DNA from: Lewinellaceae bacterium
Lineage (GTDB): Bacteria > Bacteroidota > Bacteroidia > Chitinophagales > Saprospiraceae
Assembly (NCBI GenBank): GCA_029976695.1
Contig: JARQTN010000078.1
Coordinates: 59,564 to 123,563, forward strand
Direction: 5' to 3'
DNA: 64,000 nt
Notes under the pieces: generated by a model
Seen by the model: only the letters and a program-made list of their open reading frames with translations
Database searches by the model: none
What the model was told of the DNA's origin: nothing
Made by a program: the position numbers and the translations under genes
Part shown: positions 1 to 64,000 of the stretch, one piece after another
Layout: the number at the start of each line of letters is the position of its first letter
Position numbering within the stretch: the first letter of the stretch is position 1

Positions 1-2
1 AC

Positions 3-2906
3 CTGCCCCTTGGATACCGCCTGATTGCCCAAAACGATTGCAAAACCTGCCACAATGTAAATGTCAAGACCATCGGTCCGGCCTATGTCGACATTGCTGA
101 AAAGTACCCGACAGCTGACCAGACAGTTGCCATGCTTGCAAACAAGATCATCTCCGGCGGGTCAGGCATCTGGGGTGCCCAGGCCATGACACCGCATCCA
201 GAGCTTGCCGAAAGCGATGCGCGCGAGATGGTGCGCTATATCCTGTCACTGGATCCCGATGATGAGGGGCTCCAGGCAGGAAGCGAGTCCATTCCTGAGG
301 CGGACTATTTTGAGGGGTTTTCGGAATCAGCTGCACAGTTTAACCCCGGCCTGGCGACTGAAATCATTGAGATATCAAGAAATGTGCAAAAACTGGCCGA
401 TATCCCTGCAGGCCTGAGGCCGGTCATGGCTGGCGTTATGCCAAACTTTGGCAATCTTTCAGGTGGCGAATTCAAGGGCCTTGAAGATTACTTCGCACTT
501 AATGCGGACGGATATCTCCATGCTGCCGATGATGGAGAATATACCATTCGACTTTGGAGTGATGACGGTTCAAGGTTTATGCTCCACGGAGAGGCGGTGA
601 TCTTGAATGACGGACTGCATGGCACCGAAGCCCGGGAAGTGACTGTCGGGCTGAAAAAGGGTTACCACCCCGTCAGGCTCGAATATTTCGATGCATCGGG
701 GGGGCATTTTTTATCCCTGAACTGGAAGAAGCCGGGAGCAGAAGCATTCGAGGTCATCCCCCCGGAAGTTTTATTCCATACCTTCGAACAGCGGACCACG
801 TATGCAGGCCTGAGCCTCCCGATGTCGGAGATCAGGAAGGCCCCCGGTGATGGTTATCCAGTCGCAGGCGTCCACCCGGCATATGACCTCTCCCAGGCAC
901 GCCCGGATGATTTTCTTCCAAAAGTTGGCGGTATGGATTTTCTGCCCGATGGGAGGCTGGCTGTCTGTACCTGGGACCCGTCCGGCGCTGTCTACCTGCT
1001 TGAGAATGCGGATTCCGGTGATCCTTCAAGAATGACATCCAAGCGCATTGCTGCAGGGCTTGCCGAACCACTGGGCCTCAAGGTGGTGGACGGAGACATC
1101 TATGTGTTGCAAAAGCAGGAATTGACCCGTCTGGTAGACCACGACGGGGATGACCTCATCGATGAATACCTGTTGGTTTCAAATGACTGGAGGACTTCTG
1201 CCAATTTTCACGAATTCGCCTTCGGGCTGGAGTACAAGGATGGGTATTTCTACGGTGCCCTGGCTACTGCCATCCTGCCGGGTGGGGCGAGTGCCAGCCC
1301 GCAAATCCCCGACAGGGGTAAAGTTGTGAAGATCTCCAAAGATGACGGTTCAGTAGAATTCCTCGCCCACGGGCTCCGCACGCCCAATGGCATCGGCATC
1401 GGAGTGGATGGGGAAGTCTTTGTCTGCGACAACCAGGGTGACTGGCTTCCTTCCAGCAAGGTTCTCCATGTGCAGGAAGGGGCATGGTATGGAAGCCGCA
1501 GTGTTGACTTTGAAGGGACTGCAGGGCTTGAAGAATCACCTCCGGTAGTCTGGCTGCCGCAGGATGAAATCGGGAATTCCCCCGCCACCCCGCTTTACCT
1601 GGATGAAGGCCCCTACGTAGGGCAGATGATCCATGCCGAGGTGACCCATGGGGGTGTCAAGCGTGACTTCGTGGAAATGATCGAAGGACAGTACCAGGGG
1701 GCTGTGTTCCGTTTCATCCAGGGATTGGAGGCCGGTGTGAACCGGATGACCTGGGGGCCGGACACTGCCCTGTATGTCGGCGGCATTGGCAATCCCGGCA
1801 ACTGGCAGCAGTCTGGCAAGCTCTGGTACGGCCTGCAGCGCTTGAAGTATAATCACGAGTGTGTTTTTGAGATGCTTGCGATCCGTGCAAGATCCAATGG
1901 GCTGGAAATTGAATTTACCGAAGCGCTCACCCCCGGGGACGGCTGGCAAAAAACCGACTACGAGGTCCAGCAATGGAAATATGTCCCCACCGAAGCGTAT
2001 GGCGGACCAAAAGTGGACCTGCAGGATCTTGCGATCAGGTCTGTAAACGTATCCGATGACCGGAAACGCGTTTTTCTCGAACTCGATGGCATGCAGGAGG
2101 GCCATGTCCTGTATGTCCGTATCCTGAGCCCTTTTATCAGCGAATTGCGCCATGGTTTATGGTCGACCGAAGGCTGGTATACCATGAACCGGATCCCTGA
2201 GGGGAAGCCCGGCTTTATAACAACACCCGAATTTGTCAACGAGCCCAATGTATTGACTCCCTGGGAGAAGTCCGAAGGATGGGAACTCCTGTTTGACGGG
2301 ACCACAACGGCAGGCTGGAAAAACTACGGCAAGGAAACCATCGGATCCAGCTGGAAGGTTGAGGATGGCGCCCTGTACCTGGATACGGAGATCAATGAAG
2401 AGGGAAAATCTGTTTCACCGGATGGAGGGGACATTGTGACAAGTGGTGAATATGAGGATTTTGAGCTGGTGCTTGACTGGAAAATTTCCAGTTGTGGCAA
2501 CAGCGGGATCTTTTTCTCCGTAATAGAGTCGCCGGAGTACAATGTTGCCTACCTGACTGGTCCGGAAATCCAGATCCTGGACAACACCTGTCATCCGGAT
2601 GCCCGTTTTGAAACACACAGGGCAGGTGACCTGTACGATATGCTTGCCTGCAAGTTTGTGACGGTCCGTCCGGCAGGCCAATGGAACCAGGTCCGGATCT
2701 ACAAAAAGGACGGGAAGGTGGAGCAATGGCTCAATGGACGCAAGGTTGTCGAGTACGAGATGTTTACTGAAGAGTGGAAAGAGATGGTCGCAAATTCAAA
2801 ATTCAAAAACTGGGAAGGTTTCGGCAAGGCCAAAATCGGCAAGATCGCGCTTCAGGACCATGGAGACAAGGTGTGGTTCCGGAACATCAAGATCAGGCGG
2901 TTATAA
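3..2906 (+). CDS. Cytochrome c / PA14 / beta-propeller / DUF1080 fusion protein (5' end missing)
   Basis: The reading frame is open from the left edge, so the true start lies outside the window. In order it shows a class I cytochrome c end with a CKTCH haem site (bases 39-53) and a likely axial Met (MTPHP, about 186), a PA14 carbohydrate-binding domain (about 429-776), a propeller of the PQQ sugar dehydrogenase/L-sorbosone dehydrogenase type (about 920-1850), and a C-terminal DUF1080 domain (about 2270-2903; WELLFDGT, NSGIFF, EIQILD, LQDHG). DUF1080 proteins include 3-keto-glycoside hydrolases, and the propeller with haem suggests periplasmic sugar oxidation. I infer an exported enzyme that oxidises a glycoside and then cleaves it. 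The missing N-terminus may carry a signal peptide or a ThuA domain. The next two genes have related functions. Confidence 0.85.
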   Translation: MPLGYRLIAQNDCKTCHNVNVKTIGPAYVDIAEKYPTADQTVAMLANKIISGGSGIWGAQAMTPHPELAESDAREMVRYILSLDPDDEGLQAGSESIPEADYFEGFSESAAQFNPGLATEIIEISRNVQKLADIPAGLRPVMAGVMPNFGNLSGGEFKGLEDYFALNADGYLHAADDGEYTIRLWSDDGSRFMLHGEAVILNDGLHGTEAREVTVGLKKGYHPVRLEYFDASGGHFLSLNWKKPGAEAFEVIPPEVLFHTFEQRTTYAGLSLPMSEIRKAPGDGYPVAGVHPAYDLSQARPDDFLPKVGGMDFLPDGRLAVCTWDPSGAVYLLENADSGDPSRMTSKRIAAGLAEPLGLKVVDGDIYVLQKQELTRLVDHDGDDLIDEYLLVSNDWRTSANFHEFAFGLEYKDGYFYGALATAILPGGASASPQIPDRGKVVKISKDDGSVEFLAHGLRTPNGIGIGVDGEVFVCDNQGDWLPSSKVLHVQEGAWYGSRSVDFEGTAGLEESPPVVWLPQDEIGNSPATPLYLDEGPYVGQMIHAEVTHGGVKRDFVEMIEGQYQGAVFRFIQGLEAGVNRMTWGPDTALYVGGIGNPGNWQQSGKLWYGLQRLKYNHECVFEMLAIRARSNGLEIEFTEALTPGDGWQKTDYEVQQWKYVPTEAYGGPKVDLQDLAIRSVNVSDDRKRVFLELDGMQEGHVLYVRILSPFISELRHGLWSTEGWYTMNRIPEGKPGFITTPEFVNEPNVLTPWEKSEGWELLFDGTTTAGWKNYGKETIGSSWKVEDGALYLDTEINEEGKSVSPDGGDIVTSGEYEDFELVLDWKISSCGNSGIFFSVIESPEYNVAYLTGPEIQILDNTCHPDARFETHRAGDLYDMLACKFVTVRPAGQWNQVRIYKKDGKVEQWLNGRKVVEYEMFTEEWKEMVANSKFKNWEGFGKAKIGKIALQDHGDKVWFRNIKIRRL

Positions 2907-3561
2907 AACCATTTAGCCATTAGGAAAGTGAAACCATGGATATGATCAAATTATCAAGGTGTGGATCTTCTCGATGCATTCAATAAGACAGATGCGTTGG
3001 ATCATGCGGATTTTTTGGAGCCCGGGCTACAAAAGATCAATTCCGGTGTTTTCATGCGATCCTGATGTCAGATCGATTGAACAATTGATTGTTTTCCTGA
3101 TATTCTGTTTATACATTATCCGGGTTAAGTTAAAAGCACACACGATCGGTTGTCGATTCTGGAGGTATGACAGATATGAAGAAAGTTGTCAGTTGCAATG
3201 CATAAAAAGACACGGCATTTGCCTACATTCGAGATGTGCGAAACCGGGCGTCAAGTGTGGAAGTCATCCAGATCAGCAAGGTCCAACCTGGTTGTAGGAT
3301 ATGGTCGACAGAGATATAAAAATGACTTTATTCGATTTGTTATTTATGCGTTCGCTTCCAATGACGGGACGATAGGTCATATCGAAAGCCTATGGGAATG
3401 CGGATCTATGAAAGATGAAAATTTGGATATGGAACTGAAATCTTCAGATATAAAGTCGGGTGAAAAATTGAATCACTTCCTGACCACTTTGATTGAAAAG
3501 CACAGTGATTTTAGCCATCAAAAGCATTAAAGAATCAAGAAAAGGTGATTGGAATTGAAAA
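2907..3561. other. 655-base gap with possible decayed coding fragments
   Basis: I see no intact recognisable gene here. Three short stretches read like protein but in different frames and each ends in a stop: about 2946-3066 (contains VDLLDAFNKTDALDH), about 3175-3320 (contains FAYIRDVRNRASS, with an internal stop after the first residues), and about 3340-3530 (contains KDENLDMELKSSD). This pattern fits a decayed gene, but the fragments match no family I know, so it could also be chance. Confidence 0.3.
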
Positions 3562-4938
3562 ATGGATAGATCAATGAAAAAAAACAGGATGACTTCCTCG
3601 AGGCGCTCATTTATCAGGAAAGTAGTCACGACGGCACCTGCACTGGCCGGGGCACCCTGGTTGCTCAGCAGGGGAAACCAGGTGCCTTCGGTGATGCGCC
3701 GGAATAAATCGTTTTCTGCCAATGACAATATCCAGTTGGCGATTATCGGTGCCGGCGGGATGGGAATGGAAGATGCGAAAATCGCTTCCATGATCCCCGG
3801 TGTGAAAGTCGTGGCAGCCTGTGACCTGTATGCGGGACGGCTCGAACGGGCCATGAAAGTGTACGGAAAGGAGATTTTTACAACAATGGACTACCGCGAG
3901 ATCCTGGACCGTCGTGATGTGGATGCGGTCATTATTGCTACCCCGGACCATTGGCACAAGCAGATCTCAGTGGATGCCCTCATGGCCGGCAAGGCTGCAT
4001 ACTGCGAAAAACCGATGGTGCATGATATCACTGAAGGCCCCGAGGTGATCAAAGCCCAGAAGAAGTCAGGCACGACTTTCCAGGTGGGCAGCCAGGGGAT
4101 GAGTTCATTGGGAAATGAAAAAGCGAAGGAGCTGTATGAAGCGGGTGCCATCGGCCAGTTGATCTATGCCGAAGGATTCTGGGCGCGGAATTCACCGACA
4201 GGCGCATGGCAATACCCGATCCCGGATGATGCATCCGAGGAAACTGTCGACTGGGATACATATATCAGCAATACGACCAAAAGGAAATTCGATCCGCTGC
4301 GCTTCTTCCGCTGGCGAAATTACCGGGATTACGGTACCGGGGTCAGCGGTGACCTGTTCGTTCACCTGTTTTCCAGCCTCCACTATATTGTGAGCTCCAT
4401 GGGACCAACAAAGATCATGGCGACAGGTGGCCTGCGTTACTGGAAAGACGGACGCGAGGTGCCGGACGTGCTTCTGGGTATGTTCGACTATCCCGAAACA
4501 AGGCAGCATCCTGCCTTCAATCTCAGTTTGCGCGTCAATTTCGTGGATGGGACCTCGGGCAGCACCTTCCTCAAACTGGTTGGCTCTGAAGGAGCCATGG
4601 ATGTGAAATGGCGGGAAGTCGTCCTGTACAAGAACGAGGCCACTGACCCGCTGGATGCTTTCGCAAAATCAAAGAAGAAGGAAAGCGACAAGGCGGTGCT
4701 GATCAGGAAAAAAATGGTGCCGCTGGAGAACAAGGTTTACCAGGCCGAGGATGACTACTGGGGAGCGCACTACGACCACTTCAACAACTTTTTCACCGGT
4801 GTGCGCAACAAGGCTATGGTCACGGAAGATGCCGTGTTCGGATACCGGGCCGCTGCACCGGCACTGCTTTGCAATGACAGCTATTTCAACAACGAGATCA
4901 AGTACTGGGATCCGAAAAAAATGAAACTGGAATCATAA
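3562..4938 (+). CDS. Gfo/Idh/MocA family oxidoreductase with Tat signal
   Basis: A 458-residue NAD(P)-dependent sugar oxidoreductase. The N-terminus has a twin-arginine motif (SSRRSFIRK, RR at residues 14-15) followed by a hydrophobic stretch, so it is probably folded with its cofactor and exported. A Rossmann motif (GAGGMG, about 63-68) and the family's EKP signature (149-151) are intact. Start at 3562; an in-frame ATG at 3574 is equally possible because no ribosome site decides it. It lies 11 bases before a DUF1080 protein. In Bacteroidota, exported Gfo/Idh/MocA enzymes paired with DUF1080 proteins are known to work through 3-keto-glycosides, the first oxidising C3 and the second cleaving the bond. 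The substrate here is unknown. Confidence 0.88.
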   Translation: MDRSMKKNRMTSSRRSFIRKVVTTAPALAGAPWLLSRGNQVPSVMRRNKSFSANDNIQLAIIGAGGMGMEDAKIASMIPGVKVVAACDLYAGRLERAMKVYGKEIFTTMDYREILDRRDVDAVIIATPDHWHKQISVDALMAGKAAYCEKPMVHDITEGPEVIKAQKKSGTTFQVGSQGMSSLGNEKAKELYEAGAIGQLIYAEGFWARNSPTGAWQYPIPDDASEETVDWDTYISNTTKRKFDPLRFFRWRNYRDYGTGVSGDLFVHLFSSLHYIVSSMGPTKIMATGGLRYWKDGREVPDVLLGMFDYPETRQHPAFNLSLRVNFVDGTSGSTFLKLVGSEGAMDVKWREVVLYKNEATDPLDAFAKSKKKESDKAVLIRKKMVPLENKVYQAEDDYWGAHYDHFNNFFTGVRNKAMVTEDAVFGYRAAAPALLCNDSYFNNEIKYWDPKKMKLES

Positions 4939-4949
4939 ACAGGTTTGAA

Positions 4950-5669
4950 ATGATGAGATGTACGCGAATTGTCCTGGTGATATGCTTTTGCTGGATTTTG
5001 CCAGGCATCCACATAATTGCACAGGAAGTAGCCAAAAACCATGGCTGGGAGATCCTTTTCGATGGAACGAATGTGGATCAATGGCGCGGATACAACAAGG
5101 CTTCCTTTCCAGATTACGGGTGGAAGATCGAAGACGGTTTGCTGATCGTGGAAAAATCTGGCATGGGCGAGGAAGGAAATGCCGGTGATATCATCACGAA
5201 GAAAAAATACCGGGATTTCGAGCTGGAGCTCGACTTCATGATCTCCGATACGTCCAACAGCGGGATCATGTACCTCGTTGTGGAAAAAGAAGGGGTTCCT
5301 GCCTGGCACAATGCGCCGGAATACCAGATCCTCGATAATCCGACGTATGAAGCCATGCTGGGTGACTGGATGGATACGCACCGGACCGCAGACAATTATG
5401 ACCTGCAGATGGCGGACAAGGATTATTCAAAGCCTGTGGGGAAATGGAACAAGGCCAGGATCGTAAAGAAAGAAAACCATGTGGAGCACTGGCTCAATGG
5501 CCACAAGACGATCGAATACGAGATCAACAGCCCGGAATGGAAGGCCCTGGTGGCCAATAGCAAGTTCAATGAATACCCGGGGTTTGCCCAGGCGAAGGAA
5601 GGCCATATTGCCCTGCAGGATCATGGACATCGCGTGTCATTCCGGAACATCCGGATCAGGGAGCTTTAG
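4950..5669 (+). CDS. DUF1080 (3-keto-disaccharide hydrolase-like) protein
   Basis: 239 residues: a signal peptide (about residues 1-25, ending near IHIIAQ) followed by a single DUF1080 jelly-roll domain filling the rest. The conserved blocks WEILFDGT, NSGIMYLV, YQILDN, DTHRTADNYD and ALQDHGHRVSFRNI are present. Its domain closely resembles the C-terminal domain of the first protein in the window, so the two are probably paralogues. It sits 11 bases after the Tat-exported oxidoreductase, probably in one transcript, and would act on the keto-glycoside that enzyme makes in the periplasm. Its end is 6 bases from the convergent response regulator gene. Confidence 0.87.
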   Translation: MMRCTRIVLVICFCWILPGIHIIAQEVAKNHGWEILFDGTNVDQWRGYNKASFPDYGWKIEDGLLIVEKSGMGEEGNAGDIITKKKYRDFELELDFMISDTSNSGIMYLVVEKEGVPAWHNAPEYQILDNPTYEAMLGDWMDTHRTADNYDLQMADKDYSKPVGKWNKARIVKKENHVEHWLNGHKTIEYEINSPEWKALVANSKFNEYPGFAQAKEGHIALQDHGHRVSFRNIRIREL

Positions 5670-5675
5670 GTAACA

Positions 5676-6362
5676 TCAGGAGAGATCAAGCTTTTTCCGG
5701 TATGCCTGGCTGATCGGGATGGTATGCTGACCAATGCGCAAGTGGTTACCCTCGATATAATCAACAGCTGAAAAACGGACGATATAGGACCGGTGGGTGC
5801 GCACAAACACTTCAGCCGGCAGTTGCTTTTCCATGTTTGACAGTGTATCCTTTGTGAGCAGCATGCGGTCCTGGCAGTGTACTTTCACATAATCCCCGTA
5901 TGCCTCCAAAAACTGGATCTCTTCAAGGTCCACCTGGTGCTGCTTGCGGTCAGCCCGGATGAAAATTGTTTGCTTTACCAAACCTTTTGGGTTTTCTTTT
6001 TCCAGCATGCTTTTGACACGTTCCACTGCCTTGTAGAACCGGTCAAATGAAATCGGCTTGACCAGGTAGTCCACAGCTTCCACTTCAAAACCTTCAACTG
6101 CATATTCCGGGTAGGCCGTCGTAAAGATTATGGCAGGTCCGTTTTTGCTGTCCAGCGATTTGGCCACATCCAGTCCGTTCAGCTCGGGCATGTTGATGTC
6201 GAGGAATACGATGTCCACTTCGTTCGAGGAAAGGAAAGAAAGTGTCTCGATTCCGTTTTGGCTCGTCCCGGCGCATTCCAGCTCCGGCATTTTGTCAATA
6301 TACCCCTGGATGATCTTCCGGGCGATCGGTTCGTCATCTGCGACCAGGCATTTCAATATCAT
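5676..6362 (-). CDS. LytTR-family response regulator
   Basis: 228 residues. The receiver domain (about 1-120) has the acidic pair DDE (9-11), phospho-acceptor Asp55 (FLDINMPELNG), T81/T82 and Lys102 (LVKPIS). The C-terminal half (about 130-228) is a LytTR DNA-binding domain (IQFLEAYGDYVKVH, RTHRSYIV). It is the last gene of a three-gene operon and overlaps the histidine kinase stop by 4 bases, so the two are translationally coupled and form a cognate pair. The target genes are not visible. The neighbouring lipoprotein or the glycoside genes are possible targets, but that is only proximity. Confidence 0.93.
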   Translation of the reverse strand: MILKCLVADDEPIARKIIQGYIDKMPELECAGTSQNGIETLSFLSSNEVDIVFLDINMPELNGLDVAKSLDSKNGPAIIFTTAYPEYAVEGFEVEAVDYLVKPISFDRFYKAVERVKSMLEKENPKGLVKQTIFIRADRKQHQVDLEEIQFLEAYGDYVKVHCQDRMLLTKDTLSNMEKQLPAEVFVRTHRSYIVRFSAVDYIEGNHLRIGQHTIPISQAYRKKLDLS

Positions 6363-7399
6363 GACAACGGGTATTTCAGGGATGCAAAATACATATCTTC
6401 CGAATGCCGGGTGGTGAGCTCATAGTTTCCGGGGTAAAGCATTTCCAGGCGTTTGGTCAGATTGTCAAGCCCAAACCCGTGCCATTCATTTTCAGGTTCC
6501 TTCAGCCGTGTATTGACCTGGTTCTCCACAGATAATACCATCGTGCCATTTTGCACCCGTCCCCGGATGTCAATCCTGTTCTTTTCCCGTCCCATGAGGG
6601 ATCCGTGCTTGAATGCATTTTCAATGATCGGGAGGAGCAGGAGGGGGGCGGTGTGCATGCCTTCCGTTTCCCCGGTCCACGTGCAGGAGATCCTTTCCGG
6701 GTAGTCCGTTCGCAGTTTTTCAAGGTCCACATACTGGTTGATGAACGTGATCTCATCATCCAGCAGTACCCGGTCCTTGTTGGATTTGTACAACAGGTAC
6801 TGCATGGATTCAGAAAGCTTCAGGATCAGGTCGGGCAGCCTTTCATCCTGTGAAAGGGAAAGCCCATACAGGTTATTCAGGCTGTTCATCATGAAATGGG
6901 GGTGGATCTGGGCGTGCAGTGCCGACAGTTCTGATTGCTTCCGTTCCTTCTCCAGCCGCAGCAGCTTTTTTTCCATTTGCTGCATGTCGACCCATGATCT
7001 TGAAAGGTACAATAAGGTACTCAGGATAAAATAGGACGCCATAATGCCCATCAGGCTGAGGGTGGAAAATGCAGAGGTAAAGTAATAATCCGGGAATAAA
7101 AGCCCGGCAAGATACAGATAGGTCAGTTGGTTCAATAGTGCTCCAAGGAAGATACCTCCAAATCCAAGAAGCGCATACCATGCGAGTTTCTTTTTCTGCA
7201 GGAAATGCGGGATGAGTATCCCGAGATTTACATACACGACAAAAAAGAGGCTGAGGTGGAAAAGCCCGGTATAGATCCAGTCAATTTTCTCGACGTTTTG
7301 ATTGTAGGCAAACAAATGGATCAGCAATGCGAAGGAGATGGACCAGAACGCAACATGCTGAAACCATTTGTTTGAGATGAATAACTTGAGCCTGTTCAT
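6359..7399 (-). CDS. LytS/YehU-type sensor histidine kinase
   Basis: 346 residues with four membrane helices in the first 135 residues (about 15-32, 43-63, 73-98, 112-132), a short coiled coil (about 138-160), then the His_kinase domain with phospho-acceptor His168 in QIHPHFMMNSLNN and a HATPase domain (IENAFKHG, GFGLDNL). There is no separate periplasmic sensing domain, so the signal is probably sensed in or at the membrane. It overlaps the upstream lipoprotein gene by 4 bases and the downstream regulator gene by 4 bases. Confidence 0.93.
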   Translation of the reverse strand: MNRLKLFISNKWFQHVAFWSISFALLIHLFAYNQNVEKIDWIYTGLFHLSLFFVVYVNLGILIPHFLQKKKLAWYALLGFGGIFLGALLNQLTYLYLAGLLFPDYYFTSAFSTLSLMGIMASYFILSTLLYLSRSWVDMQQMEKKLLRLEKERKQSELSALHAQIHPHFMMNSLNNLYGLSLSQDERLPDLILKLSESMQYLLYKSNKDRVLLDDEITFINQYVDLEKLRTDYPERISCTWTGETEGMHTAPLLLLPIIENAFKHGSLMGREKNRIDIRGRVQNGTMVLSVENQVNTRLKEPENEWHGFGLDNLTKRLEMLYPGNYELTTRHSEDMYFASLKYPLS

Positions 7400-8013
7400 C
7401 GTCCTGGCCTGATGGTTTTTTCGATTGGTGTTAGGATGCTTTCAATCCCGAAGAAAACATCATTTCCGCCATGCTGCTTCACGAACTTCTGCAGCTGCTG
7501 GGTGGATGCCGTGATCAGGATCTCGCCATTTTTCCCGTAAACTTCGTGTTTGAGCCTGACCTTGCCTTCCTGGAACATTTTTTCAAGCTCGTCCATGTCT
7601 GAATACTCCAGGATCATCTTATTTTCCTGCAGTTGCACCCGGGCAAAGGTATTCATTGGGATATAATCCGGTGATCCATAGCCATCCTTGTTTGGCACAG
7701 GGTAGAAATTGGCAAACAACCGATTGTTGAACCGGGCAAACCTGACCTCATAAAGTGGTTGGATTACTTCCGGATTCTCACCCATAGACATCAGGTACGT
7801 ATTGATTGTTCTGACGGTGTCGCTGGAGAAAATCCCGTTGGTTATTTTGATGGAATCTTTAGAAAATTTGATATAGTTTTTTTCCTCGTCCTGATAAAGA
7901 CCCAAAACCTCATCAAGGCTGATCGCATCTTCAGGCGTGATGAGCGGATGGACGGAAGGGATACATCCTGCAAAAAGGATAACAAGCACAAATCCGGATA
8001 TTAACTTTTTCAT
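7396..8013 (-). CDS. Lipoprotein of unknown function, first gene of a two-component operon
   Basis: 205 residues with a lipoprotein signal (MKKLISGFVLVILFAGC, lipidated Cys17). The remainder is soluble and mixed alpha/beta; I do not recognise a family. Its stop overlaps the kinase start by 4 bases, so it is made together with the kinase and regulator. It could be an envelope accessory protein that reports to the kinase, which itself lacks a periplasmic domain. That role is inferred from context only. Confidence 0.75.
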   Translation of the reverse strand: MKKLISGFVLVILFAGCIPSVHPLITPEDAISLDEVLGLYQDEEKNYIKFSKDSIKITNGIFSSDTVRTINTYLMSMGENPEVIQPLYEVRFARFNNRLFANFYPVPNKDGYGSPDYIPMNTFARVQLQENKMILEYSDMDELEKMFQEGKVRLKHEVYGKNGEILITASTQQLQKFVKQHGGNDVFFGIESILTPIEKTIRPGR

Positions 8014-8034
8014 CGTATCTCATTTTTGTTTCTT

Positions 8035-8065
8035 CAAACTTGCAGGGATTCCATAGGGATCGCAA
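8035..8065 (-). promoter_or_regulatory. Possible promoter of the lipoprotein-kinase-regulator operon
   Basis: On the minus strand, TTG is followed by 20 bases and then CAAGTTTG. This is one mismatch from the Bacteroidota -7 element TAnnTTTG, with normal spacing, about 22 bases upstream of the lipoprotein start. It is weak evidence. Confidence 0.3.
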
Positions 8066-8170
8066 AAATGATCGTTGAATCCCGGGTTTTCGTCGTTGAA
8101 TACCGGTCCCGGCGACAGATTGAAGAAACTTTTATCTTAGACGGACATCTTCCAAAGAAACTTGCAAATC

Positions 8171-9325
8171 ATGAAAAGGAAATTACGCATGGGCATGGTT
8201 GGTGGAGGCATAGGCGCTTTCATCGGTGCGGTGCATCGCATGGCAGCCACCCTGGACGGTCAGATCGAACTTGTATGCGGGGCATTCAGCAGTGACCCCG
8301 AGCGATCCCAGAAATCCGGGGCCGCATTGTACCTCGACCCGGATCGCGTGTACGGCAATTATGCAGAAATGATCGAGCGAGAAAAGGCACTCCCGGAAGG
8401 CAAACGGATGGACTTTATTTCGATTGTGACGCCCAACCACATGCATTTTGGCCCGGCACACCTGGCCCTGTCCCATGGATTCCATGTGGTCTGCGACAAG
8501 CCGCTATGCCTGAATATGGAAGAAGCCCTGAGGCTCGAAAAGGAAGTCACTGAATCAGGCCTGTTGTTTGCCCTGACGCACAATTATACCGGCTACCCCA
8601 TGGTCAAGCAGGCCAGGGAGATGATCGCCAATGGCGAACTGGGGAAGATCAGGCGCGTGGTCGTAGAATACCCGCAGGGCTGGCTGAGTACCAAACTTGA
8701 AGATGAGGATCAGAAACAGGCAAGCTGGCGCACGGATCCCAACCGTTCGGGAATTGCAGGCGCCATGGGGGATATCGGCACCCACGCCGAAAACCTGGCT
8801 GAATATATCACGGGACTCAGGATTAAGGAGTTATGCGCCGACCTGCATGCCCATGTGGATGGCCGGCTGCTTGACGATGACGGGAGCGTGTTGCTGCGGT
8901 TCGCGAATGGGGCCAGGGGGCTGTTATATGCCAGCCAGATCTCTGCCGGTGAAGAAAACAACCTGCGCATCCGGGTCTATGGCGAATATGGTGGCATCGA
9001 GTGGTCCCAGCAGGATCCGAATGACCTGATCGTGCGCTGGCTGGACAAGCCCATGCAAATTATGCGTACGGGTTCAGCTGGCTTGTATGAAGTGGCGGCT
9101 GTAAACACGCGTATACCGGCCGGCCACCCGGAAGGCTACCTCGAGGCTTTCGCGAATATTTACCGGAATTTCGCTGTCTGCCTGCAGGCCCGGCTGGAGG
9201 GGAAGGAACCAGAGCCAGTTTACCAGGACTTTCCATCTGTTCAGGATGGTGTGCGCGGCATGAAATTCATCGAAAAGGTCGTTGCCTCAAGCAACAGTGA
9301 TGACCATAAGTGGCTCGCATACTGA
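8171..9325 (+). CDS. Gfo/Idh/MocA family oxidoreductase (cytosolic)
   Basis: 384 residues from the ATG at 8171; a TTG at 8162 would add three residues. There is no signal peptide. The Rossmann glycine motif is at the N-terminus (MVGGGIGAFIG), and the family EKP signature appears as DKP (VVCDKPLCL). A catalytic-region His is in GDIGTHAENLAEY. It resembles the inositol dehydrogenase-like branch often found in sugar-acid and cyclitol catabolism. It is divergent from the two-component operon and probably has its own transcript. It may process products imported after the periplasmic reactions of the first block, but no transporter is nearby. Confidence 0.88.
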   Translation: MKRKLRMGMVGGGIGAFIGAVHRMAATLDGQIELVCGAFSSDPERSQKSGAALYLDPDRVYGNYAEMIEREKALPEGKRMDFISIVTPNHMHFGPAHLALSHGFHVVCDKPLCLNMEEALRLEKEVTESGLLFALTHNYTGYPMVKQAREMIANGELGKIRRVVVEYPQGWLSTKLEDEDQKQASWRTDPNRSGIAGAMGDIGTHAENLAEYITGLRIKELCADLHAHVDGRLLDDDGSVLLRFANGARGLLYASQISAGEENNLRIRVYGEYGGIEWSQQDPNDLIVRWLDKPMQIMRTGSAGLYEVAAVNTRIPAGHPEGYLEAFANIYRNFAVCLQARLEGKEPEPVYQDFPSVQDGVRGMKFIEKVVASSNSDDHKWLAY

Positions 9326-9341
9326 TCGACGAACGCTAACC

Positions 9342-9471
9342 CCTGAGCATAAAGCGGACTCAAGTCCGAGTTTTGGAGAACCTGTTGTCCGTCGGTTGAA
9401 ACCAACGGCAATCAGTCAATGGAAAAGAACCCGTAACCCGTAACCTTAAACCCGCAACCCACAACCAAACC
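9342..9471. repeat. Intergenic palindrome and degenerate AACCCGT heptamer repeats
   Basis: Downstream of the oxidoreductase there is a short palindrome (GGACTCAAGTCC at 9357-9368), an imperfect hairpin (CCGTCGGT 9389-9396, loop TGAA, ACCAACGG 9401-9408), and a run of degenerate heptamers of the AACCCGT type at about 9428-9470. No gene fits here. Confidence 0.6.
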
Positions 9472-9858
9472 TCAATTCACCTTAAACGGCGCTTCCAGCA
9501 GAAACCGTGGGATCTGCACCTTGAAATACTCCCGGTTGTCTTTTCTTTGCATGGTATAGTGCCCTTCCATGTAGGCCACCTCATGCCGGACGATGCTGTA
9601 TGAATTGTACCGGTGGGAAGCACCGGGCTCGATGATGGGCTGTTCCCCGATCACACCTTCCCCTTTCACCACCTTTTTTGTGCCGTCCGCCTCGAAGATG
9701 ATCCATTTGCGTGTCAGGAGCTGTACCGGAAAATCATTCTGATTTTCAATCAGGATGTGATAGACATACAGAAACTTGTTCCGGATCGGTTCGGAATGCG
9801 ACGGCTGGAATTCCGCCTGGACTGTAATCCGGATACCATTTGTGACAAGCCTGTTCAT
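9472..9858 (-). CDS. apaG: ApaG (DUF525) protein
   Basis: 128 residues, essentially one ApaG fibronectin-III-like beta-sandwich domain covering the full length. Family blocks are visible: YVYHILIENQ, TRKWIIFEADG, VKGEGVIGEQPIIEPG and MEGHYTM. In proteobacteria ApaG is linked to Mg/Co efflux phenotypes and nucleotide binding, but its role in Bacteroidota is unproven. It lies 18 bases after gmk on the same strand and is probably the last gene of a yicC-gmk-apaG transcript. Confidence 0.93.
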   Translation of the reverse strand: MNRLVTNGIRITVQAEFQPSHSEPIRNKFLYVYHILIENQNDFPVQLLTRKWIIFEADGTKKVVKGEGVIGEQPIIEPGASHRYNSYSIVRHEVAYMEGHYTMQRKDNREYFKVQIPRFLLEAPFKVN

Positions 9859-9876
9859 ATTGATTGCAAGATCGGT

Positions 9877-10446
9877 TTATGGATAAATCAGTTTTCGGAT
9901 GATTTGTTCAGCTTCAGAAAGGGTTTGATCCAGCTGATCATTAACCAAAACCATATCAAATTCAGATTCGTAGGTTAGCTCCTGTTTGATGCGTTCAATA
10001 CGTTTTGCCAGGCTTTCCTCTGATTCCGTTTTTCTTTGCTTCAGCCGGTTTACAATCTCTTCAAGCGTCGGTACCTTGATGAATACGACTGTTGTGTGTT
10101 GGGGATATAATTTTTTCAGGCTCAGGGCACCCTTGACATCGATGTCAAAAATGACCTGCTTGCCCAGGTCCCACAGGCGCTCAATTTCAAAGGCGGGAGT
10201 GCCGTAAAACTGGTCGAGGTATACTTCTTCCCATTCCACAAAGACATCCTCCCTCATCCAGTATTTGAATGTTTCCGTCGAAAGGAAATAGTAATCCCTG
10301 CCATGGCGCTCGTGTGCACGCCGTTTGCGTGTTGTGGCGGAGACGGAAAAGGCAAGCTCATCAAATGTGCTCAGCAGGTGCCTGACGACTGTTGTCTTTC
10401 CAGATCCTGATGGCGCCGTGAAGGCGATCATTTTTTTCTCCTGCAT
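9877..10446 (-). CDS. gmk: Guanylate kinase
   Basis: 190 residues from the ATG at 10446. Phosphorylates GMP (and dGMP) to GDP with ATP. P-loop APSGSGKTT is near the N-terminus, followed by the GMP-binding region (TTRKRRAHERHGRDYYFLS; VEWEEVYLDQFYGTP) and the DIDVKGA block. Frame is open further upstream, but that would run into yicC, and the 2-base gap after the yicC stop makes 10446 the natural start. The yicC-gmk pair is conserved in many bacteria. Confidence 0.95.
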   Translation of the reverse strand: MQEKKMIAFTAPSGSGKTTVVRHLLSTFDELAFSVSATTRKRRAHERHGRDYYFLSTETFKYWMREDVFVEWEEVYLDQFYGTPAFEIERLWDLGKQVIFDIDVKGALSLKKLYPQHTTVVFIKVPTLEEIVNRLKQRKTESEESLAKRIERIKQELTYESEFDMVLVNDQLDQTLSEAEQIIRKLIYP

Positions 10447-10448
10447 GC

Positions 10449-11321
10449 CTACAAGGTATTTGCCAGTTGTTCTTTGATTTTCTCGAGTTCGTTTTTCATC
10501 GAGACAACGTGCTTCTGGATAGGCGTCCACTGGGCTTTTGCACCCATGGTATTGATCTCGCGGCCCATCTCCTGGGAAATGAATGACAATTTTTTCCCCT
10601 TGGTCAACAGGGTATTGTTCATCACTTCCCTGAAGTGGTCGCAGTGCTGTTTCAACCGAACCTTTTCTTCATTGATGTCCAGTTTTTCCAGGTAGAAGAG
10701 GATCTCCTGTTCATACCGGTTTTGGTCCACATGGTCTGTTTTCTGGTATTCTTCCATCCGGGTGCGCAGTTTTTCCTTGAGATGGGCTGCGCGATCTGCA
10801 TCGTACGGCTCGATCTCCTTCAGGTGCTTTTCGATCAATGCCAGCGAATTGTTCAGGTCAGCCATGATGCTCAGGCCTTCATTGATCCGGAATTTTTTCA
10901 GTTGTGCGAGGCTTTGCTTGACACTTTCCATCACCTGGCCGGTCACTGCATCCGTAAGGGTCTGGTTTGTGTGCATGATGTTTGGCAGGCGGAGGATTGA
11001 ACTCAGCAGGTCGGTATGCTCGGCGCCTAGTTCCTTCATCACCGGATGGAGCTCCTTGTAATATGATTTGATCAGGTGTACATTGAATGCACTGTCTGAA
11101 TGCGGGAGGTCACCATCGAATGAGATATTGACCTCGATCTTGCCCCGCATGGCGTGGTCCAGGATAAATTTCCTGATTTCCAGCTCTTTTTCGCCCAGGG
11201 AAAGTGTTGATTTTAGCCGCAGGTCGGAAGCCCTGCCATTGAGCGATTTGATCTCACAAACGATTGTGAGGTCCGCTTTTTCAACGGTCGCCCGGCCGTA
11301 CCCGGTCATGGAAAGAATCAT
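10449..11321 (-). CDS. yicC: YicC-family endoribonuclease
   Basis: 290 residues. The N-terminal YicC domain (MILSMTGYGRA, CEIKSLNGRASDLRLK) and the C-terminal DUF1732 block (SFISQEMGREINTMGAKA) are both complete, and the length is normal for the family. YicC/YloC proteins have been described as endoribonucleases acting in RNA turnover. It is the first gene of the yicC-gmk-apaG set and is divergent from the HU gene. Confidence 0.93.
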   Translation of the reverse strand: MILSMTGYGRATVEKADLTIVCEIKSLNGRASDLRLKSTLSLGEKELEIRKFILDHAMRGKIEVNISFDGDLPHSDSAFNVHLIKSYYKELHPVMKELGAEHTDLLSSILRLPNIMHTNQTLTDAVTGQVMESVKQSLAQLKKFRINEGLSIMADLNNSLALIEKHLKEIEPYDADRAAHLKEKLRTRMEEYQKTDHVDQNRYEQEILFYLEKLDINEEKVRLKQHCDHFREVMNNTLLTKGKKLSFISQEMGREINTMGAKAQWTPIQKHVVSMKNELEKIKEQLANTL

Positions 11322-11589
11322 GCAATGGAATTTCTTGTAAAGATAGAATTTCAGGGGGAATGCCGATTTGGAATTATTTTGCCCGGAAAAGATAGTGAAT
11401 TCTATATATTGTTGGCTTTCAGTTGTTTGTAAAAGAATACTATTTGTATATTCACAATCCCAGGCCGTTGGGTAAAAAAAATAAATTACCTGCCCATTTC
11501 TTTCGTTAAGTCGAATTAATTACGAAATTTGCAGCCCCTTTCGACACTGCAGATTTTTTACATAACTGATTAATAACCAAATACTAACA
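11322..11589. other. Divergent intergenic control region yicC / HU
   Basis: 268 AT-rich bases between two divergent genes, so it must hold both promoters. I see near-matches only, such as GAAATTTG (11524-11531, plus, one mismatch to TAnnTTTG) and TATCTTTA on the minus strand (one mismatch). No RNA gene or repeat was recognised. Confidence 0.4.
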
Positions 11590-11880
11590 ATGAGGAAAGC
11601 GGATTTAGTTAACACGATATCAGAGAAAACGGGCGTACCGAAAGTTGATGTATTGGTCACTTTGGAGATGTTTTTCAAAGAAGTAAAAAATTCCTTGTCA
11701 GATGGGGAAAATGTGTACATCAGGGGGTTTGGTTCCTATATTGTGAAGAAGAGAGCTAAGAAGATCGGCCGCCACATCAAGAAAAACAAGGCCATCGAGA
11801 TTCCGGAGCACTATATTCCCGCTTTCAAACCTGCGAAGGTGTTCGTTGACCAGGTGAAAAATAAAGTAAAAGGGGAGTAG
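11590..11880 (+). CDS. HU/IHF-family DNA-binding protein
   Basis: 96 residues, the standard length. Begins MRKADLVNTISEKTGV and has the beta-arm entry IRGFGSYIVKKRAKKIGR, then the basic arm and the PAFKPAKVF end that is close to the IHF/HU signature. It bends DNA and helps organise the nucleoid. In Bacteroidota this gene commonly precedes a TPR protein and RNase G, as it does here. HU and IHF types cannot be separated from sequence alone. Confidence 0.95.
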   Translation: MRKADLVNTISEKTGVPKVDVLVTLEMFFKEVKNSLSDGENVYIRGFGSYIVKKRAKKIGRHIKKNKAIEIPEHYIPAFKPAKVFVDQVKNKVKGE

Positions 11881-11906
11881 TCCCCGAGTGGGTGCCAAAA
11901 CTCCTG

Positions 11907-12692
11907 ATGAACAGGATACAGCAAATTTTGGTTATTGCAGGCATTTTACTGGTGTTTGGTATGTATTTCGGACTGGATACAAAGCCTGCTAAACAAAAAC
12001 TCGTTGAAAAGTCACGGGTGATTGCATTTGAAAGCCTTGATATTGGGAAGCTGATCCGGGATTCGAAAGCTACCTTTTCCCAAACAGAACAGGATTATCT
12101 CAACTCACTGGAATCGGTCGCAGCCACTGCGCCCGACGATTCCACGAAAATTGAGATCTATCGCAAGCTGTCATCGGACTGGTACAGGAAAGGTGAGCTT
12201 GTGATTGCCGGCCATTATGCTGAATTGATTGCCGAACTGGACAATACGGCAGAGCGGTGGTCGATCACAGGCACTACATTCGGTGCGGCATTAAACCAGG
12301 ATCTGGAACAAAGAGAGCAGGAATATGCGTTTAATAAAGCGGTTGCCGCATTCGAGAATGCGATTTCCCTCGACCCGGTCAATCTTGACCACCGGATCAA
12401 CCTGGCGATCATGTATGCGGATTATCCCCAGGCAGATCAGCCGATGAAGGGAATTCAGTTGTTGCTCGAGCTCAACCGGCAGAATCCGGAGAATGTAGCG
12501 GTGCTGTACCATCTTGCCCGGTTCGGTATGCAAACAGGGCAGTACGAAAGGGCGATCGTCCGGATAGAGAAGGGACTTGAACTTGATCCGGACAATAATC
12601 GTTTGATTTGCCTCGCAGCGGAAGCCTATCGCGGAGCAGGAGACAATGAGAAAGCAACCAGGTACCAGGCAATGTGCAGAAATAAAAATTAA
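11907..12692 (+). CDS. TPR-repeat membrane-anchored protein
   Basis: About 261 residues from the ATG at 11907; a GTG at 11892 would add five residues. One N-terminal membrane helix (ILVIAGILLVFGMYFGL) is followed by a helical region and TPR repeats in the C-terminal half (AVAAFENAISLDPVNLDHRINLAIMY, split by an insert, and AIVRIEKGLELDPDNN). It is probably a cytoplasmic-membrane scaffold. It lies between HU and RNase G in a conserved arrangement, which suggests a link to nucleic-acid or division functions. I know no experimental role. Confidence 0.85.
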   Translation: MNRIQQILVIAGILLVFGMYFGLDTKPAKQKLVEKSRVIAFESLDIGKLIRDSKATFSQTEQDYLNSLESVAATAPDDSTKIEIYRKLSSDWYRKGELVIAGHYAELIAELDNTAERWSITGTTFGAALNQDLEQREQEYAFNKAVAAFENAISLDPVNLDHRINLAIMYADYPQADQPMKGIQLLLELNRQNPENVAVLYHLARFGMQTGQYERAIVRIEKGLELDPDNNRLICLAAEAYRGAGDNEKATRYQAMCRNKN

Positions 12693-12712
12693 TTCATTAT
12701 AAATCGTTAATC

Positions 12713-12808
12713 ATGCCTTGCGGAAGAAAAAGAAAAAGACATAAGATCGCGACGCACAAGCGCAAAAAGCGGTTAAGAAAGAACCGTCACAAGAAAAAGA
12801 ATAAATAG
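12713..12808 (+). CDS. AURKAIP1/COX24-domain mini ribosomal protein (31 aa)
   Basis: A very basic 31-residue protein that begins MPCGRKRKRHKIATHKRKKR and ends in Lys/Arg/His. It matches the short AURKAIP1/COX24-domain proteins of Bacteroidota. The family is related to mitochondrial mS38 and to the tiny mycobacterial ribosomal protein bS22, which binds 16S rRNA near the decoding centre. It is too short for ordinary gene finding. It starts 20 bases after the TPR gene and lies upstream of RNase G. Assignment to the small ribosomal subunit is by family similarity. Confidence 0.88.
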   Translation: MPCGRKRKRHKIATHKRKKRLRKNRHKKKNK

Positions 12809-12997
12809 ATTTTGCTTTTAGTATAAAGGCACCGGGTGTATCGTTCAGCAAGCTCAATGCACCATTGATTTTTACGTAGAGCCATGGTTTATCATCCCAC
12901 GAACAAGATTCAGAACCAGAAGCCGGGTACTATAGGGCATTCAGAACGGATTCCCTGAATTTATTCCTCTACGTATTCATCGTAACAGCTTATTGCC

Positions 12998-13028
12998 GGG
13001 ATATCCGTGTGAGAAATGCGGATGTCCC
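12998..13028 (+). promoter_or_regulatory. Stem-loop upstream of RNase G
   Basis: GGGATATCCG (12998-13007) pairs with CGGATGTCCC (13019-13028) with one G-U pair and an 11-base loop, 72 bases before the RNase G start. It could end the mini-protein transcript (CTTTAT follows, a poor U-tract) or be a 5' leader structure of the RNase mRNA. The rest of the 292-base gap (12809-13100) shows no gene. Confidence 0.45.
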
Positions 13029-13100
13029 GCCTTTATCTGTCCCCACATTTCTATACTTGGACGTGTCATTTGTGGTGCCTAACCATCAAATGCGTATGCA

Positions 13101-14654
13101 GTGGAAAAAGAACTAGTCATCAATGCATCACCCACAAAAGTGGAGATTGCATTGCTGGAAGACCGTAAGCTGGTTGAATTGCACCAGCAAACGACCAAAT
13201 CAAACTTTTCTGTAGGAGATATTTTCCTTGGCAGGATCAAGAAGATCATGCCCGGCCTGAATGCGGTCTTCGTGGATATCGGACATCGCAAGGATGCTTT
13301 CCTGCATTACACAGACCTGGGGCCACAACTGCGCTCCCTGCTGAAGTTTACCGATGATGCGATGAAAGGGAAGCAGCAGACCCCTTCCCTGGACAACTTC
13401 TCATTTGAACCGGAGATAGTCAAGACGGGCAAAGTGGACCAGGTGCTGAACAAGCGCCAGCCGATCCTCGTCCAGGTACTCAAGGAGCCCATCTCGACAA
13501 AAGGTCCAAGGCTGAGTTGTGAAATCACGATCCCGGGACGATTTATGGTGATCACACCCTTCAGTAATGTGGTGGCAGTTTCGAAAAAAGTGACGAACTC
13601 GGAAGAGCGCAAAAGGCTCCAGGTACTCATCGAGAGCATCCGCCCCAAGAATTTCGGGATCATCGTACGTACGGCAGCAGAGGGCAAGAAAGTTGCTGAC
13701 CTACACGAAGAACTCAGGGGGCTGACAGCTAAATGGGAACAAATGCACACCCAGCTGTTGAATGCCAACCAACCCAAAAAACTGCTTTCCGAACTTGACA
13801 AAACGAGCTCTATACTCCGGGATATCCTCAATGATTCGTTTAACCGCATCGTGATCAATGACAAGGAACTGTATTCCAGCGTCAAAGGTTACCTCGGAAA
13901 CATTGCGCCGGATCATCAAAAGATGGTCAACCTGCACCGCGGCCGCAGATCCATCTTCGATACGTTTGGCGTAAACCGGCAAATCAAGTCTTCCTTTGGC
14001 AAGACGGCGACCATGCCGAGCGGTGCGTACCTGGTGATTGAATCGACAGAAGCCATGCATGTCATTGATGTCAACAGCGGACCAAAAATGCAGCGCAAGG
14101 ACCAGGAATCAGCGGCGCTGGCCGTGAATATGGAGGCAGCGGAAGAAATCGCCAGGCAACTCAGGCTCCGGGATATCGGTGGCCTGATCATTATTGATTT
14201 TATCGATATGCGCTCCGGTGAAAACCGCAATAGGCTGGTCCGGGAGATGCGCAAGTTCATGAAGAAGGACAGGGCACAGCATACCATCCTGCCGCTCAGC
14301 AAGTTCGGCCTGATGCAAATCACCCGGCAGCGTGTGAAGCCGGAGGTCAAGATCGACACCTCGGAGGTATGCCCCGTATGTGAAGGTTCAGGCAAGATCA
14401 ACCCGACGGTACTCCTGACAGACCAGATTGAAAGGGATATTGAATATATCCTGAATTCAAGGCCGAAGGTCAGAATTAGCCTCGAGGTGCATCCGTTCGT
14501 GTATGCATACATCAAAATGGGTATCCCAAGCCTGCAGCAGAAGTGGTATCTCAAGCATATGCACTGGATCAAGTTAGTCTCCAACCCGGACCTTGACCTT
14601 GTATCATACAAGTTTTATGACAAGAACAAAGATGAGATTCGCCTCAACAATTAG
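13101..14654 (+). CDS. rng: Ribonuclease E/G family endoribonuclease
   Basis: 517 residues from a GTG at 13101. This is the only possible start, because an in-frame TAA lies at 13080-13082. An S1 domain near residues 37-140 carries an insert; catalytic aspartates D323 (HVIDVNSG) and D366 (IIIDFIDM) have the same 43-residue spacing as D303/D346 of E. coli RNase E; the Zn-link CPVC (C424, C427) is intact. There is no long C-terminal degradosome scaffold, so it is RNase G-like in size. It matures rRNA and starts mRNA decay. It follows the HU/TPR/mini-protein set. Confidence 0.93.
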   Translation: MEKELVINASPTKVEIALLEDRKLVELHQQTTKSNFSVGDIFLGRIKKIMPGLNAVFVDIGHRKDAFLHYTDLGPQLRSLLKFTDDAMKGKQQTPSLDNFSFEPEIVKTGKVDQVLNKRQPILVQVLKEPISTKGPRLSCEITIPGRFMVITPFSNVVAVSKKVTNSEERKRLQVLIESIRPKNFGIIVRTAAEGKKVADLHEELRGLTAKWEQMHTQLLNANQPKKLLSELDKTSSILRDILNDSFNRIVINDKELYSSVKGYLGNIAPDHQKMVNLHRGRRSIFDTFGVNRQIKSSFGKTATMPSGAYLVIESTEAMHVIDVNSGPKMQRKDQESAALAVNMEAAEEIARQLRLRDIGGLIIIDFIDMRSGENRNRLVREMRKFMKKDRAQHTILPLSKFGLMQITRQRVKPEVKIDTSEVCPVCEGSGKINPTVLLTDQIERDIEYILNSRPKVRISLEVHPFVYAYIKMGIPSLQQKWYLKHMHWIKLVSNPDLDLVSYKFYDKNKDEIRLNN

Positions 14655-14666
14655 GGGAGTTCGAAA

Positions 14667-15731
14667 ATGGCTGCGGAGAAACATATCCTCTTTTGTGTAC
14701 TCAACTGGGGCCTTGGCCATGCCACACGATCCCTGCCCCTGATCCACTATCTGCTCAACCATGGACACCGGGTGACCATCGCATCTGATGGTCTCGCGCT
14801 GGCTTTTCTGCAGAATGAAAACCTTTCTGTTGAATTTGAGTTCCTGGACGGTTATGATGTCAACTATGCGGAAACCCGGCTCTTTCAGGCCATGGTCAAA
14901 CAAGGGCCCGGGATACTCAATGCAGTCAGGAAAGAGCATCAACAGGTAAAGGAAATTGTACGCCGAAAGGGGGTCGACATGATCATTTCAGATAGCCGGT
15001 TCGGTTGTTACAAGAAGAAAATCCCCTCATTTCTCATCGGCCATACCCTGCAGATTCAGTCGAAAGATCCCCTGACCTCACTGGCCGTAAACAAGATGAT
15101 CCGCAAATGGACCTCCAGGTTTGACCAGTGCTGGGTGCCTGACCTGCCCCCGCCAAACCACCTGAGCGGTTACCTGTCGGAAGCTTCACTGAAAGTCCCG
15201 AAGGAATACCTGGGTTGGCTTACCAACCTGGAACATATGGATGGGCAACAGGACTGTGACCTGGTCGCTGTCCTCTCCGGCCCTGAGCCGTTGCGTACGG
15301 AACTGGAGACGATCGTACTTGATCAGCTTGGCAGGATGGATGGACGCTTTGTTGTGATCGGGGGAAAGCCGGATGCCGGGAAGGACAGGGCAATTGCCGG
15401 CCATATCGAATTCATACCCATGGCTTCCAGGCAGGAACTGTCACGGCATGTGTCCCGTTCCGGAATCGTCCTGGGCAGGTCAGGGTACAGCAGCCTCATG
15501 GACTGGCTGATGCTGGGGAAGCAGATGATTGTGGTCCCCACTCCAGGCCAGCCGGAACAGGAATACCTTGCGGAAGTACTCAGCAGGAAGAAATGGGCTG
15601 TTGCCCAAACCCAGCGAACTCTGGATGTCCCGCTTGCATTAAACCAGGCAAGGCAATTATCACCGCCCTCATTCGGACGTGATGCTTCAGCAAGGTTTGG
15701 CGGTATCCTTGAAAAAGCACTTGGGAATTAG
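14667..15731 (+). CDS. Glycosyltransferase (GT-B fold, GT28/MurG-like)
   Basis: 354 residues. The N-terminal Rossmann-like half starts ILFCVLNWGLGHATRSLPLI, with the GxGHATR motif typical of GT-B enzymes that take nucleotide sugars. The C-terminal donor-site half has VIGGKP, HVSRSGIVLGRSGYSS and PTPGQPEQE, a pattern seen in GT28/UDP-glucuronosyltransferase-like proteins. It is probably a cytosolic or peripheral enzyme adding sugar to a lipid or polysaccharide. The acceptor is unknown. It lies 12 bases after RNase G and may be cotranscribed. Confidence 0.8.
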   Translation: MAAEKHILFCVLNWGLGHATRSLPLIHYLLNHGHRVTIASDGLALAFLQNENLSVEFEFLDGYDVNYAETRLFQAMVKQGPGILNAVRKEHQQVKEIVRRKGVDMIISDSRFGCYKKKIPSFLIGHTLQIQSKDPLTSLAVNKMIRKWTSRFDQCWVPDLPPPNHLSGYLSEASLKVPKEYLGWLTNLEHMDGQQDCDLVAVLSGPEPLRTELETIVLDQLGRMDGRFVVIGGKPDAGKDRAIAGHIEFIPMASRQELSRHVSRSGIVLGRSGYSSLMDWLMLGKQMIVVPTPGQPEQEYLAEVLSRKKWAVAQTQRTLDVPLALNQARQLSPPSFGRDASARFGGILEKALGN

Positions 15732-16097
15732 GACCACCGGGTTAAATCTCAAGTTCCAATCTCCCGACAATCACTTCGTTCTGTCGGGATCTCCGCTACG
15801 CTCCGAAATTTCCAAAAGGATTCCAGGGGTCAAGTTCCAAACTCCAAACAAGGAGCTGATACGTTGCTCGCGCTGGATTTTATTCCGGCGTCTCCTGCAT
15901 CATCATAGTCCATCATGCACATCATACCCATCATAGTTCAAGGCTGCCGGCTGCTGCTTCACCTGTGCAAAAGCACAAACTCGAATGAAAGGTAAACAGT
16001 TCGAAGGTTCAGTTATTCAATGATTCGCATACTCGATTATTCTGTCTCGGAACAAATGAAGAAGCGAACAAGCGAATACGCGAACGAATTGTCGGGA
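15732..16097. repeat. 366-base intergenic region rich in short repeats
   Basis: No gene is visible. There is a perfect inverted repeat TCCCGACA (15762-15769) / TGTCGGGA (15782-15789), two copies of CAAGTTCCAA (about 15750 and 15831), a CATCATA-type degenerate tandem (about 15897-15940), and a GCGAAYA-type tandem (about 16062-16088). A second TGTCGGGATT lies at about 16090. The genes on either side converge here, so it is a place where mobile short repeats could collect without harm. Confidence 0.6.
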
Positions 16098-16709
16098 TTA
16101 ACCATTAAACTGGTCCATCGTCCGGTGCATGCCGATTGAAACGAAACTTTTTACAGCGTCACAGGATCTCAGGATGACATCCTGCAGACCTTCAAGTTGT
16201 TTTTTATCCCATTTGCCAAGCACGTAATCCACCTGCCTGCCCCGGTTGAAATCGTCGCCGATCCCGATCCGCAGGCGGGGGTATCCCTGCCCGATATGCT
16301 GCTGAACGTCTTTCAGCCCGTTATGGCCACCGTCACTTCCCTTTCCCCTCAGGCGAAGTGTGCCGAAATCAAGGTTCAGGTCATCGACAACGACCAGGAG
16401 GTTGCCAGGCTGGATTTTTTTCTTCTCCATCCAGTATTTTACTGATTTTCCACTTCGATTCATGTACGTGGAAGGCTTGAGCAGGATCAGCGTACGTCCT
16501 TTGTACTTGATCGTGGCCAGGTCACCCAGTGTTTCGTGTACCCACTCTCCGCGAAATTCCTTCGCAAGGGCATCCACGATTTCAAAACCGATGTTGTGCC
16601 TGGTATCGTCATATTCGGCGCCCATATTGCCAAGGCCCGCGATTAAATACTTCATTGGGTCAGCGACTTCTGTATTTCCAAATAAACTGCGTATCCATGA
16701 AATCCACAT
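16098..16709 (-). CDS. pth: Peptidyl-tRNA hydrolase
   Basis: Releases tRNA from stalled peptidyl-tRNAs. The core starts MKYLIAGLGNMGAEYDDTRH with catalytic His in TRHNIGFE; conserved KPSTYMNRSG and DDLNLDFGTLRLRGKGSDGGHNG follow in order. The start is uncertain: 16709 gives a short N-terminal extension with a WxSWIRSLFG segment like those I recall in some Bacteroidota, while 16655 gives the classical length (about 185 residues). The gene is convergent with the glycosyltransferase across the repeat-rich gap. Confidence 0.92.
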   Translation of the reverse strand: MWISWIRSLFGNTEVADPMKYLIAGLGNMGAEYDDTRHNIGFEIVDALAKEFRGEWVHETLGDLATIKYKGRTLILLKPSTYMNRSGKSVKYWMEKKKIQPGNLLVVVDDLNLDFGTLRLRGKGSDGGHNGLKDVQQHIGQGYPRLRIGIGDDFNRGRQVDYVLGKWDKKQLEGLQDVILRSCDAVKSFVSIGMHRTMDQFNG

Positions 16710-16816
16710 GTGTATCCGGTTGATCGGAGGCAAAGATAGGGGAAAAGGGATGTCCAGCAGGGAGACAACGGATGGAAGGGTTAAATTTGCAGGACATCAA
16801 TGAACATGCTCATATC

Positions 16817-17353
16817 ATGGCGCATTTGCAAAAACCGGATGAAGGTGAATACGGAACGTTCTACGCGGGCTACATCGCGCTGGTGCCCGGGGACGGGATC
16901 ATCGAGGTGCTGCGGGATCAGAAACAGGCATACCGGACCCTGGTCAGCTCTTTTCCTGAAAAAGTCCGCTTTGATGCGTACTCGCCAGGCAAATGGAGCA
17001 TAGCCCAGGTGTGCAACCATATCAATGATACTGAACGCATTTTTTGTTACCGGGCGCTGGCACTGAGCCGGGGTGAACAAAACCCGGTCCCCGGGTACGA
17101 CCACAATGCCTATGTGGATATGGTCGATGTCCAGAACCGGACCTTGCAAGATCTGCTTGATGAATTCTATACGATTCGCGATGCAACGATTACATTTTTT
17201 ACAGGCATGCCGGATGCATATGCGTTGCGCGCGGGGACTGTCAATGGTGTGCACACCACCGTGCGTGCCCTGGCCTATATGATGGCAGGCCATTTGTTTC
17301 ACCATATGTACATTCTTCATGAGCGTTACGGAAAGCTGAGAGATCAGGGATAA
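16817..17353 (+). CDS. DinB-family putative metal-dependent protein
   Basis: About 178 residues from the ATG at 16817; in-frame ATG at 16772 exists but the family usually starts near this point (KPDEGEYGTFYAGYI). It is a four-helix DinB-like domain with the expected metal-ligand histidines in CNHINDTERIF and GHLFHHMYIL. Proteins of this fold include thiol transferases and other metal-dependent enzymes; the reaction is unknown. Its stop overlaps the next gene's start by one base (TAATG), so the two are probably one transcript. Confidence 0.85.
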   Translation: MAHLQKPDEGEYGTFYAGYIALVPGDGIIEVLRDQKQAYRTLVSSFPEKVRFDAYSPGKWSIAQVCNHINDTERIFCYRALALSRGEQNPVPGYDHNAYVDMVDVQNRTLQDLLDEFYTIRDATITFFTGMPDAYALRAGTVNGVHTTVRALAYMMAGHLFHHMYILHERYGKLRDQG

Positions 17354-18369
17354 TGCACTGGAAAGACACATACCGGTTCCTGTCAAAACTGACACCATTG
17401 CGCATCTGGAACATGATGCAGCTGGTCAGTTCTTTCTATATCAGCAAATGGCTGAAAAAACCGGTTCACATGGGCGCCCCGATGACCATTTCATTTGAAC
17501 CAACCACAGCCTGCAATCTGCGGTGCCCGGAGTGTCCCAGCGGATTGCGTTCTTTTACCCGGGCGACAGGAAACCTCAAGCAGGATTTTTTCAGGTCAAG
17601 CCTGGATCAGCTCGCCAGCCGTCTCGTGTACCTCATTTTTTATTTCCAGGGTGAGCCCTACATCAACCCTGATTTCCTGGATATGGTCCGGTATGCGCAT
17701 GAAAAAGGGATCTATACGATCACTTCTACAAACGCGCACTTCCTGAATAACGAGAATGCCCGCCGTACGGTGGAATCAGGGCTGGACAGGATGATTATTT
17801 CCGTTGACGGGACTACCCAGGAGGTCTATGAACAGTACCGTAAAGAAGGAAAGCTGGACAACGTGTTGAAAGGGACGGAAAACATTATTCGGTGGAAGCG
17901 AAAACTCGGATCGGCTACGCCCCATGTCATATTTCAGTTCCTTGTCGTGAAACCAAATGAACACCAGATCCCTGAATTGTATGAGCTTGCTGAACGGATG
18001 GGCGTCGACGAGGTGAAGCTGAAAACGGCACAGGTGTATGATTACCAAAACGGGAACCCGCTGATACCGGATACTGACAAATATTCACGTTACAGGAAGC
18101 TGCCGGACGGGACCTATACGATCAAAAACCGCCTGCTGGACCAGTGTTGGAAAATGTGGCATGCATGCGTGATTACCTGGGACGGAATCGTCGTGCCATG
18201 CTGCTTTGACAAGGATGCCGTCCACAGGCTGGGCAACCTGAAAGATGCGGACTTTAGGTCAGTCTGGAACGGACAGGCATATGCGGAGTTCCGGCGGAAG
18301 ATCCTGAAGGGCCGCGGAAACATCGATATTTGCAGAAATTGCACCGAAGGCTGCAGGGTTTGGGCCTGA
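17353..18369 (+). CDS. Radical SAM / SPASM domain protein
   Basis: 338 residues. The radical SAM cluster motif is CNLRCPEC (CxxxCxxC), in TTACNLRCPECPSG. The C-terminal SPASM region has further cysteines (CWKMWHACVITWDG, VPCCFD, CRNCTEGC) for an auxiliary [4Fe-4S] cluster. Such proteins modify peptides or mature enzymes, or act as cofactor-building proteins. No small peptide precursor is visible next to it, so the substrate is unknown. The first 40 residues carry a hydrophobic or basic segment. It overlaps the DinB gene by one base. Confidence 0.9.
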   Translation: MHWKDTYRFLSKLTPLRIWNMMQLVSSFYISKWLKKPVHMGAPMTISFEPTTACNLRCPECPSGLRSFTRATGNLKQDFFRSSLDQLASRLVYLIFYFQGEPYINPDFLDMVRYAHEKGIYTITSTNAHFLNNENARRTVESGLDRMIISVDGTTQEVYEQYRKEGKLDNVLKGTENIIRWKRKLGSATPHVIFQFLVVKPNEHQIPELYELAERMGVDEVKLKTAQVYDYQNGNPLIPDTDKYSRYRKLPDGTYTIKNRLLDQCWKMWHACVITWDGIVVPCCFDKDAVHRLGNLKDADFRSVWNGQAYAEFRRKILKGRGNIDICRNCTEGCRVWA

Positions 18370-18510
18370 ATTATGATTATTCGATTGTTTTTCTGAAATT
18401 TGTCTAATTCGCACATTTTCAAAGAGTTGTATTTATTTTTTTATAATATGACGGTTTGATTGCACCGTTGGCTACGGCGCAGCTTGATGTGTTTCGCACA
18501 ATAGAATCGA

Positions 18511-19536
18511 ATGGTATTAAAATCAATCATCCAGGGTCGGCTAGAATTCGGGAAGGCTTCCAGCTTCGAAAAAGTGCTGAAAATGATGCACTATAAGCTG
18601 GACACTTTTTACAAGCACGAATTGATCCTCAAGGCGGAGGAGATAACCGATGAGGATAATTATGCCGTATTCATCGAACGGAACATCGCAAACCCGGACA
18701 GGAAATACTGGAACAACACCATTGACCTCTTGAAATATCTCTCCCAGTATGCGATCGGCGGCTATGTTTCGGCATGGCTTCTGAAGGAAGGAAAGATCCT
18801 CGAATATTATCACATTGAGCCGGAAAGTGAAAAAGTGGTTGTCCAAAGCTATATCAAAGGAAAAAAACTGGCTGAGCAGGAGGGCAGGGAAGAAGAAGCG
18901 ATTACCCAGCTCAACCGTGCCATCTCGAAATTTGAGAAACATGCACTGGCCTATGAAAGGCGCGGATATGTCAATTATGCGCTGGGCAATATTGATGATG
19001 CGATCCATGATTTTGACAGGTGTATCGAGTTTGATCCCTATTATGCGAAAGCATACTTCAGCAGGGCCAGGATCTACCTGCAGAAGAAAAAGTGGGAGAA
19101 TGCCATTGATGACTTTGAATCAGCCATCAAGCATTCCATTGCTCTCGAAGAGATCCACTGGCAGTCAAGGAGGCTGGTCGCCCACTGCTATATCCAGATA
19201 AAGAACTACCAGAAAGCCATCTTCAACCTGAAACTGTTTACAAACCGAAAGTTCCCCCAAAACAGCATCCTCCATACCTATCGCCAGAAAGCCCTTTATG
19301 ATTATGCGGAGGTCCTGATCGAAATGGAAAAATACGATGAAGCGCTTGGTGCCGTGGAGAAAGCCATCAACCTCAAGGCCGGCAAAGAACAGATCCCCAT
19401 GGAAGAATTGCTTACCATGCGCGGAAAAGCGAGGCATCACATGGGTGCCCAGGGGTTTGCTGCAGACTGGAAGAAAGCAGCAGAAATGGGGTCCAAAGAA
19501 GCAAAGCGGCTGCTCAGCCAGCATGCGGCCAAATAA
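18511..19536 (+). CDS. TPR-repeat protein
   Basis: 341 residues. The N-terminal 120 residues are unknown; the remainder holds TPR helices (GREEEAITQLNRAISKFEKH, YERRGYVNYALGNIDDAIHD, AYFSRARIYLQKKKWENAID). There is no signal peptide, so it is probably cytoplasmic. It lies 30 bases before the OmpA-family gene and may be cotranscribed with it. Probably a scaffold. The partner is not known. Confidence 0.8.
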   Translation: MVLKSIIQGRLEFGKASSFEKVLKMMHYKLDTFYKHELILKAEEITDEDNYAVFIERNIANPDRKYWNNTIDLLKYLSQYAIGGYVSAWLLKEGKILEYYHIEPESEKVVVQSYIKGKKLAEQEGREEEAITQLNRAISKFEKHALAYERRGYVNYALGNIDDAIHDFDRCIEFDPYYAKAYFSRARIYLQKKKWENAIDDFESAIKHSIALEEIHWQSRRLVAHCYIQIKNYQKAIFNLKLFTNRKFPQNSILHTYRQKALYDYAEVLIEMEKYDEALGAVEKAINLKAGKEQIPMEELLTMRGKARHHMGAQGFAADWKKAAEMGSKEAKRLLSQHAAK

Positions 19537-19566
19537 TCCTGACCCGCCATTTACCGTTTTGAGCAT

Positions 19567-21516
19567 ATGAATATGAGATATGTAAATGGAGCGTGGAAAA
19601 TGACCGCCATCTTTTTCATGTGTACCCTGGTCCATCCGCTTTTTGCGCAGACGACCGTTGCTGATCTGAGAAAGCGCGACCAGAAGGCCTTTGAGGAAGC
19701 AAAGGACCTTGTCAAATTCGCACGGTTTCCAGAAGCGGTTGAAATGCTTTCGGGCATTCTTTCCTCCAATCCCGCTTTTTACGATGGCCTTGTGCTGAAG
19801 GCGGAAGCCCTTTACAGGAGCGGAAAGCTGGAGGAAGCTGCCGAATCGATGGAGGATGCAATTGCCATGAAAGAGAAACCGGATGATCATGACCTGTTTA
19901 CGCTTGCAAGGATCTATCAGGATATCCCCGCACCCCGCAAGGCGGTCAATGCCTACCAGGCCTACCTGGACAGCAACCCGGAAAACAAACGCCGGGTTAA
20001 AATTGCTGAAGATGCGATGGCACAAATGAAGTACCTTGAGGAAGGCATGCGCCACCCGGTTTCCTTTGCACCGGAAAAACTGGGTGAATCCGTCAATTCC
20101 AAGGAGTTTTCAGAATACTGGCCTTCTTTCAGTGCCGACGGGAAATACATGATTTTCACGCGCGGGGCATATGGCCAGGAAGACTTCTACATGAGTGAAC
20201 GCAAAGCGGATGGTACCTGGTCAGAGGCTTTTCCGATCAATGCCCTGAATACACCACAGAATGAGGGAGCGCATTCAATATCAGCTGATGGCTCATTCAT
20301 CGTATTTACAGGGTGCAATCGGCGGGACGGACTGGGGAGTTGTGACCTGTTTTATGTCATCCAGCGCGATGGAAACTGGTCCGAACCTGAAAACTTCGGA
20401 AGCGGGATCAATACTTCTGGCTGGGAGGGGCAGCCCTCCTTGTCTGCTGACGGACGGATACTGTACTTTGTGAGCAATCGTTCCGGGAGCATCGGTGGCA
20501 AGGATATCTGGATGACTGAGAAGAATTCGGACGGCACCTGGACAGCACCCGAAAATGTCGGTGAGCCGATCAATACCACCGGTGACGAACAAGCGCCCTT
20601 CCTTCATTTCGACGGGATACACCTGTATTTCAGTTCCAACGGCCATCCAGGTTTTGGTGGGTCAGACCTTTATGTATCCGAAAAAGAATTCGGCAAGTGG
20701 CAAAAACCAGAGCACTTCGGCTATCCGATCAATACACAGGAGGAGGAAGGGGCACTTGCGGTGAGTCCTGATGGCAAATATGCCTACTTTGCCCGCGGAG
20801 AGGATACCGGGGTCAGGCTGTCTGCAGTGCAGAATCACGATATCTACAAATTTGCCTTGCCTGAGGATTACAAGGCAGCCGAGGTGGTGACTACTGCGCT
20901 GGTGGTCATCGATAAGCAGTCCGGCGAAGCCGTCCCTGCTCTCCTGGATCTGTACGTCCCCGGCGATGAGGATATCCGGACTGAATTCAGATATCAGCCA
21001 GGTTCAACATCGCGGCCCATCGTCCTCCATGCAGGGCGCACATATGGCGTCCATGCGGATGCGGACGGTTACGCCTTTTATTCCGGCCAGCTGACCCTGC
21101 AACCCTCAACAGGTGGCGAGGACAGGATTGATACCATTGCACTGGAGCCATTGCCAAAGGATGAAACGGTTGCTCCCGGTCCCGTCGTCCTGAAGAATAT
21201 CTTTTTTGAAACAGGCTCGGCCAGCCTGGACAAGCGGTCTGATGTAGAACTGGGCAGGCTGGTATCCCTGCTTGAAAGGGATGATACATTACGCATCGAG
21301 ATCCGTGGTCATACCGATCATGTCGGCCAGCCTGATGACAATCTCAATCTGAGCCGTGAGCGGGCAAAGGCAGTATACCAGTACCTGATTGATCAAGGCA
21401 TTGCACCCGGTCGCCTGGAGTATGCTGGTTTTGGTGAGACGATGCCTGTTGCCCCGAATGATACGCCCCTGGGCCGCCAGCTGAACAGGAGGACAGAGTT
21501 TTTGATTTTGAAGTAA
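19567..21516 (+). CDS. OmpA-family peptidoglycan-associated protein with TPR and PD40 repeats
   Basis: 649 residues. A signal peptide (MTAIFFMCTLVHPLFAQ) is followed by TPR-like repeats (about 30-150), a PD40/TolB-like propeller with repeated SADG and FSSNGHPGFGGSDLY blocks (about 175-430), a middle beta-rich region (about 440-530) and a C-terminal OmpA domain (FFETGSASLD, RGHTDHVG, NLSRERAKAVYQYL) that binds peptidoglycan. This layout is common in Bacteroidota and is related to PorE-type components of the type IX secretion machinery. I cannot assign it to T9SS itself from sequence alone. An ATG at 19573 is an alternative start. Confidence 0.9.
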   Translation: MNMRYVNGAWKMTAIFFMCTLVHPLFAQTTVADLRKRDQKAFEEAKDLVKFARFPEAVEMLSGILSSNPAFYDGLVLKAEALYRSGKLEEAAESMEDAIAMKEKPDDHDLFTLARIYQDIPAPRKAVNAYQAYLDSNPENKRRVKIAEDAMAQMKYLEEGMRHPVSFAPEKLGESVNSKEFSEYWPSFSADGKYMIFTRGAYGQEDFYMSERKADGTWSEAFPINALNTPQNEGAHSISADGSFIVFTGCNRRDGLGSCDLFYVIQRDGNWSEPENFGSGINTSGWEGQPSLSADGRILYFVSNRSGSIGGKDIWMTEKNSDGTWTAPENVGEPINTTGDEQAPFLHFDGIHLYFSSNGHPGFGGSDLYVSEKEFGKWQKPEHFGYPINTQEEEGALAVSPDGKYAYFARGEDTGVRLSAVQNHDIYKFALPEDYKAAEVVTTALVVIDKQSGEAVPALLDLYVPGDEDIRTEFRYQPGSTSRPIVLHAGRTYGVHADADGYAFYSGQLTLQPSTGGEDRIDTIALEPLPKDETVAPGPVVLKNIFFETGSASLDKRSDVELGRLVSLLERDDTLRIEIRGHTDHVGQPDDNLNLSRERAKAVYQYLIDQGIAPGRLEYAGFGETMPVAPNDTPLGRQLNRRTEFLILK

Positions 21517-21540
21517 TTTCGTGTCCTAAACGAAACCGGA

Positions 21541-22953
21541 TTGGCAAGACGAAAAAGGAAAATTCAGGAAGTCCATATTGTGGATATCGCAGACCGCGGG
21601 CTGGGTTTGGGAAAGACGCCTGAAGGCGAGGTCGTCCTCGTTGAAAAGACGGTGCCTGGAGATATCATTGACATGTTGGTCCTGCGAAAGAAAAAAGGAC
21701 TGAAATACGGTGTCGTGGACAAGATGCACCAGTATTCAGAAGTGAGGCAGGATCCGTTTTGTGCCCACTTCGGCATTTGCGGCGGATGCAAATGGCAGGA
21801 TATGCAATATGAAGCCCAGCTGTCCTACAAGCAGAAGTCGGTGGAGCATGCGTTGCGCAGGATTGGAAAAGTGACAGAAACCGAATTCCTGCCAATTATC
21901 GGAGCCGGAAAGAGTACATTTTACCGGAACAAACTCGAATTTTCATTTTCCAATAAACGGTGGCTGACACGTGAGGAGATCGCGCAGGAGGTGGAACTGG
22001 TGCACAGGGATGGTGTCGGTTTTCACATTCCGGGTGCCTTTGACAAAGTCGTGGATGTGGACAAATGCTGGTTGCAGCCCGATCCCTCAAACGAGATCCG
22101 GAACCTTGTGCGTTCGTATGCGCATGATCACGGCCTTTCTTTTTATGATATCCGCAACAGGAACGGCATGCTCAGGAGCCTTATTGTCAGGAATAACAGG
22201 CAGGGTGAAGTGATGCTCATCTTTTCCTTCTATGAAGGGGATACGGATCTCATTGAAAACCTGATCGGGCACATCTGCAGCCAGGTACCCCGGGTCAGGT
22301 CCGTTTACTATTGTATCAATCAAAAGGTCAACGACACCATCCTGGACCTTCCGCTAGTGCATGCCCACGGTACTGAATACCTCGAGGAAAAACTGTTTGA
22401 TGTACGGTTTCTCATTGGGCCAAAGTCGTTCTTCCAGACCAACCCGGACCAGGCCGAAAACCTGTTTTCAGTGGCAAACTCCTTTTGTGGTTTTACCGGG
22501 AATGAAGTCGTCTATGACCTGTATTGTGGTGTCGGCAGTATCACCCTGACCGTTGCGGGGCAATGCGGGCAGGTGATCGGGATAGAAGAGGTCCCGGCAG
22601 CCATCGAAGATGCGTTGAAAAATGCAGGAATAAATGAAATTGACAATGCCCATTTTTATGCGGGGGACGTACGGGCATTGCTGGATGAGGAAATGATCAA
22701 GAAGCATGGCCATCCGGATATCCTGATCACGGACCCTCCAAGGGCCGGCATGCACCCGGATGTTGTCAACGCCATTCTCAAATTCGAACCTGACCGCATT
22801 GTGTATGTGAGCTGCAATGTATCCACACAGGCACGTGATGTGCATCTCCTTTCGGAGAAATACCGGGTCGTGAGGACCAGGGCAGTGGATATGTTTCCGC
22901 ATACGCATCATATCGAAAATGTGGTATTGCTTGAAAAACAAACCGGCGGATGA
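21541..22953 (+). CDS. rlmD: 23S rRNA (uracil-5)-methyltransferase, RumA/RlmD family
   Basis: 470 residues from a TTG at 21541; no ATG or GTG is available in frame just upstream. An N-terminal TRAM domain is followed by an iron-sulfur region with C74, C80 and C83 (FCAHFGICGGCKW) and a further Cys in DKCWLQP. The SAM domain has QTNPDQAE, DLYCGVGSI, TDPPRAG and the catalytic Cys in SCNVSTQARD. The target uridine (positions 747, 1939 or tRNA 54) cannot be decided from sequence. It overlaps the next gene by 4 bases. Confidence 0.92.
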   Translation: MARRKRKIQEVHIVDIADRGLGLGKTPEGEVVLVEKTVPGDIIDMLVLRKKKGLKYGVVDKMHQYSEVRQDPFCAHFGICGGCKWQDMQYEAQLSYKQKSVEHALRRIGKVTETEFLPIIGAGKSTFYRNKLEFSFSNKRWLTREEIAQEVELVHRDGVGFHIPGAFDKVVDVDKCWLQPDPSNEIRNLVRSYAHDHGLSFYDIRNRNGMLRSLIVRNNRQGEVMLIFSFYEGDTDLIENLIGHICSQVPRVRSVYYCINQKVNDTILDLPLVHAHGTEYLEEKLFDVRFLIGPKSFFQTNPDQAENLFSVANSFCGFTGNEVVYDLYCGVGSITLTVAGQCGQVIGIEEVPAAIEDALKNAGINEIDNAHFYAGDVRALLDEEMIKKHGHPDILITDPPRAGMHPDVVNAILKFEPDRIVYVSCNVSTQARDVHLLSEKYRVVRTRAVDMFPHTHHIENVVLLEKQTGG

Positions 22954-23297
22954 ATGACCAGAAGTATATACAGCTGAAGGAGGAAATTGATATCTATATC
23001 CCGATGATGCACCAGGCAGCGGATACAGTGATCGATCAGGATATTTCGAAGTATCCCATCTTTGTCTTCCACAAACAGGAAATTGCTGTAGGCATTCACC
23101 TTGTGGATCAGAAGAAGGTCAAGGGAAACTGGTCGGTCAACCTGTCAACCCTTGAGGAATTTGTATCAAAACAGCTGATTGCCGAAACGAATGTGAATGC
23201 CTTCCGTGAAAAGTACAAGGATCCCGAAACCCATTTTTGCCTTTTTATCCTGAGCGAGCTGGGTGCGGATTTTATTTTCATTCCGCGCGGAAAGTGA
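22950..23297 (+). CDS. Small conserved-looking protein coupled to rlmD
   Basis: 115 residues with no signal peptide or membrane segment; mixed alpha/beta and a hydrophobic core pattern (YPIFVFHKQEIAVGIHLVD, HFCLFILSELGADFIFIP). I do not recognise a named family. Its ATG overlaps the rlmD stop by 4 bases, so it is translated with that gene. Confidence 0.75.
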   Translation: MNDQKYIQLKEEIDIYIPMMHQAADTVIDQDISKYPIFVFHKQEIAVGIHLVDQKKVKGNWSVNLSTLEEFVSKQLIAETNVNAFREKYKDPETHFCLFILSELGADFIFIPRGK

Positions 23298-23321
23298 TCT
23301 GGCCTTTTTTTCTTAATTTTC

Positions 23322-25106
23322 ATGGGAGTGTTTTCAACAATGAAAAAAAGATACCCCCGGTTCCACCGCTGGATATATACCGGCATTTTCATCTTGCTCC
23401 CGATGCTTCTTTGCACACAAGACAGGCATTCAGGGCTGCTCAATGAGATATTGCAGGAGAAATGGCGTATTCCTGCCGCCGGGGATGGGATCACGAGGCG
23501 TCCACCCAGCCAGGATGATTCCAGGTTCTCGCGAGAAATCAGGTTTACAGAAAACATCGATCAGTTCAGGTCGGAAGGGGAGCCCTTCATTGCAGTGAAT
23601 CCAATTGATCCGGACCACATTGTGGTCAGTTTCATGGATCTTGGGTTTGAACTGGACTTTCCGGTATTTTACTCCCATGACGGTGGAGATACATGGAACA
23701 GGAGTACATTCAGCCCCATAGATACTTTCAGGTCGGATTTCCCGGATCTTTTCGTCGCCGGTGGCGGGGATCCGGTTCTCGCATTTGACGCTTCCGGGAA
23801 ATTGTATTTCACCTGGATCTATTTGGGGATCCAGTCAATGACCGGCACGATCGTGACCTATTGGGCATGGTCAGAGGATCAGGGCGCACATTTTTCTTTG
23901 GCCGAAGGGAGAAAGCGGTTTATTGAATCTGGCCGCATCAACCTGATCAATGCCGGCATCCTGAATGAAGGGAACGGCATTTTCGATCGTCCCTGGCTAG
24001 CTGTGGATCGTTCAGGCGGGCCGATGGACGGGACATTGTATTGCACGGGCCTGTTTTTGCCTTCTGACAGTTCGAAGATCGCCGGGGAAGGCCTTGTCAT
24101 CCGGATGAAACATCCGGGGGTGGACAGCTTTGAAATGCAGCAAACGCAGATCTCCAGGAGTGCGGAAGCCCAGTTTTCAAATGTGGCTGTAGATCCGGAA
24201 GGGCGGGTTCATGTCACCTTCATGGACCTGGACAGTTCACAGCTCATGCATGCCCTCCTGGAAGCAGGTGGCGGGGAAGTGCTCTCTTTGGATACGATTG
24301 CATTTGCCAGTGGCTTTTCCACACCGAAAGTGCATGCCCGGGAGAATCCGGCACCAAGCCTTGTCATACTTCCGGAAGCGAACAGTCTCTTCCTGGCATG
24401 GAGTGATTTTTCTGCTGATCAGGTTTCTGGATATTTCAGCAGGAGCGATGACTTTGGCGCGACCTGGTCCGCAAAGCGGTCAATCAACCAATTATTCACC
24501 GTGCCGTTTGATCAGGTCCTGATGCCCGTCCTCGCGGAAAATACTTCGGGGCACCTGGTCATGACGTGGTACGGACTGGATTCATTAGACAGGGGGCTTT
24601 ACTATATCGCACATTCCGGGGATTCCGGCGCGACCTGGTCTGATCCCCTTGTGGTTTCTTCAGATTCAACTGATTTCCAATTGTACGATGAGCTCATTTT
24701 TTTCGGTGACTATTACAAGACGGCTTATGTGGATGAAACGGCATACGTCGCCTGGTCAGATGGACGGGATACAATGGGGGCGAAATTGTACTTTGCCAAA
24801 ATTGACCCACTGAACCCATCGGTGCGGGTCATCCCGGTCGTCCCTCCGGATCACGATGTATGGATAAGTGATGTGTATCCGTCACCGGCAAACGGGGAGG
24901 CTTTCATGAAGATCCGGTCGGAAAGGGATCACCAGTCAATCATCTCGATTTATACGATCGACGGCAGACCGGTTTATCAGGAAAAATTCCAAATTGCCTC
25001 CGGGGAGCAACGCTACCGGCTCCCGCACACGCTGGCACCTGGAATCTATGTGCTGGAATGCGTCGTGAACGGAAAGAAATATCCTGCCAGATTTATCATG
25101 AAATAA
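23322..25106 (+). CDS. Secreted sialidase-fold propeller protein with T9SS sorting tail
   Basis: 594 residues. The signal peptide is about residues 7-33. The body shows Asp-box motifs of the sialidase/BNR type (SHDGGDTW, RSDDFGATW, SGDSGATW). The last 75 residues fit a type IX secretion type A sorting domain (VYPSPANGEAFMKI, IYTIDGRPV, GIYVLECV, ending KYPARFIMK). No catalytic arginine triad was identified, so exo-sialidase activity is not claimed; many such propellers are binding proteins. An ATG at 23340 is an alternative start. It is probably exported to the cell surface. Confidence 0.87.
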   Translation: MGVFSTMKKRYPRFHRWIYTGIFILLPMLLCTQDRHSGLLNEILQEKWRIPAAGDGITRRPPSQDDSRFSREIRFTENIDQFRSEGEPFIAVNPIDPDHIVVSFMDLGFELDFPVFYSHDGGDTWNRSTFSPIDTFRSDFPDLFVAGGGDPVLAFDASGKLYFTWIYLGIQSMTGTIVTYWAWSEDQGAHFSLAEGRKRFIESGRINLINAGILNEGNGIFDRPWLAVDRSGGPMDGTLYCTGLFLPSDSSKIAGEGLVIRMKHPGVDSFEMQQTQISRSAEAQFSNVAVDPEGRVHVTFMDLDSSQLMHALLEAGGGEVLSLDTIAFASGFSTPKVHARENPAPSLVILPEANSLFLAWSDFSADQVSGYFSRSDDFGATWSAKRSINQLFTVPFDQVLMPVLAENTSGHLVMTWYGLDSLDRGLYYIAHSGDSGATWSDPLVVSSDSTDFQLYDELIFFGDYYKTAYVDETAYVAWSDGRDTMGAKLYFAKIDPLNPSVRVIPVVPPDHDVWISDVYPSPANGEAFMKIRSERDHQSIISIYTIDGRPVYQEKFQIASGEQRYRLPHTLAPGIYVLECVVNGKKYPARFIMK

Positions 25107-25157
25107 GCCGGTCGCTGAAAACATCCCGGCAATTTGTATTTTCACCCCCCACAGAAC

Positions 25158-26267
25158 ATGTCAAACGAGGAGGCACAAAAGGATCTATTTAACGAAGAAC
25201 AACAGGATGCCCTTGAATCCATTCGCATTTCAAGGGTCATCCTGCCTGTCCTGCTGGGCATCATCGTGATCGGATATCTTCTCTGGAATCATTTTGACCC
25301 GGAGGAATTCGACAAGATCAACTGGTCCAGCCATACGGTCGTCTGGATTTCCGTCGCAATCATCCTGCTCGTGGTCAGGCACCTCGCTTATGCAGCCCGC
25401 CTGAAGATCCTTTCCGACGGCGTCTTCAACTGGCGAAAGTGCATTGAACTCATTTTTATCTGGGAGTTCAGTTCAGCCGTATCACCGACCAGTGTGGGTG
25501 GGTCAGCAGTGGCACTCTTTGCGATCAGCCAGGAAAAACTTGGTGCGGCAAGAACAGCAGCTGTCGTCCTCTATACAGTTGTCATGGACACTTTTTTCTT
25601 CATTGGCACCCTCCCTTTGCTGTACCTGTTCCTTGGGCCCGATATCATCCGCCCGGGGCTCTCTTCCTCGGCTGAATTCGACAGGTGGTTCTACCTGTTT
25701 GCCGGTGCTTATATTTTTATGGCATTATACGGGGCGCTCTTCGCATACGGATTGCTGGTGAGGCCGACACAGTTCAAAAAATTGATTGTCGGGTTCACCC
25801 GGATTCCCTTCCTCAGGAAGTACCGTGCAAAAATGGAAAGGACGGGAAATGACTTTGTGATTGCATCGGTTGAGATCCGGAAGAAGAAATGGCCATACCA
25901 CATTGGCGTATTCCTGACAACAGCTGTGGCCTGGTCCTTTCGTTTTTTGCTGCTGAATGCGCTCATTATTGCAATCGTGCATACAACCTCGGTGGGGTTT
26001 ATGGAGCAATTCAGATTATATGCAAGGCTGGAATCCATGTTTGTCATCATGGCTTTCAGCCCGACCCCCGGGGGTGCCGGTTTTGCTGAATTTGTATTCG
26101 GTGGATTCCTTTCTGACTATGTGCCCAAGGGTATCTCACTTGTCGTGGCGACACTCTGGAGGCTTATCGCGTATTATAGCTACCTGATCGCTGGTGTGAT
26201 CATCATTCCCAACTGGATCCGCAAGATCGTCAATCAAAGGCGCGCGGAAAAACGGAATGCTGTTTAG
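25158..26267 (+). CDS. LPG-synthase-TM / flippase-like membrane protein
   Basis: About 369 residues from the ATG at 25158 (MSNEEAQKDLF); a TTG at 25134 is possible but unlikely. It holds several membrane helices, the first near residues 28-45, then a UPF0104/lysylphosphatidylglycerol-synthase transmembrane-like domain (SVGGSAVALFAISQE, FSPTPGGAGFAEFVFG). There is no synthase domain, so this is the flippase-only type. Lipid or polyprenol flipping is inferred from the family; the substrate is unknown. Confidence 0.85.
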   Translation: MSNEEAQKDLFNEEQQDALESIRISRVILPVLLGIIVIGYLLWNHFDPEEFDKINWSSHTVVWISVAIILLVVRHLAYAARLKILSDGVFNWRKCIELIFIWEFSSAVSPTSVGGSAVALFAISQEKLGAARTAAVVLYTVVMDTFFFIGTLPLLYLFLGPDIIRPGLSSSAEFDRWFYLFAGAYIFMALYGALFAYGLLVRPTQFKKLIVGFTRIPFLRKYRAKMERTGNDFVIASVEIRKKKWPYHIGVFLTTAVAWSFRFLLLNALIIAIVHTTSVGFMEQFRLYARLESMFVIMAFSPTPGGAGFAEFVFGGFLSDYVPKGISLVVATLWRLIAYYSYLIAGVIIIPNWIRKIVNQRRAEKRNAV

Positions 26268-26273
26268 GCTTCG

Positions 26274-27179
26274 TCACTGAGCTCCCAGCCTTTCTTCGGC
26301 AGCATAGAGCAGCGCCGCAGCTTCCTCCTTTTTTCCTTCATCGAGCCAGCTTGAGGCAAGTTTATGGAACGCCTCCAGCGGTGCTTCCGAGTTGATCAAT
26401 GCGGCCGCTTCCTGTTTGCTGCAGACCAGCTGTTTTGCCTTTTCATCCGGAATGGCAAATAAACCGGCAAGCAGGCCCAGGTGGTTTGCAGTGAGCAATC
26501 TGCTTTTCCTGATGCTTTCCGGCAGTGCGTCATACCCGATCACCATCCGGGTGACAGGCTGCACGATTGTATGGACAGCCGGGCCGCTTGCACGCACATA
26601 GTACGCTCTTCCCAGGCGGCCCATCAAGTCGATCTTGTGCGGGTCGATCCTGTTTTTTTCGTCGATGACGGATTCGGAAACATGCATGCGCAACACGTCA
26701 CAGATGACAAGGTGGCCAGCTCCCCCCTGGTCGCCGAGGGTGACGACCTCACGCACCCTGCATTCAAGATGGACGGGCGACTCCTTGACCCGGAAAGGTT
26801 TGATAAGTACGGATGGGATCGGTGTCAGGCCGGTTTTATCAAATTCGCTTACATCATCCGGAAATTCCACGCTGGCGACAGCCATTTGCCGGATCATCGA
26901 ATAGTTGACCGAGTTGATGACACATTCACCCGTATCCTGGATGTTTCGCAGTGTATCCTTCGTCGTATTGTCGGCTACCCGACGGTTACTTGAAAAGACG
27001 ACAATAGGCGGATTCGAACTGAAGGCATTGTAGAAACTGTAAGGCGCCAGGTTGGGTACGCCTTTTCTATTCATTGTGCTGACAAAAGCGATTGGCCGCG
27101 GTGCCACTGAGCCAAGCAGGAATTGATGGAAATCTCTGACGGGTATTTCGCCCGGAACGATGGTGCGCATATCTGACAT
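26274..27179 (-). CDS. Flavin reductase-like (FMN split-barrel) protein
   Basis: 301 residues from the ATG at 27179 (MSDMRTIVPGEIP); an ATG at 27170 is also possible and the longer frame to 27275 would overlap the TlpA gene. The flavin reductase-like split barrel has the family opening LLGSVAPRPIAFVST, NLAPYSFYNAFSSNPPIV and a downstream DVLRMHV. The C-terminal third (after about residue 200) has no obvious match and is helical. Electron donor and partner oxygenase are unknown. It is divergent from tlpA with 94 bases between them. Confidence 0.85.
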   Translation of the reverse strand: MSDMRTIVPGEIPVRDFHQFLLGSVAPRPIAFVSTMNRKGVPNLAPYSFYNAFSSNPPIVVFSSNRRVADNTTKDTLRNIQDTGECVINSVNYSMIRQMAVASVEFPDDVSEFDKTGLTPIPSVLIKPFRVKESPVHLECRVREVVTLGDQGGAGHLVICDVLRMHVSESVIDEKNRIDPHKIDLMGRLGRAYYVRASGPAVHTIVQPVTRMVIGYDALPESIRKSRLLTANHLGLLAGLFAIPDEKAKQLVCSKQEAAALINSEAPLEAFHKLASSWLDEGKKEEAAALLYAAEERLGAQ

Positions 27180-27273
27180 CGAAGTGGATTTTATAATTGA
27201 ATTCGTTATTGATTGCAATATCCTAATCATATTTGAGGTTTGACTGTTTAATCGGCATGAAAAAGGAAAGTGC

Positions 27274-27801
27274 ATGAAAAAATGGGTGGGTTATGTGGTG
27301 CCGCTGTTGATCCTCGGGGTGTTCCTGGGTGGCCGGTATTTCTACTTCAAACCGAAATATATCAATGGTGAACAAGCACCTGACTTCAGCGGACAGCTGC
27401 TGAATGGTGCTGATTTTTCGCTTTCGGACCTAAAGGGCCATTATGTGTTGCTGGACTTCTGGGGAAGCTGGTGTGGCCCATGCAGAAAGGAAAATCCGGC
27501 TCTTGTTGCCCTGTACCGCGATTTCCAGGGAAGTTCCTTTCAGGATGCCGATGGTTTTGAGATCGTGAGTATCGGCATCGAACAGAATGAGGATGCGTGG
27601 AAGGCTGCAATCCAACGGGATGGACTTATTTGGCCTTACCATATTTCAGAAAACCAAAGGTTTAAATCCCCAACCGCATTGAAATACGGGGTGCGTGAAG
27701 TGCCCACAAAATACCTGCTGAACCCCAGGGGCCAGATCATCGGGGTGAACCTGCCGGTCGCTGAAATCAGGAGGATGCTGCAGGGGCGCCTTGCTTCCTG
27801 A
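27274..27801 (+). CDS. TlpA-like thioredoxin-fold protein, membrane anchored
   Basis: 175 residues. The N-terminal helix (VGYVVPLLILGVFLGGRYF) anchors it, with the catalytic domain probably in the periplasm. The redox motif WCGPC is in DFWGSWCGPCRKENP, and the cis-proline region VREVPTKYLL follows. TlpA/ResA proteins reduce disulfides in exported or haem-containing proteins. Its role here could include cytochrome c maturation, because a cytochrome c fusion is encoded in the window. Confidence 0.9.
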   Translation: MKKWVGYVVPLLILGVFLGGRYFYFKPKYINGEQAPDFSGQLLNGADFSLSDLKGHYVLLDFWGSWCGPCRKENPALVALYRDFQGSSFQDADGFEIVSIGIEQNEDAWKAAIQRDGLIWPYHISENQRFKSPTALKYGVREVPTKYLLNPRGQIIGVNLPVAEIRRMLQGRLAS

Positions 27802-27889
27802 AGATTGTCCGTGGGCAGGTGTTTTCCGACCCTGCCAATTCAGCATTAGAAAGGCACAGATGTCTGTCATTTTGACTTATTTTGCGCAA

Positions 27890-27905
27890 TGGCAGCAAGT
27901 TTGCA
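27890..27905 (+). promoter_or_regulatory. Sigma-54-type promoter of grpE-dnaJ
   Basis: TGGCAGCAAGTTTGCA matches the RpoN consensus TGGCA-N6-TTGCA, with GG (27891-27892) and GC (27903-27904) exactly 10 bases apart. Transcription would start near 27916, about 54 bases before the grpE ATG. Upstream, at 27866-27876, lies an inverted repeat GTCA-TTT-TGAC that could bind an activator or repressor. No CIRCE element is visible. Confidence 0.65.
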
Positions 27906-27969
27906 CTCATCATATTCCAGGTAAAAAGGCTCCGGAAGCCTCAATATCGTATTCTATTTGATAATTGAA

Positions 27970-28533
27970 ATGGCAAAAAGTCAGATGAAAAAAAAGCAGA
28001 CCGATACGAAGGAACGGAAATCCATGAAAGCACAGAAAAAAGAGGAAAAATCAACTAAAAATCCCGCTCTTGATGAATTGCAGGACAAATATGACCTGAT
28101 GGTAAAGGAACACGAGGAACTGAAGGATAAATATCTGCGCCTGTTTGCAGAGTTCGATAATTATAAGAAGCGGACCATCAAGGAGAAGATGGAACTGATC
28201 CACACAGCCGCAGAGAATACAATGTCCAGTTTGTTACCCGTGCTGGATGATTTTGACCGGGCCAAAAAGAGTGCGGATGATGAGGCTTCAGAGGAAGTTT
28301 GGTCGGATGGGATCAAGCTGGTGTATAACAGGTTGTATCAAATCCTGAAAAATAGCGGACTCGAGCCCATGGAGTCTGATGGCGAGGTGTTCGATCCTGA
28401 AATGCACGACGCGATCACTGAAATACCGGCTCCATCTGATGAATTGAAGGGAAAAATTGTCGATACGATTGAAAAAGGATATTTCCTGAAGGATAAATTG
28501 ATCCGGCACGCGAAAGTCGTTGTTGGCAAGTAA
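27970..28533 (+). CDS. grpE: GrpE nucleotide-exchange factor
   Basis: 187 residues from the ATG at 27970. The first 40 residues are Lys/Glu-rich, then a long coiled coil ([20 protein letters not shown]), the FDNYKKRT block, and the beta domain with the GrpE signature ([17 protein letters not shown] at the end). It releases ADP from DnaK. It lies 10 bases upstream of dnaJ. The promoter carries sigma-54-like elements. Confidence 0.95.
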
Positions 28534-28543
28534 ATTGGAATCC

Positions 28544-29689
28544 ATGGCAAAGAAAGATTATTATGAGGTGCTGGGTGTCGAGAAGAATGCGGATGATACG
28601 CAGATCAAAAAGGCATATCGAAAGATTGCCATGAAATACCATCCTGACAAGAACCCGGACAACAAGGATGCTGAGGAAAAATTCAAGGAGGCTGCAGAGG
28701 CTTACGAGGTGCTGAGTGATCCCGACAAACGCGCGCGATATGATCGGTTTGGACATGCAGGGGTCTCGGGCAACGGAGGATTTTCGGGGGGCGGGATGTC
28801 CATGGATGATATCTTCCGCCAGTTCGGGGATATTTTTGGGGACAGCCCGTTTGAGTCGTTTTTCGGCACACGTGGACAGCAGCGCTCAAGTGGTCAGCGC
28901 GGCAGCAACCTGCGGATCCGGGTTGCCCTGACAATGGAGGAGATTGCAAACGGTGTGACCAAGAAAATCAAAGTGAAGAAGCGTGTACCTTGTGATCAAT
29001 GCCAGGGTTCGGGCGCTAAAGACCAGAGTTCCGTCAAGACCTGCGGGACGTGCGGAGGTTCAGGGTATGTGCGCCAGGTGCGGAGCACATTTCTCGGCCA
29101 GATGCAAACAACCACGGTTTGTCCTACATGCAGCGGTGCCGGGCAACAGGTCACAGACGTATGTCCCAAGTGCAAGGGTGATGGCCGCATGATGGGCAGT
29201 GAGACGATTGAGATCGATATCCCCGCGGGCGTGGAAGACGGCATGCAGTTGTCCATGCGCGGCAGGGGAAATGCAGGGGTCAAGGGAGGCCCGGCAGGTG
29301 ATCTTTTGATCAATATCGAGGAGAAGTCCCATCCTGATCTGAAACGGGACGGGAAGAACCTGATCTATGACCTCTACCTCAATTTTGCCGATGCAGCACT
29401 TGGCACATCGGTCCAGGTACCTACAATCTCAGGAAAAGTGAAAATCAAGATCCCGGCAGGCACCCAGGGGGGCAAGATTTTCCGGCTCAAGCAGAAAGGG
29501 TTGCCATCCGTCCAATCCTACGGCAGGGGTGATCAGCTGATCCATGTTAATATCTGGACACCTAAAAAGATGACAGATTCCGAGAAAAGGATGATGGAGG
29601 ACCTCAGGAAATCCGATAACTTCAAACCACAGCCCGGAAAAACTGACAAGGGATTCTTCGAGCGCATGAAGGATTATTTCAAATCCTAA
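28544..29689 (+). CDS. dnaJ: Chaperone DnaJ
   Basis: 381 residues from the ATG at 28544. J domain with the HPD motif ([10 protein letters not shown]), a Gly/Phe-rich region (about 75-95), four zinc motifs of the CxxCxGxG type ([32 protein letters not shown]) and the C-terminal substrate-binding domain. This is a full-length type I DnaJ that works with DnaK and GrpE. It is cotranscribed with grpE; dnaK is not in the window. Confidence 0.97.
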
Positions 29690-29698
29690 TCCCGATAC

Positions 29699-30175
29699 AT
29701 GCCGGTACGTTTGCTCCTCCTGTTTCTTTCAGTCGCTTCACTCCTGGTATTGGGTTGCCGGGACACCGTGATTGAGCGGCAGGATGCCCCTGTTTCAGGC
29801 AAGGACTGGCGATATGCGGACACACTGAAGTATACATTTGAGCTACTGGATACAACTGCGCATTACGACCTGGTGGCTGAAGTCAGGCACCGGGATGACT
29901 ACCCCTTTCAGAATCTATACACGCGCATTCATACGATTCAGCCGCAGGCAGATACAAGCATCCAGGTGATTTCCCTTGAACTGGCTGAACATACCGGCCA
30001 ATGGCATGGGAAATGTGCGGGACATGATTGTAAGGTTGAAATTACCCTTCGTGAAAATTTCAGGATACAAAAACCCGGTGAATATCAGATCTGGATCGAA
30101 CAGTTTATGCGTGATCCTGCGGTTCCGGGGATCAGGGGTATCTCATTGGCCCTGCTTTCCGCCGAGGTAGAGTAA
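29699..30175 (+). CDS. gldH: GldH-type gliding motility lipoprotein
   Basis: 158 residues with a lipoprotein signal (LLVLGC, lipidated Cys20). The body fits GldH: RHRDDYPFQNLYTRIHT, then a GKCAGHDCKVEITL stretch and the C-terminal FMRDPAVPGIRGISLAL. GldH is needed for gliding and for type IX secretion in Flavobacterium, but homologues occur in non-gliding Bacteroidota. It starts 9 bases after dnaJ and may be read from the same promoter. Confidence 0.85.
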   Translation: MPVRLLLLFLSVASLLVLGCRDTVIERQDAPVSGKDWRYADTLKYTFELLDTTAHYDLVAEVRHRDDYPFQNLYTRIHTIQPQADTSIQVISLELAEHTGQWHGKCAGHDCKVEITLRENFRIQKPGEYQIWIEQFMRDPAVPGIRGISLALLSAEVE

Positions 30176-30855
30176 CCCCAGACCTGGTTTGCGGATTTCC
30201 CTCCTGATGCTGGAGCAGCAATTGCTGTTCGGATACCACAAGGTTGCGCAAAGTTCAGGCGTATCCCGGTTATGCCGGATACGGAGACTGCACCAGTGCA
30301 ATCTTTTACCTCTCTTCTCCCGGTAAACAGTCTCCGTTCCGACAACAGCCTCATGCAAATTCCCGGTATCAGCAGGAATGCTTCTTGATCTCCTTCCCGG
30401 CACAGCCATGCGTCAGGCGTAGCTGGCGGCCCGCAAACATGATCGGGCCCGGGCCAGCATACAACCTGAACAGCTATGGATTGCCCCTCTACGAAAAACT
30501 CAAAAACATACAAACTCTCCCATAGTGTGTCCCTTTCGTATCCGGAGCTCGTGATCATCAGGTCTTCATCGTATCATCGCATATCCATCGCTTTACCTAT
30601 ACGTATCCATCCTGGAGAAAAAGTACCCCTGCTGATTGGAAAAATCATAAATAAAATAATTCATAATATGTTTTTTTATGGTAATCAGTTAAATGTGTGA
30701 CCCCTTCAAAATCTAGGAAAATTTTTTGCTCCTGGAGAGGTACGTTTTCCGGAAATCAGGCACGAGAGTTATGGAGAATGCATGAAAATGAATGAACAGG
30801 TGCATTGAGAATGTTGCTTCATCCTGGATTAAAAGTAATCCGGGATGGGGCATTT
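30176..30855. other. 680-base intergenic region, no gene recognised
   Basis: Open frames here lack signal peptides, family motifs or a coherent codon pattern. The region has a normal-composition first part, an AT-rich patch (about 30640-30700), and an imperfect inverted repeat at 30821-30846 just beyond the end of the minus-strand DinB gene. Confidence 0.5.
30821..30846. repeat. Imperfect inverted repeat at the 3' end of the DinB gene
   Basis: ATCCTGGATTA (30821-30831) and TAATCCGGGAT (30836-30846) pair as an 11-base stem with one G-T pair and a 4-base loop. Its place, 10 bases past the stop of the minus-strand DinB gene, suggests a terminator. There is no T-run on that strand, so it may be only a 3' stability hairpin. 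Confidence 0.45.
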
Positions 30856-31368
30856 TTATCCAAGGATAGAGTCATCGTAAAAATGAACCTGGCTGTCAAG
30901 GAGCATTTTGGTGATGTAGGCAATTTGCCCCGTGTGGTAGGAGAGGTGTTCAGTCACATGGATAAGAATGGAAACTCCGGTTTCCTCATAAATCTGGACA
31001 GACCGTTTTTCAAGAAGATTCGTGAGCCGGATGTGCCTGATCACCGGATAGGTGTCCTGGTGCAATTTTTCAAGCAAGGAAATCAGGGTTTTCGTATCCA
31101 TTGGTTGACGGGCAGAAAATTCCGATGGCCGTTTCCTGAGATCTGGCTCGCCGGCGATCCCCGAAAGGATCCATTGCCGGATATTCCCGTTGAGGTGCAG
31201 GACCAGGTTCCCGATGCTGTTCGAGTTTTCATTTGGGCGCCACCAGACCTGTTCAGTCGATAGCTTTTCCAGGCAGGATTTGATGCGTGGCAGGCTTTCA
31301 TCAAACATCCTCCGAAGGATATCGGAAATAATGGCTTCTTTCAGTGCTGCTGCAGCGGAGTTGTCCAT
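30856..31368 (-). CDS. DinB / DUF1572-family protein
   Basis: 170 residues. DinB-like four-helix fold with the DUF1572 features WWRPNENSNSIGNLVLHLNG and the C-terminal HVTEHLSYHTGQIAYITK, giving three histidines suited to metal binding. Function is unknown; the family includes thiol-dependent enzymes. It differs clearly from the other DinB protein at 16817. Divergent from comF. Confidence 0.88.
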   Translation of the reverse strand: MDNSAAAALKEAIISDILRRMFDESLPRIKSCLEKLSTEQVWWRPNENSNSIGNLVLHLNGNIRQWILSGIAGEPDLRKRPSEFSARQPMDTKTLISLLEKLHQDTYPVIRHIRLTNLLEKRSVQIYEETGVSILIHVTEHLSYHTGQIAYITKMLLDSQVHFYDDSILG

Positions 31369-31389
31369 GTGTCATTCAATAGGTAAAAA

Positions 31390-32109
31390 ATGAAGATAAG
31401 AAACTGGCCAAAGAAAATGGCTGCATTGGGGCGTAACCTGATCGGGCTGCTTTACCCTGAAATCTGTGCGGGATGCATCAGGAACGACCCGTTGAATGAG
31501 CACATTTTCTGTGTTGAATGCCTTTCGTCCCTTTCATTTACGGCGGCACATGCCATTGAAGATCCACGGATCGAACAACACTTTTGGGGAAGGATCCCAT
31601 TTGAATATGGCATGTCCATGCTCTATTTTGTGCCCGGTGGTGCCACACAGCAGCTACTCTTTCAGATCAAATACAAGGGGAGGAAGGATTTTGCTGAGAA
31701 AATCGGGGAATGGTACGGCTCCAAAATCCTCACCGGCCCGCGCTATACCCCTGCGGATTTGATTGTTCCGGTACCCTTGCATCCCAGGAAACTTCAAAAG
31801 CGGGGATACAATCAAAGTGCACATTTTGCGAAAGGGCTTGCCCGTTCATTGAAAGTGCCGTTGGATGCCAGGTGCCTGGAGCGGATCAGGGAAACCCCAT
31901 CCCAGACAAATCGAACCCGTTTCGAACGGCTGGAAAACATGGAAGATGCATTTCGTTTGGGTAAAAACCGGAAATACACACATAAGCGGATAATCCTGGT
32001 CGACGATGTGCTCACGACGGGTGCCACGCTGGAAGCTTGTGCACTCGAACTCCTGAAGTGCCGCGGGGTCAGACTCGGCTTTATTACGATTGCGACCGGG
32101 CGGATCTGA
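31390..32109 (+). CDS. comF: ComF-family phosphoribosyltransferase-like protein
   Basis: 239 residues. An N-terminal zinc-ribbon-like Cys pair set (CAGCIRNDP, FCVECL) is followed by a PRTase domain with the PRPP loop LVDDVLTTGATLEAC and the conserved GYNQSAHFAKGLAR block. ComF proteins support DNA uptake or, in some bacteria, recombination; the substrate is not known. It is 56 bases before the ABC transporter on the same strand. Confidence 0.92.
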   Translation: MKIRNWPKKMAALGRNLIGLLYPEICAGCIRNDPLNEHIFCVECLSSLSFTAAHAIEDPRIEQHFWGRIPFEYGMSMLYFVPGGATQQLLFQIKYKGRKDFAEKIGEWYGSKILTGPRYTPADLIVPVPLHPRKLQKRGYNQSAHFAKGLARSLKVPLDARCLERIRETPSQTNRTRFERLENMEDAFRLGKNRKYTHKRIILVDDVLTTGATLEACALELLKCRGVRLGFITIATGRI

Positions 32110-32165
32110 CTTTCTGCAAAGTTTGCCGGCTTTCGTAACTTGCCAGCTGAATCTAAGGAAGACAA

Positions 32166-33830
32166 ATGAGACATGGAAAGGATAAATCCTGGCAATATTA
32201 CCTTGGTCAGTTCAGGCCGGACCGTGTCAAGCTTGCCATTTCAGTAGTCCTTGCCATCTTTCAATCGGTTTTGTATCTGCCGATTATTTTCCTGATCAAG
32301 GAAATCCTGAATGAGAACCTTGCTTCCCAGACACTCTCCAGGCTGATTACCGTGGCCCTGTTGATATTTGGCCTGATCACGATCTCTTTTTTGTTCCAGA
32401 TCGGTCAGCGTTATCTGGTGCTCCATGTGATCAAGCGGAATACCCAGAAGGTCCGCAATGACCTGTTTATCCGGTATTATGATTTCGCCAAAAGGTTTAC
32501 AGACCAGCACGATTCATCATACCTGCATACGGTCCTGATCCAGGACCTGAACAGGATGGAGTTTGCCGTAAATACGTTCTTCTCGAGTTTTATTCCTTCG
32601 CTTTTTATGATCGTCATGCTCTCAGGCGCACTGGTCTATATTAATCCCCGCTTATTCCTGTTTGTTATCCTTCTGCTGCCGGTACTCGCGATCCTGATCC
32701 TGGTCATCAACCGGAGGTTGAAAAAACTCTTTATCCAGTGGAGGGAAAGCTTTCGAAATTTCAACAGGGGTACCCTCCATATCCTGGAGATCCTGCACCT
32801 GACAAAGATCCAGAATGCGGAGCAGTATGAAGAAGAGCAGATGCGGAAAAAGAATGAACAGTTTACCACACTGGATATCAAGATCCAGTGGCTGCAGGAG
32901 ATGTATCATGCAATCCGGGCAAACTGGATCTGGCTCATGGGGATTTTGGTCATTATCATCGGGGGGATGGCTGTGATCGAGGAGAATATGACGATCGGGG
33001 ATGTCTTCCTGTTCTATGTTGTGTTCAATTTCATGAAACGTGACGTCGGCCAGATCCTGGCGGCGATTCCCCAGTTTACCAATGGAAAAGAAGCGCTGGA
33101 CAGGTTTACGGAGGTCTATTTCCACGATTCAAAGCAACCATACACAGGGACGGAGAAAATTGATCAGATCCGGACCATTTCGATTCGGGATGTTTCATTT
33201 TCATATACAGAAGGAAAGCCTGTCCTTGAGCATGTGTCCCTGGAAATGGAGAAGGGAACCGTTTACCTGGTCAAGGGGCGGAATGGCAGCGGGAAAACGA
33301 CCCTGATGCACCTGATCCTGGGCTTTTACAGGCCCGGTAAGGGATTCCTCATGGCGAATGACATCCCATATGACTCCCTTGAAATGCGCGCATTGAGAAC
33401 TCACTTCGGCGTCGTCCTCCAGGAGGCGCCTGTCTTTTCCGGGACCATTGCGGAAAACATTGCCTATGGTCATCCTGAAATTTCCGAGGCCGAGATCATG
33501 AAAGCATGCGAGATGGCAACAGTGAATGATTTTCTCGGTGATCTGACAGACGGGATCCATACCCAGATCGGGCAAAAAGGCGTATACCTGTCAGGCGGGC
33601 AGCGGCAGAAGATTGCCATAGCCCGGGCCCTTGTATCGAAACCGTCATTCCTGATCCTTGACGAACCAACCAACCACCTGGACCATGGTTCGATTGAAGT
33701 GCTGATGAAAAACCTCAAGTCACTTTCTAACGGGCCGGGGCTCATCATTATCAGCCATGATGATACGCTGACCCGGTTTTCAGAAACCATCCTTGAAATT
33801 GAAGGAAGCCACCTACGTACGGTGGCCTAA
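32166..33830 (+). CDS. ABC transporter, fused membrane and ATPase domains
   Basis: 554 residues of the exporter type. Membrane helices lie in the first 310 residues; the nucleotide-binding domain has Walker A (GRNGSGKTT), signature (YLSGGQRQK), Walker B (FLILDEPTNHL) and the switch His in IISHDDTL. One half-transporter polypeptide implies a homodimer or a partner elsewhere. The cargo is unknown; lipid, peptide or drug export is possible. It runs toward the terminator shared with the htrA gene. Confidence 0.9.
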   Translation: MRHGKDKSWQYYLGQFRPDRVKLAISVVLAIFQSVLYLPIIFLIKEILNENLASQTLSRLITVALLIFGLITISFLFQIGQRYLVLHVIKRNTQKVRNDLFIRYYDFAKRFTDQHDSSYLHTVLIQDLNRMEFAVNTFFSSFIPSLFMIVMLSGALVYINPRLFLFVILLLPVLAILILVINRRLKKLFIQWRESFRNFNRGTLHILEILHLTKIQNAEQYEEEQMRKKNEQFTTLDIKIQWLQEMYHAIRANWIWLMGILVIIIGGMAVIEENMTIGDVFLFYVVFNFMKRDVGQILAAIPQFTNGKEALDRFTEVYFHDSKQPYTGTEKIDQIRTISIRDVSFSYTEGKPVLEHVSLEMEKGTVYLVKGRNGSGKTTLMHLILGFYRPGKGFLMANDIPYDSLEMRALRTHFGVVLQEAPVFSGTIAENIAYGHPEISEAEIMKACEMATVNDFLGDLTDGIHTQIGQKGVYLSGGQRQKIAIARALVSKPSFLILDEPTNHLDHGSIEVLMKNLKSLSNGPGLIIISHDDTLTRFSETILEIEGSHLRTVA

Positions 33831-33837
33831 TGAAAAA

Positions 33838-33869
33838 CGCCCATCCTTTTGTGGGAAAAAGGACAGGCG
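33838..33869 (-). terminator. Terminator of the HtrA gene
   Basis: On the minus strand a 13-base stem (two G-U pairs) with a 6-base loop is followed by five T. Arms on the plus strand are CGCCCATCCTTTT (33838-33850) and AAAAGGACAGGCG (33857-33869). It lies between the ends of the convergent ABC and HtrA genes and best serves the HtrA transcript. Confidence 0.65.
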
Positions 33870-33926
33870 CATCAAAACAAAACGAAAAACCAACTATCTT
33901 TTAACCTCTTCCGAGGTTCTCCAATC

Positions 33927-35117
33927 TCATATTCTTTTCTTTAAACGCACAGGAATCGTTTGAAGTTCACCATTCCTGTAGACTTTTACATTCAGGACGT
34001 CGCCGACCTTTGAATAGTCGACAATTTCCTTGAGGTCGTCAAACTTTTCGATTTTCTTTCCGTCGATCTCAACGATCACGTCAGTCGGTAAAATGCCAGC
34101 ATATTCCGCTGCACTTCCGCTCATGACCTCGTCGATATAGATGCCTTTTTCAATATCAAGATTGAGTTCCTCAGCCAATGCCTTGTCAAGTTCAAGCACT
34201 CCGACACCGAGGCTCGTCCTTTCTACATCGCCGCCGTTTTCCTTGATATCCTTGATCACCCGCATGGCAATATTGACCGGGATCGCAAATGAGTAGCCGG
34301 CATAATTGCCGGTTTGTGAGGCAATAGCCGTATTGATGCCTATCAGCCTCCCGTTGGCATCGACCAGCGCACCCCCGCTATTTCCCGGATTGATGGCAGC
34401 ATCGGTCTGGATAAAGGCTTCTATCGTTTTTTCACCTCGGATCAGGTCGATATCCCTTCCTACTGCACTCACGATCCCGGCGGTAACCGTGGATGTGAGA
34501 TACCTGTAAGGGTTTCCGACAGCAAGCACCCACTCACCGATCCTGACCTTGTCGGAGTTTCCAAACTCCAGAGTAGGCAGGTTTTTCCCATCAATCTTAA
34601 GCAGCGCAAGGTCCGTGCTTGGATCCCGGCCTACGATCTGGGCTTCATATTCTTTGTCATCATACGTTTTGATCATGACATTATCGGCAAATTCAACCAC
34701 ATGGTTGTTCGTGACGATATATCCATCTTCAGAGATGATCACCCCAGAACCGGCACCTTCCTTGGGTCGGTAGGGGAAACCGAAACTATACATATCCCCG
34801 AAGTTGAACCCGAACTCATCAAAGAACCTGCTGAAGGGATCTCGGTTTTTTTGCTCTTCCCTCCGCTGGCGGGCAAGTTCCTGACTTTCGCTTGCCTGGA
34901 TCTGGACAACTGCCGGCAGGGCCTTTTCCGCTGCGACTGTAAAATCAGGTCCTGTATTCGGTGTTGCGATATTGTTTTTCGCCGTGCTGGCAGTATGAAG
35001 AGGCAAGTCACCTGTTTCCTGGATGACGAGAGCCCCGGTATCCGTTAACTGAAACAGGCCGAAGGTCAACACTGCTCCAATTGCTCCGGCCGCAATCATT
35101 GAGACAAAACGCTTCAT
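33927..35117 (-). CDS. HtrA/Deg serine protease
   Basis: 396 residues. A signal anchor (MIAAGAIGAVLTFGLFQLT) places it in the periplasm. The trypsin-like triad is visible: His in VTNNHVVEF, Asp in DPSTDLALLKID, Ser in NPGNSGGAL. One PDZ domain (about 300-396: KALAEELNLDIEKGIYID, AEYAGILPTDVIVEIDG) follows, so it is DegS/HtrA-like with one PDZ rather than the two-PDZ DegP. It degrades misfolded envelope proteins. Upstream lies a tandem direct repeat (35218-35237). Confidence 0.93.
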   Translation of the reverse strand: MKRFVSMIAAGAIGAVLTFGLFQLTDTGALVIQETGDLPLHTASTAKNNIATPNTGPDFTVAAEKALPAVVQIQASESQELARQRREEQKNRDPFSRFFDEFGFNFGDMYSFGFPYRPKEGAGSGVIISEDGYIVTNNHVVEFADNVMIKTYDDKEYEAQIVGRDPSTDLALLKIDGKNLPTLEFGNSDKVRIGEWVLAVGNPYRYLTSTVTAGIVSAVGRDIDLIRGEKTIEAFIQTDAAINPGNSGGALVDANGRLIGINTAIASQTGNYAGYSFAIPVNIAMRVIKDIKENGGDVERTSLGVGVLELDKALAEELNLDIEKGIYIDEVMSGSAAEYAGILPTDVIVEIDGKKIEKFDDLKEIVDYSKVGDVLNVKVYRNGELQTIPVRLKKRI

Positions 35118-35217
35118 TTTTCTCGTTTTTTGGTGAAGTAAAGTTGAGAACAGAACAACTTTTGTGAATGTTCAATTGTAACGTCATGCGGGCCTGTGAG
35201 TTAAAGTGGTCAGGAAC

Positions 35218-35237
35218 GTTTAACAATTGTTTAACAA
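35218..35237. promoter_or_regulatory. Direct repeat upstream of htrA
   Basis: GTTTAACAA occurs twice with an 11-base period (35218-35226, 35229-35237), about one helical turn, about 100 bases upstream of the HtrA start. This could be an operator for a stress regulator. It is an inference from the spacing alone. Confidence 0.4.
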
Positions 35238-35308
35238 GGCATTCGGAGGCTTGAATAGGGACAACATGGGCTGGCCTTTCGTACAGCGTGCGCCGCACAG
35301 GCTGGCTG

Positions 35309-35983
35309 TCACCTCTGCTTTTCAAGTTTTTTGAGGATTCTGATAGCTTCCTGTTGGTACTGATGGTCGCTGTTCCGGGCAATCGCTTCCAATCTGTTTG
35401 ATGCTTCGGAGGCATCACCTTTTGCAAGAAAGGCCAGGGCAAGGTTGAATTCGGCTGGTTCATACAGGAGGTTATCCCCTTCCATGACTGCCTGATAAAG
35501 CGCAATTGCATTTGCGTATTTGTTAGCCCTGAAAGCTGTGGCCGCATTTTCCATGAGTTGGAAAGGGCTGTCTGCTGTTTGTTCACCCCTTGTCTGATCA
35601 TCCAGGATCACAAGGTTTTTCGTGGCAAGCATTTCAGGTGCAACCTGGCTCATTGTCCAGAAATGGATCACCAATGCAAGGGCAATGAAGAGCGAGGCTG
35701 CAACAGCTGCGAAGCGCCAGATTTGATATCCCTTATTTCGCTTTTTACCGGTACCCTGCTGGTCGCGTATTCGATCCAGGTCCTCATCTATTCTGGATAA
35801 TTTTTTCCTGAGGTCATGTTCAATTGAGAGGGCCAGGGCCGCATCAGCCGTTTTGTGTGCTTCCAGATATACTTTTACGCCCGGATCTTCCCGGATCATT
35901 TGTTCAAATGAGGCGCGTTCATCGGCACTCAGCTTCCCGGTGAGATAAGCATCAATTTTATCATGGAGTTGCTCAGTGTACAT
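35309..35983 (-). CDS. Membrane-anchored TPR protein, possible anti-sigma factor
   Basis: 224 residues. The N-terminal 85 residues resemble the cytoplasmic part of anti-sigma proteins (KIDAYLTGKLSADERASFEQ, an opening typical of such domains). A single membrane helix (about 89-109: IWRFAAVAASLFIALALVI) is followed by a periplasmic part with TPR-like repeats (ATAFRANKYANAIALYQAVM, EASNRLEAIARNS). It starts 11 bases after the sigma factor gene on the same strand, the standard place for a cognate regulator. No zinc-binding HxxxCxxC motif was seen, so it is not a classical ZAS-type anti-sigma. Confidence 0.72.
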   Translation of the reverse strand: MYTEQLHDKIDAYLTGKLSADERASFEQMIREDPGVKVYLEAHKTADAALALSIEHDLRKKLSRIDEDLDRIRDQQGTGKKRNKGYQIWRFAAVAASLFIALALVIHFWTMSQVAPEMLATKNLVILDDQTRGEQTADSPFQLMENAATAFRANKYANAIALYQAVMEGDNLLYEPAEFNLALAFLAKGDASEASNRLEAIARNSDHQYQQEAIRILKKLEKQR

Positions 35984-35994
35984 ATTCGAACTTG

Positions 35995-36579
35995 CTAGAT
36001 TTCAATGTTCAACTCTTTTACCAGTTCTACAAGTTTCTTTTTGCATTGGTATTTTGTTTTTCGTGCCATGCCCTCGCTGGCCAATTCCATTTTGCCTGCG
36101 ATTTCTTTCATGCTGTATCCGCGCATGGCAAGCTTCAAGATCATTTTGCATTTGTCGCCAACCTCCGAGAGCAGCTTCTCAAGAAATTCCATGCGCTGGT
36201 TCTGCTCCATTTCGAGTTCTGGTGTCCAGAGGTCCTCCTCATCAATTTTCATTGGATCACCGACAAAAGTCACCCGGTAATCCTTTTTTTGTTTGTTCTT
36301 GAAAAGCCCCTTTGCAATGCCAATCCAGAAATTCCGGATGGAACCTTCCTCGTAATTTTCTGACCTGACCTTTCTGAGCAGGATGATATAGGCATCCTGG
36401 ACAAGGTCCCTTGTATCTTCCGTCCGCCCCCTCCTGTACCTGATCATTTTCTCCACGTTGAACAACACCTCGTTCCTGTATCTCGTGTACAGTATCTCGA
36501 TCGCACCTTCGGCCACGTTTCCTCCCTGCCGGATCTGATTGAGCAGTTGACTGTCCCCGATGTTTTGTTCAGCGTTCAT
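35995..36579 (-). CDS. ECF-like sigma-70 family sigma factor
   Basis: 194 residues from the ATG at 36579; the frame is open to 36615 but that start is less likely. Region 2 has TRDLVQDAYIILLRKV and RNFWIGIAKGLFKNK; region 4 at the C-terminus has ILKLAMRGYSMKEIAGKM and a recognition helix before KTKYQCKKKLVE. It is followed 11 bases later by a membrane TPR protein, which probably holds it inactive. Divergent from the unknown gene and the CHAT gene. Confidence 0.85.
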   Translation of the reverse strand: MNAEQNIGDSQLLNQIRQGGNVAEGAIEILYTRYRNEVLFNVEKMIRYRRGRTEDTRDLVQDAYIILLRKVRSENYEEGSIRNFWIGIAKGLFKNKQKKDYRVTFVGDPMKIDEEDLWTPELEMEQNQRMEFLEKLLSEVGDKCKMILKLAMRGYSMKEIAGKMELASEGMARKTKYQCKKKLVELVKELNIEI

Positions 36580-36798
36580 GAAAAGATGTATCTGCGCATG
36601 AATTTGTGACCGCAAAAAAAGTAAAATGCGAGGTGCCGCTGTCTGATACGAAGGGCAATATATAATAAAAATCCTGTGCCTTCACGTCCTTCTTGCAGCG
36701 ATAAATTGTCCGAAATCCCTATTTTGGGAAGGAGTTATGCAGGCGAGCATCCTGCCCGGGTGCTGCTGGCTGATCATTGAATTCTAATTTCGACCACT

Positions 36799-37350
36799 AT
36801 GGCAAATGAACTTGCACCACCCTTTCCGTATGCCGATTACCTGATCGGTGAAGAGATCATCCTGCGCGCACTCAACCAGCAGGAGGATTTCACAGATAAA
36901 AATGAGTTCGGGGCCTCATGGTCCTCGGACGACCGCATTGAACAGAGCAGCATGTTCTTTAAATCAAATGTGCTCAGGCAGGATTTCGACATGGCAGGGT
37001 TTGAACATTGTATTCCAAAGCCGCCATGCCCATGGGAAAAGGAGAAAGACCAGCTGAATGATGCCCAGTTTAAGGATATCATTTTGGGAAATGACGGAAT
37101 CAACACATTCCGCATCAATGTATACGAACGGACAGATGAGCCGGGAAAGAACGGTTACAGCACAGGAAAAGAACTGTTTGCCTATACACTTGATCAAGCA
37201 TCCCTTGATGAATCTGTGCGGACTGAGTTTTTGTATTACGCCCGGTCAGCCCTGACTGACAGGTACACAGGCAATGCGGTGATCAGAATTGAGAAGCTTG
37301 CCAGGGGTGTCCTGGAAAATGCATTCCACTATCTTTTTGAATTTGTTTAG
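36799..37350 (+). CDS. Unknown protein next to a CHAT protease-like gene
   Basis: 183 residues, no signal peptide or membrane helix. I recognise no family. It is rich in aromatic and acidic residues, with cysteines in FEHCIPKPPCPWEK. The end (about 120-183) has a pattern of alternating hydrophobic positions suggesting beta-strand then helix. The CHAT gene start lies inside its last codons (32-base overlap if the CHAT gene starts at 37319), which couples them and suggests joint function, perhaps as partner or substrate. Confidence 0.7.
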   Translation: MANELAPPFPYADYLIGEEIILRALNQQEDFTDKNEFGASWSSDDRIEQSSMFFKSNVLRQDFDMAGFEHCIPKPPCPWEKEKDQLNDAQFKDIILGNDGINTFRINVYERTDEPGKNGYSTGKELFAYTLDQASLDESVRTEFLYYARSALTDRYTGNAVIRIEKLARGVLENAFHYLFEFV

Positions 37351-40309
37351 GGATATCAATCGTCTCCGGGTTAAGCAGGACGCATTGCGGTGTATACGCG
37401 GATTGCTCCCGGTCATGTGTTGCGTATGTGCGGTCGCATATTCACCGGTTGCTGCACAGGAAGCCGATGCCCGGCAACTTGAAGAGGAAGCTTCAGAAAT
37501 GGACCGTTCGGCTCTCTATGAAGGATCTTCGGAGCTTTGGCTCCGTGCCGCTGAGCTGCGGAAAAAGCAGGGGAACTGGGATGCCTATTTCCTCGATCGG
37601 GCATACTATGCAAATGGACTCGCCATGAGATCCCTGATCACGGAGGTATCAAGGGAAATGGAAGACGTGGCATTTGAACTTGATTCCCTGAAAAAGGCAA
37701 ATCCCGATTTTGTTTTTGATACCGTCGAGGTAATTGTCAAAAGATTTCACATCATCACCCTGTTGGAGCAAAATGATGTTGCCGGGGCAGAGGAGATCTG
37801 CAATTCCCTCATAGAGCAGTTTGAAGCCATTCCTGAAAAAAGCGATTACGACCACCAGATCCTGATCAGCCAGTATTTCAGAAAGGCGGAGCTCCTGACC
37901 AGGAAAGGTGCCTACAAGCATGCGACAGAATATAATGGAAAGGCCCTGGATGCGATATTCAAGGGAGGGTATGAAAGCCTGTACCAGAGGGATGGCGCGA
38001 TCCTGAAAGCATACCTGCAGAACGCTGATTGCTATATGGCGCTGCAGGACTCGGTTTTGGTACGATTTGAATTTGAGCGGATGAAGGCCCGGCTTGGGGC
38101 TTTAACATCCAAGGTGGAAGAACGTTCCTTTGAAGTATACAAGCGGATTTTTGATTTTTATCTGGCATCCGGCAAGCGGGACTCGGCAAGCTTATACCTG
38201 GATCTCCTTGCCGCAATACCGGCTTTTGAAGCGGAGGCGGGGTATTACAGGGCACGGTTTGCCAAAAAGTTTAATGCGCCCTCGAAAGCAATCCCCGTGA
38301 TGGAAGGCATCAGGCGGCAGTTGATCGCGATGGTCGGGCCCGCTCACCAGTACGTGGTATCCGTTTCGCTTGATCTGGCAAAATCGAGCCTGGAGGCAGG
38401 GGATATACCCACCTGCCTGGACCGATTGAATACAATCAGGAATGGATTCCGGGCCGAATCTACCCCCCCTGCTTCTTCACAGGATTGGATTTCCGGGCGT
38501 GATGTGCGGTTATCCATCGAGATCCTCTTACTGGAAGCAAAAGCGATGCTATCCAGCTTTTCCAAAAGTGGTAAGCCGGGCGAATTACAGGATGCCTGGG
38601 AGAAGGCAAGGCTGGCTGTTGATGGCATAGACATGCTCCGAAACGCACTTTTTTCTGAATCGGACCGTGTTTTCTTAGTGGAGACAAGCTATGCGCTTTA
38701 CGAACTTGCGCTGGAGATCAGTTACCTGAAGTATGCGCAGCCAGGAGATGCTCACCTGTCCTGGGCTGATACCGCTTTTGATTTGATGGAGCGGAGCAAA
38801 TCCGTGAGCCTTGTCGATGCTGCCCTGCGCAGGAATGCATTCAGTTATGATTTCCTGCCGGATTCGGTCAGGGTACTGGAGGCTGCCAAAAGGGGGCAGA
38901 TCCTGAAGCTCAGGCAAACGATCGATGATGCCCGTAATCGCGGGGATCAGGGAAGCGGGGATTTTTTCCAGGTCCAGGGGAGGCTTGTAGACCTTACGCG
39001 GGATTACCAGGAATTTGTAGGGTATGTCAAGAAGGCCTATCCTGTACTTGAACAAATCCTGAACTCCGGCTCGAATTCCGGCCTCAGGGAAATCGATTCA
39101 AAATTGGCCAGGGACTCAATGGGGCTGATTGAGTTTTTTTATGGCAATCAGGCTGTTTTTTTTATAGCCAGCAATGGGTCGATGAGGAGTTTTCAGAAGG
39201 TGCGGGATCATGCATTGCTGGAAAGCCAGTGCGCCGTATTGAACAGGCATTTGAGAACCTTTTTAAATGAACCAACGCATGCCCGGATCCGGGAATTTGC
39301 CCATGCGGCCAGCACGGTGTACCGCCAAACCCTGGGATCAATTCCTTTCTCCATGCCTTTCAGGGTCCAGGTCGTTCCGGATGGCCCGCTTCGCGGGATT
39401 TCTTTTGCATGCCTGATGACTGGCAAAGCAGGAGATCGAGTGCCGTTATATGAATACCCGTTTGCTGTAAAAAAGCACCAGTTTTCCTATCTCTATTCAT
39501 GTACCTTCCAGTCAAAACTCATGAACGGGGTGCACCCTTCCCGGTCCCCCGAAGTGGATGCGTTTTGCCCCGATTTCAGCCCGCAATTGCGGACACTTTT
39601 TCCGGACGAAATCGCCATTGCCCCCTTGCCCTATAATGTTGAAGAGGTCAGGGCCATCGCAGCACATGTCCCTGCCCGGCGGGTGATCGGTGCTGAAGCG
39701 GACAAAGAAGCGTTTTCGCGCCTGGCCCTGTCCGGTCACACATCATCTGTCTTGCACCTGGCATCCCATGCCGTTGCCAACCAGGAGGATGGCGGACGCT
39801 CATTTATCCGTTTTGCATCTGATCGCCCGGATCTGCCGGGATCAAAATTATTAGCAAGGGAATTATACGGACTGGAACTTCCCTATCACCTGGTTTTTCT
39901 CAGCGCCTGCGAGACCGCCACAGGAGAAATCAGGAGAGGGGAGGGGTTTGTCGGCCTTGCGCGGGGATTCTTTTATGCCGGGGTGGAGAGCATGATCACA
40001 ACGCTCTGGACGATCAGTGACCGGGCAAGTGTGGACATTGTGGACCGCTTTTACGCAAGCCTCGCGAAAGGATGCCAAAAGGACAAGGCGTTGTGGGAAG
40101 CGCAGGTCGCGTACCTCAACAACCAGCGCATGAAGAAAGACAAATTGCACGCCCACCCGTTCTTCTGGGCGGCATTTATCCCCCTCGGGGACCTGGAAGG
40201 CATGCAAGTCGCTCATGGAGGACATCAGGCATTGATTTGCCTCGGCATAGGTATGCTGGCCTTGATATTCCTCTATCTCATTATCCGAAAAAAATTCAGG
40301 CGGGTGTAG
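37319..40309 (+). CDS. TPR-CHAT protein (caspase-like fold), exported and membrane anchored
   Basis: About 996 residues from the ATG at 37319; a TTG at 37289 is possible. A signal-like segment (GLLPVMCCVCAVAYSPVAAQ) is followed by a long TPR-like helical region (about 60-600), then a CHAT domain with catalytic dyad His817 (HLASHA, bases 39767-39769) and Cys864 (LSACETA, 39908-39910), a PFFWAAFIPLGD end, and a C-terminal helix (ICLGIGMLALIFLYLII) with a basic tail. The family includes caspase-like proteases, and the dyad is intact. Predicted topology: CHAT domain outside the cytoplasm, with the tail in the membrane. This would differ from cytosolic CRISPR-linked TPR-CHAT proteins. Confidence 0.85.
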   Translation: MHSTIFLNLFRDINRLRVKQDALRCIRGLLPVMCCVCAVAYSPVAAQEADARQLEEEASEMDRSALYEGSSELWLRAAELRKKQGNWDAYFLDRAYYANGLAMRSLITEVSREMEDVAFELDSLKKANPDFVFDTVEVIVKRFHIITLLEQNDVAGAEEICNSLIEQFEAIPEKSDYDHQILISQYFRKAELLTRKGAYKHATEYNGKALDAIFKGGYESLYQRDGAILKAYLQNADCYMALQDSVLVRFEFERMKARLGALTSKVEERSFEVYKRIFDFYLASGKRDSASLYLDLLAAIPAFEAEAGYYRARFAKKFNAPSKAIPVMEGIRRQLIAMVGPAHQYVVSVSLDLAKSSLEAGDIPTCLDRLNTIRNGFRAESTPPASSQDWISGRDVRLSIEILLLEAKAMLSSFSKSGKPGELQDAWEKARLAVDGIDMLRNALFSESDRVFLVETSYALYELALEISYLKYAQPGDAHLSWADTAFDLMERSKSVSLVDAALRRNAFSYDFLPDSVRVLEAAKRGQILKLRQTIDDARNRGDQGSGDFFQVQGRLVDLTRDYQEFVGYVKKAYPVLEQILNSGSNSGLREIDSKLARDSMGLIEFFYGNQAVFFIASNGSMRSFQKVRDHALLESQCAVLNRHLRTFLNEPTHARIREFAHAASTVYRQTLGSIPFSMPFRVQVVPDGPLRGISFACLMTGKAGDRVPLYEYPFAVKKHQFSYLYSCTFQSKLMNGVHPSRSPEVDAFCPDFSPQLRTLFPDEIAIAPLPYNVEEVRAIAAHVPARRVIGAEADKEAFSRLALSGHTSSVLHLASHAVANQEDGGRSFIRFASDRPDLPGSKLLARELYGLELPYHLVFLSACETATGEIRRGEGFVGLARGFFYAGVESMITTLWTISDRASVDIVDRFYASLAKGCQKDKALWEAQVAYLNNQRMKKDKLHAHPFFWAAFIPLGDLEGMQVAHGGHQALICLGIGMLALIFLYLIIRKKFRRV

Positions 40310-40310
40310 T

Positions 40311-40814
40311 TCACCGGACCTCAAACAGGTCACCCTGCCTGGCATATTTGGCAGGGTTTTCAAAGTGCAGCAGGTTCCTTTTGATAGCCAACCCATAGGC
40401 GTAACCTGTGAGGTCCCCGTTTTTACCGACCACACGGTGGCACGGGATCACGATGGGGATCGGGTTGTGCCCGTTGGCCTGGCCAACTGCCCTGAGTGCA
40501 TTCGGGGTATCAAGGATCTGGGCAATGTCCGAGTAGGACCTCGTTTTCCCATGCGGGATCATGCCCACGACTTTCCATACCTGCCTGTAAAATGGAGGGG
40601 CATCGGTCAAGTCGAGCTTAAGCCTGAAGACTTTCCTTTTGCCGGCAAAATATTCTTTGAGCTGCTGGACACAAGGCCTGAGGACCATTGGGATTTCCGG
40701 AGCAGGGGTGGCCTCTGCACCCGTTTCGGTAATGCGGATGGATTTTATACCGTTCTGTGATCCGGTTATTTCAAGGGTTCCGACCCGGGTGGGCAAGTAA
40801 GCGATCTCGTACAT
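40311..40814 (-). CDS. ogt: Methylated-DNA-protein-cysteine methyltransferase
   Basis: 167 residues. The alkyl-acceptor Cys125 is in PIVIPCHRVV; the GNPIP-type (HNPIPI) and RAVGQANGHN blocks are conserved. It removes alkyl groups from O6-guanine. The downstream GYAYGLAIKR replaces the more usual GYAGGxxxK, a mild variation. It converges with the CHAT gene, with a 1-base gap, and lies downstream of the his operon on the same strand. Confidence 0.93.
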   Translation of the reverse strand: MYEIAYLPTRVGTLEITGSQNGIKSIRITETGAEATPAPEIPMVLRPCVQQLKEYFAGKRKVFRLKLDLTDAPPFYRQVWKVVGMIPHGKTRSYSDIAQILDTPNALRAVGQANGHNPIPIVIPCHRVVGKNGDLTGYAYGLAIKRNLLHFENPAKYARQGDLFEVR

Positions 40815-40889
40815 GGAAAGATGCCTTTGAGTTCCAGTCCTGACGAATTACGGCCCTTAATATAGATAAATATCATATATGATTTAAAC

Positions 40890-41516
40890 TCATCCGGCAT
40901 TTTTATGCCTGTCCGCAAGGATTTTGATCACATCGCCAATCGAGAGCCCTTTTTCGACCAGCAAGACATCCAGGTGGTAAAGCAGATCAGCAGCTTCATT
41001 GAGCAGGTCCTCATCCTGCTGGCGCAACGCGGCAATGATTGTTTCCGTCGCTTCTTCACCCACTTTTTGTGCAATGCGCTCAATCCCCGAGTTGAATAAC
41101 CGGGTCGTGTACGATCCTTCGGGCAGGTCTGCCTTGCGCCCCTTGATCAGGGTGTCCAGCTGATGGATGAAATGCCCATCCCCGGGGGGTGTCGCAAAAC
41201 AGCTTTGAGAGCCCGTATGGCAGACAGGACCGGCGGGTTCCGCTTTGATGAGCAATGTGTCCGCATCACAGTCTGCATAGATCGCACTGACCCTGAGGAC
41301 ATTGCCGGATGATTCGCCCTTTTGCCAAAGGCGGTCACGGCTTCTGCTGTAAAACCATGCCAGGCCAGAATCAAGCGTCTTTTCAACAGCTTCCTCGTTT
41401 GCATATCCCAACATCAGCACCTGGCCGTTTGCATCATCCTGGACAATGACCGGTACAAGCCCTCCCTGTTTTGTGAAATCGATTTTTTCGATGTCTGTTT
41501 TTTCCCGGATTCTCAT
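40890..41516 (-). CDS. hisI: Bifunctional phosphoribosyl-AMP cyclohydrolase / phosphoribosyl-ATP pyrophosphatase
   Basis: 208 residues, a HisI-HisE fusion. HisI part (about 1-105): [31 protein letters not shown], and CHTGSQSCF with metal-binding Cys. HisE part (about 110-205): [23 protein letters not shown]. Performs steps 2 and 3 of histidine synthesis. Last gene of the his operon; overlaps hisF by 4 bases. Confidence 0.96.
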
Positions 41517-42268
41517 ATCCTCATGTTTATACCATGATCAATCAAATACTTCTTTAAATCTGTGATTTCGATCTCCCTGTAATGGAAAATGCTGGCAGCC
41601 AGCGCCCCCGTGCACCAGGTCTGGCTGAATACCTCGCGAAAATGATCCATTGTGCCGGCTCCGCCTGAGGCGATGACCGGGATCGGTACGGATTCACAAA
41701 CCTGCTGCAAAGCTTCCAGTGCAAACCCGGATTTGGTCCCATCATGGTTCATGGATGTGAACAGGATCTCGCCTGCACCACGTGAGGTGACTTCCCTTGC
41801 CCACTCCAGAAGCTTCCTTTCCGTCGGGATCCGGCCACCGGATACATACACCTGCCAGTGGTCTCCATGGTCTTCGGCATCGATGGCGACCACGACCGCC
41901 TGGCTTCCGAAGGCATGCGCCAGTTCATCGATCAGCCCTGGATTGCGAACCGCCGCCGAGTTGACAGTGACCTTGTCTGCACCGTTTTGCAGGATGGAAG
42001 CTGCCTGGCGCACATCACTGATGCCCCCGCCAATGGTGAACGGGATGTTCAGTTCTTTCGCGACCTCCTTTGCGAGTTCTGCGGCGGTGTTCCGGTTTTC
42101 ATGTGATGCGGTGATGTCCAGGTATACGAGTTCGTCCGCACCTGCACGGGAATACAGGGCCCCCAGTTCTACAGGATCCCCGGCATCCGTCAGGTTTTTG
42201 AATCGAATGCCTTTTACTGTTCGCCCGTCTTTCACGTCAAGGCATGGGATGATCCGCTTAGTCAGCAT
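41513..42268 (-). CDS. hisF: Imidazole glycerol phosphate synthase, cyclase subunit
   Basis: 251 residues. TIM barrel with [20 protein letters not shown] at the start, TVNSAAV and VIASGGAG phosphate-binding loops; the catalytic aspartates are at the usual sites (CLDVKDG and VAIDAED). Works with HisH: takes the ammonia made there and forms IGP and AICAR. Overlaps hisA by 11 bases and hisIE by 4. Confidence 0.97.
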
Positions 42269-42995
42269 CGGAAGAATGATTTAATTGCCGGTTGATCTCC
42301 ATCAGGTCGATTTTCTTTTCATAAATGGCCTTGCCCGCAATGACACCGTAAATACCGGTTCCCTTGAATTGCAGGATGTCGGATGCTTCACGCACACCTC
42401 CAGATACGATGACCTTCAGCCCGGGGTATCGCTCCAGAATCTGCAGGTACCCGGACCGGTCCACACCCGTCAGCGTCCCGTCCCTCGAAATATCCGTGGA
42501 AGTGACGTACTTTCCGCCTTCCCGGACGTAATTGTCCAGGCACTCCCAGAATGAAATGGCCGCATCATTTTGCCATCCGTGTGTTTTTAGTGTGTCCCCG
42601 TCCCTGTCGGCGGATAAAATGACCTTTTCAGGCCCCACATCTTGCAGCAAGGCATAGAAACGCTCCTCCTGCCTGATGGCAAATGTGCCAATATTCACCT
42701 GGTCGGCGCCTGCCATAAGGCAGGTGTGCACATCCTCCTCATTCCTGATCCCGCCTCCAAAGTCCACTTTCAGGCCGGTTCTGGATTTGATGCTTTCCAG
42801 GATATGGAGGTGGACGGGTGTTCCGGACTTTGCAGCTTCCAGGTCGACGAGGTGCAGGTGCGTACAGCCCGCTTCTTCAAAGATCCGCGCCTGGTCAACC
42901 GGGTCATGGTTGTATGTCGTCAACGCGTTGAAATCACCCTTGTGCAATCGGACACAAGCATTCCCAAAGAGGTCGATGGCGGGAAACAGGATCAT
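42258..42995 (-). CDS. hisA: ProFAR isomerase
   Basis: 245 residues. HisA barrel with [48 protein letters not shown] and VIVSGGVRE. The catalytic Asp residues at the barrel ends are present (PAIDL and TDISRDG). It overlaps hisF by 11 bases and hisH by 4 bases. Confidence 0.97.
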
Positions 42996-43600
42996 TGGTA
43001 AGCTTTTGATAGTTCAATGAAATTTTCCAGTATTTTTTGCCCGTAGGATCCGGATTTCTCCGGGTGGAACTGTACGCCGTAGAAATTGTCTTTTTCAAGG
43101 GCAGCGGAAAAGGGCAGGATGAACGCACTTTGTGCGCTCGTCCAGGGTGACAGTTCCGCATAATAGGAGTGTACAAAATAGGTAAATGCCGCTTCCCCGG
43201 TATCTCCGGGGATAATCCGGCTCCGGATGTGGTCAAGTTTATTCCAGCCCATGTGGGGCACTCGTTCGGATGACGCTGTCGGGATAAATCGTTTCACTTT
43301 CGCGGGAAAGATCCCCAGGCCATGCACATCTCCTTCTTCGGTGTGTGCACACATCAGCTGCATCCCCAGGCAAACCCCCAACACAGGTTGGCGCAGGTCC
43401 GGGACCAGCGTATCCAGGCCGGTGGATCTCAGTTTCTCCATGGCAGCAGAGGCCTGGCCCACCCCGGGGAAAATCACACTGTCCGCCTTCCGGATTTCTT
43501 CAGCATCTGCCGATAACGAAGGATCCAGGCCAATCCGCTGGAGGGCATTTTTCACGGAAGTGATATTTCCCGCACCATAATCAATGATCACGACTTTCAT
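42992..43600 (-). CDS. hisH: Imidazole glycerol phosphate synthase, glutaminase subunit
   Basis: 202 residues. Class I glutamine amidotransferase; nucleophile Cys in GVCLGMQLM, with His and Glu in [10 protein letters not shown]. Starts [20 protein letters not shown]. Partner of HisF. Overlaps hisB by 4 bases and hisA by 4 bases. Confidence 0.97.
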
Positions 43601-44712
43601 AGCAACCCTTTGGATGAGGGAATGTCAGCCTGCCCGGCCTCGCGCCCCACGGCAGTTTTCAGGCATCGTGCAAATGCCTTGAACACAGCTTCGATTTTGT
43701 GGTGTTCGTTCTTTCCTTCCACCCTAACGTGCATGTTGCACCTGGCCGTGTCACAAAAACTCTTGAAAAAATGGTGGAACATTTCAGTCGGCATGTCCCC
43801 GATCTTTTCGCGCTGGAATCGGGCATCCCAGACGAGCCATGGACGTCCCCCGAAATCAAGGCTTACGTGCGCTTCTGATTCGTCCATGGGCAGTACAAAA
43901 GCATACCTTGTGACCCCCTTCTTTGATCCTAATGCCTTGTCAAAGGCACTGCCCAGAGCCAGGCCTGTATCCTCGATGGTGTGGTGTTCGTCCACATGCA
44001 GGTCTCCGTCCACCTGGATATCCAGTTTGAAGCCCCCGTGCCTGGAGATCTGTTCAAGCATGTGGTCGAAAAAACCGAGGCCGGTCCGGATGTTTGCCAC
44101 AGCCGGCCCGTCAAGCCAGAGATCCACCAGGATCTTTGTCTCATTCGTTTTCCGCAAGATTTGTGCTGACCTCGGGATCGCCCTCAGGAAATGGTAGATC
44201 TCCATCCAGTCATTGGTCACATGGCTGCGTACCTCGTCAAGTTCCATTTCGATCACCGTTCCCGGAAGGACAAAATGGATTGCCTTGCACCCGAGGTTCC
44301 TGGCCAGCTCCACATCTGAGGCCCGGTCGCCGATGACGAATGAATTTTCCATGTCATACGCACCCTTGATGAAATGTGCCAGGAGGGCCGTACCCGGCTT
44401 CCGGGTGGGTGCATTTTCTTCTGGCAGTGTCCTGTCGATGATGACTTCCCTGAAGGTGATCCCCTCGTTTTCCAGGGCGCGCATCATCTTGTTGTGTGCC
44501 GGCCAGAATGTTTCTTCGGGAAATGAGGAAGTACCCAATCCATCCTGGTTCGTCACCATAACGAGCTCGTAATCCAGCTCCCTTGCGATATTTCCCAGGC
44601 CACGGAATACGCCCGGGATGAATTCCAGTTTTTCAAGGGAATCGACCTGGAAATCATCGGGCGGTTCGACGATCAAAGTGCCGTCCCGGTCAATGAACAG
44701 GAGTTTTTTCAT
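43597..44712 (-). CDS. hisB: Bifunctional histidinol-phosphatase / imidazoleglycerol-phosphate dehydratase
   Basis: 371 residues. HAD phosphatase part (about 1-165) with DRDGT (8-12) and [16 protein letters not shown] part (about 185-371) with [12 protein letters not shown] and the metal-binding histidines in DEHHTIED and HHFFKSFCD. Catalyses steps 6 and 8. The zinc loop of enterobacterial HisB-N (Cys/His in CPH and CDCRKP) is replaced by IDR and APTRKP, so the phosphatase lacks that zinc site. Overlaps hisC by 4 bases and hisH by 4. Confidence 0.96.
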
Positions 44713-45761
44713 AATTGCGCGTTTTGACTTGCTCGTGCGTAATGTTCAAGGGCTCTATGCAATGCCGTGTTTTCCCCGGGCGTCCCGACAGTAATTCGCA
44801 GGCAATTTTGGCAGGCCGGTTCGCGTCTCAGCCGGATAAAAATGCCTTTTTCCTTCAACCATTGATGCAGCCTTTTGGCATGCGAACAACGCACAAGGAG
44901 GAAGTTTGCATCTGATGGGTACACTTCTTCAACAAACGGGAATTGGGGGAGCTGTTGCTCAAGTTGCTGTCTTTCATTGACAATCTCCCGGATCTCCGCT
45001 TCCGGATACCCCTTTTTCTGCAGCAGGTCAAGGGCAATTTCACAACTTGCCTGACTCACATTGTAAGGCATTTTTACGGCTTCCAGGGTGTCTACGATCC
45101 ATCTTTGTGCAAATGTCATTCCGATCCGCAAGGCGGCAAGGCCGAATGCCTTGGAAAATGTCTGCATGACAATGAGGTTTGGGAACCGATCGATCAGCCC
45201 GATCTTAGAGGACCGTCCGGCAAAATCAATATATGCCTCGTCAATGACAATGATGCCCGGCCATTCTTGCAGGAGTTTCTCCATAAATGGCTCCGGCATC
45301 AGGTTGCCTGTCGGGTTATTCGGGCTGCACAGGAACAGCACCTTGGCCGGGGTTGTCAGGATCTCTTCGGCCAGTTTAACGGATGGCTGGTATGGTGCTT
45401 CCATCCGGAACGTATGCACTTTTACGGCGGAAACCCTCGCCGCATGGGCATACATCTCGAAGGCTGGTGATAACACCGAGATCGCGTCCTGCTGAGGGGT
45501 GCAGAAGGTGCGGATGATCAGGTCGATCGCTTCATCGCTGCCGTGGCTCAGGAAGATCTGGTCAGCCGGAAAATCCCTGAGCTTGCTGATTTCCTGCTGG
45601 AGCCTGGTATTGACCGGCTGTGGATACCGTCCCCACTTTTCGCTGTATGGATTCTCGTTGGCATCGATCCAGATCGGGTCGTTTTGATCTGCCAGGTATC
45701 TTTCGGGGAAATAGGGCCGCAATGGCCGGAGTTCCTCCCTGATCAAATTCGTGTAGTCCAT
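44709..45761 (-). CDS. hisC: Histidinol-phosphate aminotransferase
   Basis: About 350 residues from the ATG at 45761, one base after the hisD stop; frame extends further back into hisD, which is less likely. Type I PLP aminotransferase with the PLP Lys in [15 protein letters not shown], and DEAYIDF and SPNNPTG motifs. Converts imidazole acetol phosphate to histidinol phosphate. Confidence 0.96.
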
Positions 45762-45762
45762 A

Positions 45763-47052
45763 TCAACGTTTTTCAAGGTAAGCCCGGCGGATCGAGACAG
45801 CCCTTTGATGACCGACAAGTTCTTCGGATGCTGCGAGTGTTTCTACAGTCTGGCCAATGTGCAAGAGCCCTTCAGCGGTCACTTCCTGCACACTGATCCT
45901 TTTCATGAAAGTCTGTACGGAAACACCTGAATACGCTCTTGCATGATGGTTGGTGGGCAGTGTATGGTTCGGCCCTGCTGCATAATCCCCGATCGCCTCG
46001 GCGGACCATGATCCCAGGAAGATGGAACCCGCATTGCTGACGAGACTGACCTTATCCCGTGGATCCTTGCAGGCGAGGATGAGGTGTTCCGGGGCATAGG
46101 CATTGATCAGCTCAAATGCCTTCTCCAGGTCAGGTTCGTGGATCAGGCAGCTGTTTTCAAGTGCCTGCACCGCAATTTGTTTCCGGGGGAGATCCTCAAG
46201 TTGCTTGCGGATCGCTTGATCTGTCCTTTCAAGCATGTCTTCATCGTCGGTGACGAGGATGACCTGGCTGTCGGGACCATGCTCAGCCTGTGAAAGGAGG
46301 TCGGAGGCGATAAAGTCAGGATGTGCGGATTTGTCTGCATACACGAGGAGTTCTGAAGGCCCGGCGGGCATATCGATCGAGACACCGTCAAGCTGCACGA
46401 GTTCCTTTGCCTGGGTGACAAAAGAATTTCCAGGGCCAAAGATCTTGTAGACTCCGGGTATCGTGCGGGTGCCATAAGCCATTGCCGCAATAGCCTGGGC
46501 GCCACCAACCTTGAAGATATTCCTGATGCCTAATTCCGCGGCGATAAACAGGATTGCCGGGTGGATATTTCCACTGCTGTCCGGTGGTGTGCATACAATG
46601 ATCTCCGGGCATTCGGCGATCTTTGCAGGAATGCCAAGCATCATCAGCGTGGAAAGCAGGGGAGCTGTGCCACCGGGGATATACAGGCCCACCTTGTCGA
46701 TTGGCCTGAAGACCTGGTAAGCCTTGATGCCAGGCATGGTTTCGACGGACATGGACTCCGGCAGCTGCGCGCTGTGATAGCGTGAAATGTTCCCGATAGC
46801 CTGAAGGATGGCCTTTTTCAGGTCTGCAGGCACCAGGGCTCCTGCCTCCCTGATCTCTTTTTCCCCCACCCGCAGGTCATCGAGGCGCACGCCGTCAAAA
46901 CGTTCGGTGTATTTGATCAATGCCTCATCGCCATTTTTCCTGACTTCCATGAGGATCTGGGTGATGCCATCCTTGAGGTTTTCTTCGATGACAGGCCGCA
47001 CGAAAATTTCATTCCATTGAGACTTCGCCGGAGATTTGAGTTTTCGGATCAT
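45763..47052 (-). CDS. hisD: Histidinol dehydrogenase
   Basis: 429 residues, full length. Zinc and substrate residues are in [27 protein letters not shown], and [19 protein letters not shown]. Performs the last two steps (histidinol to histidine) with two NAD+. Follows hisG by a 10-base gap. Confidence 0.97.
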
Positions 47053-47062
47053 AAGTGTTGCA

Positions 47063-47926
47063 TTAAAGGATCATTTTTTCAATCGGGACAACCAGGATGC
47101 CTTCGGCTCCATGTTCCTTGAGCCTCGCCAGTATTTCCCAGAATTCTTCTTCCTGGATCACGGTGTGTACGGAACTCCATCCTTCCACAGCCAGCGGCAT
47201 GACTGTCGGGCTTTTCATCCCGGGAAGCAACTCGATGATATCGCTGATCTTCCCGTTCGGGACATTCATCAGGATATATTTGTTCAATTTGGCCTGCAGG
47301 GTTGCCTCAATGCGGAAAACCAGTTTATCCCTGATCGCCTCTTTTTCCGGGGAAAGGCTTTTTTTCTGGATCAGGCAAGCCTGTGATTTCAGCAGGACGA
47401 CCTTTTCTTCCAGCCCGTTTTTGAACAAGGTGCTTCCGGAGCTGACCAGGTCACAGATGTAGTCGGATAGCCCGATGTTCGGGGCAATTTCCACAGAACC
47501 GGAAATCGTATGGATTGAGGCGCTGATTTGGTTTTCATCCAGAAAGCTGCGAAGCGTGTTCGGGTAAGAGGTTGCGATTGTCTTCCCTTCCAGATCTTTC
47601 AGGTCCCGCAAAGGCCTGCCTTTCACTCCCGCAATCGAAAGCCTGCATTTTGAGAAGCCCAAAGGCAGGACCTTTTCCACTTCCTTTCCTGTTTCGACAA
47701 GCAGGTTCTCTCCGACAATCCCCAGGTCTGCAACCCCGCTTTCCACGTAGTTGGGGATATCCGAGTTACGCAGGTAGAGTACTTCGACCGGGAAGTTTGA
47801 TGCGCTGGCCTTCAGCTGGTCCCTCCCGTTGTTGATGTGGATATTGCACTTACGCAGCAAACCAATCGAATCATCGAAAAGACGCCCTGATTTCTGTACC
47901 GCGATTTTGAGTTTCTCTTTTTCCAT
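47063..47926 (-). CDS. hisG: ATP phosphoribosyltransferase (long form)
   Basis: 287 residues, long form with the C-terminal ACT-like regulatory domain (about 210-287: MNVPNGKISDIIELLPGM, PTVMPLAVEGWSSVH), so it is expected to be feedback-inhibited by histidine and needs no HisZ. Catalytic domain: KIAVQKSGRLFDDS, RNSDIPNYVESGVADLGIVG, GSTLFKNGLEEK. First enzyme of the operon, preceded by the attenuator. Confidence 0.97.
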   Translation of the reverse strand: MEKEKLKIAVQKSGRLFDDSIGLLRKCNIHINNGRDQLKASASNFPVEVLYLRNSDIPNYVESGVADLGIVGENLLVETGKEVEKVLPLGFSKCRLSIAGVKGRPLRDLKDLEGKTIATSYPNTLRSFLDENQISASIHTISGSVEIAPNIGLSDYICDLVSSGSTLFKNGLEEKVVLLKSQACLIQKKSLSPEKEAIRDKLVFRIEATLQAKLNKYILMNVPNGKISDIIELLPGMKSPTVMPLAVEGWSSVHTVIQEEEFWEILARLKEHGAEGILVVPIEKMIL

Positions 47927-47950
47927 AAGACTGTTTTTCTGCCAATTAAA

Positions 47951-47979
47951 AAAGGCTTACCGGACAGCGGTAAGCCTTT
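47951..47979 (-). terminator. his attenuator terminator
   Basis: A 12-base perfect stem AAAGGCTTACCG / CGGTAAGCCTTT with a 5-base loop, followed on the minus strand by a run of T, 24 bases before the hisG start. It follows the leader peptide stop. Part of its loop and 3' arm (CTGTCCGG) is fully complementary to the leader segment CCGGACAG, giving an alternative pairing that would block the terminator. Confidence 0.9.
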
Positions 47980-48005
47980 TTCATATATTGAATTGCACAA
48001 GACAC

Positions 48006-48065
48006 CTACCCCTGTCCGGATGAACAGCTCAGATGATGGTGATGTTGTGCATTTCGTGTATTCAT
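48006..48065 (-). CDS. hisL: Histidine operon leader peptide
   Basis: A 19-residue open frame, MNTRNAQHHHHLSCSSGQG, with four consecutive His codons, directly upstream of a terminator and hisG. The length, His run and position are those of his leader peptides in enterobacteria. Stalling on the His codons when charged tRNA-His is low would leave the stop-region segment CCGGACAG free to pair with CTGTCCGG in the terminator. It is too short to be found by ordinary gene prediction. Confidence 0.85.
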   Translation of the reverse strand: MNTRNAQHHHHLSCSSGQG

Positions 48066-48100
48066 ATGACTAATGTACAAAACATTCTAAATAAAAAAAT

Positions 48101-48123
48101 TCGGGAGCCGGAATGGCTCCCGA
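48101..48123 (-). terminator. Terminator of the tRNA-Phe gene
   Basis: Nine-base perfect stem TCGGGAGCC / GGCTCCCGA with loop ATTCC, followed on the minus strand by seven T. It ends the tRNA-Phe transcript 3 bases after the tRNA and precedes the his leader. Confidence 0.85.
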
Positions 48124-48126
48124 AAG

Positions 48127-48199
48127 TGGTACCTCCCAGAATCGAACTGGGGACACCAGGATTTTCAGTCCTGTGCTCTACCAACTGAGCTAAGGTACC
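48127..48199 (-). tRNA. tRNA-Phe (anticodon GAA)
   Basis: 73 bases without CCA: acceptor GGTACCT / AGGTACC, D arm GCTC...GAGC, anticodon stem CAGGA/TCCTG with loop CTGAAAA (anticodon GAA), variable GTGTC, T arm CCCAG-TTCGATT-CTGGG, discriminator A. All arms pair perfectly. CCA is not encoded. It lies between a promoter with a perfect -7 element and its own terminator, upstream of the his leader. Confidence 0.97.
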
Positions 48200-48248
48200 A
48201 GCATATCAAATTTCAGATCTACTGAATATTGCTACATTTAGCGGACCG

Positions 48249-48276
48249 CAAATTTATATTCTTTTTTGGATACCAA
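48249..48276 (-). promoter_or_regulatory. Promoter of tRNA-Phe
   Basis: TTG (48274-48276), 17 bases, TAAATTTG (48249-48256) on the minus strand: a perfect match to the Bacteroidota primary sigma consensus. The -7 element is about 50 bases upstream of the mature tRNA 5' end. Confidence 0.75.
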
Positions 48277-48359
48277 AAATTTCAAAACGGGATATTTTGT
48301 CAAGCCTGGAGATATTCTGTTTTCTGATTCAACCGATTTTTGATGAAATTGCATGCAAT

Positions 48360-49187
48360 ATGTTATCTCGAAGAATACTGACGATCATTGGATTGGTCCT
48401 TGCGATTTCAGCCTGGAGGGTCTTTTTTGAAAGTGACGGCCGGTTCATGCTCCCGCTCGTGATCTGCATCCTGGCAGGTGTCATAGGGTATACGTTCCAT
48501 CACCAGATTGACTGGTGGTGGGCAAGGAAAAGCCAACCTGTGCTTCCCGCTCCCATGAGGGCGATGCTCCATCAGTCAAGTCAATTTATTCACCAGATCA
48601 GCCCTGAGGACCGGGAAAAATTTGAAAAACGCATGGCACTCTGGGTCGCTGCCAAGGATTTTATCGGCAAGGGAATCGACAAGTTTCCCGAGGACATCAA
48701 GTACATTACGGCGATCTATCCTGTACTGCTTTCGTTTTACAGGGAACATTTCCTGTATGAGGGCCTGGACAGGATGGTATATTACCCGCATGCCTTCCTG
48801 ACCCCGCATATTCCCGATGATGTCCATTGTTATGAAGTGGAGGATGAAGACGGGGTGATGATCTTTTCGACAGAACAGATGATGGTTGGGCACATGCAGC
48901 CTAAAAAATATTATAACATCCTGATCCATGCATTTGCAGAAGCGCACCGGAGAAAGTTCCCGGGTGAAAGCTATCCCCGGCTACCACAGGATATCTGGAA
49001 CATCCTGAAAAGGATCAGTTTCATCCCAAAGGGAAAGCTGGATGATTTTATTGGCATTGTCCAGGACGATCCATGGCCCGTCGTCGTGCACCATTATTTT
49101 GTGTACCCTGAGGCATTCAAAGGAGTTGCCCCGGCACTCTTCACACAGGTCAGGGACTGGCACGAAAACGCCGGCTTGAGGGCATAA
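48360..49187 (+). CDS. MtfA-like membrane protein with degenerate peptidase motif
   Basis: About 275 residues from the ATG at 48360. Two N-terminal membrane helices (ILTIIGLVLAISAWRVFF, MLPLVICILAGVIGYTF) are followed by a domain that aligns by eye with MtfA (M90) metallopeptidases: YPVLLSF.., RMVYYPHAFLTP, and the end DPWPVVVHHYFVYPEAF. At the place of the zinc motif HExxH it has HAFAE (48927-48941), lacking the catalytic Glu and second His, and the downstream Glu is also changed. It is probably an inactive homologue with a binding role. It converges with clpB. Confidence 0.7.
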   Translation: MLSRRILTIIGLVLAISAWRVFFESDGRFMLPLVICILAGVIGYTFHHQIDWWWARKSQPVLPAPMRAMLHQSSQFIHQISPEDREKFEKRMALWVAAKDFIGKGIDKFPEDIKYITAIYPVLLSFYREHFLYEGLDRMVYYPHAFLTPHIPDDVHCYEVEDEDGVMIFSTEQMMVGHMQPKKYYNILIHAFAEAHRRKFPGESYPRLPQDIWNILKRISFIPKGKLDDFIGIVQDDPWPVVVHHYFVYPEAFKGVAPALFTQVRDWHENAGLRA

Positions 49188-49195
49188 AGGCCCGG

Positions 49196-52006
49196 TTAAG
49201 CTGATTCGCCTGGATCCGTTTCCGGCGCGGGCGGATTTTCTTTTCCCGCCTTCTTCACATCCTCGATGGCATCTTCAAGCTCCTTAGTGGCTTTTTCGAG
49301 CTTTTTGATCTGTTTTTCCTTTTTCGTCTCTTTCGGGGGCGGAGGATCCTTCAGCTGCATTTTCTCATTTTCCGTGCCGGGTGCATTTGCTTTGCCCTTA
49401 AACCCCTCTTCGCTGAAAACGAAACCATTCATGTCGGCATCGATATAGATGGTATCTCCTGCGATCAGGCTGCCTCCGAGTACCTGCTTAGCCAGTTCAT
49501 TGACGATCTTTTGTTCGACCACACGTTTCAGCGGTCTCGCCCCGAACTGCGGATCATAACCAAGGTCCGCAAGCAGGTCCCATGCCCGATCACTCAGCTC
49601 AATCTTCAATTCCTGGCTGGCCAGGTTTTTCTCGACTTTCTTCAACGTCAGCTTGGCGATGAGCTTGATCTCGTCTTTCGTGAGCGGAAGGAACATGATC
49701 TTTTCATCGATCCTGTTCAGGAATTCGGGCCTCAGCTGGTCTTTCAGCAACTCGAACACCTCGTTTTTTGTGGCATTGATGATCTCGTCCCGGTGGGCAT
49801 CACCGACAGCCTCCAGGTCTTCAAAATTCTCGAGGATGACGTCTGAGCCCATATTTGACGTCATGATGATGAGCGTGTTTTTGAAATTGGCGATGCGTCC
49901 CTTGTTGTCCGTCAGGCGTCCGTCATCCAGGACCTGGAGCAGGATATTGAACGTGTCCGGGTGGGCCTTTTCAATTTCGTCGAGCAGGATGATGGAATAG
50001 GGCCTCCTTCGGACAGCCTCCGTAAGCTGGCCGCCTTCATCATAGCCAACGTAACCGGGAGGCGCCCCGACCAGGCGGGAGACGGAGTGGCGCTCCTGGT
50101 ATTCACTCATGTCAATGCGCGTCAGTGCTTTTTCGTCATCAAACAGCACATCAGCGAGGATCTTTGCAAGCTCTGTTTTCCCAACACCTGTCGGTCCGAG
50201 GAAAATGAATGAACCGATCGGTTTTTTCGGGTCCTGGAGGCCTGCACGGCTCCTCCTTACTGCATCAGATACCGCAACCACTGCTTCCTTCTGCCCGATG
50301 AGGCGCTCGCCGATCGTATCTTCAAGGGACAGGAGTTTCTTCTTCTCACTCTGCATCATTTTTTGCAGCGGGATGCCTGTCCAGCGGGAGACAACCTCTG
50401 CAATATCATTCGCTGTGACTTCTTCATTGGTAAACCTGATCTCATCAGGCAGTTTGTCCAGTTTTTCCTCAGCTTCCTTGAGCAACACTTTTTGATTTTC
50501 GATCTCACCGTAGCGGATCTTGGCAACCTGTTCGTAATTACTCTCCCTTTCCGCGACGTCAGCCGTGTGCTCCAGTTCCTCTATGGTTTTCTTGATCTGC
50601 TGGACCTCATCCACAATCTCCTTCTCATTCTGCCATGCAGCCATGACAGATGCATATTTTTCCTTTGCATTGGCGATCTGTTCGTTGATCCCGGTCAACT
50701 TCTTTTTATCACCCTCCCGCTTGATCGCTTCGCGTTCGATCTCAAGCTGGGCGACCCGGCGTTTCCAGTTATCGACTTCTTCCGGCACAGAGTCGAGTTC
50801 AAGCCTGAGTTTTGCCGCAGCCTCATCGATCAGGTCAAGGGCCTTGTCCGGCAGATGCCTGTCGGCAATGTATCGATGGGAAAGTTCTGCAGCTGCGACA
50901 AGCGCCTCATCCTTGATTTCGATTTTGTGATAGAGCTCATATTTCTCCTGGATACCCCGCAGGATGGAGATGGTATCCTCCACACTGGGTTCCTCGATGT
51001 AAACAGTCTGGAAGCGCCGCACCAACGCTTTGTCCTGTTCGAAGTATTTCTGGTACTCGTCCGAAGTCGTGGCCCCGATGGTCCGCAGCTCGCCACGTGC
51101 CAATGCCGGCTTCAGGATATTGGCCGCATTCATGGCTCCACTGCCTCCGCCTGCCCCGATGAGGGTGTGGATCTCGTCAATAAACAGGATGACCTCACCG
51201 TTCGAGCTTTTCACCTCACGGATGACACCCTTGATCCTTTCTTCAAATTCGCCCTTGAATTTGGCTCCTGCGATCAGGGAAGCAAGATCCAGCACGTAGA
51301 TCTGCTTGGTCAGGAGATTCTCCGGGACATCCTTTTTCACAATGCGCCAGGCGATCCCTTCCACGATTGCGGTTTTGCCCACACCCGCCTCGCCGATCAG
51401 GATCGGGTTATTTTTCTTCCGCCTGCTCAGGATGTGCAGGATGCGCCTGATCTCTTCATCACGACCGATGATCGGGTCAAGTTTGCCTTCTTCCGCTCGC
51501 TGGTTGAGGTTGATCCCGAATTTCTTCAGGGCGTTGTACGCATCATCACTGTGCTGGTCGGTGACGGATTTTCCCTTCCTGAGATCATGGATCGCATCTT
51601 TCATGATCTTCTCTGTGGCGCCATGGTCTTTCAGGATCTGGGACCCCTTGTCATCCCCGGTAATGATCCCGTACAGCATCAGTTCCACAGAAATGTACTC
51701 ATCTCCAAATTCTTTCAGGGAACGCTTTGCCCTGGCCAGGGATTTATTGGCATGGTCTGTCAGGTACTGCTTCTCGGTACCCTGAACCCTCGGGTACGTT
51801 TTGATCTGTGCATCAAGGTCACTGATCAGCCGGGGAATGTTGATCGACATTTTTTGAAGCAGAAATTTGGCAAGGTCCTCATTCGTATTGATGATCCCGC
51901 GGATCAGGTGGGGCGTATCCACCGTTTGCTGATTATGGGACCCGGCAATCCGCTGTGCTTCAAGGATCGCCTCCTGCGCCTTTATTGTAAAGTTGTCGTA
52001 TGTCAT
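49196..52006 (-). CDS. clpB: ATP-dependent chaperone ClpB with long acidic/basic C-terminal tail
   Basis: 936 residues from the ATG at 52006 (MTYDNFTIKAQEAI). N-domain, D1 with Walker A (GEAGVGKTAIVEG) and B (VILFIDEIHT), the long coiled-coil M domain (about 400-530), D2 with Walker A (GPTGVGKTELAK) and Walker B (IILLDEIEKA). It disaggregates proteins with DnaK. Typical ClpB is about 860 residues; the final ~75 residues here (bases about 49199-49420) form a Lys/Glu-rich and Pro-rich tail (KDPPPPKETKKEK, KELEDAIEDVKKAGK) not usual for the family. Confidence 0.95.
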   Translation of the reverse strand: MTYDNFTIKAQEAILEAQRIAGSHNQQTVDTPHLIRGIINTNEDLAKFLLQKMSINIPRLISDLDAQIKTYPRVQGTEKQYLTDHANKSLARAKRSLKEFGDEYISVELMLYGIITGDDKGSQILKDHGATEKIMKDAIHDLRKGKSVTDQHSDDAYNALKKFGINLNQRAEEGKLDPIIGRDEEIRRILHILSRRKKNNPILIGEAGVGKTAIVEGIAWRIVKKDVPENLLTKQIYVLDLASLIAGAKFKGEFEERIKGVIREVKSSNGEVILFIDEIHTLIGAGGGSGAMNAANILKPALARGELRTIGATTSDEYQKYFEQDKALVRRFQTVYIEEPSVEDTISILRGIQEKYELYHKIEIKDEALVAAAELSHRYIADRHLPDKALDLIDEAAAKLRLELDSVPEEVDNWKRRVAQLEIEREAIKREGDKKKLTGINEQIANAKEKYASVMAAWQNEKEIVDEVQQIKKTIEELEHTADVAERESNYEQVAKIRYGEIENQKVLLKEAEEKLDKLPDEIRFTNEEVTANDIAEVVSRWTGIPLQKMMQSEKKKLLSLEDTIGERLIGQKEAVVAVSDAVRRSRAGLQDPKKPIGSFIFLGPTGVGKTELAKILADVLFDDEKALTRIDMSEYQERHSVSRLVGAPPGYVGYDEGGQLTEAVRRRPYSIILLDEIEKAHPDTFNILLQVLDDGRLTDNKGRIANFKNTLIIMTSNMGSDVILENFEDLEAVGDAHRDEIINATKNEVFELLKDQLRPEFLNRIDEKIMFLPLTKDEIKLIAKLTLKKVEKNLASQELKIELSDRAWDLLADLGYDPQFGARPLKRVVEQKIVNELAKQVLGGSLIAGDTIYIDADMNGFVFSEEGFKGKANAPGTENEKMQLKDPPPPKETKKEKQIKKLEKATKELEDAIEDVKKAGKENPPAPETDPGESA

Positions 52007-52057
52007 ACCAGTCTGTTTGTAATATTCATTTGATTCATCCAGGTGCTTGTAAGAAAT

Positions 52058-52065
52058 CAAATATA
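52058..52065 (-). promoter_or_regulatory. Putative -7 element of clpB
   Basis: TATATTTG on the minus strand matches TAnnTTTG exactly, about 52 bases before the clpB start. No TTG -33 partner is found at the normal spacing, so it is only half a promoter. The rest of the space to 52337 is AT-rich and shows no other gene. No sigma-54 motif like that of grpE was seen. Confidence 0.4.
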
Positions 52066-52337
52066 AGATATCCGGTAGTATAGGCAGCGATGATCTCGCT
52101 GAAGCCATTGAAAAAGAAGAACAGTCACCTTAATTTGCTGGTTTACAAAGCCTTACAGAAAAACAAATGAAACATTGCAGCCAAACGCTTTGTTCCAGTA
52201 AAAAAGTATTTATCTCGGAAAAGCAAGTGAATTGACAGTCTTTCCGAATTTAAAGATAAATTAACGCAGTTCGATCAGGAAAAAGATAATAGATCATGTA
52301 TCGGTATTGTTTGTATTATAAAAGTAAAAGATCCAGA

Positions 52338-55300
52338 ATGAGAGGTTTATTCTTGCACATATGGATGTTGATTTTTATTCTTGCGGCCCTGCCTCACCTG
52401 CATGGACAGGAGTATTTTGGAAAGAACAAGCCGCGATACACCAGTTTTGACTTTGAGGTATCCCGTTCACCGCATTTTGAGTTTTATACATATACGAAAA
52501 ATAATGACCTGAAGGAGCATGTGATCAGGCTGACCGAAGAGTGGTACCATCTGCACCAGGCCGTATTAAGGGATACTTTCAATCAGCTGAATCCAGTTAT
52601 TTTCTATAATAATCATGCGGATTTCCAGCAAACGAATGCCATCTTCGGGACTGTTGGTGTCGGTACGGGCGGTGTGACCGAAGGCTTCAAAAACAGGGTG
52701 ATCATGCCATTTACCATGATCAACCAGCAGACGGATCAGGTACTTGCACACGAACTTGTCCATGCCTTTCAATATGATATGATCCTGAATGGGGATTCGA
52801 CATCCCTTCAGTCACTCGGCAACCTGCCGCTTTGGATGGTGGAGGGGATGGCGGAATACCTCTCGATCGGACGGGTTGATCCGTTCACTTCCATGTGGAT
52901 GCGGGATGCCTTTTTGAACGATGATATTCCCACGATCAAGGAACTCTCAAACCCGAAGTATTTTCCCTATCGCTACGGACAGGCTTTCTGGTCGTTTTTC
53001 AGTGGGTATTTCGGTGATGACAAGATAAAGGACCTGTTCATGATGACCGCACAATATGGTCTGGACATCGCGGTTGATTCCGTGCTGAACCTTTCCACCG
53101 AGACCCTCTCGGGCATGTTTACCGAAAGCATGAAAACGCATTACAGGAAGATGTTAGGGGAAGGGGCGAAGGAAACGCCGGTCGGTACCAGGATATTGAG
53201 TGATGAAAATGCGGGTCGGATGAACATCTCGCCCGTTCTCAGCCCGAATGGCAGATACCTCATATTTTTCAGTGACAAGAACCTCTTTACGACCGACCTC
53301 TACCTGGCCGATGCACGAAACGGCAAAATCATCCGGAAAGTAAACAGCCTGCTGCGTGACGGCCATTACGATGATTTCAACTTTCTGGAATCTTCAGGGA
53401 CGTGGTCGCCAAGAAGTGACCAGTTTGCCTTCGTTGCATTCAAGAACGGAAGGAATGTCATCGTGATCAAGGAGGTGTCAAATGGCAAAACTGTCGATGA
53501 GATCAAGGTGAAGGATGTACCGGCCATCGGCAACCCGGCCTGGTCGCCTGACGGGAAGCATATTGTGTTTACCGGGATGGTGGATGGGCAGGCTGATCTA
53601 TTCATGTACAATTTGCGGTCGAAGCGGGTTACGCAGCTGACTGACGATCTGTACAGCGAGGTGCAGGCCAACTGGAGCCCAGACGGCTCAAAGCTCGCCT
53701 TTGCCACGGACCGGCTGAGCAAGGAACGGGGGCGGACCTTTGGGAGGTGGACACTGAACATAGCCGAAATGGATGTGGCAACCAGGGAGATCGAGAACCT
53801 GGACATTTTTTTCGGAGCGGATAATACCGATCCGAATTATGACGAGCAAGGTCGCCTGTATTTTCTTTCAGACAGGGACGGCTACAAAAATCTGTACCGG
53901 TATGACATGGCCTCGGATTCCCTGCTGCAGATGACTGATTTCAAAACGGGCATCAGCGGGATCGGGCGGTATTCGCCGGCGCTTTCTGCCTCAAAGACAA
54001 GTGACAGGGTTGTTTTTTCGCATTATTACGGAAACAGCTATCACATCTACCAGGCCAGGACAAACCGGATGCTGCATCAGCCTGTATCTCCCGATGATGT
54101 GGACCTTTCGGCTGCATTGCTTCCGGTTGTCGGACTCCAGGCGCAGGAAAACCTGCTGACAGGAAAGCAGCCACTCCGGCCCGGATCCCTTGGCCCGTAT
54201 GCTGATGCGGATGATGCCTCACGAAACTTGCTGGACCTGAATTCGGAGCAGATCGTGACCCGGAATTTCCTTTCCCTGGGCCAGCAGGAGAAGGCTCCTG
54301 AACTGGCTGTAGAAATCAAGCCGGCGAAGTACAATCCAAGGTTCAGGCTTGATCACATCCAGGGAAGTGCTGGAGGTGGTATTGGCGTCGGGACCTTTAA
54401 TACCCAAACTGCATTTGCCGGTGGTGTCGGCATGATCTTCAGCGATATCATGGGCAACAACCAGCTTTTTGTCCAGGGCGCACTGAACGGGGAGATCTAT
54501 GATTTTGCGATTGCTGCCCAATACCTCAACCAGAAACGCCGTCTTGCCTGGGGTGTCGGATTTTCCCATGTGCCTATCAGGACAGGATTCTATAACCAAT
54601 TTATTGATACATCAAACTACAATGCTCGGGTAGCGGTCCTCCAGGAAAATTTGATCCGGATTTTTCAGGAAGAGTTGTCGTTTTTCGTTCAGTACCCGTT
54701 TTCCAAGACGTTGCGCTGGGAGGCCAGCATCGGGGGCTTGGCCCAGTTTTACAGGTATGACAGGCGTGACTTCCTTTTTGATCCGGTCACCTGGCCGGAC
54801 CTCTTTTTCTATATTGGCCAGGGCAGGCGGGAGAAGGTGCCTTTGGAGGAAGCAGAGAGTGCACTCGGGGTTCGGTTTGACAGTGGTTTGTTTTATAATG
54901 CGAGTACAGCCATTGTCGGGGACAATTCATTTTTTGGTGTGACCAGCCCACTGGGCGGGTACCGCTACCGCCTTGGATACAGCCATTATGCCGGGCTCTA
55001 TGATTTTCAGTCGGTGACAGCTGATCTGCGGTATTATCATTACATGAAGCCGGTTTCGCTTGCCTTTCGGGCCACCCACTTCGGAAGGATGGGCAAGGAT
55101 GCGAATTCATTCTTCCCGATCCTGATCGGTCAGATGGGGTTAGTACGCGGATTTGATTTCAACCAGGTCAGGCGAATGTTTGATGAAACGGGCGTATCAC
55201 TATCTCAGTTTTCAGGTTCGAAGATCATTGTGACCGGCTTTGAAGTGCGCCTGCCCTTTACGGGCCCGGAGCGGCTCTCAGCGATCAAATCAAGTTTCCT

Positions 55301-55529
55301 GTTTACGGACCTGGCCCTTTTCCTGGACGCAGGCATCGCATTCAATAATTATGATGACATTGGAAAACAGCAGGAAGGGGTGCCGCCGCAGGAGTGGGCG
55401 ATCAGTACGGGCTTATCCGTGAGGATCAACCTGTTTGGTGCCATGATCCTGGAGCCGTATTATGCGATTCCGCTGGTCAAGGGAGCAAGGGGCGGGGCAT
55501 TCGGGATCAATTTTGTCCCGGGCTGGTAG
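52338..55529 (+). CDS. Outer-membrane protein: gluzincin peptidase, PD40 propeller, beta-barrel
   Basis: About 1063 residues from the ATG at 52338 (MRGLFLHIWMLIFILAALPH, a signal peptide); an ATG at 52296 is also in frame. The N-terminal part carries an HELVH zinc motif (52749-52763) with a later Glu in MVEGMAEYLS, the pattern of a peptidase MA/gluzincin domain. Then PD40/TolB-like repeats (SPNGRYLIFFS, SPDGKHIVFTG, SPDGSKLAFAT). The last 370 residues are a beta-barrel of the outer-membrane surface-antigen kind, ending GFGINFVPGW-like. It is probably anchored in the outer membrane with the peptidase and propeller exposed. Substrate unknown. Confidence 0.85.
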   Translation: MRGLFLHIWMLIFILAALPHLHGQEYFGKNKPRYTSFDFEVSRSPHFEFYTYTKNNDLKEHVIRLTEEWYHLHQAVLRDTFNQLNPVIFYNNHADFQQTNAIFGTVGVGTGGVTEGFKNRVIMPFTMINQQTDQVLAHELVHAFQYDMILNGDSTSLQSLGNLPLWMVEGMAEYLSIGRVDPFTSMWMRDAFLNDDIPTIKELSNPKYFPYRYGQAFWSFFSGYFGDDKIKDLFMMTAQYGLDIAVDSVLNLSTETLSGMFTESMKTHYRKMLGEGAKETPVGTRILSDENAGRMNISPVLSPNGRYLIFFSDKNLFTTDLYLADARNGKIIRKVNSLLRDGHYDDFNFLESSGTWSPRSDQFAFVAFKNGRNVIVIKEVSNGKTVDEIKVKDVPAIGNPAWSPDGKHIVFTGMVDGQADLFMYNLRSKRVTQLTDDLYSEVQANWSPDGSKLAFATDRLSKERGRTFGRWTLNIAEMDVATREIENLDIFFGADNTDPNYDEQGRLYFLSDRDGYKNLYRYDMASDSLLQMTDFKTGISGIGRYSPALSASKTSDRVVFSHYYGNSYHIYQARTNRMLHQPVSPDDVDLSAALLPVVGLQAQENLLTGKQPLRPGSLGPYADADDASRNLLDLNSEQIVTRNFLSLGQQEKAPELAVEIKPAKYNPRFRLDHIQGSAGGGIGVGTFNTQTAFAGGVGMIFSDIMGNNQLFVQGALNGEIYDFAIAAQYLNQKRRLAWGVGFSHVPIRTGFYNQFIDTSNYNARVAVLQENLIRIFQEELSFFVQYPFSKTLRWEASIGGLAQFYRYDRRDFLFDPVTWPDLFFYIGQGRREKVPLEEAESALGVRFDSGLFYNASTAIVGDNSFFGVTSPLGGYRYRLGYSHYAGLYDFQSVTADLRYYHYMKPVSLAFRATHFGRMGKDANSFFPILIGQMGLVRGFDFNQVRRMFDETGVSLSQFSGSKIIVTGFEVRLPFTGPERLSAIKSSFLFTDLALFLDAGIAFNNYDDIGKQQEGVPPQEWAISTGLSVRINLFGAMILEPYYAIPLVKGARGGAFGINFVPGW

Positions 55530-55550
55530 CCTGTCCAGTCTGTTTTCCAG

Positions 55551-56789
55551 CTATTCGTAACGCAGGGATTCGATCGGGTCCAGCCGTGCTGCTTTCATGG
55601 CGGGGTAGATTCCGCTGAGCAAGCCAACGAACAGGCATGTAAAGAAGCCCAGCGCCATCCAGGCCCAAGGGATGATGAATTTACCGCCTACGCCAATCGC
55701 GACAAGGTTACCGGCAATCCAGCCAAGGATGATGCCGACAATGCCTCCGAGCAGGCAGATGATGATTGCTTCCGCTAAAAACTGGACAAGGATGTTTCTC
55801 CGTGTGGCTCCCAGCGCCTTGCTGATGCCGATCTCACGGGTACGTTCAGTCACGGAAACAAGCATGATATTCATGAGCCCGATCGCGGCACCCAGCAGCG
55901 TAATCATGCCGATGGCGATCGTGGCAAACCTGATCGTGACCGTATTCTCTTTTAGCGTGTCGAGCAGGCTGTCACTTTGCGTGATCTCGAAATCGTTGTC
56001 TTGCGAAGCACGCAGGCCACGCACATTGCGCATCACCCCGATTGCTGCAGAGATCGCATCCTCAATCTGTGAGGTGGCATTCACCCCGACAGTGATGCTG
56101 TAGTTCTTTTTGCTGTATCCGTAGATCCGCCTTTCTGTCAGGATCGGAATGAAGATCCGGTTGTCTTCGTTTTGACCCATAGAACTTCCCTTTGATTCCA
56201 GGACGCCGATCACCATGAACCTGTGGCTCCCGATCGAAATGATCTTGCCCAGCGCCTTTTCCGTGTTCTCATTGAAAAGTGTCTTTACAATCTCGGTGCC
56301 TATGATGGCTTTCTGAGTGCCCGTTTTCAGTTCCGTGCTGGAAAATGCCCTTCCCGCCTCCAGGTCATACCCGCGGATTTCCAGGAAGTTTTCATCTATG
56401 CCTCCTACCCTGACGGTGGGGTTTGTTTTTTCATTTCCGAACTTGACCACAGCACTCCCGGTGGCATTCCCCGAGATCGTAACACGAGCGGGAAAATCAT
56501 ACCGTTCCTTGAATTCCATCGCCTGCTGGAAAGTGATGTTCTCCCCGCGTTTTTCCCTTCTTCCGCCATGGCTGCCCGACATCGAACTCCTGGCCGGTGA
56601 AATGTTGAAAGAGTTTGCCCCGACCCGGTTGAAGCTGTCATTCATGGTAAACAGCAATGCATCGATCGCAGTCAGGATGCCGACAAGCGCCGTGATACCC
56701 ACGGCTATGATCAGCAGGGTCAGCACCGCCCGGGTCATATTCGACCGCACAGACGTGATGGCAAATTTGATATTTTCTGCACCGATCAA
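55551..56789 (-). CDS. MacB/FtsX-type ABC transporter permease
   Basis: 412 residues from a TTG at 56789. Four membrane helices (about 20-45, 285-312, 335-365, 375-400) and a large periplasmic MacB_PCD domain between helices 1 and 2 with an [12 protein letters not shown] loop. The ATPase is not adjacent, so it works with one encoded elsewhere. Such permeases drive envelope transport or mechanotransmission; the substrate is unknown. Confidence 0.88.
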
Positions 56790-56899
56790 TTCAAGGTGTG
56801 TTTGTTTGCTGAAAATTACTGAACATTCGGGAGATACCCTGAAATTTTAGAGGCAATGCACGTCAACTTCGATGAAGTCATGCTTCGGAAGGAAATGGA

Positions 56900-57697
56900 T
56901 CATTCCCCGTAATAATGCTTCCGGATCACATCCAGGGCATGCATATCCAGGTGTCCGTTCCCTGCGATGATCCTTGTCGCGTCAGAGGTGATCTGGTTAC
57001 CCATAAAATCCATGACCTGGCCGCCGGCTTCCCTGACAAGGACCACGCCTGCCGCAATATCCCAGAGGTTGAGGGTTGTTTCATAAAACAGGTCCATCTT
57101 GCCGCTTGCCACATAGGTCATGTCGAGCGCTGCACTCCCCAGGCGCCTGATCCCCCTGGTCGAACGAAGAAAGGTATTCAGGATCGATACCAGTTCCGGA
57201 AGCTCCTCCCTGGAGTCATAAGGGAAACCGGTTGCGATCACAGCTTCGTGCAATTTGCTGGTCTTGCTGGTCCGGATCTGTCCTTCATTGCAGAATGCCC
57301 CGCCGCCCGCATGCGCATGATAGGTATCTTTTTGCATCACATCGACCACAACGCCGAGAAGGTAGTCATCATCCTTTTTCAAAGCGACAGATACACTGAA
57401 GACCGGGATGCCCTGGAGGAAATTTGTCGTGCCATCGAGCGGATCAATAACCCACACAAGGGGATCTGACGAGTTGTTCACCGTGTCCTCTTCAGTGATA
57501 AAACCCGCTTCTGGCAACAGGATGTTCAGTTTATCCACCAGCATTTTTTCAGCGGTCTTGTCGACATAACTGACCAGGCTGTTTTCGGATTTCACCTCAG
57601 CCTCAAAAGCGGTTACCTTGCCCACATTGGCACGAATGAAGTCTGCCGCATCATTGGCAATATGCATGACTTCGCGGGTAAGATGTGATAAGTCCAT
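56900..57697 (-). CDS. Inositol monophosphatase family protein
   Basis: 265 residues. Metal-binding residues in EEDTV, VIDPLDGTTNFLQGIP and DIAAGVVLVREAGG are intact. Hydrolyses inositol phosphate, or in other family members NADP or fructose 1,6-bisphosphate (SuhB-like). Because Gfo/Idh/MocA cyclitol-like enzymes occur in the window, a role with inositol is possible but not proven. Confidence 0.92.
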   Translation of the reverse strand: MDLSHLTREVMHIANDAADFIRANVGKVTAFEAEVKSENSLVSYVDKTAEKMLVDKLNILLPEAGFITEEDTVNNSSDPLVWVIDPLDGTTNFLQGIPVFSVSVALKKDDDYLLGVVVDVMQKDTYHAHAGGGAFCNEGQIRTSKTSKLHEAVIATGFPYDSREELPELVSILNTFLRSTRGIRRLGSAALDMTYVASGKMDLFYETTLNLWDIAAGVVLVREAGGQVMDFMGNQITSDATRIIAGNGHLDMHALDVIRKHYYGE

Positions 57698-57723
57698 GAA
57701 GTGCTATGATTCTTTAAAAATAA

Positions 57724-57748
57724 AGGGCCAGCAATACCTGCTGACCCT
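57724..57748 (-). terminator. Terminator of the NifU-like gene
   Basis: Minus strand: AGGGTCAGCA / TGCTGGCCCT, a 10-base stem with one T-G pair and a 5-base loop, followed by TTTATTTTT. It lies directly after the nfu stop and before the inositol monophosphatase gene, so the two genes are separate transcripts. Confidence 0.75.
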
Positions 57749-57771
57749 GTTTTACTTTAAATGCTTTTCGA

Positions 57772-58383
57772 TTATCCCATCTCAGAAACGACTTCCTTCA
57801 CTTCAGGGATCATGCGCATCAACATGCCTTCGATTCCTGCCTTGAGGGTAACCGTACTGGAAGGACAACCGCTGCAGGCACCCTGCATGATCAACGTAAC
57901 CACGCCGTTGTGAAAAGACTTGAATTCAATATTGCCACCATCCATTTCCACGGCCGGTTTTACATAGGTCTCGATCAGATCCTTGATCTTTTGGACGATT
58001 TCGCTGTCTTCCGTGGAATAGTCATAGGAAGCTTTGCGTGCCGCCTCAACCTTTTCCATTTCTTCCTCAAATCCTTCATTGAGGATCTTGCCTTCGTTAT
58101 TGATGTAGTCCTTGATATATTCTTTCAACTTCAGCATGATATCTTCCCATGCATAGTTAAACTCCTTTGTGACCGTCACGAAGTTGTTGCAGATGTATAC
58201 CCCTTTTACATAGGGAAACGAAAACAGTGAGGTCGCCAGCGGGGACCACTTCTCTGCCAGTTCCTTGTCCCTGAAGTCGGCGGTACCTTTATATAACATC
58301 CGGTTTGTCACGAATTTGAGTGATTCCGGGTTAGGGGTTTGCTCCGTGTAAAGCATGATTGGGCTCTTGGTTACTGTTTCCAT
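57772..58383 (-). CDS. NifU-family iron-sulfur scaffold protein
   Basis: 203 residues. An N-terminal Nfu domain (LYTEQTPNPESLKFVTNR) and a C-terminal NifU domain with the CSGC cluster motif (QGACSGCPSSTVTLK). It acts as an Fe-S carrier for client proteins. An upstream -7 element TACCTTTG is present, so it is monocistronic and ends at its own terminator. Confidence 0.94.
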   Translation of the reverse strand: METVTKSPIMLYTEQTPNPESLKFVTNRMLYKGTADFRDKELAEKWSPLATSLFSFPYVKGVYICNNFVTVTKEFNYAWEDIMLKLKEYIKDYINNEGKILNEGFEEEMEKVEAARKASYDYSTEDSEIVQKIKDLIETYVKPAVEMDGGNIEFKSFHNGVVTLIMQGACSGCPSSTVTLKAGIEGMLMRMIPEVKEVVSEMG

Positions 58384-58440
58384 TCTTCTTACATTTTTAG
58401 ATCCGTAACTGTTTAAATGTTCAATATCCCAAAGAGTTCA

Positions 58441-58448
58441 CAAAGGTA
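58441..58448 (-). promoter_or_regulatory. -7 element of the NifU-like gene
   Basis: TACCTTTG on the minus strand, an exact TAnnTTTG, about 60 bases before the start. A TGG 22 bases upstream may be a weak -33 element. Confidence 0.55.
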
Positions 58449-58520
58449 GGGAAAAATTGAGGCCCGTGGACCATGGAAAAGTTGGAAGGTACCAGGAAAG
58501 AGAGTGAGATTTTCCGGGAT

Positions 58521-59411
58521 TTAAAGCATGACCAGCTCCTCAAACTGGAAAAAAGTGTCCAGGCCTTTTTTGTTGAAGTATGCACGCGTGTCATCCATAC
58601 CCCGGTCACTTGTGACGAGGACAAAATCCCCGCCCCAGGCGCCGAGTGACTTGACGGTACCCCAGAAATCATTGAAAAACCGGGCTTTTACAGGTTCGAT
58701 CTTCAGGATAGCAGAAAGGATACCTTCGTGGGCGATCATCAGTTTCTCAAAATCCGATAGCGTTTTAGAGCCGATCACTTCAGATGTCAAATCGGTTAAT
58801 TCCGGGATGGCCCCATTGAGATTCTTTTTCCTTTTGAAATAGTGCTTGATCGCTTCCTGGCTGCTTTGTTTTTTACCCAGGTGCACCAGGTAAAGTTGGT
58901 CCTTGAATGCGGGGTTAAAGTCCACGGATTCGACACTCAGGGATTCTTTGCCAAGCTGGTACAGGATCGGGCCTTCTGCGTCTGCGCAAGCCACATCATA
59001 CCCCGAACCGCCAAAGCTGTCGAAAAGCAGGTAATATGGATTTACTTCCGCCCATTCAGCCAGGCAGGCGACCAGTGTGGAACTCGACCCAAGCCCCCAG
59101 TCAAGGTCAAAATCGAGGTAGGTTTCGACTATGTATTTCTTCCAGCGCGAAAGGAAATCCCCATCCTGGCGGCAAACGGCACGCAGTAATGACTTCAGGC
59201 TTTTGGCGACCTTCTTGTCTGAGGATTCCATAATGTCGAATCCCATCAGGTCGAACTTTGCCTCGAACCAGATATTCCCGAACCGGTCATGGCTTTTCCA
59301 GATCAGTTCGGAGCCCGGGCGTTCCTTGACATTCAGGCTTTGTCCAAGTTTGCACGGAACGGCAAGGACCCTTGCCCCGTCGAGCACGAGGTATTCACCC
59401 GTCAACAACAA
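58521..59411 (-). CDS. GHMP kinase, GYDIA type (mevalonate-pathway-like)
   Basis: The coding frame extends beyond the first ordinary start: TTG at 59411 gives MLLTGEYLVL, but the same frame upstream encodes YRANGK just before it, a sequence expected at the N-terminus of the family (ANGKLLLTGEY). No ATG or GTG precedes it before an in-frame stop at 59502-59504; only ATT (59447) or ATC (59441) could start there. The body shows the ATP loop GLGSSSTL, GGSGYDVACAD (the GYDIA motif) and a C-terminal GAWGGDFVL. It lies in a mevalonate gene cluster, so it may phosphorylate a mevalonate derivative. Confidence 0.85.
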   Translation of the reverse strand: MLLTGEYLVLDGARVLAVPCKLGQSLNVKERPGSELIWKSHDRFGNIWFEAKFDLMGFDIMESSDKKVAKSLKSLLRAVCRQDGDFLSRWKKYIVETYLDFDLDWGLGSSSTLVACLAEWAEVNPYYLLFDSFGGSGYDVACADAEGPILYQLGKESLSVESVDFNPAFKDQLYLVHLGKKQSSQEAIKHYFKRKKNLNGAIPELTDLTSEVIGSKTLSDFEKLMIAHEGILSAILKIEPVKARFFNDFWGTVKSLGAWGGDFVLVTSDRGMDDTRAYFNKKGLDTFFQFEELVML

Positions 59412-59493
59412 TTTCCCGTTTGCTCGATAGTGATGTTTGATATAAATAGCATTTAGGGGGTCAGAAAAATGATGCGATTTTCGGGAAAAAAAA

Positions 59494-59510
59494 TTTACTG
59501 ATCAAGTAAA
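59494..59510 (-). terminator. Weak terminator between HMG-CoA reductase and GHMP kinase
   Basis: Palindromic stem TTTACT / AGTAAA around TGATC on the minus strand, followed by eight T. The stem is short, so termination is uncertain. If it works it would separate the GHMP kinase gene from the HMG-CoA reductase transcript. Confidence 0.4.
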
Positions 59511-59563
59511 TACATCCGAAATGTAGTCAAAATTTATATATATAAAAAATGATAAAGTGTTAA

Positions 59564-60931
59564 TTAACTCCAGGCCGGATCGGGGTTGTCCGGGCTGACC
59601 CTGATTTTCCGGGTGCGCAGATTCTCGATGAATTCCCGCACCTTCTGAAATGATACGGTTTCCGTGTCAAAATATTCGATTGCGGCTTCTTTTTCCACCG
59701 GGGTCGCTTTCAGCTGGTTCAGGATATTTCCCAGGTGCATGCGCATGTGTCCCTTCTGGATGCCGGTGGTGACCAATGAGCGGATCGCAGCGAAATTCTG
59801 CGCCAGTCCTGTAGCTGCAATGATGCACATCAGTTCGCGGGCATCCGGGTGGCCCAGCAATTCAAAGCTCCTTTTTGCCACGGGATGCAGCGATGTCAGC
59901 CCCCCAACCGTGCCCACCGCGATCGGGACACGGAGGGAAAAGCGAAAGATCCCGTCGGTGATGCTGCAATCACTCAATCCACGGTACTGCCCGTCCCGGG
60001 AAGCATAGGTATGCCCGTCCGCCTCGATCGCCCTGAAGTCGTTTCCGGTAGCGATGACGACCGCATCGATCCCGTTGAAGATCCCCTTGTTGTGCGTTGT
60101 CGCCCGGTACGGGTCGATCTTTGCAATACGGACAGCTTTACAGAAGCGGCGGGCAAGGTCGTGCGGCGTAAATTTTCCGGATGAGGATCCCAGGTCCTCA
60201 ACCGGGCACTCCACCCATGCTTCCACCAGGCAGTCCGGTGTGTAATTGGAGAGGATGGACATGAGTACATCCACCTCCCTTTCAGAGGGGTCGAAATCTT
60301 CCTGTGCAAGCATGAACTTGTCAAGTGTCCGGGCGGCCTGCTCGAGTACAGAATTGATGAAGTTTGCACCCATTGAATCCCGGGTCTCGAAGTAGAACAT
60401 CAGCTGGTAATAATTCGCCATCTGGCCCGTAAAATCCTTCAGTTCAATTCGCCGGACACCGCCTCCACGGGCATTCATGTTCCTGCAGATCGGGGCGATA
60501 TCGCGATTGATGTGCTCGGTCAGCTGGTCAAAGCGGGCCTGGAGCAATTCGGTCCGTCCTGTCCAGAGGAAATGGATGTGGCCGATTTTCTCGGTGTCGA
60601 TGATCCGGGCATGAAAACCTCCCCGGGTCAGCCAGTATTTGGCTGCACTGGAAGCGGCGGCCACGACACTGCTTTCCTCCGTGACCATTGGTACGGCATA
60701 ATGCTTTCCGTTCAGCAGGAAGTTGGGCGCGACACTGTAGGGCAGGACGTAGTTGCTGATGGAGTTTTCGCTGATCCCGTCCAGGATCTGCTGGTGTTCT
60801 TCATTGTCCAGCCAGTAACTCTTGAGCTCGCGCATGACATTCTCCGGATCCTTGAAGAAGTTGTCCACGATCCAACTGATTTTCCCTCTCTTTGAGAGCT
60901 TCGAAAAACCACTGATTGTCTTTTTTTCCAT
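59564..60931 (-). CDS. HMG-CoA reductase (class II)
   Basis: 455 residues. Class II markers: TEESSVVAAAS, GDFT(G)-type KDFTGQMANYYQL, the NADH-site region SDCSITDGIFRFSLRVPIAVGTVGG and the C-terminal KGHMRMHLGN with the catalytic His. Reduces HMG-CoA to mevalonate. It follows the type 2 IPP isomerase by 4 bases and is in one transcript with it. Confidence 0.94.
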   Translation of the reverse strand: MEKKTISGFSKLSKRGKISWIVDNFFKDPENVMRELKSYWLDNEEHQQILDGISENSISNYVLPYSVAPNFLLNGKHYAVPMVTEESSVVAAASSAAKYWLTRGGFHARIIDTEKIGHIHFLWTGRTELLQARFDQLTEHINRDIAPICRNMNARGGGVRRIELKDFTGQMANYYQLMFYFETRDSMGANFINSVLEQAARTLDKFMLAQEDFDPSEREVDVLMSILSNYTPDCLVEAWVECPVEDLGSSSGKFTPHDLARRFCKAVRIAKIDPYRATTHNKGIFNGIDAVVIATGNDFRAIEADGHTYASRDGQYRGLSDCSITDGIFRFSLRVPIAVGTVGGLTSLHPVAKRSFELLGHPDARELMCIIAATGLAQNFAAIRSLVTTGIQKGHMRMHLGNILNQLKATPVEKEAAIEYFDTETVSFQKVREFIENLRTRKIRVSPDNPDPAWS

Positions 60932-60935
60932 GAGC

Positions 60936-61958
60936 CTAAGTCACGCGCAAAAAAGCCCTGGCCACCCTCAGTCCTTCAATTTGGGCCCGGACAAATGCGC
61001 TGAGTTCTTCATAATCACCGCGTGCGTGCTTTAAAAAGGTACTTGCCTGACCATAAACGCCATTCAAATTTAGCTTATTCACGAGATAATACCCATCAAG
61101 GAAGGTTTTTACACCCCCTGAAATGATGATTTCCCTGCAGAGGACTTGCTGCTCGTTTTGTGTCCACAGTTCGTTGATGAAATTGGTCATTTCGTACGCA
61201 TCGTGTCCGACCAGGGCAAGTGGTCCGTAGATTTCCGCAAACGCCTCATGCGAACGGAGCATTTCCAGCCGCGCAAAGTTCGTGCCTCCATGTGCCGCCA
61301 TTTCGATGGCAGCAAGCGGCAGCCTGAGCAATGCAAGCAGGCTTTCCGGCCCCATGCCCTGCCCGACTTCCTTTACAATGACCTTTACCTGTGAGGCATC
61401 GATCAACCGCCTGATCGTTTCGACCGGTGGCTTCTTGATCCGGTCCCCTTCAGGCTGAAGCCATTCCTGCATGGGGTTGACATGGATGATCAGCCCGTCG
61501 GCCCTCAGTTTGTCTACGAGGTCCTCGATTTCCCGGATGCGGTTTTGTTCAATGAGTTGTTCTACCTGGGCGATTCCCAGGTTGGCGTACAGTGGAAGGT
61601 GATCGCCGATCAGGTCACGCACATCGAAATCTGATAGCCGCTCATCCGACTCCAGGAGCATGCGGCAGGATCCGAGGCCCATGCCCAGGCCGTATTCACC
61701 GCAAACCCGCGCCAGGTGGTGGTTGATATGGCGCGCATGGTCGGTGCCCCCCGTCATGCTTGAAACCCATACAGGCGCCTGCATCTTTTTACCCAGGAAG
61801 GTCAGGGACAGGTCCACATCCTCTGCCGGGTGAGCCGCAAGTACGGGTTCATAGCGGAACCGCCTGTCGATCTTTCCCGCATCAATGGCACTTTTAAAGG
61901 CGAGGTCAATATGGTCAGCCTTCCTTTGACCGGCTGTGGGGTCTCCTGAATTTTCCAT
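60936..61958 (-). CDS. fni: Type 2 isopentenyl-diphosphate isomerase (FMN)
   Basis: 340 residues. FMN-binding TIM barrel: SSMTGGTDHARHINHHLARV, EYGLGMGLGSCRMLL, HVNPMQEWLQPEGDR, VKEVGQGMGPES, AAHGGTNFARLE. Isomerises IPP and DMAPP. Starts the mevalonate operon fni-hmgR(-GHMP). A promoter with perfect -33 and -7 elements lies upstream. Confidence 0.95.
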   Translation of the reverse strand: MENSGDPTAGQRKADHIDLAFKSAIDAGKIDRRFRYEPVLAAHPAEDVDLSLTFLGKKMQAPVWVSSMTGGTDHARHINHHLARVCGEYGLGMGLGSCRMLLESDERLSDFDVRDLIGDHLPLYANLGIAQVEQLIEQNRIREIEDLVDKLRADGLIIHVNPMQEWLQPEGDRIKKPPVETIRRLIDASQVKVIVKEVGQGMGPESLLALLRLPLAAIEMAAHGGTNFARLEMLRSHEAFAEIYGPLALVGHDAYEMTNFINELWTQNEQQVLCREIIISGGVKTFLDGYYLVNKLNLNGVYGQASTFLKHARGDYEELSAFVRAQIEGLRVARAFLRVT

Positions 61959-62009
61959 TTATATCTGTCTTGTGCGTGTCTTTGCCAACCCAAAATCAAC
62001 AATCACCCG

Positions 62010-62040
62010 CAAAATTAGTTTTCCCCACCTGTTTTCCCAA
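62010..62040 (-). promoter_or_regulatory. Promoter of the mevalonate operon (fni)
   Basis: TTG (62038-62040), 20 bases, TAATTTTG (62010-62017) on the minus strand, a perfect Bacteroidota promoter about 52 bases before the fni start. It is divergent from the rplM promoter, so the mevalonate and ribosomal protein operons share a 327-base control region. Confidence 0.75.
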
Positions 62041-62209
62041 AAAGCGGGCTTTCAGGCAAGGTGGAAACGGGCTGTCAGAAAGACTTAGAATTGGTGCCTG
62101 GAAGAATTGGATCTCCCCCCGAATCGGACAGTGTGCATTTTTTTGTGCGATATTCCAACTGATTATCAGTGTGTTGTAAAAGCGCTTCGTGCTTTTTTCA
62201 TGTTTTTGC

Positions 62210-62240
62210 TTGGGAAATGAAGAAAAGAAATCTACTTTTG
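62210..62240 (+). promoter_or_regulatory. Promoter of the rplM-rpsI operon
   Basis: TTG (62210-62212), 20 bases, TACTTTTG (62233-62240), a perfect Bacteroidota promoter 46 bases before the rplM start, with the CAC that often follows in this phylum. Confidence 0.8.
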
Positions 62241-62285
62241 CACACGCTTTTGAAAAAGCGATTGTTTAATCGAAAATCGAGTGTT

Positions 62286-62729
62286 GTGGACACATTAAGT
62301 TATAAGACAAAATCGGCCCGCAAAGAGGATGTCCAGCATGGTTGGTACATTATCGATGCGGAGGGTGAAACACTGGGCCGGATGGCTTCGAAAATCGCCA
62401 CTGTATTACGCGGCAAGCACAAGCCATCATACACACCTCATGTGGACTGCGGAGATCACGTGATCGTTGTAAATGCAGGCAAAGTGAGGCTGACAGGATC
62501 TAAAATGGAGCAGAAGGAGTATCTCCGCTATTCAGGTTACCCGGGAGGGCAGAAGAGTGAAACGCTCAGGCACTTGCTCAACAGAAAACCGGAGATCGTA
62601 GTCGAGAATGCTGTGAAAGGCATGCTGCCGAAAAACAAGCTCGGCAGGGCCATGTTCAAAAAGCTGTATGTCTACGCGGGAGGCCAGCATCCGCACGCAG
62701 CTCAAAAACCAGAACCTTTCAAATTTTAA
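62286..62729 (+). CDS. rplM: 50S ribosomal protein L13
   Basis: 147 residues from the GTG at 62286 ([13 protein letters not shown]), which matches the usual Bacteroidota start; the frame is open upstream but that region holds the promoter. Conserved blocks: [45 protein letters not shown]. First gene of the rplM-rpsI pair. Confidence 0.97.
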
Positions 62730-62735
62730 TCAGAT

Positions 62736-63122
62736 ATGGAAAGTGTAAACGCAATCGGAAGAAGAAAAGCTTCGGTAGCCAGGGTATACCTGACCAACGG
62801 TTCGGGCAATGTGTCCATCAATGGCAAAAAACTTGAAGAATACTTCCCGCAGAAATACATGCAGCTCACCATCGTCGATCCGTTCATTACTGTTGCTGCA
62901 CAAAATCAGTACGACCTCAGGGTGAATGTGAACGGCGGTGGATTCAAGGGACAGGCAGAAGCGATCCGGCTTGCTGTTTCAAGGGCCCTTGTGAAAGTCA
63001 ATGAAGAGCATAAAAAGGCTTTGAAAGACAAAAAGTATATGACCAGGGATGCCCGCGTCGTGGAACGCAAGAAATACGGTAAGCCCAAGGCAAGGAAGAG
63101 CTTCCAGTTCAGCAAGCGTTAA
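62736..63122 (+). CDS. rpsI: 30S ribosomal protein S9
   Basis: 128 residues, MESVNAIGRRKASVARVYL at the start and KARKSFQFSKR at the end, the conserved tail that reaches the P-site tRNA. Six bases after rplM. Confidence 0.98.
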   Translation: MESVNAIGRRKASVARVYLTNGSGNVSINGKKLEEYFPQKYMQLTIVDPFITVAAQNQYDLRVNVNGGGFKGQAEAIRLAVSRALVKVNEEHKKALKDKKYMTRDARVVERKKYGKPKARKSFQFSKR

Positions 63123-63152
63123 TATTGTAAAACTACTTAACTCAACATACAG

Positions 63153-63884
63153 ATGGAAAAACCTGTATATAAAGACCTGCTTGAGGCGGGTGTTCATTTT
63201 GGCCACCTCAGAAGGAAATGGAATCCCAACATGCGTCCATATATTTTTATGGAGAAGAAAGGGATCCATATCATTGACCTGAACCGCACGGCAGAATCCC
63301 TGGAGGAAGCTGCGAACGCGATCAAATCCATTGCAAAGTCAGGGCGCAAGATCATGTATATCGCGACCAAGAAACAGGCCCGCGAAATCGTTTCCAAAGC
63401 GGCACGTTCAGTTGGGATGCCCTATGTCACTGAGCGGTGGCTTGGCGGGATGATGACCAACTTCTCTACCATTCGGAGGTCCGTGAAAAAAATGCAGAAT
63501 ATCGATACGATGCTCAATGACGGCACGTTGAGCAGTGTCACGAAAAAGGAAAGGCTGACCCTGACGCGTGAACGGAACAAGCTTGAAAAGGTACTTGGGG
63601 GTATCGCCAACCTGAACCGGCTTCCGGCTGCCGTTTTCATCGTGGATATCTCACATGAGCACATCGCGTTGGCTGAATCAAAAAAACTCGGCCTACGCAC
63701 ATTCGCCATGGTGGATACCAACAGTGACCCGAATGAAGTGGATTTTGCGATTCCTGCTAATGACGATGCGTCCAAGTCCATTGAGTTTATCACAAACTAT
63801 ATGACAAAGGCGATCAAGGAAGGCCTTGAAGAGAGGGAAAAGGCAAAAGCAGAAAAAGCAGCTGAAGAAGCCAGTGCATCCTGA
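63153..63884 (+). CDS. rpsB: 30S ribosomal protein S2
   Basis: 243 residues. LLEAGVHFGHLRRKWNPNM and DTNSDPNEVDFAIPANDDA are diagnostic. The C-terminal tail is Lys/Glu/Ala-rich. It is followed by tsf as in most bacteria. Confidence 0.98.
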   Translation: MEKPVYKDLLEAGVHFGHLRRKWNPNMRPYIFMEKKGIHIIDLNRTAESLEEAANAIKSIAKSGRKIMYIATKKQAREIVSKAARSVGMPYVTERWLGGMMTNFSTIRRSVKKMQNIDTMLNDGTLSSVTKKERLTLTRERNKLEKVLGGIANLNRLPAAVFIVDISHEHIALAESKKLGLRTFAMVDTNSDPNEVDFAIPANDDASKSIEFITNYMTKAIKEGLEEREKAKAEKAAEEASAS

Positions 63885-63956
63885 TTGTTTTCCCCTTGGG
63901 GATGATCATGGGAATTCAGCAAATTTTCATTCAATCATAAAACAAGAATAACTAAA

Positions 63957-64000
63957 ATGAGTATATCAGCACAAGACGTCAAGAAACTGCGTGACATGAC
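63957..64000 (+). CDS. tsf: Elongation factor Ts (start only)
   Basis: The first 14 residues and part of the next codon are in the window (MSISAQDVKKLRDM), cut by the right edge. Position directly after rpsB and the sequence VKKLRDMT support EF-Ts, which recycles EF-Tu. Confidence 0.9.
   Translation, partial: MSISAQDVKKLRDM

Follow-up and report, generated by a model that had tools for sequence, protein, structure and literature searches.

The DNA analysed here, a stretch of 64,000 nucleotides (the window), carries on its minus strand a complete hisGDCBHAF-IE operon whose genes overlap or nearly do so (Table 1). The listed start of the hisC reading frame is a TTG, and the true start may be internal. 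Upstream of hisG lies a predicted leader open reading frame (ORF) of 19 codons with four consecutive His codons, followed by an intrinsic terminator hairpin that ends 22 nt before the hisG ATG (47926). A tRNA-Phe gene with a terminator of its own lies directly upstream of the leader, 60 nt from its ATG, and a divergent gene for an M90-type metallopeptidase (48297-49187, plus strand) adjoins the tRNA gene.

An earlier note, made from the letters of the sequence, had described a 19-residue leader with HHHH before hisG and two pairs of complementary segments, and we found all of these elements on the minus strand. The fold of the leader region has a z-score of -4.85 against dinucleotide shuffles in the window. 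We also scanned the window's own genome for further leaders by His-codon pattern and inspected 30 of 47 His-run places, of which only the present locus combined a terminator with a short His ORF.

Table 1. Features of the his locus in the window, in order of transcription
Feature	Position	Strand	Basis or remark
tRNA-Phe(GAA)	48126..48199	-	no second strong match to tRNA-Phe in the genome
tRNA-Phe terminator, parting the tRNA from the his leader	48100..48124	-	
his leader peptide ORF (hisL-like), MNTRNAQHHHHLSCSSGQG, TAG stop	48006..48065	-	conserved leaders in relatives
Protector segment 1, core TGCACAA (codons 5-7), running on into the first His codons	48045..48051	-	p = 0.015
Regulatory codons CAT CAC CAT CAT (His8-His11), predicted stall site	48033..48044	-	His cluster conserved
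Antiterminator 5' arm CCGGACAGGGGTAGGTGTC, across the leader stop codon	48001..48019	-	pairing, folding
TTGTGCA, partner of protector segment 1	47994..48000	-	pairing
Intrinsic terminator hairpin AAAAAGGCTTACCG-CTGTC-CGGTAAGCCTTTTT, then T run	47949..47981	-	folding, sequence
Antiterminator 3' arm, made up of the 5' arm and loop of the terminator (GGCTTACCGCTGTCCGG)	47960..47976	-	pairing, folding
hisG, ATP phosphoribosyltransferase, long form with HisG_C	47063..47926	-	Pfam PF01634, PF08029
hisD, histidinol dehydrogenase	45763..47052	-	Pfam PF00815
hisC, histidinol-phosphate aminotransferase (class I/II aminotransferase)	44709..45818	-	Pfam PF00155, operon context
hisB, bifunctional (HAD phosphatase and IGP dehydratase)	43597..44712	-	Pfam PF00475, HAD-like
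hisH, glutamine amidotransferase subunit	42992..43600	-	Pfam PF00117, operon context
hisA	42258..42995	-	Pfam PF00977, gene order
hisF	41513..42268	-	Pfam PF00977, gene order
hisIE	40890..41516	-	Pfam PF01502, PF01503

Alternative helices in the leader transcript

The terminator proposed before hisG is present, but its stem, given as 12 bases, comes to about 14 bp when A-U pairs are counted. Similarly, the perfect complementarity of CCGGACAG (48019-48012) and CTGTCCGG (47967-47960) stands, but the full helix is about twice as long: beyond these 8 bp and a one-base bulge it continues as GGUAGGU:GCUUACC to about 15 bp in total (p = 0.003 in the window against dinucleotide shuffles). This lower half covers the leader stop codon and removes the whole 5' arm of the terminator, and so does what is required of a working antiterminator. 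The antiterminator 5' arm lies outside the estimated reach of a ribosome stalled at His8-His11 and under a ribosome at the stop codon. The second proposed pair, the protector segment and its TTGTGCA partner, is complementary as described, and both pairing and folding place the antiterminator arm within this protector helix in untranslated RNA.

We folded the leader in three states, representing the ribosome as a block from 17 nt upstream to 13 nt downstream of the first base of the A-site codon, a crude and approximate footprint. With the His codons blocked, the nascent window transcript folded into the antiterminator at -27.4 to -28.7 kcal/mol, and the free 3' part folded as the antiterminator with a z-score of -3.87. 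The full transcript kept the antiterminator for stalls at codons 8, 10 and 11; for a stall at codon 9 the minimum-energy fold was again the terminator (-29.7), so that the outcome there hangs on folding order. With the ribosome at the stop codon or absent, the terminator formed. Folding with and without a blocked His region, the check suggested in the earlier note, thus separated a 15-bp antiterminator from a terminator.

Leaders of relatives were folded in these states as well. A stall in the middle of the His run left at least 6 pairs between the leader and the terminator 5' arm in 126 of 127 leaders, and the terminator formed in the untranslated state in 125 of 127. For a ribosome at the stop codon, a strict combination of fewer than 6 antiterminator pairs and a formed terminator was found in only 77 of 127; the window itself narrowly misses it, with 6 residual pairs in the nascent transcript and a fully formed terminator in the complete one.

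Conservation and covariation of the leader

To compare relatives, we drew hisG loci from genomes of the same family and order, from named genomes and from a phylum sample, yielding 175 upstream regions that were non-redundant over their last 60 nt. A leader was scored as an ATG ORF with at least 3 His within five residues. Such a leader was found in 136 of the 175 regions, a count that includes close relatives, compared with a mean of 1.7 and a maximum of 6 in dinucleotide shuffles, which ignore shared ancestry, and 2 on the reverse strand; in about a fifth of the regions none was detected. The named loci, on which our phylum-wide statements are based, carry a leader in 53 of 69 cases, distributed over Saprospiraceae, Taibaiella, Flavobacteriales and Bacteroidales (Carboxylicivirga and others). 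Among named Cytophagales, Roseivirga (L055) and Nafulsella (L099) have a His-rich ORF after which a terminator was not detected.

The pairing potential of the leaders is conserved as well. Antiterminator pairing reached p ≤ 0.05 against dinucleotide shuffles in 96 of 126 leaders, and the protector helix did so in 70 of 126. Counting helices of 7 bp or more, the set holds 72 distinct antiterminators, whose sequences differ widely while pairing is kept. Examples are CUCAAGCG:CGUUUGAG from loci of flavobacterial type, GGAUGAGCU:GGCUUAUCC from those of Marinilabiliaceae type and GGCAGGUGGU:ACCAUUUGCC from Saprospiraceae. We counted covariation on anchored segments of 10+10 nt because MAFFT misaligned the terminator loop, and omitted the window on account of the one-base bulge in its helix. 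In the resulting 17 sequences of Saprospiraceae type, compensatory changes on both sides were seen for 6 of 10 antiterminator pairs and 90% of cells were paired, a level reached by 0 of 500 shuffles and falling to 43-45% when the register was slid by one column. A swap test gave a moderate result overall, with the own leader better than 95% of foreign leaders in 59 of 126 cases; in the window the own leader outdid all but 0.9% of them. The earlier note had proposed searching the hisG leaders of relatives, and had named a lack of His runs or paired arms there as speaking against its reading; in our set the run is kept and the arms covary.

These comparisons bear on whether the locus is regulated at all. 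Intrinsic terminators part transcription units and a tRNA gene lies just upstream of this one, as would be expected if the hairpin were a plain terminator next to a chance His ORF. We rejected this explanation, which we consider highly improbable, on the conservation of the leader upstream of hisG: His clusters far exceed the 1.7 expected, the antiterminator covaries, and the tRNA-Phe gene already has its own terminator in the window.

A terminator was detected after 127 of 155 leaders, and this proportion, together with the 79 nt and the strong terminator that separate the window leader stop from hisG, argues against a leader that mainly controls hisG translation, be it by translational attenuation or by reinitiation, instead of transcription termination. 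The 28 of 155 His-rich leaders that lack a detected terminator would fit such a mode, and reinitiation from leader to gene has been proposed generally (PMC4833913); for the window we judge it very unlikely.

We therefore favor, at a probability of roughly 0.93, the reading of the window element as a ribosome-mediated transcription attenuator of the complete his operon. The anatomy that the earlier note ascribed to it, a His run, a terminator, a mutually exclusive antiterminator and a protector, is present in the window and in relatives. These elements, their complementarity, conservation and covariation come from sequence, and from them we infer leader translation, stalling, transcription-translation coupling and the read-through response. 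RNA polymerase would make the leader RNA with a ribosome behind it. When His-tRNA is ample, the ribosome would clear the four His codons, rest at the TAG and mask the antiterminator arm, allowing the 14-bp terminator to form and stop transcription before hisG. When His-tRNA runs short, the ribosome would stall at codons 8-11 and block the protector TGCACAA; CCGGACAGGGGUAGGU would then be free to form a helix of about 15 bp with the 5' arm and loop of the terminator, and polymerase would continue into hisGDCBHAF-IE. In an untranslated leader the protector hairpin would hold the antiterminator arm and the terminator would form.

tRNA-Phe linkage, promoters and variant leaders

The arrangement of tRNA-Phe and leader varies among relatives. 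In 14 Saprospiraceae-type loci (L002, L003, L004, L006, L008, L009, L010, L023, L024, L031, L036, L038, L041 and L042, the last from Flavilitoribacter nigricans) the leader ATG lies 0-25 nt past the end of tRNA-Phe, and in L010 the ATG directly follows the tRNA end annotated by ARAGORN, one base past CCA. The Bacteroidota -7 motif TAnnTTTG sits upstream of tRNA-Phe in these loci, and the gap contains neither the motif nor a terminator. The window, L029, L030, L037, L043, L045 and L047 have a longer gap with terminator-like sequence after the tRNA, and three of this group carry their own TAnnTTTG in the gap. In the window the exact motif is absent from the gap and one copy lies 49 nt upstream of the tRNA; a sigma-70 scan yielded nothing useful for promoters, the model being ill suited to this phylum. 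tRNA-Phe is the single strong match per genome in several Saprospiraceae relatives. A Phaeodactylibacter metagenome-assembled genome (L033) has tRNA-Phe and the attenuator terminator upstream of hisG and no leader ORF, apparently a natural leader deletion or an assembly error.

Of 139 loci, 77 have TAnnTTTG no more than 60 nt from the first leader ATG, compared with 4% in mononucleotide shuffles. The motif is often just 4-23 nt from the ATG, which implies that the 5' UTR there is very short or missing. At some loci the distance is only 4-10 nt, implying leaderless or near-leaderless leader mRNAs.

A second variation is duplication of the leader. In the non-redundant set, 13 loci have two His leaders in series, each followed by its own terminator: L022, L024, L052 and ten of Marinilabiliaceae type (L066, L071, L075-L078, L080, L083, L088 and L092). 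L065 also has two leaders, the first hairpin being unscored by the detector, and L098, likewise tandem, is closely related to L092. Tandem His leaders are present in what seem to be three or more distinct lineages. In the loci of Marinilabiliaceae type, between a few and about 20 nt separate the first T run from the start of the second leader, with no evident space for a promoter, and the two leaders apparently share one transcript.

Single leaders also depart from the common form. Five Bacteroidales loci (L067, L069, L070, L074 and L095) have a 7-residue leader, MIHHHSI, with a terminator and a weak antiterminator (p about 0.14-0.36), and the geometry of the switch may differ there. His-rich leaders ending, for example, in VHHFHHSS, or of the form HHGVHHLHQGHHHA, occur without a detected terminator before hisG in L129, L131, L134 and several of L163-L183; these possibly represent a different, translational mode, or terminators missed by the detector. 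In Nafulsella turpanensis (L099) one peptide holds two His clusters, HIHLHHHH and HVHHHHH, at -172 to -88 relative to hisG, also without a detected terminator.

The short-gap loci suggest, from their sequence arrangement, that tRNA-Phe and the his leader form a tRNA-his transcription unit. A broader reading would join these arrangements: a single transcription unit of tRNA-Phe and his attenuator in Saprospiraceae, two complete attenuators in series on one transcript in Marinilabiliaceae, and in the window a variant whose tRNA is set apart from the leader by a terminator. We give this reading even odds. In the Saprospiraceae relatives the tRNA promoter would then drive the his operon, tRNA 3' processing would produce a nearly leaderless mRNA with the His sensor in its first codons, and the attenuator would decide whether the long transcript is completed. 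We found no description of a tRNA-Phe/his unit or of tandem His leaders in the open-licence papers searched.

Relation to known attenuators

In enterobacteria, the his attenuator comprises a short leader ORF with a run of His codons (seven in hisL), a terminator before hisG, and mutually exclusive antiterminator and protector pairings. The window element shares this plan with hisL of E. coli and Salmonella (RF00514), whereas its leader has four His codons, its antiterminator arm extends across the leader stop, and many Bacteroidota leaders have a promoter motif of the Bacteroidota type upstream. Neither in the window nor in 20 relatives did any Rfam family reach its gathering score on the element. 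RF00514 His_leader scored 22.4 bits against a gathering threshold of 49, which places the window element outside that family. The leader-peptide attenuators RF00506 Thr_leader (37.9 bits against 55) and RF01692 Bacteroid-trp (23.4 against 49) gave below-threshold resemblances and were rejected; their regulatory codons are for amino acids other than His, whereas the codons here are for His and the genes that follow are his genes. Judged from its sequence, the window element is a predicted attenuator that works like the enterobacterial one without belonging to RF00514.

The Rfam searches of the window and 20 relatives also gave no match to a T-box or another riboswitch family at gathering threshold, and no T-box stood among the below-threshold matches in the window. 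This bears on whether something else could sense the leader RNA, be it free histidine, a protein or, as at a T-box, uncharged tRNA, the peptide being incidental. In Gram-positive bacteria, T-boxes and a DNA-binding regulator are known to control his genes (PMC9413887). At this locus such sensing seems most improbable: the reading frame and His codons are conserved, the arms are placed as for a stalled ribosome, and the antiterminator sequences vary widely with pairing retained.

Attenuators in Bacteroidetes/Chlorobi are reportedly mentioned by Vitreschak et al. 2004. The earlier note called this regulation less commonly described in the phylum, which is fair without being absolute: transcriptomes of Flavobacterium psychrophilum, in the main text of PMC9723704, gave "clues" of attenuation by leader peptides ahead of amino-acid operons, and showed a hisG 5' element that is conserved within Flavobacteriaceae and has no hit in Rfam. 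That element precedes the same gene in the same phylum, with leader-peptide attenuation suggested. The present analysis supplies His codons, arms and covariation, which that main text does not give, and extends the pattern from Flavobacteriaceae, the family named there, to Saprospiraceae, Chitinophagales and Bacteroidales. Outside Proteobacteria, His-codon leaders are also found before hisS*/hisZ of Firmicutes, which are different genes in a different phylum; their describers considered a convergent origin and knew of no earlier leader-peptide system shown beyond Proteobacteria and Actinobacteria (PMC2965389).

Our results point to a his attenuator of the classic type that is common to much of Bacteroidota, where it has hardly been described. 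Translation-coupled attenuation of his, for which enterobacteria are the textbook case, appears widespread in this phylum too, with no Rfam model reporting it, and the set of covarying homologues permits a family model to be built. Bacteroidota have their own promoters and rarely use Shine-Dalgarno sequences, and the homologue set offers a direct reporter of transcription-translation coupling in these bacteria. The tRNA-Phe linkage and the tandem attenuators are more unusual than the attenuator itself and raise new, testable questions.
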